A stretch of DNA of 36,577 nucleotides from an uncultured Hellea sp. GTDB lineage: Bacteria; Pseudomonadota; Alphaproteobacteria; Caulobacterales; Maricaulaceae. Positions 1-36,577 of this stretch are shown piece by piece. Position 1 is the stretch's first letter. Each line of letters opens with the position of its first letter. The notes under the pieces are model-generated. The model was given only the letters and a program-made list of their open reading frames with translations, was not told the origin of the DNA and did not search any database. A program made the translations under genes and the position numbers. The stretch spans positions 1 through 36,577 of the forward strand of contig CAJQGR010000012.1 of NCBI GenBank assembly GCA_905477785.1, written 5' to 3'.

Positions 1-1805
1 GTCACTGACTTAGCCAAGTTTCTCGGCTGATCAACATCTGTACCAAGGTGTACGGCGGCATGGTATGCTAACAATTGAATTGAAATTGCAGTTACTATTG
101 GTGAAACAAAATCATTAGATGTGGGCACGACTATAACACTTGAACTCATTGAACCTGCATGTTTTTCTCCTTCTTCATCTGTAATAAGAATTATAGAGGC
201 ACCACGCGATGCAACTTCCTGTAAATTAGAAATTGTTTTTTCAAATAGTTCGTTGAACGGTGCTATTACCACAACAGGTGTTCCATCTTCAATTAAAGCA
301 ATTGGTCCATGTTTTAGTTCTCCCGCTGCGTAACCTTCAGCGTGAATATAGGAGATTTCTTTTAATTTTAATGCACCTTCTAGTGCAATCGGCATTTGTG
401 TTCCGCGGCCAAGGTAAAATACATTTTTAGCCTTTGAAAAATCGAATGCCATTTTCTCTATTTGATTGCTAAGCCTCAACGTTTGTTTGACTAAGCGGGG
501 TGTTTTTATTAAATCTTTGATTAACTTCTCTTGATAAGATTTTGATACTGAGCCATTCGAAACTCCTGCTGTTAAAGCCAGCGCCGCCAATGCTATAAGC
601 TGAGATGTAAATGCTTTGGTTGATGCAACGCCAATTTCAGGCCCAGCATTAATAGGTAGAGCAACATCTGCCTCCCGAGCCATTGTTGAGGTTAAAACAT
701 TTACTAAAGCTGCAGTTTTTAAACCGGAGCTCTTACAATATCTGAGAGCAGCTAGAGTATCAGCTGTTTCGCCTGATTGAGAGACAGCAATGAAAAGAGA
801 TGTATTTAATAAAAAAGGTCGCCTATACCGAAATTCAGAGGCAATATCGACTTCAACGGCTATACCTGCTATTTGTTCAAACCAATATTTTGCTACTAGA
901 GCAGCATAGTTTGCAGTCCCGCATGCAATAAGAATGACACGGTCTATTTTTGAAAAATCAAGATTCTCTGTTATCTTTGGACAAAGATTGTAGTCATTTA
1001 TATATACACCTAAAGTCCTGCCTATGGTTTCAGGCTGCTCATAGATTTCTTTAAGCATAAAATGACGATAATTACCTTTTTCTGCCATAGCTGGGCCGCC
1101 CGAAACTATTGTTACATCGCGAGTAACTTTATTATTTTCATAATCAAAAATTTCGTAGGAAGTTGGAGTGAGAATTGCCCAATCACCTTCTTCAAGGTAG
1201 ATCACTTTATTGGTCAACTTTGCTAAAGCCATTGCATCTGAGCCTAGGTACATTTCACCTTCGCCGATACCTATTGCCAATGGTGAGCCTGCTCTTGCAC
1301 AAAACATGTGACCTGGTAATCCATCTATTAAAACAGCAAATGCATAGGCTCCATTTAGTTTTTTTAAACTTTTTGAGAATGCTTCTTTTGGTTCCATGTT
1401 TTTTTGTAAAAATTCATCTATTAAGTGAGCGGATACTTCAGTATCTGTTTCAGTTAAAAAATTACGATGAGATAACTCTTTCCTGATTTCCAAGTAGTTT
1501 TCTATTATCCCATTATGAACAACGCTGACGCGTCCTGAAAAGTGAGGATGAGAATTTGTTTCATTGGGAACGCCGTGTGTTGCCCAGCGTGTATGAGCTA
1601 TTCCTGACTCTCCGTCGATAGGATTTTTTGAAACTCTACTTATAAGCCCACTAATTTTACCTTTTGAGCGCTCACGTTTAAGTTTTCCATCATCAAGTAC
1701 AGCTATTCCAGAGCTATCATAACCCCTATACTCAAGTTGAAGTAAACCATCTATTAAACGATCTGTTACAGACGAATTTCCAATAATTCCAACAATGCCG
1801 CACAT
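1..1805 (-). CDS. glmS: Glutamine--fructose-6-phosphate aminotransferase (isomerizing), 3' end cut by window edge
   Basis: GlmS makes glucosamine-6-phosphate from fructose-6-phosphate and glutamine, the entry step to UDP-GlcNAc for peptidoglycan and lipid A. The reading frame on the minus strand starts MCGIVGIIGNSS, with the N-terminal nucleophile Cys2 typical of class II glutamine amidotransferases, followed by LEYRGYDSSGIAV, HTRWATHG and a conserved HNGIIENY. Two SIS sugar-isomerase domains follow; the C-terminal part contains AEGYAAGELKHGPIAL. The last visible residues are DVDQPRNLAKSVT, which matches the usual C-terminus (KSVTVE), so only about two residues and the stop lie beyond base 1. 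601 complete codons are visible. It lies 52 bp downstream of ugd in the same direction, so the two nucleotide-sugar genes may be co-transcribed. No glmS ribozyme is visible in that short gap. Confidence 0.97.
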   Translation of the reverse strand, partial: MCGIVGIIGNSSVTDRLIDGLLQLEYRGYDSSGIAVLDDGKLKRERSKGKISGLISRVSKNPIDGESGIAHTRWATHGVPNETNSHPHFSGRVSVVHNGIIENYLEIRKELSHRNFLTETDTEVSAHLIDEFLQKNMEPKEAFSKSLKKLNGAYAFAVLIDGLPGHMFCARAGSPLAIGIGEGEMYLGSDAMALAKLTNKVIYLEEGDWAILTPTSYEIFDYENNKVTRDVTIVSGGPAMAEKGNYRHFMLKEIYEQPETIGRTLGVYINDYNLCPKITENLDFSKIDRVILIACGTANYAALVAKYWFEQIAGIAVEVDIASEFRYRRPFLLNTSLFIAVSQSGETADTLAALRYCKSSGLKTAALVNVLTSTMAREADVALPINAGPEIGVASTKAFTSQLIALAALALTAGVSNGSVSKSYQEKLIKDLIKTPRLVKQTLRLSNQIEKMAFDFSKAKNVFYLGRGTQMPIALEGALKLKEISYIHAEGYAAGELKHGPIALIEDGTPVVVIAPFNELFEKTISNLQEVASRGASIILITDEEGEKHAGSMSSSVIVVPTSNDFVSPIVTAISIQLLAYHAAVHLGTDVDQPRNLAKSV

Positions 1806-1857
1806 AATATAGCCTTAATTTTTCATTAGATAATAATCACATTAATAAGCAAAGTTG

Positions 1858-3162
1858 TTATGGACGTCCAACGCTTACATAATTAAATCCGAGATTTTTC
1901 ATATTTTTCGATTTGTAAATGTTTCTCAAGTCTATCACATTTGGCTTTTTAAGTAATTTTTTTATACGCTGCATGTCTAGTGCTCTAAACTCATCCCATT
2001 CTGTTAATATAACAAGCGCGTCAGCACCCTCAATACAATCGTACGGGTTTTCTGCGAAACTTATATTTCTCAAAATCCCTTTGGCTTCCTTCATGGCTGC
2101 AGGGTCATACGCTTTTATTGTAGCTCCCTTTGCTTGCAATTCAGGTATGATAGCCACACTTGCAGATGAACGCATATCATCTGTATTTGGTTTAAATGAT
2201 AACCCTAGAAAAGCTAAAGTTTTATTTTTTAAATCTCCATCCAAAAAATTGATGATTTTTTGAACCATTTTTAACTTTCTGTCTTCATTGGACTTAACCA
2301 CAGTTTTTATAATTGATAGAGATACTCCCACCTCTTCAGCAGTGCGTATTAGCGCTAAAGTGTCCTTAGGAAAACAAGAGCCCCCATAACCCGGGCCAGC
2401 ATGCAAAAATTTAGGTGCAATTCTTTTATCAAGACCTATACCTCTTGCCACCGTTTGAACATCGGCTTCTAAGTTCTCACACAAGTCTGCCATTTCATTA
2501 ATAAAACTAATTTTAGTTGCTAAAAAAGAGTTGGATGCATATTTTATTAATTCAGAGGTTCTGCGACTTGTAAACAATATAGGAGTTTCGTTGATAAATA
2601 GAGGCCTATAAACGGCTTTCATGACCTGAATAGCATTAGGGCTTTCTGTACCAACAATTACTCTATCAGGGTGTTTGAAGTCTTTGATTGCCGCCCCTTC
2701 TCTTAGGAACTCTGGATTTGATACAACTGAAAACTTTTCAATGGAATGATTTTTAGATATTATTTTTTCAATTTCATCCCCAGTGCCAACGGGAACTGTA
2801 GATTTAGTTACAATAACAGTATATTTTTCTATATTTTTGGAGATATCTTTAGCTGCTTCATAAACATAAGATAAATCAGCGTGTCCATCCCCTCGTCGTG
2901 ATGGAGTCCCAACAGCTATAAATACAACATCAGAACCTTTCATTGATGTTTTTAGGTCTGTTGTAAATTTTAGACGTGAGGCACGAACATTTTTACATAT
3001 AAGATTCTCTAGATAAGGTTCAAATATTGGAACTTCACCAGACTTTAGCATTTCTATCTTGGTAACATCTTTATCGACACAAATCACTTCATGACCAAAA
3101 TCCGCGAAACAAACCCCAGATACTAATCCAACATATCCTGTACCGATCATAACAATTCTCAT
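1858..3162 (-). CDS. ugd: UDP-glucose 6-dehydrogenase
   Basis: Oxidises UDP-glucose twice with NAD+ to give UDP-glucuronate, a precursor for capsule, exopolysaccharide or lipid A sugars. The 434-residue protein has the N-terminal NAD-binding loop GTGYVGL (residues 7-13), the conserved STVPVGTG (about 121-128), NPEFLREG (149-156) and the catalytic cysteine in GYGGSCFPKD (Cys263), followed by the C-terminal UDP-binding domain. Length is normal for the bacterial family. It starts at ATG 3162, divergent from the desaturase-like gene with a 117-bp gap that must hold promoters for both, and it is followed by glmS. Other UDP-sugar/mannuronate dehydrogenases share these motifs, but the sequence reads as a standard Ugd. 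Confidence 0.95.
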   Translation of the reverse strand: MRIVMIGTGYVGLVSGVCFADFGHEVICVDKDVTKIEMLKSGEVPIFEPYLENLICKNVRASRLKFTTDLKTSMKGSDVVFIAVGTPSRRGDGHADLSYVYEAAKDISKNIEKYTVIVTKSTVPVGTGDEIEKIISKNHSIEKFSVVSNPEFLREGAAIKDFKHPDRVIVGTESPNAIQVMKAVYRPLFINETPILFTSRRTSELIKYASNSFLATKISFINEMADLCENLEADVQTVARGIGLDKRIAPKFLHAGPGYGGSCFPKDTLALIRTAEEVGVSLSIIKTVVKSNEDRKLKMVQKIINFLDGDLKNKTLAFLGLSFKPNTDDMRSSASVAIIPELQAKGATIKAYDPAAMKEAKGILRNISFAENPYDCIEGADALVILTEWDEFRALDMQRIKKLLKKPNVIDLRNIYKSKNMKNLGFNYVSVGRP

Positions 3163-3279
3163 GGATTGCCCTCATGAAATAATTAATTTCTGGAGTTATG
3201 ACAGGAGAAGGAGAAACATGCTAGTGGTAAGACAATAGGTATCATTGACATTTAAGTCATTATTTAACAATTAGTACGC

Positions 3280-4194
3280 ATGGAGTACGAAATACCAAAT
3301 TTTCCAGCAGTACTTTTTTGGGCTGCTCCAATATTTACACTATTGATTGCAATAGAGTGGTACCTTGTATCCAGAAAAAGGATTTCGGGTACCTATGTTG
3401 TAAAAGATGCAATTACATCATCCAGTATGGGCGTGGGGCAATTGATTTCCGATGTTTTGATGGGAAGTATAAGCATTGGTATTCTCATGTGGGTTTGGCA
3501 ATTTAGATTTTTTGACTGGGGATTCAGTATTAAGGCGATACTAATCTGCTTAGTACTTCAGGATTTTGTCTATTGGTATAAGCATATGGCGGCCCATAAA
3601 GTTAGATGGTTTTGGTCCGCACATAATGTTCACCATAGTTCAGAGGAATATAATTTGAGTACAGCTCTTAGGCAGCCATGGAATAATCATTTTACTGGGT
3701 ATGTTTTTCTCTCATCGCCATTGATTCTACTAGGTTTCCACCCTGTGCTAGTCATATTTATTGGAGGTGTAAACTTGGTTTACCAGTTTTGGGTTCATAC
3801 CCAGTCTGTCAAGAAAATGGCTCCATGGTTTGAGTTTATTTTTAATACTCCTAGTCACCACCGGGTGCATCATGCAAAAAACCCTAGGTACTTGGATAGT
3901 AATTTTGCTGGTATTTTGATAATATGGGACAGGATTTTTAATACATTTGCAGAAGAAGATGAGACTGACCCAGTGAATTATGGAATAATTACACCGATCG
4001 CATCCTATAACCCTGCTGTGGTAGCATTCAAAGAAATGTATAATATATTTAAAGATTGCTTTCAGCCTAATATTAAATTCCATCAAAGGCTTGCATACAT
4101 TTTTGCTGCCCCTGGTTATTCACATGATGGCTCTCGGAAAAGCTCTAAAGACTTGAAAGTTGAATTCATGAAAAATAAGCAGGCTAATCGTTAG
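3280..4194 (+). CDS. Sterol desaturase / fatty acid hydroxylase family membrane protein
   Basis: An integral-membrane di-iron oxygenase of the fatty acid hydroxylase superfamily (304 residues). The histidine signature is intact: HMAAH (102-106), HNVHH (115-119), His173, and HHRVHH (193-198), which together bind two irons. Hydrophobic stretches at roughly 10-30, 55-72, 83-100 and 138-170 fit the membrane-embedded family architecture. The substrate cannot be told from sequence; members act on sterols, fatty acids, carotenoids or alkylglycerol-type lipids. No convincing Shine-Dalgarno precedes ATG 3280, so it may be leaderless or weakly translated. It stands alone on the plus strand and its stop codon is one base from the stop of the convergent amidohydrolase gene. 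Confidence 0.88.
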   Translation: MEYEIPNFPAVLFWAAPIFTLLIAIEWYLVSRKRISGTYVVKDAITSSSMGVGQLISDVLMGSISIGILMWVWQFRFFDWGFSIKAILICLVLQDFVYWYKHMAAHKVRWFWSAHNVHHSSEEYNLSTALRQPWNNHFTGYVFLSSPLILLGFHPVLVIFIGGVNLVYQFWVHTQSVKKMAPWFEFIFNTPSHHRVHHAKNPRYLDSNFAGILIIWDRIFNTFAEEDETDPVNYGIITPIASYNPAVVAFKEMYNIFKDCFQPNIKFHQRLAYIFAAPGYSHDGSRKSSKDLKVEFMKNKQANR

Positions 4195-4195
4195 G

Positions 4196-5887
4196 TTATT
4201 GATAGTCTGGGGTGACTCTAATTCCAGAAACCCATGTTTCAAGTACGCTTATATTTTTTATGTCTTCTGGAGCAATAGTTAAAGGGTTTTTATCGATAAT
4301 GATGAAGTCTGCTAACTTATCAGCCTCAATACTACCTAAGTTTTTTTCTTGGAATGCTCCATAGGCATTTTCGATAGTCATTGCTTTAAGAGCTTCTTGA
4401 ACTGATAAAGCTTGATCCATATACCACCCTTTTTCGTCCTTACTACTATTAAGTGGTTTTCTATTAACAGCAAAATATAATGTATTCATTGGCTCCCAGG
4501 GTTCGCCAGGTAGGTCAGAATTTAATAATAACCTCCCTCCACTTTTGAGAATTTTCTGCCATGAATAGGCATCTCGAATTCTCTCTGGCCCTATTCGATC
4601 TTCTGCCCATTTACTGTCTCCCACGGCATGGGAAGATTGTATAGAGGCTAAAATTTTGAGTTCTGCTAATCGATTATAAAAGTCTGGAAACAGAACTTGT
4701 GCGTGCTCGATACGCCAGCGATGATCAAAAGTACCATCTAAGTTTAATATTTCTTCATATAATGACAATATTTGATTATTGCCTTTATCGCCAATTGCAT
4801 GAGTAGCCATTTGGAAGCCTAATTCTGATGCCTTCCGTCCTAGGCTTAGAATTTTTTCTGTACTTATTCGTTCTGTTGCTAATGACTTTCCAAATTGATC
4901 GGAATAAGGTTCTGACATAAGCGCTGTTCTTGACCCTAGAGACCCATCATAGAAGATTTTAATACTTCTTATGTCTAAAAAATCATTTTTATCATCAAGC
5001 GGTCCTTGCGCAAACCAATGTTTAATTAATTCATCATTATTTCCATCAAGCATTCCGTATACCCTTATAGGAAGAGAGTTAGATTTTTTTAACGCAATAA
5101 ATGCTTCAACGTCTTTGGGAGTCATGCCTGCTTCATGTATAGATGTTACACCCGCAAGAGCCATATTGTTTAGCCCAGCGACTATTGCATTTTTAATTTT
5201 TTCATTGCTTGGCTCTGGTATAAAAGGTTGAATTAGGTCTTGAGCTAATGTTAGCATAACTCCTGTTGGCTCACCATTCTTACGGCGTATTATATTACCA
5301 ATGTCAGGGTCTTTAGTAGCGCTATTAATATTTGCTAATTTTAGTGCGTAATCATTATATAACCCAGCAAACCCATGCAAACTTTCTAAAGCTACAGGAT
5401 TATTTGGAAACGATATATCTATTAAATGTCTATCTGGGTATCCTGTGGATGCAAATGCACCCTCGTCCCATCCTTGCCCTATCAGCCATTCACCTCGAGC
5501 TGGGTTGGGGAATTTATCTTTTAGGCGCTCTACTATTTCCTTTACACTAGAAACTCCAACTAAATTAGCCTTTAAAGTGTCCATTCCAAGCTCGCGAATG
5601 TGAACATGACTATCTATAATTCCAGGTAAAACTGTCTTACCTCCCAAGTCCACTTTTATGATATTTTTTAGGCTTGAACTTTCAGCTTCTTCATCAACTA
5701 GTGTTATTTTATCACCTGTAACAATAAAAGAATTTGCGAGAGGCTTATCAGGATCCATTGTTATAATGTTAGCATTAAAAAAATGTATTGGCTGAGAGGA
5801 AGGGGCTGTATTATTTGAGCAAGAGTTAATTAACAGTACAAAAATAAAAGGAAGTATTTCTAGGCGAGAAAATTTAATACTAATCAT
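4196..5887 (-). CDS. Amidohydrolase family protein (YtcJ-like, Amidohydro_3), probable lipoprotein
   Basis: A 563-residue metal-dependent hydrolase of the YtcJ-like branch. Visible metal and catalytic positions are the HxH of DSHVHIRELG (His94, His96), Lys310 in SIKIFYDGSLG, His363 in ATHAIGDKG, His395 in RIEHAQV and the aspartate of NSDLPGEPW (Asp458). The N-terminus has a hydrophobic stretch ending in LLINSC, a plausible lipobox with Cys23, although Asn at -2 is unusual; the enzyme would then sit on the periplasmic side of a membrane. The natural substrate is unknown. It is the last gene of the aroK-aroB-CorC run and overlaps the CorC-like gene by 8 nt (ATGATTAG), which suggests translational coupling but not a shared function. 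Confidence 0.88.
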   Translation of the reverse strand: MISIKFSRLEILPFIFVLLINSCSNNTAPSSQPIHFFNANIITMDPDKPLANSFIVTGDKITLVDEEAESSSLKNIIKVDLGGKTVLPGIIDSHVHIRELGMDTLKANLVGVSSVKEIVERLKDKFPNPARGEWLIGQGWDEGAFASTGYPDRHLIDISFPNNPVALESLHGFAGLYNDYALKLANINSATKDPDIGNIIRRKNGEPTGVMLTLAQDLIQPFIPEPSNEKIKNAIVAGLNNMALAGVTSIHEAGMTPKDVEAFIALKKSNSLPIRVYGMLDGNNDELIKHWFAQGPLDDKNDFLDIRSIKIFYDGSLGSRTALMSEPYSDQFGKSLATERISTEKILSLGRKASELGFQMATHAIGDKGNNQILSLYEEILNLDGTFDHRWRIEHAQVLFPDFYNRLAELKILASIQSSHAVGDSKWAEDRIGPERIRDAYSWQKILKSGGRLLLNSDLPGEPWEPMNTLYFAVNRKPLNSSKDEKGWYMDQALSVQEALKAMTIENAYGAFQEKNLGSIEADKLADFIIIDKNPLTIAPEDIKNISVLETWVSGIRVTPDYQ

Positions 5888-7163
5888 GTACTTTAGTAAC
5901 TTTTAATGAGATTATTTGATTGCGTTGTTTTTTTATAACTTCAAATCTGTAACCATGATATGAAAATGTTTGATTAACCTCTGGAATAGTTTGTGACTCA
6001 TAAATAACAAGACCTGCTATTGTAACCGCTTCTTCATCTGGGAGCTCCCATCCCATAGCCCTGTTAACATCTCTGACAGTCAAATTTCCGCGTAGGATAG
6101 CACCTCCTTCTTTTAATTTATTTATCCCTGTGATTTCTTCATCATATTCATCTTGGATATCTCCAACAATTTCCTCGAGGATATCTTCGAGTGTTACTAT
6201 TCCCATTAAAGCTCCATATTCGTCAACTACGACTGCAAAATGCTCCCTTTTTTGCTGAAATGCTTTCAGTTGTTTCACAAGTGATGTTGTCTCAGGTACA
6301 AACCAAGTGCTTCGCATTATTTTTCTTGTGTCTATTTCTGAAAGCTCTCCTGCCTCGCTGGATATTGACTTAAGAATATCTTTAACATGTAAAATTCCTA
6401 TAATATTGTCTTGGTCATTTTCATAAAGTGGGACTCGTGAGTGCCCTGAGTTCAGAACTTCTTTAATTATTGTTTCTGAGGGAATATTAATATCAATCAT
6501 GCAAACATTTTTGCGATGAATCATCACCTCTTCAACGTTTAGTTCTCCAATTTCTAAAACCCCATATATCTGATCTCTTGCACGCTTTGCTACCCCCCCT
6601 TCTTCAAGGTGGAGGTCAACAGTTCCCTTTATAGCTTCTTCCGCTGACCAAGATGCTGAATTTGAATTCACTCCAAACAATCTCAACGTACTATTTACAA
6701 TAATTTGTATGAGTAAAACTAATGGAGAAAATATTTTAACAATAAAGTTGATTCGCGTAGCTACTTTCAATGCTAATGTGTCCGGCTGAGATATCGCATA
6801 TGACTTAGGAAGAACTTCTGCAAAGATTAATATTAAGAGTGTCATAACAACTGTTGCACTCATTAGAGCTAATCCGCCACCTCCCAAAATATTAGTAAAA
6901 ATTGCTGTCGTTAAAACTGAAGCTAAAATATTAACAAGATTATTTCCAAGTAATATACCACCAAGTAACCGCTCTCTAGAGAGTAAAAGTTTAGCAACAA
7001 TTATTGCTCTCTTATCTCCATTTTTTTCCAGGTTATGTATGCGAGCTTTTGAAGCAGCTGTTAGTGCAGTTTCGGATCCAGAAAAAAAACTAGATAAGTA
7101 AAGGAGTATTGCTACCACAAAAATCATTATCAAGTTATCGGTACGCAAGATTGATTCAAGCAT
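5880..7163 (-). CDS. CorC/HlyC-family (CNNM-type) transporter-like protein with DUF21 and CBS domains
   Basis: A membrane protein of the CNNM/CorC group linked to Mg2+/divalent-cation transport and resistance. From the ATG at 7163 it is 427 residues: an N-terminal DUF21 membrane domain (about residues 5-190; motif SGSETALTAASKARI is typical), a tandem CBS domain (about 200-325, including SGHSRVPLY and VVDEYGALMGIVTLEDILEE), an acidic linker and a C-terminal CorC_HlyC domain (about 345-420). An upstream TTG at 7178 would add five residues. I prefer ATG 7163 because AGGA lies 7 nt before it and because it overlaps the aroB stop by 8 nt (ATGCTTGA), the same form of overlap this gene has with the next one. 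Confidence 0.9.
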   Translation of the reverse strand: MLESILRTDNLIMIFVVAILLYLSSFFSGSETALTAASKARIHNLEKNGDKRAIIVAKLLLSRERLLGGILLGNNLVNILASVLTTAIFTNILGGGGLALMSATVVMTLLILIFAEVLPKSYAISQPDTLALKVATRINFIVKIFSPLVLLIQIIVNSTLRLFGVNSNSASWSAEEAIKGTVDLHLEEGGVAKRARDQIYGVLEIGELNVEEVMIHRKNVCMIDINIPSETIIKEVLNSGHSRVPLYENDQDNIIGILHVKDILKSISSEAGELSEIDTRKIMRSTWFVPETTSLVKQLKAFQQKREHFAVVVDEYGALMGIVTLEDILEEIVGDIQDEYDEEITGINKLKEGGAILRGNLTVRDVNRAMGWELPDEEAVTIAGLVIYESQTIPEVNQTFSYHGYRFEVIKKQRNQIISLKVTKVHD

Positions 7164-8262
7164 TTTTCTGTCCTGCAAGTTGGCTAAGGTATTCTAGCAA
7201 ACTAACTTTTGACGTCGACTTTTGGATAAAGGCGTCGCCTATTGAGTTTACCATTATAAGAGTTATGTTTCCACCATCATTCTTTTTATCTTGCTGCATG
7301 AAGCTTAAAAATTTATTTGAATTTTTAAGCAGTGGGATAATATCTTTTATTGATGTCAAGCCAAGTGCTTGAAAATGTGCTTTTACTCTTTTGACATCTT
7401 TAGCACTACATAAATTTTCTTTTAAGCTAAACTCAAAAGCCATTTCCATCCCCGCGCTAACCGCTTCCCCGTGTAACAAGTCTCCTGATTTCATTGCCTC
7501 AACTTCTAGAGCATGAGCAAAGGTGTGTCCTAAGTTAAGCAGCGCACGTTTGCCAGTTTCTCTTTCATCTTCTGCTACAATTCTAGCTTTAGTTTTACAA
7601 GATAGCTCTATAGCTTTTTCTAGTGTGTTTGGATCACAAGATAAGACTTTTTTTCCATTTTTTTCAAGCCAGTTAAAAAAATCATAATTTCCAAGAAGTG
7701 CATATTTGACTATTTCAGAGTACCCTGCCTTTAGTTCTCTTTTAGGCAATGTTTTTAGAACATTTGTATCAGACAAAACAAGCTTAGGCTGATAAAATGA
7801 ACCTACTAAGTTTTTACCATATTTATTGTTTATGGCAGTTTTCCCCCCGACAGAACTGTCAACCTGCGAAAGTAAAGTAGTAGGGATCTGAATGAATTTA
7901 CATCCACGCTTAAAAATACTAGCCGCAAATCCAGTAAGGTCGCCAATAACCCCACCTCCAAATGCTATCAAAGTATCATTTCTTTCGAAACCTTTGTCGA
8001 ATAATGAATTTAAAATTTTTTGAAGACCTTCAAAGCTCTTTTGTGCCTCTCCAGCGGGGCAGACTATAATATGAACTTCGAACCCTATAAGAGCAGACTC
8101 GAGTTGTTTGCCATGAAGCCTATAAACATTTTCATCTGTTACTATTGCAATTTTTTTTCCTGAAATCCTTTGTGAAATAAAATTACCCGCCTCAGAAAGG
8201 AGGTCCTCTTTTATGATGATTTCATAACTTCGAAGGCCAAGATCTACATTTACTATAGTCAT
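7156..8262 (-). CDS. aroB: 3-dehydroquinate synthase
   Basis: Second step of the shikimate pathway: cyclises DAHP to 3-dehydroquinate using NAD+ and a divalent metal, in the cytoplasm. The 368-residue protein shows the NAD-binding GGGVIGD (102-108), the PTTLLSQVDSSVGGK signature (127-141) and metal ligands Glu183 (GYSEIVKYA), His246 (LGHTFAHALE) and His264 (LLHGEAVSAGM), equivalent to the usual Glu/His/His set. Length is normal. Its ATG shares one base with the aroK stop (TAATG), the standard aroK-aroB pairing, and its stop overlaps the CorC-like gene. Confidence 0.97.
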   Translation of the reverse strand: MTIVNVDLGLRSYEIIIKEDLLSEAGNFISQRISGKKIAIVTDENVYRLHGKQLESALIGFEVHIIVCPAGEAQKSFEGLQKILNSLFDKGFERNDTLIAFGGGVIGDLTGFAASIFKRGCKFIQIPTTLLSQVDSSVGGKTAINNKYGKNLVGSFYQPKLVLSDTNVLKTLPKRELKAGYSEIVKYALLGNYDFFNWLEKNGKKVLSCDPNTLEKAIELSCKTKARIVAEDERETGKRALLNLGHTFAHALEVEAMKSGDLLHGEAVSAGMEMAFEFSLKENLCSAKDVKRVKAHFQALGLTSIKDIIPLLKNSNKFLSFMQQDKKNDGGNITLIMVNSIGDAFIQKSTSKVSLLEYLSQLAGQKNA

Positions 8263-8801
8263 TAATTATTACTCTGATATTTTTTTATTGCGTGTATTAT
8301 TTTATTACTAATAGAGAATTGTTCATCATTATCAATTGTAACCGTTATATGTGATTTTTTATATATAGGGTGCCTTATTTTTATAAGTTCCTTAATCTTT
8401 GCTTCAGGATTATTAACTTGCAAAAGAGGTCTTTTATCATAATTTTTACTAACGCGATTCATAATAGTATTTAAGTCAGCTTTTAGCCATATTGTTAATG
8501 CTCTGCCATTTAAAATTTCATGTGTTTCTTCTTGTATATAAGCACCCCCACCAGTTGCTAATACTATAGATTTTTTAGTTAATAGCCTCTCTATAACGAG
8601 TCGTTCTCCTTTCCTAAATTCCTTTTCACCATAATCTTTAAAGTAGCCGCTTATTGTTCTTCCTGATGCTTTTTCAATTTCGTAGTCAGAGTCATAAAAC
8701 TCTCTATTGAGAATTTTAGCTAGTTGTTTCCCTGTTGTAGTTTTTCCAACACCCATCAGCCCGACAAGTGCTATTGAGCTGTTTGTAAAGTTTTTACTAA
8801 T
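8262..8801 (-). CDS. aroK: Shikimate kinase, probable non-AUG (ATT) start
   Basis: Phosphorylates shikimate with ATP, the step after shikimate dehydrogenase. Seen: P-loop GLMGVGKT, shikimate-binding DSDYEIE, FRKGE, ATGGGAY and the lid-region RPLL. The first ATG (8756) codes for the Met inside the P-loop, so it cannot be the true start: the in-frame sequence upstream reads NSSIALVGLM, a correct first beta-strand for the family. No ATG, GTG or TTG exists in any frame between that ATG and the in-frame stop at 8853-8855. The best candidate is ATT at 8799-8801 with AAGGA 8 nt upstream, giving 179 residues with the P-loop at 14-21, the normal family length. ATA or ATC starts nearby, or an assembly error, remain possible. 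The gene is certain, the start is not. Confidence 0.9.
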   Translation of the reverse strand: MSKNFTNSSIALVGLMGVGKTTTGKQLAKILNREFYDSDYEIEKASGRTISGYFKDYGEKEFRKGERLVIERLLTKKSIVLATGGGAYIQEETHEILNGRALTIWLKADLNTIMNRVSKNYDKRPLLQVNNPEAKIKELIKIRHPIYKKSHITVTIDNDEQFSISNKIIHAIKKYQSNN

Positions 8802-8809
8802 TGAACTAT

Positions 8810-8814
8810 TCCTT
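8810..8814 (-). promoter_or_regulatory. Ribosome binding site proposed for aroK
   Basis: On the minus strand AAGGA lies 8 nt before the ATT codon at 8801-8799, good Shine-Dalgarno spacing. It is the only strong purine motif between the in-frame upstream stop (8853-8855) and the aroK P-loop, and it decides the proposed non-AUG start. Confidence 0.5.
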
Positions 8815-8883
8815 ATTATCTTACTTTTCTTATATTTATATCTGATAGTGTATTAAATATAGGTTTTTAATATGAGGAAAAAG

Positions 8884-8910
8884 TAACGTTTGCTCAACAC
8901 TTAAACGTTA
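8884..8910. promoter_or_regulatory. Perfect 8-bp inverted repeat, candidate operator
   Basis: TAACGTTT (8884-8891) and AAACGTTA (8903-8910) are exact reverse complements separated by 11 nt, so the half-site centres are 19 nt apart, about two helical turns. The repeat lies in the divergent region between aroK and the small membrane-protein gene at 8942, just upstream of a TATAAT sequence (8921-8926). That position suits a dimeric repressor or activator. The regulator is unknown, and in AT-rich DNA a chance occurrence cannot be excluded. Confidence 0.4.
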
Positions 8911-8920
8911 ATATCTGATA

Positions 8921-8934
8921 TATAATGTTAAAGG
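8921..8934 (+). promoter_or_regulatory. -10-like box and Shine-Dalgarno for the small membrane-protein gene
   Basis: A consensus TATAAT (8921-8926) is followed by AAAGG (8930-8934), 7 nt before ATG 8942. No good -35 is visible at 16-18 nt spacing, where part of the inverted repeat lies, so activator dependence or a chance match are both possible. Confidence 0.35.
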
Positions 8935-8941
8935 TCAGATT

Positions 8942-9082
8942 ATGAAAAAATTATTTATTGTCAGTTTTACTTTAGTTTTATTCTTGTTTGGACTCACATG
9001 GTGGCTTCTTTCGAGTGCATCTAATGAAAATGCACCGCAAGATCTAAAAGTAATTGAATTGCCGGATAATTACGAAAAATAA
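8942..9082 (+). CDS. Small single-pass membrane protein, unknown function (46 aa)
   Basis: ATG at 8942 has a good Shine-Dalgarno (AAAGG, 7 nt spacing) and opens a 46-codon frame starting MKKLFIVSFTLVLFLFGLTW and ending in the hydrophilic tail VIELPDNYEK. Residues 3-24 form one strongly hydrophobic segment with a positive N-terminus, fitting either a membrane anchor with a short periplasmic tail or a signal-anchor peptide. I recognise no family. The stop is 1 nt from the start of the next gene, so the two are almost certainly translated from one message and may work together. Despite its size, the start context and tight coupling make it a credible gene. Confidence 0.65.
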   Translation: MKKLFIVSFTLVLFLFGLTWWLLSSASNENAPQDLKVIELPDNYEK

Positions 9083-9083
9083 T

Positions 9084-10640
9084 ATGAAATATTTAATATC
9101 ATTAATATTTTTCTTTTTTCAGTACCCAGTTTTCGCAGAAAATATAGAGGTTTTAGATTTAGAAACAGCCCGTATTTATGACCCTGGTGTAATAGACGCT
9201 ATAACTGGCGTTTTCGATGCTAATCTTTGGAAGGGCACCTCAACATCTACAGCTGTAGATTTAATTAATAAAATTCCGACAACGACTTCAAGTAAAGTGG
9301 GAGGGAAACTTATAAGAGCTACGATATTGGCCGGCGGAATGCCCCCAGAGGGGGAAAGAAAAAAATATGTTAGTGCTCGTTTAAGGTATGTAATGAAAAT
9401 GCAAGATAATGATGCTCTCAAAACTTTAATGAAAGGTTATTCAGATTATGTTCATTTACCTAAAAATAGAGTTGAGTATGCTTTAGGAAGTGATGACATT
9501 GAGTCTGCTTGTGATATATCTGATAATTTAGGTAACAATAGGAGTTTACCTTATTGGATAAAGATTAGAGTTTTTTGTAATATTAGTCGTGATGAGTTAG
9601 CTGCTGCTGAATTAGCTGTCGAATTACTTCAAAGTATGGGGCATGAAGATAGACTATTTTACGAATTTATCGATTTCTTTTTAGGTAACTCTGACGAAAT
9701 ACCAAAAATCACTAATAACATTGACCCTTTGGTAAATGCAATGCAATCGAAGGCTATAAATTTTGATACTCAGGCATTAATAACTGAAGCTAAAAACAAT
9801 AAACTGGGTTTGAAAGATAAAGTAGATTTAATTAACCGGCTACCTAATCAAATAAAATATGATCAAATAGAAGAGCTTTTAATAAATGGCATTGTGAACG
9901 ATAGAAATATACAATTTAAGAGGATACCAACCTATAACCCGGAGCTTCTCATTAATGATAGTTTTGATAAGGGTTCAAGTGAAAAACTAGATACGATAGA
10001 AAATGAAGACTTATTTTCTGCAAAAATATTAGCTACTATATTGAATAAAGCAGATACACACTTATCTTTTTCCCGCATTGTTAAAGCCCTTGAAACTCAT
10101 TTGGATAATGTCACTTCTGATCAAATTGAAATCCCGGATATTAATATTTTCGTACGCGCAAGCCTAGAGAGGAAAGACTACACTTTATTGCGTGAGCTCT
10201 ATGAAAAATTACCTAATGGAAAGCAAAAAACTAAAATCAGGCTTATTATGGCTATATTAGATAATACTTACCTTTTCGATAGTTTTTTAACAAATTTAGA
10301 AGCTAGTTTTCCAAATATAGAGTTACAGTATTTTCTTTCAGATAGAGACCTTTTCATATTATCCTCTTTAAGAGTTAGCTCTTCTTTACCTTTTTTAAAA
10401 GCAATGGAAGGTAAAGACGAAGGATTTGGGTTTACAGTCAAGGCAGGTGATATGCTTTTGCTTAAAACTACTCTTAGGCACTCTTCTGTTGCGGAAACTG
10501 CATTGCGCGCGGCGATCATTCTTGAAAATAGTCCTCTCAACGATTCTAGTATTTATAATATTATAGATGTTTTGATAAGTGCTGGATTAATCGAGTTCGC
10601 TAAAGATATCGCCATTGAGGATTTTGCTAGACGACTATGA
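9084..10640 (+). CDS. Exported alpha-helical protein of unknown function upstream of xerD
   Basis: 518 residues if started at ATG 9084, which gives a classical signal peptide: MKYLIS, a hydrophobic phenylalanine-rich core and FQYPVFA|EN with likely cleavage after residue 18. An in-frame ATG at 9054 exists but would overlap the 46-aa gene and bury the signal peptide, so I reject it. The mature protein is charged and looks mostly helical, with short repeated helix-turn-helix-like stretches, reminiscent of TPR/HEAT-type superhelices; no catalytic motif stands out. A hypothetical protein at this position, before xerD and near aroK, is familiar from alphaproteobacteria, but I know of no assigned function. 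Its stop overlaps the xerD start by 4 nt (ATGA). Confidence 0.8.
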   Translation: MKYLISLIFFFFQYPVFAENIEVLDLETARIYDPGVIDAITGVFDANLWKGTSTSTAVDLINKIPTTTSSKVGGKLIRATILAGGMPPEGERKKYVSARLRYVMKMQDNDALKTLMKGYSDYVHLPKNRVEYALGSDDIESACDISDNLGNNRSLPYWIKIRVFCNISRDELAAAELAVELLQSMGHEDRLFYEFIDFFLGNSDEIPKITNNIDPLVNAMQSKAINFDTQALITEAKNNKLGLKDKVDLINRLPNQIKYDQIEELLINGIVNDRNIQFKRIPTYNPELLINDSFDKGSSEKLDTIENEDLFSAKILATILNKADTHLSFSRIVKALETHLDNVTSDQIEIPDINIFVRASLERKDYTLLRELYEKLPNGKQKTKIRLIMAILDNTYLFDSFLTNLEASFPNIELQYFLSDRDLFILSSLRVSSSLPFLKAMEGKDEGFGFTVKAGDMLLLKTTLRHSSVAETALRAAIILENSPLNDSSIYNIIDVLISAGLIEFAKDIAIEDFARRL

Positions 10641-11548
10641 CGGATGATTATTTAATAGAGTCTTTTTTGGAAATGATGAGTGCTGAAAGGGGTGCATCTG
10701 AAAATACTTTATCAGCTTATCAGCGTGATTTGAGGAACTGGAAGTTTGCTACGAGAAATAAAGTTTTTTTAACTTTAGGGACAGGACATTTAGAGGCTGT
10801 ATTAGCCACATGGCAAAGAGAGGGCATAGCCGCATCTACTGCAGCAAGAAAACTTTCGACATTAAAGCAGTTTTTTTTATTTCTTCAAACCGAAGGCCAC
10901 CGAAAAGATAACCCTGCCAATAATTTAGACCGACCAAGGCAAGGAAGGCCTCTTCCAAAGGTATTGTCAGAGTTTGAAGTTAATCAATTGTTTTTGACCG
11001 CAGAAAAAGACATTTCCCCAAAGGGGGTTCGCTTGCTTTGTATGTTAGAGATTCTTTATGCAGGAGGTTTGCGTGTATCAGAGCTTGTAACTCTAACTGT
11101 AAGGTCAACAAATAGGCGTGATAATTGTTTATTAATTAAAGGGAAGGGCGGGCGTGAGAGATTACTACCTCTAACTAAGCCTGCAAAAGATATGATTGAA
11201 AAATGGGCTTTAGTTCGTGAATTAACGCTCCCGAAAGGATTTGGTTCAATTGAATATCATGATAAATTTCTTTTCCCTTCTAGTTCCAAAAATGGTCATA
11301 TAACTAGAGAAAGATTTGCCCAACTTTTAAAGAGACTTGCTATAAAAGCAGGCCTAAACCCTAAGATGGTATCGCCTCATATTTTGCGGCATGCCTTTGC
11401 AACTCATCTATTGTCTAATGGAGCAGATTTAAGGTCTGTACAAACTTTATTAGGTCACTCAGATATTTCGACGACTCAGATATACACACATGTTCTAGAC
11501 AAACGGATGAGAAAGCTAGTAGAGAGTAAACACCCATTAGCAAATTAA
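10637..11548 (+). CDS. xerD: Site-specific tyrosine recombinase XerD
   Basis: A chromosome dimer-resolving recombinase acting with XerC at dif near the terminus, activated by FtsK. The 303-residue protein has an N-terminal SAM-like core-binding domain (about 1-90) and a catalytic domain with the full set: Arg146 (GGLRVSEL), Lys170 (KGKGGRE), His248 and Arg251 (HILRHAFATHLL), His274 (LLGHSDISTTQIYTH) and the nucleophile Tyr283. Length is normal for Xer proteins. XerC is the close alternative; the position upstream of accA near aroK favours XerD. The ATG overlaps the previous stop by 4 nt and the next gene starts 4 nt after its stop. It is not flanked by integron or phage genes, so it is a housekeeping Xer and not an integrase. 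Confidence 0.92.
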   Translation: MTDDYLIESFLEMMSAERGASENTLSAYQRDLRNWKFATRNKVFLTLGTGHLEAVLATWQREGIAASTAARKLSTLKQFFLFLQTEGHRKDNPANNLDRPRQGRPLPKVLSEFEVNQLFLTAEKDISPKGVRLLCMLEILYAGGLRVSELVTLTVRSTNRRDNCLLIKGKGGRERLLPLTKPAKDMIEKWALVRELTLPKGFGSIEYHDKFLFPSSSKNGHITRERFAQLLKRLAIKAGLNPKMVSPHILRHAFATHLLSNGADLRSVQTLLGHSDISTTQIYTHVLDKRMRKLVESKHPLAN

Positions 11549-11552
11549 GATT

Positions 11553-11831
11553 ATGCCAAAAAAAAGACAATATCACTCAGATCTCGAAGAAGACCTTAAA
11601 GCTTTTTTACGTGAATTATGTGATGATTGGGACTTTTGCGCAGAAATTAAAGTTAAGGATTTACTCCTTAACAAATATAAAACTATAACGCCAAAAATAT
11701 TTTCTGATACTTTAATAATAGCTGAGGGTCTGGATCTCAAAGCTGCTCATCACTGGCAAAGGAGGCTGAAAAGACGATTTGTACAGCGCTATGGTAACGA
11801 AGTGAACGAAAGAATTTGGAGAGATTGGTAG
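11553..11831 (+). CDS. Hypothetical protein, 92 aa, between xerD and accA
   Basis: A short charged cytoplasmic protein starting MPKKRQYHSDLEEDLKAFL, with an acidic patch (ELCDDWDFCAE), a hydrophobic centre and a basic, aromatic C-terminus (WQRRLKRRFVQRYGNEV, ending IWRDW). No signal peptide or membrane segment is visible and I recognise no family. The Trp/Arg-rich tail could contact nucleic acid or another protein, which is only inference. It follows the xerD stop by 4 nt, so it is very probably co-transcribed and may be coupled to XerD production. A 168-bp gap separates it from accA. Confidence 0.75.
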   Translation: MPKKRQYHSDLEEDLKAFLRELCDDWDFCAEIKVKDLLLNKYKTITPKIFSDTLIIAEGLDLKAAHHWQRRLKRRFVQRYGNEVNERIWRDW

Positions 11832-11999
11832 CCTAAATAAGATTTTTAAAAATAAAGTAAAGAGGGCTATTAAGAATCATAAAAAAACTTTTAGATATAG
11901 ACTTAATACTGTAGGTTACTCATGATTATTATTTCAGTGATAGAAAGCGCAAAGAAATTTCATTGATATAACAGTTTTTAAGATTGGATGAAGTATAGT

Positions 12000-12944
12000 A
12001 TGGCACGCACTTACCTTGATTTCGAACGTAGTATTGCTGAACTTGATAGTAAAATAGAAGAGATGATTCAAAAAAAAGGTCTTCAAGATCAGAATGTATC
12101 TGATTTAAAGGAAAAGTCTAAACTACAACTTAAATCTTTATACTCAAAAATAAGTGCTTGGGAAAAAACTCAAGTGGCCCGTCATCCCTCTAGGCCACAT
12201 TTTAGTGAGTATATTAATAGTTTCGTAACCAGCTACACGCCCTTATCTGGCGATAGAAAGTTTGGAGATGATTGCGCTTTATTGGGAGGGCTAGGAAAAA
12301 TTCAAGGTAGAAGCGTATTAGTTATGGGGCATGAAAAAGGTAAAGATACTGAAACCCGACTAAAGCATAATTTTGGAATGGCTCAACCAGAGGGTTACCG
12401 CAAAGCTGTACGATTTATGGAGCTTGCTGAAAAGTTCAACGTGCCAATTATTAGCTTTATTGATACTGCAGGAGCTTACCCAGGAAGAGGTGCGGAGGAG
12501 CGTGGTCAAGCAGAAGCTATAGCGCGCAGTATTGATAAAGGTTTATCAGTTCGTGTTCCTTTTGTTTCTATAATATCTGGTGAAGGCGGGTCCGGTGGTG
12601 CTGTAGCAATAGCAACAGCGGACACTGTTATGATGTTAGAGCATTCTATTTACTCTGTGATTTCCCCTGAAGGCTGCGCATCTATACTCTGGAGAGACGG
12701 TGGTCGCGCTAAAGATGCGGCAAAAGCGATGAAAATTACAGCTCAAAACCTAAAGCGATTAGGGGTGATTGATAAAATTATTAAAGAGCCAATTGGCGGT
12801 GCACATCGATCCTCTAAGGAAATGATAAAATCTCTTGAGACAGCTATAGTTAAGTCTTTAGATACTCTCTCTAAAATGGATACTGCCGAACTTGTAAGGC
12901 AACGTAGAGATAAGTTTTTGAATATTGGTAGATCATTATTATAA
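12000..12944 (+). CDS. accA: Acetyl-CoA carboxylase carboxyltransferase subunit alpha
   Basis: AccA pairs with AccD to move the carboxyl group from carboxybiotin to acetyl-CoA, giving malonyl-CoA for fatty-acid synthesis. The protein begins MARTYLDFERSIAELDSKIE, the usual alphaproteobacterial AccA start, and carries the carboxyltransferase signatures FIDTAGAYPGRGAEERGQ and SIISGEGGSGGAVAIA plus YSVISPEGCASILWRD. From ATG 12000 it is 314 residues; an in-frame ATG at 11988 adds MKYS, but family N-termini favour the later one. The 168 bp before it contain no convincing gene and may hold its own promoter. A strong hairpin terminator follows directly after the stop. Confidence 0.96.
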   Translation: MARTYLDFERSIAELDSKIEEMIQKKGLQDQNVSDLKEKSKLQLKSLYSKISAWEKTQVARHPSRPHFSEYINSFVTSYTPLSGDRKFGDDCALLGGLGKIQGRSVLVMGHEKGKDTETRLKHNFGMAQPEGYRKAVRFMELAEKFNVPIISFIDTAGAYPGRGAEERGQAEAIARSIDKGLSVRVPFVSIISGEGGSGGAVAIATADTVMMLEHSIYSVISPEGCASILWRDGGRAKDAAKAMKITAQNLKRLGVIDKIIKEPIGGAHRSSKEMIKSLETAIVKSLDTLSKMDTAELVRQRRDKFLNIGRSLL

Positions 12945-12945
12945 A

Positions 12946-12968
12946 AAAGGGCTCCTAAAGAGCCCTTT
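12946..12968. terminator. Bidirectional hairpin terminator between accA and the barrel-protein gene
   Basis: AAAGGGCTC (12946-12954) and GAGCCCTTT (12960-12968) form a perfect 9-bp stem with a 5-nt loop. On the minus strand the stem runs into six consecutive T, a good intrinsic terminator for the barrel-protein/secA side. On the plus strand the T-tract is only three bases before A-rich sequence, so termination of accA may be weaker. It sits 1 nt after the accA stop and 23 bp past the stop of the convergent gene. Confidence 0.85.
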
Positions 12969-12991
12969 AAAAATATATGAAATTTATGAAG

Positions 12992-13714
12992 TTAAAATCC
13001 TGCTGAGATACCAGCTCCAAAGAACAACAAACTGTCCTTAGGATTTCCATTTAGGGATTTCTCAAGATTTAACATATCTTCTGAATTTAAGGCATAGGTA
13101 GCACCAAAATAAACCGAAACATCATCTGAGAGCGAATACCCTAAAGATGCAGATGCTGAACCATACTCATATGAAAAACCATCACCATCAACAAGACCTA
13201 GTGTTGCACCTAAATCAAAACTTGTCTTATCACCTGCCGGAATACTGTGACTAACACCACCCTCGAGAGTAAACGCTTCAAGTGTTAAATCGTAGTAAGC
13301 TGATGCAGAGGGCGACAAAGGTAAATCAAACCCTAAACTTGTGTAAATCTCATAAGTACCGGCACCACCACCATCAGTTTCAAATAAACCACCACCTTGT
13401 GGGTAGTGATAGTAAGTAATTCCTACATCAGTACTAACGAGGTCCGAAAGTGAGAAGCTGTAGCTTGCATAAAGATCAACTTCATCTCCTGCTGTTGATG
13501 AAGTGTCCCCAACACCAGTTGAGAACCAAGCGCCTGCGGTAAAAGACCCTAATGATGCTTCAACACCAGACTGAATAGCACTATCTGCTAAACTCACGCC
13601 TCTGAATACATAGTCACTTACATAATCCACTGATGTAGATACGCTAATGTCTTGAGCATTAGAATTAGCGGTTAGTGCTAGAAAAACAGATGTGCTTAAA
13701 AGTAATTTTTTCAT
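12992..13714 (-). CDS. Outer-membrane beta-barrel protein, TIGR02001-like
   Basis: 240 residues from ATG 13714, chosen because GGAG lies 7 nt upstream and the protein then opens with a clean signal peptide (MKKLLLSTSVFLALTANSNA|QD). An in-frame ATG at 13762 would place 16 extra residues in front of it. The mature part is rich in alternating Ser, Gly, Tyr and Val strands (for example VDYVSDYVFRGVSL, TDVGITYYHYP, AYYDLTLEAF) and ends in Phe (GAGISAGF), typical of BAM-inserted outer-membrane barrels. The motif SDYVFRGVS near the N-terminus is characteristic of the TIGR02001 family of conserved proteobacterial outer-membrane proteins, whose role is not established. It is transcribed toward the hairpin terminator with secA upstream on the same strand. 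Confidence 0.85.
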   Translation of the reverse strand: MKKLLLSTSVFLALTANSNAQDISVSTSVDYVSDYVFRGVSLADSAIQSGVEASLGSFTAGAWFSTGVGDTSSTAGDEVDLYASYSFSLSDLVSTDVGITYYHYPQGGGLFETDGGGAGTYEIYTSLGFDLPLSPSASAYYDLTLEAFTLEGGVSHSIPAGDKTSFDLGATLGLVDGDGFSYEYGSASASLGYSLSDDVSVYFGATYALNSEDMLNLEKSLNGNPKDSLLFFGAGISAGF

Positions 13715-13735
13715 ATTTATCTCCATTATATTTAT

Positions 13736-13749
13736 CTCACACAGGTGAG
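13736..13749 (-). promoter_or_regulatory. Small hairpin in the leader of the barrel-protein gene
   Basis: CTCAC (13736-13740) and GTGAG (13745-13749) pair as a 5-bp stem with a 4-nt loop about 22 nt upstream of ATG 13714, just 5' of the Shine-Dalgarno. Highly expressed outer-membrane protein mRNAs often carry stabilising or sRNA-contacted leader hairpins, but function here is inference. Confidence 0.3.
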
Positions 13750-13841
13750 CTATGAAATCCATACCTCTAGATAGATTGTAAGCATTAAGAGTAAACGGAT
13801 TTGCCTTGGAATAATAAAAAATGCATATTTATGATGCTCAT

Positions 13842-13851
13842 ATGTGCACAT
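13842..13851. promoter_or_regulatory. 10-bp palindrome ATGTGCACAT upstream of the barrel-protein gene
   Basis: ATGTGCACAT is a perfect palindrome in the 229-bp gap between secA and the barrel-protein gene, about 130 bp upstream of the latter's ATG. It could be a regulator site; a chance occurrence is also plausible. No gene is seen in this gap. Confidence 0.25.
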
Positions 13852-13943
13852 GTTCTTTATAATGATGCACACTGGGGCAATATATATAGTTTTTAAGAAA
13901 TTGTAGTGTTCTATACTTAAAGTTTAAGATCTTAGAAATCATT

Positions 13944-16619
13944 TCAGTTGCTTTTACCGCAACATTTCTTAAATTTCTTTCCTGATTCACATGGACAAAG
14001 ACTATTTCTAGAAATTCCTTCGAAGTCTTTTTTTGATAATTTGTTCTCATTATCTTCTGCTACACGCATCATATCCATTGGTGACCTTGCTGAGTCTTTT
14101 ATTTTCTGAACTTTTTCAATACGTTCCTGTTGTCGTTGCATTTGCACATTAATTAACAATCGGGTGACTGCCTTAGTAACGCCTTCCCTTAAGTCGGTTA
14201 AGAGTTTGTCGAATAAAGTGAAAGCCTCTGACTTGTACTCATTAAGGGGGTCTCTTTGACCATAAGCGCGCATTCCAATTACTGATTTTAAGTTATCTAA
14301 TTGCTGCAAGTGTTCTCGCCAATTTTGGTCAATAACTTGTAAAAGAAGCTGTTTTTCAATGCGCTGCATTTCTTTAGATTCAATACCATCTGTTAGTTGC
14401 TTAAATGCTTTATCTGTTGATTGTTTTAAGCGCGCCAACATCTCTTCATCTGCAATGCCCTCTTCCTTTGCCCAATCGGAAAAAGGGATATCCATCGCAA
14501 GATTTTCTTTTGTTTTCTCAGTAAGTGCACTTATATTCCATTGCTCTGCATAAGCTTTTTTGGGTACATAAGTTTCAATAAGGTCTTCACAACATTGATG
14601 CCTGAAATCCTCTATTACATCAGATACATCGTTATCTGTCATAAACTCCATACGTTGTTCAAATATGGTTTTTCTTTGATCATTCATCACGTCATCATAC
14701 TTTAATAGATTTTTACGGATATCAAAGTTGCGGGTTTCCACTCTAACTTGAGCTCTCTCCACAGCTTTTGACATAAAGCGATTAGTTAGCTCTTCGCCTT
14801 CCTCCCATCCCATTTTTCCCATCATTGCCTTTAGTCTATCTCCGCCAAAAATCCTCATTAAATCATCTTCAGTTGAGAGATAGAATTTTGATCTTCCTGG
14901 ATCACCTTGTCTTCCAGTCCTGCCACGAAGTTGGTTGTCAATTCTACGTGATTCATGTCTCTCTGTTCCAAGAACATAAAGGCCTCCGGCTTCTATGGCT
15001 TGTTTTTTAAGTTTTATTATTTCATTGGATATTTTTTCTTCAAGTTTTTTACGTTTTGATTCTGATAAGTCCTTTGGGATTTCTTGTTCTAAACGCATAT
15101 CAAGGTTTCCACCTAGCTGTATGTCTGTTCCTCTTCCCGCCATATTTGTTGCAATAGTAATTGCACCGGGTACCCCCGCTTGAGCTACAATAGAAGCTTC
15201 TTCCTCATGAAAACGAGCATTTAAAACTCTGTGTTTTATACCCTTTTCTTTCAAGAAATTCGATAGCGATTCAGATTTTTCTATTGAAACAGTGCCTACA
15301 AGCATAGGCTGGTTATTTTTAGATGCTTCTGATATTTCTTTGACAATCGCATTAAATTTTTCTTTTTCTGTCCTGTAAATAACGTCATCATTATCAATTC
15401 TTTGTATTGGTCTATTCGTAGGAATAACCAATACCTCTAACCCATATGTTTCAGCAAATTCACTAGCTTCAGTTTCAGCCGTTCCTGTCATCCCAGAAAG
15501 TTTATTGTACAACCTAAAATAGTTTTGTAGGGTTACTGATGCTAGAGTAACGTTCTCTGGTTTTATATCTACCTTTTCTTTTGCTTCTATTGCTTGGTGA
15601 AGTCCTTCAGAAAGTCTTCTGCCATCCATCATTCTTCCTGTGAACTCATCAATTAACACAACCTCATTCTTTTTAATGATGTAATCTTTATCTTTAATAA
15701 AGAGCTTGTGGGCTTTTAATGCTTGATTAATATGGTGGACTATAGTTACATTTTCAATATCGTAAAGGCTATCGCCTTCTAGAAGATTTTTATCTCTTAA
15801 AATGTTTTCAATTTGTTCATTACCTAATTCATTAAAGGTAGCTGTTCTTGCTTTTTCATCCAATTCATAACCATCATCTGTAATGAGCGGAATGAATTCA
15901 TTTATTGTTTTATAGTATTCTGACTTATCATCTGTCGGCCCAGAGATTATTAAGGGTGTCCGTGCTTCATCAATTAATATAGAATCAATTTCATCTATTA
16001 TCGCATATGTATGTCCGCGTTGAGACATCTCATCAAGGGTATACTTCATATTATCTCTAAGATAATCAAAACCAAACTCGTTATTGGTCCCATATGTTAT
16101 ATCGCAATTATAGGCTTGCTTGCGTTCATTTCCATATGCTTCATGATTGTTGATACAACCAACAGTCATGCCTAGAAAACTATATATTTGCCCCATCCAC
16201 TCTGCATCACGGCTGGCCAGATAATCATTAACCGTTACTATATGAACTCCTTTGCCTGTTAATGCGTTCAAGTAAGCCGCTAAAGTTGATACAAGTGTTT
16301 TTCCTTCACCTGTTCGCATTTCCGCGATTTCTCCAGTATGGAGCGTAATGCCACCAATAAGCTGTACATCGTAATGACGTTGGCCAAGTGTTCTTTTTGC
16401 GGCTTCACGGACCGTAGCAAAAGCTTCTGGCAATAAGTCATCAAGCTCTTCACCATTTTGCACGCGTTTTTTAAATTCAGCTGTTTTAGATTTGAGTTCA
16501 CTATTGCTTAATGCCTCATATTCTACCTCTAAAGCATTAATCGTATCAACAATAGGACGTAGCTTTTTTAGCTTTCTATCATTTTCAGTACCGAAAATTT
16601 TTCTTGCTATCCCTAACAT
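13944..16619 (-). CDS. secA: Preprotein translocase ATPase subunit SecA
   Basis: The motor of the Sec export pathway, driving unfolded preproteins through SecYEG with ATP. The 891-residue length is normal. Seen: Walker A MRTGEGKT (101-108), Walker B-like DEID (209-212), the second nucleotide-binding fold with [11 protein letters not shown] and [17 protein letters not shown], a helical scaffold/wing region, and the C-terminal zinc-binding SecB/membrane contact motif [15 protein letters not shown], in which the last Cys-Cys replaces the commoner Cys-His. Start at ATG 16619 gives the expected opening [14 protein letters not shown]. It is divergent from the PpiC-type lipoprotein gene, a well-known alphaproteobacterial arrangement. 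Many antisense frames overlap it but none looks real. Confidence 0.98.
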
Positions 16620-16750
16620 TGGGGCTCCTTGATGGCAAAAGTAGCATTGTACAGATAACTTTATAAATGCTTTTTGATGACTTAAGGATGCTCTTGCTCT
16701 AAGTCAATGAAATGGAACAAACAAAAAGCTTTAAATTTTTATGGAAAAAT

Positions 16751-17647
16751 ATGCCTAAGACTAATTTATTAATTTTAATTGTAGTTTTTTTGTGGTTTAT
16801 TCTGACCTCCTGCGGAGTCAGAAACAATTCCCAAGACCAATCTGACATATCTAAGGAATCTACTAATATTGTGGTTGCGGAAGTAAATAAAACTAAGATT
16901 TTTCTCTTAGATATTGAAGACCTTGCAATATCGCGAGGTCTTATTGGTGAGGGTGATACCATACAGTTTGACTCTGAAATTTATGATAAGGTTCTCAATG
17001 AGGCTATTGATCAACGTCTATTAGCCCTTAAGGCACTCGAGAAAAAAATAGATCAAGAATCTAAAGCTACGCGGCGTTTAGCATTCGCACGAGAGCACAC
17101 TTTGAGTAATATAATGCTTGAGAAATATATTAAGAGTAAGGTTAATGAAAAAACTATAAAGCAGTTATATGTCGAACAACAGAATTTAAGAGGACAAATG
17201 GATGAAATTCAAGTTAGGCATATATTATTAGAAGACTTTACAGAAGCAAGTACGGTTTCCATAAGGTTGTCAAAAGGAGAAAGTTTTGATGATTTAGTTT
17301 CCGAATACTCTAAAGATACCTTTACTAATGAAAATGGTGGAGTTTTACCTTATTTTTCAAGAGGTATGATGGATGATGAGTTTTCAAAGTTAGCATTTTC
17401 CTTAACGATTGGAGAGGTTTCCGATCCCATAGAAACAAAAGATGGTTGGCATATTTTACAGTTGTTAAAGCGGAGAAGAGCTCCACAGCCTACATTAACC
17501 GAAATGAAAGAAAAAATCATAGACTTTATAACATATGAAGAGGTGAGTAGTTTACTCTCAAAGCTTCGTAAGGAAAATGTAATTCAAGTGTATGATTTGT
17601 CAGATATACTTTTGGAAAGACCTCAGGATATTACCGAAAATGACTAA
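16751..17647 (+). CDS. PpiC/parvulin-type peptidyl-prolyl isomerase, lipoprotein
   Basis: A periplasmic folding factor of the SurA/PrsA/parvulin group. From ATG 16751 (GGA 6 nt upstream) it is 298 residues with a classical lipoprotein signal: MPKTNLLILIVVFLWFILTSC, lipobox LTSC, lipidated Cys21. An earlier in-frame ATG at 16712 would add 13 residues and is the main alternative. A SurA-like helical N-terminal region (about 40-145) precedes one rotamase domain (about 152-243: QVRHILLE, ENGGVLPYFSRGMM, AFSLTIGEVSDPIETKDGWH). The position opposite secA and before argJ matches alphaproteobacterial genomes and suits a chaperone for newly exported proteins. Its stop overlaps argJ by 8 nt (ATGACTAA). 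Confidence 0.88.
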   Translation: MPKTNLLILIVVFLWFILTSCGVRNNSQDQSDISKESTNIVVAEVNKTKIFLLDIEDLAISRGLIGEGDTIQFDSEIYDKVLNEAIDQRLLALKALEKKIDQESKATRRLAFAREHTLSNIMLEKYIKSKVNEKTIKQLYVEQQNLRGQMDEIQVRHILLEDFTEASTVSIRLSKGESFDDLVSEYSKDTFTNENGGVLPYFSRGMMDDEFSKLAFSLTIGEVSDPIETKDGWHILQLLKRRRAPQPTLTEMKEKIIDFITYEEVSSLLSKLRKENVIQVYDLSDILLERPQDITEND

Positions 17648-18881
17648 ACTTAAAATATCACCCTTTGCCCCATCAGCATTTTCTTCACTTTTACCAATAC
17701 CAGGCTTTACAATGGCAACGGCAGAAACTGGTATGAAATATAAAAACCGGGCTGACTTATGGGTTTTTCATGGCTGCCCCGGCACTCAAATTGCTGGCGT
17801 TTTTACAAAAAACCTTTGCCCGGGACATCCAGTGGTTTGGTCTAAAAAAGCTTTGAATGTGCAAACTGGTGGTCCTAGGCTCCTTATAGTTAACTCAGGC
17901 GTTGCAAATGTTTTTGGAGGCAAAAAAGGCAAAGATGCAATTACTAAAATTGCCCTCAGTTGTGCGAAAGAATTTGGTGTAGAATCCAATTCAGTAATTT
18001 TTGCATCTACTGGTATTATCGGTGAGGCGCTAGATGCTTCAAAAATTATAAGCCACCTTCCTGATATTAATAAAAATTTATCTGACGCTGGGTGGTCAAA
18101 GGCCGCTGAAGCCATCATGACCACTGATACCTATCCTAAGTGCTCATCGGCTACTGCGACAATTAATGGAGTGCCTGTAAGGATTAATGGTATTGCCAAA
18201 GGCTCAGGCATGATTGCTCCAGACATGGCAACAATGCTTTCCTTTGTCGCCACAGATGCTAATCTTTCTGAGGGTGTATTGCAGAATTTACTAAATTTGA
18301 TTGTACAAGATACATTTAATTCAATAACTGTAGATAGCGATACTTCTACATCTGATACACTCCTACTAATGGCGAGCTGCACAGCCCAGCATAATAAAAT
18401 CAATGATCCTTCAGACGCAAGGCTTCAGAGTTTTATAGAGGCACTTAGGTCTGTAATGATGGACCTTGCTCTACAAGTTGTGAAAGACGGTGAGGGCATT
18501 TCCAAGTTTATAAAAATAAGTATTAAGGGTGCGGTTAGTAACAGTAGTGCTAAGGTTATAGGGCTAAGTGTTGCCAATTCACCGCTAGTCAAAACCGCAA
18601 TTTCTGGGGAGGACGCAAACTGGGGCCGTGTAGTCATGGCAGTGGGTAAATCAGGAGAACCTGCAGAGAGAGATAAACTATCGATCTTTATGGGACCTTA
18701 TGCTATTGCTGAAGGGGGTAGTATTTCAAAAGATTACGACGAGAAAAAAGTTTCTTTATATATGCAAAATTCCGAAATAGATTTAGTGGTAGATTTAGGT
18801 TTAGGAACCGGTGAGGCACGTTTATATACATGTGATTTAACACATGATTACATATCGATAAATACTGATTATAGAAGTTAA
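17640..18881 (+). CDS. argJ: Bifunctional ornithine acetyltransferase / N-acetylglutamate synthase
   Basis: Recycles the acetyl group from N-acetylornithine to glutamate in arginine biosynthesis; bifunctional members also use acetyl-CoA. 413 residues from ATG 17640. The self-cleavage site is intact: KGSGMIAPDMATMLSF, with the nucleophile Thr198 that becomes the N-terminus of the beta chain. Other conserved pieces are NSGVANVFGG, ASTGIIGE, TTDTYPK and GEDANWGRV. The frame remains open upstream to 17592, but that extension lies inside the PpiC gene and has no family support. The 8-nt overlap with the upstream gene suggests coupled translation. Mono- versus bifunctional use cannot be settled here. 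Confidence 0.96.
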   Translation: MTKLKISPFAPSAFSSLLPIPGFTMATAETGMKYKNRADLWVFHGCPGTQIAGVFTKNLCPGHPVVWSKKALNVQTGGPRLLIVNSGVANVFGGKKGKDAITKIALSCAKEFGVESNSVIFASTGIIGEALDASKIISHLPDINKNLSDAGWSKAAEAIMTTDTYPKCSSATATINGVPVRINGIAKGSGMIAPDMATMLSFVATDANLSEGVLQNLLNLIVQDTFNSITVDSDTSTSDTLLLMASCTAQHNKINDPSDARLQSFIEALRSVMMDLALQVVKDGEGISKFIKISIKGAVSNSSAKVIGLSVANSPLVKTAISGEDANWGRVVMAVGKSGEPAERDKLSIFMGPYAIAEGGSISKDYDEKKVSLYMQNSEIDLVVDLGLGTGEARLYTCDLTHDYISINTDYRS

Positions 18882-18961
18882 ACTTTTAGTTAATGTTTGT
18901 TTTGTATAAAATAATGACCAAAATAGTTTATAATTTTCATAAAGTTAGTGGATTTCAATAA

Positions 18962-19381
18962 ATGACAATATATGTGGCTGCATGTGCATTAATTGATCCA
19001 GATGGAAGAGTCCTAATAACTAAAAGGCCTTACAACAAACCCCATCCTCTATTATGGGAATTCCCTGGGGGTAAAATCGAAGCTGGTGAAAAGCCAGAAC
19101 AAACCATTGTTCGAGAATTGAGAGAAGAATTAAACATAGACCCCTGTGAAAGCTGTTTACAGCCTTTTTCATTTGTTTCGCATTCTTATGAAGAGTTTAA
19201 TATATTAATGGTTCTTTATATCTGTAGACAATGGGACGGCTTCGCAAAAGCTTGTGAAGGGCAGATTTTAAAGTGGGTTTTCCCTGATAAGCTAAAAGAC
19301 TATGAGTTGGTTGCTGCAGATATTCCATTGGCAAAAGAACTTCGTGATAGACTTCCAGCAGGTAAAAGATTTTTAATATAA
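18962..19381 (+). CDS. mutT: MutT-like Nudix hydrolase (8-oxo-dGTP diphosphatase)
   Basis: Removes oxidised nucleotides such as 8-oxo-dGTP from the pool, preventing mutation. The 139-residue protein carries the Nudix box at 37-59: GKIEAGEKPEQTIVRELREE then LNI, matching GX5EX7REUXEEXGU except that Asn58 stands where Gly is usual; the metal-binding glutamates are all present. ATG 18962 follows argJ after 80 bp, the usual alphaproteobacterial order, so it may be in the argJ operon. The stop codon is 2 nt from the stop of the convergent methyltransferase-like gene. Confidence 0.92.
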   Translation: MTIYVAACALIDPDGRVLITKRPYNKPHPLLWEFPGGKIEAGEKPEQTIVRELREELNIDPCESCLQPFSFVSHSYEEFNILMVLYICRQWDGFAKACEGQILKWVFPDKLKDYELVAADIPLAKELRDRLPAGKRFLI

Positions 19382-19383
19382 TG

Positions 19384-20217
19384 TTATTTATTTTTATTAA
19401 AAAGACTTTCAAAGTTAACTTTTGGAGTTCCAGGTTTCAATGGCTTTTGCTGACTTATATGAGGAATCCAACCGGTAAGCCACAATATTTCAAATGTACA
19501 TTTTAATTTACCGTCTTCTCTTGAATAAGAGCTTTTATAGTGCTTTGTTAATGTATTCAGATAAGTCTTTGTAAGCTGTTGTTTGCTTTGGGTGTTCAAT
19601 ACATTCGTTTCCCCAAGGTCTCTCAGGTCATTTATTAGTCGATTCAAATTGCTATAATTTACTGTTATTCTATCGCTATCTACCACAGGCTGGTTAAAAC
19701 CAGACTTAACCAATAACTCAGCCGCTTGTTTATATGTTGTCATAGGGTAGATATGCGGAGTTAGACCACTAAATATTTTGTTATCAGTTTTATAAAAAAC
19801 CTGCCTTAATTCATTAAGAGTGTTGCCGCCAAACATAGCTGCAATAAATAACCCATCTGGCTTTAGATTTTTATGAATTTTAGATATCATCTCATATACA
19901 TTATTTTCTGTTTGTAGCCTTAAAATAGATATAACTAGATCAAAACTATTCCTTACGTTTAGTTCTGTAATGCAATTTATATGGGTAATTTTATTATATT
20001 TATCTTTTGGTAAAGCTATTTTAAGTTCAGTTTGCAACAATTCCGTACCAATAATTAAAATTGAATCAAATTTTCTATTTACATCAAGTATTCTTTCCAC
20101 AACATCCTCAATACAGCGGTTAATAAGCCAAGATTTTGCTCTTTTGTTCGCGCGCGCGCGTCTTAGTGAAAGTAATTCAGTATTAAAAATTTTTTCAGTT
20201 GTAGAGATATGCTTCAT
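19384..20217 (-). CDS. SAM-methyltransferase family protein, NDUFAF5/BioC-like, with degenerate SAM motif
   Basis: 277 residues resembling the alphaproteobacterial methyltransferase-like family that includes mitochondrial NDUFAF5, a complex I assembly factor reported to hydroxylate an arginine of NDUFS7. Family-typical pieces are visible: FDLVISILRLQ, HKNLKPDGLFIAAMFGGNTL, VVDSDRITVNYSNLNRLIND, FEILWLTGWIPHISQQKPLK. Motif I, normally a glycine-rich VLDLGxGxG loop, instead reads SILIIGTELLQTELK, so SAM binding may be weakened or changed. A (CG)6 tract lies in codons near the N-terminus. Antisense to and abutting mutT (2 nt between stops); divergent from grxC, with the comF gene commonly found between them absent. 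Function in bacteria is uncertain. Confidence 0.8.
   Translation of the reverse strand: MKHISTTEKIFNTELLSLRRARANKRAKSWLINRCIEDVVERILDVNRKFDSILIIGTELLQTELKIALPKDKYNKITHINCITELNVRNSFDLVISILRLQTENNVYEMISKIHKNLKPDGLFIAAMFGGNTLNELRQVFYKTDNKIFSGLTPHIYPMTTYKQAAELLVKSGFNQPVVDSDRITVNYSNLNRLINDLRDLGETNVLNTQSKQQLTKTYLNTLTKHYKSSYSREDGKLKCTFEILWLTGWIPHISQQKPLKPGTPKVNFESLFNKNK
20149..20160. repeat. (CG)6 dinucleotide tract
   Basis: Twelve bases of perfectly alternating C and G inside the 5' part of the methyltransferase-like gene, coding part of RRARANKRAK. Such a run is striking in AT-rich DNA; slippage by one repeat unit would frameshift the gene. Confidence 0.8.
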
Positions 20218-20319
20218 GAAAAATATCTAATTTATTTGATGAGTTAAATGTATTAAACTTGTCTAGAGGCTAATTTCTAGTATGTAAAAGAACAATTTCA
20301 AGTTAGAGTAGGACCTACT

Positions 20320-20574
20320 GTGGTTAAAATAGAGATATACACTAAAATGATGTGCCCTTTTTGCTGGAGAGCCAAGAATTTATTAGACTTAAAAGGTGTA
20401 ACTTATGAAGAGATACCTGCTTATCTTAATAAAGAAACTAGGCTTGAAATGCGAGAACGGTCTTTTGGTGCGAACACATTTCCGCAAATTTTTATCGGAG
20501 GAAGGCATATTGGGGGTTGCGATGACCTTCATGCATTAGAAGCCAATGGTAAATTAGACAAATTATTAATTTAA
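20320..20574 (+). CDS. grxC: Glutaredoxin 3 (dithiol, CPFC)
   Basis: A small glutathione-dependent disulfide reductase (84 residues). The dithiol active site is CPFC (12-15; Phe replaces the common Tyr), the cis-proline is in NTFPQIFI (Pro55) and the glutathione-contacting GGCDD is at 65-69. Translation starts at GTG 20320, with AGGA 8 nt upstream; no better ATG exists. The nitrilase-like gene starts on the last base of its stop (TAATG), and DUF1178 follows, the common alphaproteobacterial trio. Confidence 0.94.
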   Translation: MVKIEIYTKMMCPFCWRAKNLLDLKGVTYEEIPAYLNKETRLEMRERSFGANTFPQIFIGGRHIGGCDDLHALEANGKLDKLLI

Positions 20575-21386
20575 TGCGTGTTGGAGTTATCCAATTGTGT
20601 TCGGGTTCAGACATCAACTGTAACCTAAAGGAGGTCGAGTATTTTATAAGAGCTGCTGCAAAAGATGGCGCTAAGTTAATTGCTACGCCAGAAATGACCC
20701 ATATAATACAGCGTAATCCAAAAGAACTTTTAAAGAATATTCATGAAGAAAGTCATGACCCTGGGGTCAAACTTTTTAGTGCATTAGCTAAAGAACTATC
20801 AGTAAATATACTTGTTGGATCTCTCGCAATTAAGGCTAAATTTAATAAAGCTATTAATCGATCCTTTATGTTTGGAGCTGGAGGTACAATAAAAGCCAGA
20901 TATGATAAAATTCATCTTTTTGATGCCAAGGCATCTGAAGACGAGATATGGCAAGAATCGAATTTGTTCATTGCTGGAGACACTCCTGTTCTGGTTAATG
21001 TGGAAGCCGCTAGAATTGGCCTTTCAATATGTTATGACTTACGTTTTCCTTATCTTTACAGAGTTTATGCCCAAGCTAATGCTAATATACTATCAATCCC
21101 GGCAGCCTTTACTGTTCCTACAGGCAAAGCGCATTGGGAAATACTCTTAAGGGCTAGGGCCATAGAAACCGGAAGTTTTGTTATAGCGCCAGCTCAGGTT
21201 GGCCTGCATGAAGATGGAAGAAGTACCTATGGAAACTCTATGGTTATAGGGCCCTGGGGTAAAATTAGATCTGTTATTAAAAATAATCGACCTGACTATA
21301 TTTGTTGTGATATAGACCTAAGAGAAGTAAACCAGGTTAGAAAAAATATACCATCTTTATACAATAAGGTGAATTTAAAGTTATGA
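20574..21386 (+). CDS. Carbon-nitrogen hydrolase, Nit1-like (probable deaminated-glutathione amidase)
   Basis: 270-residue nitrilase-superfamily amidase with the catalytic triad Glu40 (ATPEMTHI), Lys112 (RYDKIHLFDA) and Cys153 (LSICYDLRFP). The region LSIPAAFTVPTGKAHWEILL followed by RARAIETGSFVIAPAQ is typical of the Nit1/Nit2 branch. Nit1-type enzymes hydrolyse deaminated glutathione, a side product of transaminases, and the position directly behind a glutaredoxin gene fits glutathione upkeep. Omega-amidase (Nit2) is the alternative. It overlaps grxC by 1 nt and DUF1178 by 4 nt (ATGA), so the three genes form one translationally coupled unit. Confidence 0.92.
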   Translation: MRVGVIQLCSGSDINCNLKEVEYFIRAAAKDGAKLIATPEMTHIIQRNPKELLKNIHEESHDPGVKLFSALAKELSVNILVGSLAIKAKFNKAINRSFMFGAGGTIKARYDKIHLFDAKASEDEIWQESNLFIAGDTPVLVNVEAARIGLSICYDLRFPYLYRVYAQANANILSIPAAFTVPTGKAHWEILLRARAIETGSFVIAPAQVGLHEDGRSTYGNSMVIGPWGKIRSVIKNNRPDYICCDIDLREVNQVRKNIPSLYNKVNLKL

Positions 21387-21823
21387 TTAAGTATAACCTC
21401 ATTTGTTTTGAAGAACATGAATTCGAGGCATGGTTTTCGAACTCTTCAGATTATGAGACTCAAAGAGGTAAACTGCTTATAAGTTGTCCGTATTGCAGTT
21501 CAACAAGAATTGATAAAGCGATTATGGCTCCCAATATATCCTCATCTAGAAAAAAAGAAGCGATTGCATCGAAGGACATTCAAGATCTCTCAAATTTTAA
21601 TTCTGTTGTTAGAAAATTAAGACAGCACATAAAAGATAAGTTTGAGTATGTGGGTGATAAATTTCCAGAGGAAGCAAGGGCCATTCATTATGGTGAAAAG
21701 GAGGAGCGTAAAATTTATGGAGAAGCAAGCTTGAGTGACGCGAAAGATCTTCATAATGAGGGAATCACTCTAACAGCAATACCAAAAGCAGTGTCGCCTA
21801 AAAACAAGAAAAAATTAAACTAA
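21383..21823 (+). CDS. DUF1178 family protein
   Basis: 146 residues starting MIKYNLICFEEHEFEAWFSN, the recognisable opening of DUF1178 proteins. Cys8, His12 and the CPYC pair (Cys35, Cys38) suggest a small zinc ribbon at the N-terminus; the middle part holds EEARAIHYGE, a conserved stretch of the family, and the tail is lysine-rich. Function is unknown; the constant neighbourhood with a glutaredoxin and Nit1-like amidase suggests a redox or glutathione-linked role, which is inference. Starts inside the previous stop (ATGA) and ends 2 nt from the ubiG stop on the other strand. Confidence 0.92.
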   Translation: MIKYNLICFEEHEFEAWFSNSSDYETQRGKLLISCPYCSSTRIDKAIMAPNISSSRKKEAIASKDIQDLSNFNSVVRKLRQHIKDKFEYVGDKFPEEARAIHYGEKEERKIYGEASLSDAKDLHNEGITLTAIPKAVSPKNKKKLN

Positions 21824-21825
21824 TT

Positions 21826-22605
21826 TTATTTGGTTGCTATGGTTATATAATTAATTTGGAGGTCTTCTGTAAAACTCCATGTGTTTTTTAGAGGATTGAG
21901 TGTCATACCTATGCAAGGCCTAGGAAGTAAGCTTGCATCCTTTAACCATCTTTGAATTTCATCTGGTGTAACAAATTTACTATATTGATGGGTGCCCTTT
22001 GGAAGCCATCGTAAAATATATTCAGCCCCTAAAATTGCAAAAGTAAAAGCCTTAAAAGTTCGGTTTATAGTTGAGCAAAACATTATTCCGCCTTCAGAAA
22101 GCATGGCTCCACAATTTTTTATAAACTCAGACTGGTTATTAACATGTTCAATAACTTCCATGTTCAGTACTGCATTATATTTTATATTGCTTGATAGTAC
22201 TAAATTTTCGATAGTCCCATGTAGGTAATTTATCTCTAATCCCATTTTTTTTGAATGAGTTCTAGCTGTTTGTATGTTGCGTTCCAATGCGTCAACTCCT
22301 GTCACTTCAGCGCCGAGCCTAGTTAGTGGTTCGCATAACAAACCTCCTCCGCAACCAATATCTAGTATTCGTAACCCTTTAAGTGGAATTTTGTCTTTTG
22401 GATCTCTATGAAAAAGTTCGCAGAGGTTATCAATAATGAACTTTAATCTGGCTCCATTCATTTTATGGAGGGGTTTAAAAGGACCGTTCGGGTCCCACCA
22501 GTTATCAGCCATTCTTGAAAAACTTGCCATTTCATCTGGGTCAACAGATGTTTTTAAGGGTTTCTCAGGTGACACTTTATTCTTTCTCATTATTTTTCCT
22601 AGCAT
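21826..22605 (-). CDS. ubiG: Ubiquinone biosynthesis O-methyltransferase
   Basis: UbiG carries out both O-methylations in ubiquinone biosynthesis using SAM. The 259-residue protein has the family opening DEMASFSRMADNWWDPNGPF (residues 24-43), SAM motif I LDIGCGGG (81-88), VTGVDALERNI and NMEVIEHV. MLGKIM precedes a possible second start at Met6; the longer start is used here without strong evidence. It is convergent with DUF1178 and divergent from lysC across a 159-bp gap, the common alphaproteobacterial order. Confidence 0.95.
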   Translation of the reverse strand: MLGKIMRKNKVSPEKPLKTSVDPDEMASFSRMADNWWDPNGPFKPLHKMNGARLKFIIDNLCELFHRDPKDKIPLKGLRILDIGCGGGLLCEPLTRLGAEVTGVDALERNIQTARTHSKKMGLEINYLHGTIENLVLSSNIKYNAVLNMEVIEHVNNQSEFIKNCGAMLSEGGIMFCSTINRTFKAFTFAILGAEYILRWLPKGTHQYSKFVTPDEIQRWLKDASLLPRPCIGMTLNPLKNTWSFTEDLQINYITIATK

Positions 22606-22730
22606 AATATATCGATATAAATACGTTTATATACAAATATAAGACGGTTTTTTTAAAAGGAAAATTTTATTACCTTATTTGTGTTCGAAGAATATTTTTA
22701 AAATCTCTTTACTTGTAATATTGGTTTAGC

Positions 22731-22748
22731 CCATTAAAAAGCTAATGG
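22731..22748 (+). promoter_or_regulatory. Weak hairpin before the lysC ribosome binding site
   Basis: CCATTA (22731-22736) and TAATGG (22743-22748) pair as a 6-bp stem with a 6-nt loop ending just before the AAGGAAG Shine-Dalgarno of lysC. It is too small for a lysine riboswitch. It could be incidental or affect translation of lysC slightly. Confidence 0.25.
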
Positions 22749-22764
22749 ATTAAAAGGAAGTCTA

Positions 22765-24039
22765 ATGGGTCGAATAGTCATGAAGTTTGGCGGCACGTCA
22801 GTTGGCTGCTTGGATCGGATAAGGCACGTTTCTAGGCTTGTGGAATCCGAAGTAAATTCAGGTAATGAGGTAGCGGTTGTTGTTTCGGCTATGTCCGGCG
22901 AAACTAATAAGCTTGTATCATTAGTGGATGAATTAGACTCTGATAAGGTCAATCAAGGAAAAATAACGGGTGGTGATATAAGTGATGAGTATGATTCTAT
23001 TGTAGCAACTGGAGAGCAAGTGACCTCGGGTCTTTTAGCTATAGCATTAAGACGTCGAGGCGTTAGCGCTCGATCTTGGCTTGGATGGCAAGTTCCTTTT
23101 AGAACTGATAAATCTTATTCGAAGGCTAGAATTTCTAAAATTGAATGCTCTAAGGTGGGTTCATCTATGCAGCAGGGTAAAGTTGCTGTCGTTGCTGGTT
23201 TTCAGGGTATTAGTGAAGATGGAAGAATTTCAACTCTCGGACGAGGAGGGTCTGATACCTCAGCTGTTGCATTGGCCGTGGCATTACAAGCTGATAGATG
23301 TGATATTTACACAGATGTTGATGGTATTTATACAACTGACCCCAGAATAGCTGAGGATGCTAGACGGTTGAACTTTATTGCGTTCGAAGAAATGTTGGAA
23401 TTAGCCTCTTTGGGTGCAAAAGTCCTTCAGACTCGATCTGTGGAGTTGGCAATGAATAATAATTTACCCATACGTGTTTTGACGTCAATGGTAGAAGCTG
23501 GAAAACCAAATCCAGGAACTTTAGTCTGTAATGAGGATAAGAATATGGAAGAAAGAGTTGTATCTGGAGTTGCTTATTCGCGTGATGAGGCGCAAATTAC
23601 ACTTTTAAATTTAGCGGATAAACCGGGAGTGGTAGCAAAGGTCTGTTCTGCTCTGGCAAATGCCGATATAAGTGTAGATATGATAGTCCAAGGAATATCA
23701 CGTACTGATAATGCCGCTAATTTGACTTTTACAATTGGAAAACGTGATTTAAATACTGCTCTTAAAACCCTACAGGATTCTAAAGAATCTATAGGTTTTA
23801 ATGATATAAAGTTTGATGAAAATGTAACTAAAGTTTCCGTGGTGGGGATAGGTATGCGTAGCCATACAGGCGTAGCGCAAACAATGTTCGAAGCTTTAGC
23901 TGAGCGCGGTATTAACATCGCTGTAATCGCAACTTCAGAAATAAAGATTTCTGTCTTAATAGATGCTGAATACACAGAGTTAGCTGTTAGAGCCCTTCAT
24001 AGCGCCTTTAAATTGCATGAAAAAAGGGCTAAACTCTAG
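22765..24039 (+). CDS. lysC: Aspartate kinase
   Basis: Phosphorylates aspartate, the committed step to lysine, threonine, methionine and diaminopimelate. The 424-residue monofunctional enzyme has KFGGTSVG (7-14), GRGGSDTSAVALA, the DGIYTTDPR motif, and two C-terminal ACT domains (about residues 270-420) that normally sense lysine and/or threonine. No homoserine dehydrogenase domain is fused. ATG 22765 has AAGGAAG upstream. The preceding 159-bp gap contains no lysine riboswitch-like structure that I can see. Its stop is 2 nt from the stop of the convergent DUF1674 gene. Confidence 0.97.
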   Translation: MGRIVMKFGGTSVGCLDRIRHVSRLVESEVNSGNEVAVVVSAMSGETNKLVSLVDELDSDKVNQGKITGGDISDEYDSIVATGEQVTSGLLAIALRRRGVSARSWLGWQVPFRTDKSYSKARISKIECSKVGSSMQQGKVAVVAGFQGISEDGRISTLGRGGSDTSAVALAVALQADRCDIYTDVDGIYTTDPRIAEDARRLNFIAFEEMLELASLGAKVLQTRSVELAMNNNLPIRVLTSMVEAGKPNPGTLVCNEDKNMEERVVSGVAYSRDEAQITLLNLADKPGVVAKVCSALANADISVDMIVQGISRTDNAANLTFTIGKRDLNTALKTLQDSKESIGFNDIKFDENVTKVSVVGIGMRSHTGVAQTMFEALAERGINIAVIATSEIKISVLIDAEYTELAVRALHSAFKLHEKRAKL

Positions 24040-24041
24040 TA

Positions 24042-24242
24042 TTAAAAATCATAAGCAATACCACCGCGTTCCCAGTCACCATAACGCGTTGGCTCCGCCC
24101 CTTTGGGTCCGCCCTTTTCTTTAGCTAATTTAGCTTCTTGTTTGTGCTGAAGTTTGCGACGTTCTTCTGCTTCTTTCAGTGCTCTTTGCGCAGCAGGGCT
24201 TATAACTTTATCATAGTTTTTGATATACTGATCGTTACTCAT
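24042..24242 (-). CDS. DUF1674 / SDHAF4-like succinate dehydrogenase assembly factor
   Basis: 66 residues: a charged, helical, Lys/Glu-rich N-terminal part and the diagnostic C-terminus GGPKGAEPTRYGDWERGG followed by IAYDF, the signature of the DUF1674/SDHAF4 family. Mitochondrial SDHAF4 binds the flavinated SDH catalytic subunit and helps it join the iron-sulfur subunit; bacterial members are presumed to act the same way. It sits divergent from rsmB, a usual alphaproteobacterial neighbourhood, far from any sdh gene in this window. Confidence 0.9.
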   Translation of the reverse strand: MSNDQYIKNYDKVISPAAQRALKEAEERRKLQHKQEAKLAKEKGGPKGAEPTRYGDWERGGIAYDF

Positions 24243-24320
24243 AATAATTGAAACTATAGTGTTTTATTTAATTTAAACAATTAAAAATCTTTTCATAGTA
24301 GTTACCAAACCTTAAATATA

Positions 24321-25670
24321 ATGTATTGGCATCATATGAAAAATAAAACCTATCGTATTGGCAGCAAAAAAAATATTGATTCTAATTCCGTTATATCAAG
24401 GAGATTGGCGGCTTTGTGTGTTAAGGAGGTTATGGAAAAGAACTTGCCATTACAACAAGTAATATCTTCTCAAAAAGATTATGCGATGCTGGAAAGTCGA
24501 GACAGAGCGTTTGTTCGATTAATTGTTGCTACAACTTTTAGGAGAATGGGCCAAATAAACTCAGCTCTAAAGCCCTTTTTGCGCCAGAACCCACCCAAAC
24601 TTATTTATGCTGCCCTTCAGACAGCCGCGGCACAAATTATCTATCTTGGAACGCCTCCACATGCAGCAGTAGGAGAAACAGTTGCAATGCTTAAAGGAAG
24701 AAATTCTTCTAAGGGATTTGCTAACTTAACTAATGCTGTTTTGCGTAAGGTGGTAGATTCTGGTAGCAAGTTAGCTGCTCAGGAGCCCCCTAAAATAAAT
24801 ATTCCTTCTTGGCTTTTAGGAGAATGGGAGTCTGATTACGGACGACAGGCTAGTCGTAAATTTAGTATCCAACTAACACAGGAACCACCTCTTGATGTGA
24901 CAGTTAAGTCTAATGAAAGTATATGGGCAGATAAGTTATGCGGCAAGATTATAGGGAAAAACTCTGTTCGAATTAATAAAATTGGCAATATAACAGAGCT
25001 AGCAGGCTTCTCTGAGGGTGAGTGGTGGGCTCAAGATATAGCAGCAAGTATTCCTGTAAAATTATTAGGGTCCCTAAGCGGTAAAAGAGTTTTAGATATG
25101 TGCGCCGCACCAGGCGGAAAAACAATGCAACTTGCCTCTAGGGGTGCTCTGGTTACAGCGCTGGATAAGTCTATATCAAGACTTGGTAGGGTAAAGGAAA
25201 ACCTTACGCGAACAAATTTATCAGCTGATATAATATGTCAAGATGCATTAGATTGGGACTCTAATGAAAATTTCTATGACGCTGTATTGCTAGATGCTCC
25301 ATGTACAGCCACAGGTACATTCCGACGTCATCCGGATGTTCTCTATAATAGAAAACCAAAGGACCTTTCGAATTTAATTAAAATCCAAGATCAATTACTT
25401 AATAAGTCAGCCAGTTTTGTAAAACCCGGCGGCGTACTCATTTATTCAACATGTTCATTGCTATCTGCAGAAGGCAAGCCTAGGATTGATAAGTTTCTAA
25501 AAAGAAATCCTCATTTCTCCTTGGAGGCTATCAAAAACATTGATGGTTTAGATTTGCCTTTTGAAGCTTTTGAGGGTGGCTTTGTAAGAACATTACCTCA
25601 TTATTTAGCAGATGAAGGTGGAATGGATGGTTTTTTTATAGCTAAAATGAAAAGGTCGAATAGTTCATGA
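24321..25670 (+). CDS. rsmB: 16S rRNA (cytosine-C5)-methyltransferase, RsmB/Fmu type
   Basis: Methylates C967 (E. coli numbering) of 16S rRNA. The 449-residue protein has an N-terminal NusB-like domain (about 25-150; contains ESRDRAFVRLIV and FANLTNAVLRKV) and a C-terminal RsmB catalytic domain with SAM motif MCAAPGGKT (260-268), DAPCTATGTFRRHPD with Cys328 and STCSL with catalytic Cys378. ATG 24321 lacks a clear Shine-Dalgarno, and Met6 is an alternative start. Divergent from the DUF1674 gene by 78 bp and followed by rpe after 97 bp. Confidence 0.93.
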   Translation: MYWHHMKNKTYRIGSKKNIDSNSVISRRLAALCVKEVMEKNLPLQQVISSQKDYAMLESRDRAFVRLIVATTFRRMGQINSALKPFLRQNPPKLIYAALQTAAAQIIYLGTPPHAAVGETVAMLKGRNSSKGFANLTNAVLRKVVDSGSKLAAQEPPKINIPSWLLGEWESDYGRQASRKFSIQLTQEPPLDVTVKSNESIWADKLCGKIIGKNSVRINKIGNITELAGFSEGEWWAQDIAASIPVKLLGSLSGKRVLDMCAAPGGKTMQLASRGALVTALDKSISRLGRVKENLTRTNLSADIICQDALDWDSNENFYDAVLLDAPCTATGTFRRHPDVLYNRKPKDLSNLIKIQDQLLNKSASFVKPGGVLIYSTCSLLSAEGKPRIDKFLKRNPHFSLEAIKNIDGLDLPFEAFEGGFVRTLPHYLADEGGMDGFFIAKMKRSNSS

Positions 25671-25767
25671 AATGTGCTTGGTTAATTCGGTTACTAAGAA
25701 GTTAGAAGTATAAATGGAAATATTTACTTTGCTTGCGTACGGGGTATTGGGCTGGTAATAGTGAATA

Positions 25768-26436
25768 ATGACTCGTAAACTATTAATATCTCCATCTATA
25801 TTATCTGCAGACTTTTCAGACCTTGGAAAAGAAATTGAAGCCATAGATGAAGCTGGCGCAGATATGATTCATATTGATGTTATGGATGGCCATTATGTAC
25901 CTAATTTAACAATAGGTCCTATGGTAGTCAAAGCGATAAGATCGCGGACGAGTAAACCTTTTGATGTTCATCTAATGATTTCGCCTGTGGATTATTTGAT
26001 TGACCCTTTTATCAAGGCAGGTGCTGATTATATAAGTATACATCCTGATGCGGGGCCTCATACACATCGAACTTTGCAGGCTATAAAAGCAGGCGGGGCA
26101 AAGGCAGGAATTGTTCTAAATCCGGGAACACATCCAGACGTTGTTGATACATTAATTGAGGAACTGGATTTAATTTTAGTTATGAGCGTTAATCCAGGAT
26201 TTGGCGGTCAAAGTTTTATTCATTCACAATTAAATAAGATAAGAATTCTAGCCGATAAGATTAAATCATCTGGAAGAGATATTATACTTGAAGTTGATGG
26301 CGGTGTAAATCCAGACACTGCTCAGCTTTGTATCGATTCTGGAGCTACAGCACTTGTTGCTGGTAGTGCTGTTTTTAAGGGTCAAGGAAATTACAAAGAG
26401 AATATATTAGCCCTTCGTAAAAAAAATACAAAGTAA
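25768..26436 (+). CDS. rpe: Ribulose-phosphate 3-epimerase
   Basis: Interconverts ribulose-5-phosphate and xylulose-5-phosphate in the pentose phosphate pathway. The 222-residue TIM barrel shows SILSADFSDLG (10-20), HIDVMDGHYVPN with metal-binding His35 and catalytic Asp37, VHLMI (His68), MSVNPGFGGQSF and the phosphate-binding EVDGGVN and VAGSAVF. Length is normal. In many alphaproteobacteria it lies between rsmB and purH, as here. Confidence 0.96.
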   Translation: MTRKLLISPSILSADFSDLGKEIEAIDEAGADMIHIDVMDGHYVPNLTIGPMVVKAIRSRTSKPFDVHLMISPVDYLIDPFIKAGADYISIHPDAGPHTHRTLQAIKAGGAKAGIVLNPGTHPDVVDTLIEELDLILVMSVNPGFGGQSFIHSQLNKIRILADKIKSSGRDIILEVDGGVNPDTAQLCIDSGATALVAGSAVFKGQGNYKENILALRKKNTK

Positions 26437-26468
26437 CTTTATGACTAAATGTTTAATTTGAAACTGTT

Positions 26469-28205
26469 ATGGCAAACCGAATTTCTTCTTTGCTAATACT
26501 CAGATCTATTCTTACCTCAGGCTTGCATAGATGGTGTGTTGAGCTAGAGGCCCCAATTAGATCCCTGAGATTAAATGTCAGAAAAACAGATTTATTTTAT
26601 GATGCTAAGCCCTCTTTTATATTTGGAGATAAAGATATTGGTAAGGCTTTATTGAAGGGTCATTTTCAAAATTCAGAGCAAAATTTAGATGTTGGGGCCC
26701 AGGGTGACCCCTGGACACTCGCTGTTCCCTCTGAGCAGTTTGCACGTTGGTTGCATAGTTTTCATTGGCTTAATGACTTGGCAGTGACGAAAGATAAATA
26801 TGCAAGCGTTAGAGCGAGAAACTTGGTCGATAAGTGGATTGAGGTTTATGGAAAATGGAATTTCTTCGCTTGGTCGCCTGATATTCTTTCTGAAAGAATC
26901 TTTAATCTTTTGACAGTATGGTCACCTTTATTAGATGGTGATAGTCTATCTAATAAAGCACAAATTCGACGTATATCTGTAGTTCGACAGTTAAAGCGGT
27001 TGAGATATGTTTATAAACAAACTAGCCCTGGTTTGCATAGATTGAAAGCTGCTTCTGCTCTTGCGATAGGCGGTGCTAGAATAAAAGAGAAAACTGATGG
27101 TCTTCTAGGACGTGGACTTGATTGGCTAGATGATGAAGTTAATAAACAAATTCTACCCGATGGAGGTCATATATCACGGTCGCCTGAGCAAGCTCTTCAA
27201 GCGCTGGAAATACTTTTAATAGTAGATAGTTTGCTTTTTAAAAGAGGTGTCGAGGGCTCAAGAACAGTTAGCCGTGCGATAGACCGTCTTAAATCCGTTC
27301 TACCATTTTTTTGTGCAGCAGATGGTACGCTTTCAAATTTTAATGGCGGAGGTGAAAACCACCCAAAACGTTTGAGGGCCGTTATGAAGGCTGCCCCAGA
27401 TCTACTTACAAAGCCTTTTGGATATTGTCCCCATACGGGATATCAACGCATTAGTTCTGCTGGAACAGTGATGATTATCGATACAGGTAATACCCCTCCA
27501 ACACCTTTTGATAACCAGGCTCACCTTGCGCCTGGTTCATTTGAGTTATCTACAAAAGTTGGGCGTTTAGTTGTAAATTGTGGTTGGAACAGGCAGCAGC
27601 CTAGAAAATTTAAAAAATTTGTACGTAAAACAGCTGCGCATAGTACATTAATAATTAATAATAGGTCTGCAGGGGAAATTCTTAAAGATGGGTGGTTGGC
27701 AAAAATATTAGGCGATGTTGTTATTTCTGAGGCCGGTCCTGTTACTGTATCACGTAAGGAACAGGACTCAGGGACATGGGTTGAAGTTTCGCATGGCGGT
27801 TACAGAAGAAAAATAGGTCTTTCACATAAGAGGCGAATTTATATGTCGATTGAGGGTGATGATGTTCGCGGTGAAGACACCCTTTTAGTCCCATTGGGAA
27901 AAGTGCCTTTAAGTAAAGATGAAAGACCCTATGATATTAGATTTCATTTTCATCCAGATGTACGTGTTAGCTTATCTCAAGACCAAAAGAGTGCATTACT
28001 GATCCAAGCGGGTAAAACTGGGTGGCGCTTTCGTACCGATCACGGGCCAATTAAAATAGAAAACTCACTATATCTCGGTTCAGGAACTTCCCCAAGAAAA
28101 TGTAAGCAAATAGTTATATCAGGAAATGCTTTTTGTGATAGTGATGGTGAAACGCTTAGCAATAAAGTACGATGGTCTTTTAGAAAATTAGAGGCAAGAA
28201 ATTGA
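26469..28205 (+). CDS. Heparinase II/III-family protein (polysaccharide lyase-like)
   Basis: 578 residues with an N-terminal mostly helical region (about 40-330), as in alpha/alpha toroid lyases, and a C-terminal beta-rich Heparinase II/III domain (about 335-560) with GYQRISSAGTVMIIDTGNTP, APGSFELSTKVGRLVVNCG and AAHSTLIINN. No signal peptide is visible, which is unusual for a polysaccharide lyase but normal for this chromosomal alphaproteobacterial group found between rpe and purH. True activity is unknown; a role in processing an envelope or storage polysaccharide is inference, supported only by the adjoining nucleotide-sugar epimerase. Its TGA overlaps the next gene by 4 nt. Confidence 0.82.
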   Translation: MANRISSLLILRSILTSGLHRWCVELEAPIRSLRLNVRKTDLFYDAKPSFIFGDKDIGKALLKGHFQNSEQNLDVGAQGDPWTLAVPSEQFARWLHSFHWLNDLAVTKDKYASVRARNLVDKWIEVYGKWNFFAWSPDILSERIFNLLTVWSPLLDGDSLSNKAQIRRISVVRQLKRLRYVYKQTSPGLHRLKAASALAIGGARIKEKTDGLLGRGLDWLDDEVNKQILPDGGHISRSPEQALQALEILLIVDSLLFKRGVEGSRTVSRAIDRLKSVLPFFCAADGTLSNFNGGGENHPKRLRAVMKAAPDLLTKPFGYCPHTGYQRISSAGTVMIIDTGNTPPTPFDNQAHLAPGSFELSTKVGRLVVNCGWNRQQPRKFKKFVRKTAAHSTLIINNRSAGEILKDGWLAKILGDVVISEAGPVTVSRKEQDSGTWVEVSHGGYRRKIGLSHKRRIYMSIEGDDVRGEDTLLVPLGKVPLSKDERPYDIRFHFHPDVRVSLSQDQKSALLIQAGKTGWRFRTDHGPIKIENSLYLGSGTSPRKCKQIVISGNAFCDSDGETLSNKVRWSFRKLEARN

Positions 28206-30073
28206 AGTTTAATTTTTTAGGTATTACAAAGGCTTTTGGAATAGTTGCTTTTGATAGCTTTATAGGCGCATTTTCTGCTTACGGGGCGGTTACATGGCGT
28301 TATGACTTCTTAAATTTGCCTGTCCCTGACCATAGTGCAACGCACGCTAGCTTTGCTACTGCTTTTTCAGTAATAGTCATTTGGATGTTACTAAGAGTTT
28401 ATCGATCTGTATGGCGATTTACTGCAGTGCCCGACATAAGACAATTATTTACCGCTTCTTTTTTAGCCACTTCTCTTGGAGTCATACTTTTATTTTATTT
28501 TGATGATAGGGCCCATGATTACCCAAGGTTTGCAGCACTAATTACATTGGTATTATTTTTTGTATTATCAACCATCAGTCGTTTGCTGGTCATGATAATA
28601 AAAACAGGAGATATAAATGGTTTTTTACTGGCCTCAAACCCACATAATACTGATGCTTTTTTAATAGGAACGGGCAATTCACTCCAAAACTATATTCGAG
28701 ATAATGTGAGAAATAAAACTGGTCTTCATTATAATATACTTGGCCTTATTGAGCTTGAAGGTGATTATCAAGGAAGATCAATTCGCGGCTACCCCGTAGT
28801 TGGAAATATAGAGGACTTAGGTAAAATATATACACGTTATAAAAAACACATAAACCACAGGCCAGTGCTTTTTCTTTTAGATATTAACAGACCTCAGGTA
28901 GAAGAACTGCTGAAGGTCGCTGCTGAGATTGGTGCCCCAATATCAAGAGCAGATAGAGGTAGGGGATTGAAATTGTCACCATTAGAGGCTTCTGACTTAA
29001 TAGGTCGTTCTGTGAGTGATATGAATATTGATCTTGTACGACGCCAGATTAATGGACGAAGGGTTCTTATTACTGGAGCTGGCGGCTCAATAGGGTCTGA
29101 GCTTACTCGACAAATATCAAGATTAAATCCAAGTGAGGTAATCCTTATAGATAACTCTGAATATAATTTATACCAGATTAACCGTAGCCTTTTAAATATT
29201 TATGGAGATAAAATAAATTGGAACTTACAATTAGTAGATGTCTGCGATGAAAAAACAATGGAAATTGTTTTTGAAAGATTAAAGCCTGACGTAGTTTTTC
29301 ATGCCGCTGCATTTAAACATGTGCCTATGGGTGAAAGTAATCCAATAGAAATGCTTAAAAATAATGTTATTGGAACTAAAAATGTAGTGAAATTAGCTCT
29401 TAAATACAAAATAAGCAGTCTTACATTTATTTCAACGGACAAGGCCGTTGAACCTTGTAACATCATGGGGGCCAGTAAACGCATTGGTGAAATGATGATT
29501 AGGGCAGCGGCAAAGGAAACAAAAATCTCAGTATGTTCAGTTCGGTTTGGTAATGTATTAGATTCTGCAGGTTCGGTGTTGCCGCTTTTTGAAGAGCAAA
29601 TTTCTCGAGGTGGGCCTGTAACAGTTACCCACAAAGATGTTGAAAGATATTTTATGACCGCGGAAGAGGCTTCTAGATTAGTTCTTCAGGCTACAGCACT
29701 AAATGAAAACCAATCAATTAATGACTCATCAATATATATATTAGAAATGGGCTCACCTGTTAATATATTGCGTTTAGCAAAGCAATTAATTCGATTAAGA
29801 GGATTGGTACCAGAAAGAGATATCCAAATTAAATATACAGGTTTGCGGTCTGGAGAAAAACTTACGGAAACTTTAATAAATTCGGAAGAGTCACTCGAGA
29901 CTACCTATGTCAAAGGTATCAAGCGACTTACAGAAGAAATGTATAGCCCTGACGATATGCGTGAAAGTGTTCGAGAGCTAATTTATGCCTTGCGTCAACA
30001 TGATGCGGTTAAAATTAGGTTGGCATTATTCCGTCTACTCCCAGAATTCGAACCTAATGGTTCCTTGTCGTAA
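28202..30073 (+). CDS. Membrane-bound nucleotide-sugar epimerase/dehydratase (FlaA1/CapD/WbpM-like)
   Basis: 623 residues. Four hydrophobic segments in the first 135 residues anchor it; a second Rossmann-like region (about 150-250) follows, then the catalytic SDR domain with TGAGGSIG (291-298), VFHAAAFKHVPMGE, STDKAVEPCNIMGASKR (Thr412-Asp413-Lys414 and Met422...Lys426, the Met-for-Tyr variant of this family) and RFGNVLDSAGSV. Homologues are UDP-GlcNAc 4,6-dehydratases or epimerases that make rare sugars for capsule, O-antigen or glycans; the exact product cannot be told here. Translation starts at TTG 28202, overlapping the heparinase-like stop as TTGA, with GAGG upstream. Pairs functionally with the adjoining heparinase-like gene at least by operon. 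Confidence 0.88.
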   Translation: MKFNFLGITKAFGIVAFDSFIGAFSAYGAVTWRYDFLNLPVPDHSATHASFATAFSVIVIWMLLRVYRSVWRFTAVPDIRQLFTASFLATSLGVILLFYFDDRAHDYPRFAALITLVLFFVLSTISRLLVMIIKTGDINGFLLASNPHNTDAFLIGTGNSLQNYIRDNVRNKTGLHYNILGLIELEGDYQGRSIRGYPVVGNIEDLGKIYTRYKKHINHRPVLFLLDINRPQVEELLKVAAEIGAPISRADRGRGLKLSPLEASDLIGRSVSDMNIDLVRRQINGRRVLITGAGGSIGSELTRQISRLNPSEVILIDNSEYNLYQINRSLLNIYGDKINWNLQLVDVCDEKTMEIVFERLKPDVVFHAAAFKHVPMGESNPIEMLKNNVIGTKNVVKLALKYKISSLTFISTDKAVEPCNIMGASKRIGEMMIRAAAKETKISVCSVRFGNVLDSAGSVLPLFEEQISRGGPVTVTHKDVERYFMTAEEASRLVLQATALNENQSINDSSIYILEMGSPVNILRLAKQLIRLRGLVPERDIQIKYTGLRSGEKLTETLINSEESLETTYVKGIKRLTEEMYSPDDMRESVRELIYALRQHDAVKIRLALFRLLPEFEPNGSLS

Positions 30074-30125
30074 AAATACCATCATGTTAGATCACATTCC
30101 ATAAAATTAAAAAAGACTCTTTATT

Positions 30126-31760
30126 ATGCCTAAACCTAATCCTCAACTTCCACTTTTCTCTAAAGAGCGACTTACCGCAGTAAAAAGAGCACTCATATCA
30201 GTATCTGATAAATCTCGACTTATTGAACAAGCGAGAGCTTTGCATGAACGTAAAGTTGAATTAATTTCAACGGGAGGAACCTATAGATCAATAGCTGCTG
30301 CAGGCATTCCGGTTGTTGATGTAAGCGAAGTGACTAACTTTCCTGAAATGATGGATGGAAGAGTAAAAACCTTACATCCAATGGTTCATGGAGGGCTATT
30401 AGGGGATCGTGATATAGATAGCCATAATATGTCAATGCAGGAACATGGAATTATTCCAATAGATTTATTAATAGTCAACCTGTATCCATTTGAGCAAACC
30501 GTTAACCAAGGTGGTTCTTATGAAATGTGTATTGAAAATATTGATATAGGAGGCCCGGCAATGATACGTGCAGCGGCTAAAAACCATGCACATGTCGCTG
30601 TTTGCACAGACTCTGATGATGTTGAGCTTGTCCTAGCTGAAATGGATGCTAATCAAGGGAAGGTTAGTGGTGGTCTTAAACAAAGACTCGCAAGTAAGAC
30701 CTACGCTCAATCAGCAGCATATGATTCGGCCATAGCGAATTATTTTGTAGAACATTTAAATGAAACTAATCCTATTTTTAAAGTGCAAGCAGGTAAATTA
30801 AAGCAGAGTTTGAGATATGGTGAAAACCCTCATCAAATAGCTGGTTTTTATTCTGATGGCTCCGCTCGTCCGGGGGTCGCTTCAGCTACTCAATTACAAG
30901 GAAAAGAACTTTCCTATAATAACATTAATGATACTGATGCAGCTTATGAACTTGTAGCCGAGTTCGGAAGTGTATCTGAGGGTGCCACCCCTGCTGTAGC
31001 GATCATAAAACACGCTAATCCTTGCGGTGTAAGTGTAGCGCCAACATTTCTAGAGGCATATAAAAATGCATTAGCTTGTGATCCGGTATCAGCATTTGGA
31101 GGAATAGTTGCGTTAAATGGCTCTTTAGATAAAGACACTGCATCGCATATTTTAAAGGTTTTTACTGAGGTTGTAATAGCGCCATCGGCAGACCCCGAAG
31201 CAATAGAGTTATTTAAGAAGAAAAAAAATGTTCGTTTATTAATTGTCGGCAGTTTACCAGACCCTCGAGAACCAAGCTTAACATATCGGAATGTTGGCGG
31301 AGGTATTCTGGTTCAAAATCGTGATAATGGACACGTATCTATGACTGATTTGAAGGTTGTAACGAAGAGAAGGCCGTCTACAAAAGAGATGAGTGACCTA
31401 CTTATGGCTTGGAAAGTAGCTAAGCACGTTAAATCAAATGCTATTATTTATGTAAAAGATGGCTCAACAGCAGGTATAGGAGCAGGGCAAATGAGTAGAA
31501 TTGATTCTGCACGCATAGCAGCCCGTAAGGCACAGGATGCTAAAGATACAGCGGGATGGGATACTTTAAAAACTGAAGGATGTGCTTGCGCATCTGATGC
31601 ATTTTTCCCTTTTGCCGACGGTATGCTAGCTGCTGCTGCGGCTGGGGCAACTTCTATAATACAACCAGGGGGCAGCATTCGAGATGATGAAGTAATTGCA
31701 GCAGCTGATGAAAAGGGTATTGCTATGGTTTTCACAAATATGAGGCATTTTAGGCATTAA
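30126..31760 (+). CDS. purH: Bifunctional AICAR transformylase / IMP cyclohydrolase
   Basis: Performs the last two steps of IMP synthesis. The 544-residue protein has an N-terminal MGS-like IMP cyclohydrolase domain (about 18-165; [34 protein letters not shown]) and a C-terminal formyltransferase domain with [28 protein letters not shown] and the catalytic KHANPCG (Lys295, His296). Length is slightly longer than typical because of a 15-residue N-terminal extension. Convergent with acnA, with a 76-bp AT-rich gap in which I see no strong terminator. Confidence 0.97.
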
Positions 31761-31836
31761 AATTATAAATTCTTATTTTGCCTTAAATATTTGGTTCAAT
31801 TTAAATTTTTGCTAATTTTTTATCCATTAGTTATGC

Positions 31837-34518
31837 CTATTCATTTTCATTTGCTAGATTTCGTAATACATAATGTAGTATTCCGCCATTTTTATAATAT
31901 TCATGTTCATTATCGGTATCAATTCTGACTGTAGTTGTAATTATTTTCTCAGAACCATCTGGATATTTTATTTCAACATCTAATGTTCCTCGTGGTGATA
32001 GTTGGTCTATATTTTTTATAGATATTGTTTCCGCACCCTTCATCGATAATTTTTTCCAACTTTCATTGTTAGTAAATTCAAGAGGGAGTACGCCCATACC
32101 TATTAAGTTTGATCTATGAATGCGTTCGAAGCTTTCAGCTATCACAGCCTTTACTCCGAGTAGTATTGTTCCTTTAGCAGCCCAGTCTCTAGAGGATCCA
32201 TTTCCATAAAGGCTTCCAGCAAAAACAACGAGGTCTTTATTTTCTTCAGCATATTTTTCTGCTGCGTCATAGATGCTCATTATTTTATTCGTTGGTATAT
32301 GCTTTGTGACACCACCTTCAGTTCCAGGAGCTATTTCATTTTTTATGCGTATATTAGCAAATGTTCCACGCATCATAACTTCATGGTTTCCTCTTCGAGA
32401 ACCAAAAGAGTTAAACTCATTTTTTGGAACTTGACGATCGGAAAGATATACTCCAGCAGGTCCATCATGTTTAATTGCTCCAGCAGGACTAATATGGTCT
32501 GTAGTTATTGAGTCACCTAATAATGCAAGTATATTAGCATTTTTAATATCTTCAACAGATTCAGGTGTTGGCTTTATGTCTTTAAAGTAAGGGGGATTTC
32601 GTACATATGTTGACCCCGAGTTCCAGTTATAAGTTTCCCCTCCAGTAACTTTTATTTTTTGCCATTCTTCATCACCCTTAAAGACATCAGCGTATCTCTC
32701 TGAGAACATTTCTCTAGTTATTACTTTTCTTACTACACTGGCAATTTCCTCAGAGCTTGGCCAAATGTCTTTTAGATAAATAGCCTTTCCGCTCTTATCA
32801 ACGCCTAAAGGGTCATTATCAAAATCATGATGGAGGGAACCAGCCAGTGCATAGGCCACCACAAGTGGTGGGGAGGCTAAGAAATTAGCTTTTATGTCTG
32901 GTCCAATACGTCCCTCAAAGTTTCTGTTACCAGATAGAACTGAGCAAGATATTAGATCGCCTTCTTTAATAGCTTTAGACAATTCTGACGCCAATGGACC
33001 GGAGTTGCCAATGCATGTTGTGCAACCATAGCCAACAACATCAAAACCAAGTTCATTAAGCTCATCTTGTAGATGAGATTTTTCCAAATATTCACCTACA
33101 ACTTGAGAGCCAGGAGCTAAGGATGTTTTTACCCACGGCTTAGTTTGTAAGCCATATTTATTTGCTTTTTGTGCCACTAAGCCAGCAGCTACCATAACAG
33201 ATGGGTTTGATGTATTTGTACAGGAAGTTATGGCTGCTATAAAAACATCACCATGATCAACAGAATATTCCTTGCCGCCAACTTTTACTGAAGAATTTTT
33301 TAGATTATTTTTACCATATTCATCGTTTAGTATTTTTAAGAAATGCTTATTAGCTCCTCTTAAATTGAACCTATCCTGAGGTCTCTTAGGACCGGAAATT
33401 GCTGGCATTACTGTTGATACGTCCAATGCAATTGTATCTGTATAAGTTGGTAAGCTGTCATCTCTCCATAAACCTTGCTTTTTGGCATAGGCCTCTACTA
33501 GATTAATACGTTTCTCATCACGGCCAGTGGCATTGAGATACTTTATTGTATCCCCGTCTACTGGGAAAAAGCCACAGGTGGCTCCATACTCAGGAGCCAT
33601 ATTTGCCAATGTTGCTTGGTCTTCTAAGGAGAGATAGTCCAACCCAGACCCATAGAACTCAACAAATTTACCTACAACACCTTTTTGTCGTAGCATTTCC
33701 ACTACTCTTAATACTAAATCTGTCGCAGTTGCACCTTCAGGGAGTTTCCCGATTAATTCAAAGCCTACAACTTCCGGTATTAACATTGAAATAGGTTGAC
33801 CAAGCATAGCAGCTTCTGCTTCTATTCCACCAACACCCCATCCGAGCACAGATAGTCCGTTTATCATTGTAGTGTGAGAGTCTGTACCCACTAATGTGTC
33901 AGGAAACGCATATGTTTTGCCTTCCAAAGATTTAGTCCAAACAGTTTGAGCCAGATTTTCTAGATTTACTTGGTGGCATATTCCTGTTCCTGGAGGTACA
34001 ACAGCAAAGTTATTAAAAGCTTCTTGGCCCCATTTTAAGAAATCATAACGTTCACCGTTTCGTTCGTACTCCCTTTCAACATTTTTCTTAAATGCTGTTT
34101 TTGTTCCATAGTAATCTACCATGACAGAATGGTCTATGACTAAGTGAACTGGGTTCAGCGGGTTAATAGCATTTGCGTTACCTCCAAGCTCCACCATAGC
34201 ATCGCGCATGGCAGCTAAATCTACAACTGCGGGCACTCCTGTGAAGTCTTGCATTAATACCCGTGCAGGGCGATAAGCTATCTCATGGGTTGACGTCCTA
34301 GTCTTTAGCCAATCAGCCATAGCATGAATGTCATCTTTTAATACTGTTTTTCCATCTTCATGTCTAAGGAGATTTTCAAGTAATACTTTAAGAGATCTTG
34401 GTAGTTTTGAGATTCCATCTAAGCCATTTTTTTCAGCTTCTTTTAAGTCATAGTATGTATAAACATCTTCACCTACTTTAATTTCTCTTTCACAATTGAA
34501 ACTGTCTAAAGATGCCAT
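31837..34518 (-). CDS. acnA: Aconitate hydratase A
   Basis: TCA-cycle enzyme isomerising citrate to isocitrate via a [4Fe-4S] cluster. From ATG 34518 it is 893 residues starting MASLDSFNC, the usual family opening; an in-frame ATG at 34569 would add 17 unsupported residues. Cluster cysteines are Cys433 (ITSCTNTSNPS), Cys499 and Cys502 (YGCTTCIGNSGPL). Other conserved sites are DSHTTMINGL, HISPAGAI and the swivel-domain motif YGNGSSRDWAAKG. The IRP/AcnA type is clear from length and motifs. It lies downstream of yciB with a 96-bp gap. Confidence 0.97.
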   Translation of the reverse strand: MASLDSFNCEREIKVGEDVYTYYDLKEAEKNGLDGISKLPRSLKVLLENLLRHEDGKTVLKDDIHAMADWLKTRTSTHEIAYRPARVLMQDFTGVPAVVDLAAMRDAMVELGGNANAINPLNPVHLVIDHSVMVDYYGTKTAFKKNVEREYERNGERYDFLKWGQEAFNNFAVVPPGTGICHQVNLENLAQTVWTKSLEGKTYAFPDTLVGTDSHTTMINGLSVLGWGVGGIEAEAAMLGQPISMLIPEVVGFELIGKLPEGATATDLVLRVVEMLRQKGVVGKFVEFYGSGLDYLSLEDQATLANMAPEYGATCGFFPVDGDTIKYLNATGRDEKRINLVEAYAKKQGLWRDDSLPTYTDTIALDVSTVMPAISGPKRPQDRFNLRGANKHFLKILNDEYGKNNLKNSSVKVGGKEYSVDHGDVFIAAITSCTNTSNPSVMVAAGLVAQKANKYGLQTKPWVKTSLAPGSQVVGEYLEKSHLQDELNELGFDVVGYGCTTCIGNSGPLASELSKAIKEGDLISCSVLSGNRNFEGRIGPDIKANFLASPPLVVAYALAGSLHHDFDNDPLGVDKSGKAIYLKDIWPSSEEIASVVRKVITREMFSERYADVFKGDEEWQKIKVTGGETYNWNSGSTYVRNPPYFKDIKPTPESVEDIKNANILALLGDSITTDHISPAGAIKHDGPAGVYLSDRQVPKNEFNSFGSRRGNHEVMMRGTFANIRIKNEIAPGTEGGVTKHIPTNKIMSIYDAAEKYAEENKDLVVFAGSLYGNGSSRDWAAKGTILLGVKAVIAESFERIHRSNLIGMGVLPLEFTNNESWKKLSMKGAETISIKNIDQLSPRGTLDVEIKYPDGSEKIITTTVRIDTDNEHEYYKNGGILHYVLRNLANENE

Positions 34519-34614
34519 AATAATTCTCACAAATCGGGTTATTTTTTTGGGTTTATAGCATTGATGCACAAGGGATCAATTATAAAGATAGAACAATAAA
34601 AATACTTTTTAATT

Positions 34615-35196
34615 TTATTGATTAATTTTACCATTCTTCATGATGAATGGTAGTTGTGTAAGCATAAAAGCCATTGTGATAGGCATAACGCCAAAAACCT
34701 TAAAAGAGGCCCAAAAGCTCTCGGTTTGTGTTCTCCAAATATATTCATTCAATATTGCCATACAAAGAAAAAATACTCCCCACCGAAGTGATAATTTGTT
34801 CCACATGGAGTCTGGTAATATTATTGTTTGTTTTAGCATAGCCTTTAAAGGATTTTTTTTAAGAAATGTGCCAATCATAAGTGTGACTGCAAATAGGATA
34901 TTTATGATTGTTGGCTTCATGAAGAAAATTACTTTATTACCTGACCAAATAGCCAAGGACGCTGTAATTACAATTATGACCGTTGTGAGTATAAGTACTT
35001 TTGATACTTTTTTGTACTTAAGCCATCCAATGAACACAACAACAACAGCTAGCGTAGCAAAAATTCCTGCAGCTATTAGCATGGCTGAGTCTGGATTATT
35101 TTTTTTGAAAAATTGAAATGAAACAAAAAAAACGAGTAAAGGGCCAAAATCCATCCAAAAGTTAGCAGATTTACTTTGAGTGTTTTCGTGTGTCAT
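34615..35196 (-). CDS. yciB: YciB/IspZ family inner-membrane protein (intracellular septation protein A)
   Basis: A 193-residue polytopic membrane protein of the YciB family, implicated in envelope integrity and cell division. After a short hydrophilic N-terminus it has about five hydrophobic segments (roughly 17-32, 38-58, 65-85, 95-110, 138-155 and a final one near 165-182). FWMDFGPLLVFF near the N-terminus and LNEYIWRTQTESFWASFKVF near residues 150-170 are typical for the family. It lies between ftsY (52 bp upstream) and acnA on the same strand, a common alphaproteobacterial order. Confidence 0.92.
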   Translation of the reverse strand: MTHENTQSKSANFWMDFGPLLVFFVSFQFFKKNNPDSAMLIAAGIFATLAVVVVFIGWLKYKKVSKVLILTTVIIVITASLAIWSGNKVIFFMKPTIINILFAVTLMIGTFLKKNPLKAMLKQTIILPDSMWNKLSLRWGVFFLCMAILNEYIWRTQTESFWASFKVFGVMPITMAFMLTQLPFIMKNGKINQ

Positions 35197-35248
35197 AAGT
35201 TTATTGTCCCATTTTCAATTATATCATTTTAGTTTTAAAAAACTGATA

Positions 35249-36577
35249 TTACTTAACTAATTCAGAAGTACCTGATAGCGCTGCTGAAAATACGGCGGCT
35301 GAAAAGTTTTCTAAATCTTCTATTCTCTCACCTATGCCTATGGCATGGATAGGTAACTTATATTTTTCAGCTAACGCAACCAGAACTCCCCCTTTGGCAG
35401 TCCCATCCAGTTTTGTCATAATAATTCCTGTCACACCTGCATGGTCTGTAAAAGCTTTAGTTTGCATAAGAGCATTTTGTCCAACTGTGGCATCGAGCAC
35501 TAGAATGCAGTGGTGCGGCGCAGATGCATCTTGTTTTTTAATGACTCTAACTATTTTTTCAAGTTCATCCATTAATTCAGTTCGGTTCTGTAATCTCCCA
35601 GCTGTATCAATCATTAATATATCGGTGTCTGCTTCTTTTGCTTGATCGATTGCATCATAAACTAACCCAGCTGCATCAGACCCCTGTTTGCCAGAAATGA
35701 TCTTTGCGCCTGCCAAGTCACTCCAAACTGTTAGTTGCTCTACTGCTGCTGCACGAAATGTATCACCTGCTGCGATCATTACTTTTTTACCCTGAGAACT
35801 GTATTTTTTTGCGAGTTTACCTAATGTTGTTGTTTTTCCTGATCCATTTACGCCAACAAAAAGTAAAATTTGCGGTTTTTTATGTGTAAGCTTTAATGGT
35901 GATTCTAGAGGAGTTAGTATTTCAGAGATAACTTCGCCAAGCGTAATTTTTATTTCTAATTCATTAACCTCTTTATCAAACTTTTCTTTTGAAAGACTGG
36001 AAATAACTTTTCCTGAGGCTTCTAAACCAAGATCCGCTTGAATAAGTATATCCTCTAAATCATTTAGCGCTGCATTATCCAACTTCCTTTTTTTAAATAG
36101 GGATGACATTTGCTCTGACATGAGCGATGATGATTTTGATAGACCCGCTGTTATGCGTTTGAAAAATCCATTCTCGTTCAAAACAATTTTTTTATCATCA
36201 ATATTTAAAGCATTACTCTCATCGGGCTTTTTATCTTTAAGGGGAATTTCTTTTTGTATATCAGATTTATTTGTTAATTTGAGTGGTTTTTTATTTTTTT
36301 GACCTGATTTTATTTTCTTTGTTTTTGGAATAGTTGCTTTTTTTTCTGCCTGTTTTTCTACTTTTTCTGGGCTAACTAAGGGTGGGTTTTTAGTTGATGT
36401 TTGTTGTGTATCTTCCTGATGAGATGCTTTTAATGCAGCAGCATTTATGACGGCCATTTTTTCAGCCATTTTAGCATCTATTATTTTGTCTTCTTCGGCT
36501 TTTCTCGCAGCTTCAAGAGCAAGTTTTTCTTCTTTAGATTTGAAGCCAAGTCTTGAAAGCCAACTACGTTTTTTTTT
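35249..36577 (-). CDS. ftsY: Signal recognition particle receptor FtsY, 5' end cut by window edge
   Basis: GTPase that docks SRP-ribosome complexes at the membrane. The reading frame is open to the right edge: codons upstream of the Met at 36469 read KKKRSWLSRLGFKSKEEKL, a typical FtsY N-terminus, so the true start lies just outside the window and 442 residues are visible. An extended Lys/Glu-rich linker (about visible residues 37-135) precedes the NG domain with GVNGSGKT (242-249), AAGDTFRAAAVEQL, DTAGRLQNR (from 324), and TKLDGTAKGG (from 388). It is followed by yciB. Confidence 0.96.
   Translation of the reverse strand, partial: KKKRSWLSRLGFKSKEEKLALEAARKAEEDKIIDAKMAEKMAVINAAALKASHQEDTQQTSTKNPPLVSPEKVEKQAEKKATIPKTKKIKSGQKNKKPLKLTNKSDIQKEIPLKDKKPDESNALNIDDKKIVLNENGFFKRITAGLSKSSSLMSEQMSSLFKKRKLDNAALNDLEDILIQADLGLEASGKVISSLSKEKFDKEVNELEIKITLGEVISEILTPLESPLKLTHKKPQILLFVGVNGSGKTTTLGKLAKKYSSQGKKVMIAAGDTFRAAAVEQLTVWSDLAGAKIISGKQGSDAAGLVYDAIDQAKEADTDILMIDTAGRLQNRTELMDELEKIVRVIKKQDASAPHHCILVLDATVGQNALMQTKAFTDHAGVTGIIMTKLDGTAKGGVLVALAEKYKLPIHAIGIGERIEDLENFSAAVFSAALSGTSELVK

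Follow-up and report, generated by a model that had tools for sequence, protein, structure and literature searches.

We conclude that the shikimate kinase gene (aroK) of an uncultured Hellea-like bacterium probably starts at an AUU codon that arose once from ATG and has been kept in three species, and that initiation at this codon is probably weak (we place the probability of this reading at roughly 0.85). The gene lies in the 36,577-nucleotide stretch that was analysed as a whole (the ‘window’), which corresponds to contig C12 of a 1.83 Mb draft assembly (G000; 92 contigs, 97% complete). The nearest relatives of this source genome are metagenome-assembled genomes (MAGs) labelled Hellea sp. 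(Alphaproteobacteria, Maricaulales, Robiginitomaculaceae).

The aroK frame on the minus strand is bounded upstream by an in-frame TAA (8853–8855) and runs from stop to stop over 196 codons (8852–8262; YTIRYKYKKSKIIRNSSISKNFTNSSIALVGLMGVGKT...). Its product matches NCBIfam PRK13946 (208 bits, above the cut-off of 186) and Pfam SKI, and contains an intact GxxGxGKT P-loop (GLMGVGKT). As the first-pass annotation had claimed, none of the codons ATG, GTG and TTG occurs in frame from the upstream stop (8855–8853) up to the first ATG of the gene (8756–8754), which encodes the methionine within the P-loop. The further claim that these triplets are lacking in all frames was wrong: an out-of-frame TTG is present at 8767–8765, but is irrelevant as a start because TGA comes three codons later (TTG TCG GGC TGA) and terminates it at once. 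The P-loop ATG is itself unworkable as a start, since it corresponds to residue 16 and a protein beginning there would lose strand 1; the argument that AroK must begin earlier is further borne out by solved shikimate kinases, which mostly align from residues 7–11. The candidate start is an ATT (8799–8801) preceded at a distance of 8 nt by a Shine-Dalgarno (SD) sequence, AAGGA (8810–8814). Translation from that ATT to the TAA at 8264–8262 would give a protein of 179 codons (8262–8801), with the predicted N-terminus (M)SKNFTNSSIALVGLMGVGK. The positions initially assigned to the ATT, the AAGGA and its spacer, the upstream stop and the P-loop ATG were all found to be correct.

We compared aroK across ten genomes of the genus (G000–G009), all of which carry the gene, and found that the relatives align over its entire length. 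Two of them, G002 (JABGVR010000252.1) and G007 (JAQXEH010000066.1), encode AroK proteins with 83% identity to that of the source and display the same ATT and SD, with predicted N-termini of SEIFIKYPIALVGLMGVGK and SEIFIKHPIALVGLMGVGK; a 20-nt block spanning both elements (TAAGGAATAGTTCAATTAGT) is invariant in all three species. In the remaining seven species the aligned position is occupied by ATG-AGC, again with AAGGA 8 nt upstream, a distance shared by 10/10 species. At 20 further loci read from the family, a canonical start is present upstream of the P-loop in every case. The three ATT genes form one clade on a single branch of the AroK protein tree (support 100/100), which fits a single replacement of ATG by ATT; that clade sits on a long branch. 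The first-pass annotation had specified beforehand that its proposal would fail if relatives displayed a clear ATG at the same place and did not conserve the ATT and AAGGA. The proposal survived the alignment of close relatives upstream of aroK: more distant members of the genus do display a clear ATG, as the first part envisaged, but the nearest two have kept both the ATT and the AAGGA. Initiation of aroK at the ATT is in our view strongly supported by these alignments.

The invariant block stands out from its surroundings. In the leader between the promoter and the SD, 28 of 53 positions are invariant among the three ATT species, and an invariant run of 20 nt arose in 15 of 20,000 trials of column shuffling, which supports the assignment of a putative translation start site to the ATT. 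The conserved T of the ATT is no proof of selection for AUU, because 16 of the 17 isoleucine codons shared by the three aroK genes are also identical. An in-frame GTG is found far upstream in G007, within unconserved leader sequence.

The anti-SD region at the 16S end of the source genome itself reads CCTCCTTTCT. The duplex that it forms with the aroK SD has a calculated energy of −5.1 kcal/mol, versus −5.9 to −6.9 kcal/mol in the seven ATG relatives. A compensating, stronger SD, which the apparently longer TAAGGA had seemed to offer, was therefore rejected: the T is left unpaired by this 16S end, the ATG species form the more stable duplex, and the longer or stronger pairing of the extended SDs described in S. 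aureus is not seen at aroK. Further upstream, a TTGAGC (8892–8897) and a CATATT (8869–8874), separated by 17 nt, are present on the minus strand in each of the ten species compared and probably represent the −35 and −10 elements; this promoter call relies on their conservation, because a generic promoter scan of the aroK upstream region yielded nothing above threshold. A search of the leader against Rfam for known RNA elements yielded no matches.

Two additional reading frames lie beyond this region on the plus strand. A small divergent ORF (8942–9082; MKKLFIVSFTLVLFLFGLTWWLLSS...) shares a 140-bp intergenic region with aroK; it produced no matches in a Pfam search, and most of the genus has an ATG close to the position of its own. 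Between it and a XerC/XerD-type recombinase is a gene for a secreted-looking protein (9084–10640; 69% identity in G007) that was without matches in Pfam and NCBIfam searches and probably begins at the ATG at 9084 rather than at a TTG at 9054.

The aroK gene is intact and under purifying selection, with dN values of 0.09–0.10 and dS values of 0.73–0.76 against G002 and G007 (dN/dS ∼0.13). It is very probably the sole shikimate kinase gene of the source genome, in which the only other hit was weak and far below family cut-offs. Given the lack of a second convincing kinase and the retention of aroB, aroC and aroA, the cell would appear to need aroK. A decaying aromatic pathway was ruled out by the presence of the same three genes in G000 and of aroC in all three ATT species. 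The downstream gene, aroB (3-dehydroquinate synthase; 7156–8262, minus strand; TIGR01357, 376 bits), overlaps aroK, with the stop of one and the start of the other combined as TAATG in the source and as ATGA in G002 and G007. Translational coupling of the pair is possible, and because of this overlap aroB may share any limit on the translation of aroK.

In the mechanism that we propose, a G-to-T change would have turned ATG into ATT once, in the ancestor of three AT-rich Hellea-like species, and the codon would have been retained since. The initiator tRNA would read the AUU (8801–8799) under the conserved AAGGA, pairing with it through a third-position mismatch of a kind expected to be disfavoured by IF3. 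Judging from other AUU starts, initiation of aroK would be weak and IF3-disfavoured, such that the AUU would keep aroK output at a fixed low setting, one that probably extends to aroB through the stop/start overlap. Whether the cell makes regulatory use of such a brake is a separate matter, and one that we regard as doubtful; the idea comes from analogy, and no sequence feature singles out regulation at aroK. The suggestion in the first-pass annotation that shikimate output may depend on the fidelity of initiation is plausible on the same analogy.

AUU starts are already known elsewhere. The pcnB gene of E. coli starts at AUU and, like aroK, does not encode IF3, but its product is an unrelated RNA-processing enzyme. 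Another case, infC, starts at AUU in E. coli and at AUC in Streptomyces, and is subject to autoregulation by IF3 (PMC5472188). In a purified system, a smaller share of the AUU/CAU product began at the proper start once IF3 was added (PMC10158994). The E. coli infC and aroK are alike in having an AUU under an SD and an output that IF3 is expected to disfavour, but infC encodes IF3, so that its start closes a feedback loop, whereas the metabolic enzyme encoded by aroK is not known to be connected with that factor. The sigR gene of Streptomyces coelicolor resembles aroK in that it is the first of two overlapping genes and starts at a non-canonical codon; it differs in that the codon is GTC, the product is a sigma factor, and both repression by IF3 and the need for a weak start were shown experimentally (PMC5472188). 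Conserved non-canonical starts outside infC are also found in S. aureus, at cvfC1 (AUU) and at ccpN and citZ (AUA), of which citZ, like aroK, encodes a metabolic enzyme and cvfC1, like aroK, heads an operon and has an AUU start (PMC13009471). These starts are accompanied by extended SDs, were mapped by ribosome profiling, and gave a measured output of ∼10% of that from AUG in poor medium, unlike the aroK start, which is predicted from sequence comparison (PMC13009471). The replacement of AUG by AUU belongs to a class of evolutionary event recorded by Belinky et al., who found AUU at 1 of 61,358 ancestral AUG starts, a figure that is probably an undercount because it is annotation-based (PMC5622118). 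Among the papers searched, none combined shikimate kinase, AUU and start codon.

Other apparent AUN starts were sought in a sample of 640 kb of G000 and 843 kb of G007. It yielded 213 pairs of orthologous frames, and in 180 of these the alignment covered 120 residues or more. When the candidates were read, no canonical start that could serve in both genomes was seen for aroK, for a UPF0262 gene or for a DUF2161 gene; this count of three is rough because the screen covered a sample and was assessed in part by eye. In the UPF0262 gene (G000 contig C3, locus L053, 15795–16269, minus strand), a conserved DHYIVELNID is preceded at a distance of a few codons by an ATG in each of the six copies read from the ATG side of the genus. 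In G000, G002 and G007 that ATG is lost and an ATC is found behind a conserved AAAGAG (in G000 immediately after a stop codon), making ATC the probable start in this sub-clade; the ATC itself is absent from G009 and G005. The DUF2161 gene (G000 contig C8, locus L094, ∼11742–12444, minus strand), which encodes a putative PD-(D/E)XK phosphodiesterase according to Pfam, has no canonical start in most of the species. There, ATC is the probable initiation codon: it appears as the start in G001, G004 and G006, and takes the form ATT-ATC in the ATT sub-clade. Two species, G005 and G009, have GTG instead. In G001–G009, the first codon of infC is ATC (the copy in G000 is cut by the contig end), consistent with the known autoregulation of IF3. 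That these genes might form a regulon of AUN starts (AUC at infC and DUF2161, joined in the AT-rich sub-clade by AUU at aroK and AUC at UPF0262), through which IF3 would set aromatic-pathway output alongside its own level, strikes us as improbable.

Several other explanations of the ATT can be set against this background, two of which would move or remove the start itself. A sequencing or assembly error, conceivable for a contig of a 92-contig draft, was excluded by the occurrence of the same ATT in two further, independent MAGs from other projects, and a decaying pseudogene is at odds with the intact frame, the purifying selection and the presence of the pathway; we assign this pair of possibilities a negligible weight, and on the alignments regard the ATT as a lineage-specific replacement of ATG and not an error. 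Initiation at a different non-canonical codon is very unlikely. Upstream alternatives exist in the form of in-frame ATA codons before the SD in the source (AAG ATA ATA AGG) and a CTG in G002 and G007, but no upstream codon is common to all three ATT species and none is preceded by the conserved SD, while a downstream start at the ATA of SIALVG would cost part of strand 1. The ATG of the relatives, furthermore, aligns with the ATT.

The remaining explanations accept initiation at the ATT and differ over why it is there. We lean slightly towards the ATT being a relic, in which ATG decayed under AT-biased mutation to a codon that still initiates but is neutral or slightly harmful and has no regulatory role, being tolerated because the demand for shikimate kinase is low. 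The ATT species have small genomes and a GC content of ∼37% (versus 48–52% at the loci of the ATG species), they occupy a long branch, and their UPF0262 gene has also lost its ATG; in addition, the aroK SD is no stronger than in the ATG species, and neither the initiator tRNA nor IF3 displays a telling change. Relaxed decoding machinery was rejected as a cause on the same grounds: one and the same initiator tRNA occurs in all eight genomes that yielded it, two ATT species among them (none was found in G005 or G007), and changes in IF3 are only scattered. Against a relic stand the persistence of the ATT in the source and in two species at a dS of 0.73–0.76 from it, with no reversion to ATG, GTG or TTG, and the general maintenance of AUG starts by purifying selection (PMC5622118). 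The other possibility is that aroK output tracks the level or activity of IF3, as for infC and the Streptomyces sigR. Non-canonical starts are repressed by IF3 elsewhere (PMC5472188; PMC10158994), the ATC of the genus infC suggests an ordinary IF3 feedback loop, and the ATT and its surrounding context are conserved. The absence of regulatory features and of an Rfam element at aroK argues against such control, however, as does the fact that the ATG species run the same operon without an AUU, and we consider it unlikely. Relaxation under AT pressure and IF3-linked control would account equally well for the origin of the ATT.

An AUU start on a metabolic gene, which we regard from the comparative evidence as real and well supported at aroK, is of interest because the replacement of AUG by AUU in such a gene has very rarely been documented. 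It also bears on annotation, since gene callers limited to ATG, GTG and TTG would truncate AroK within its P-loop or miss the gene. The contrast between ATG and ATT inside a single genus, with the SD and its spacing unchanged, represents a natural experiment that bears on what a weak start costs and what it can be used for, to which the further genes with apparent AUC starts in the same genus offer a comparison.
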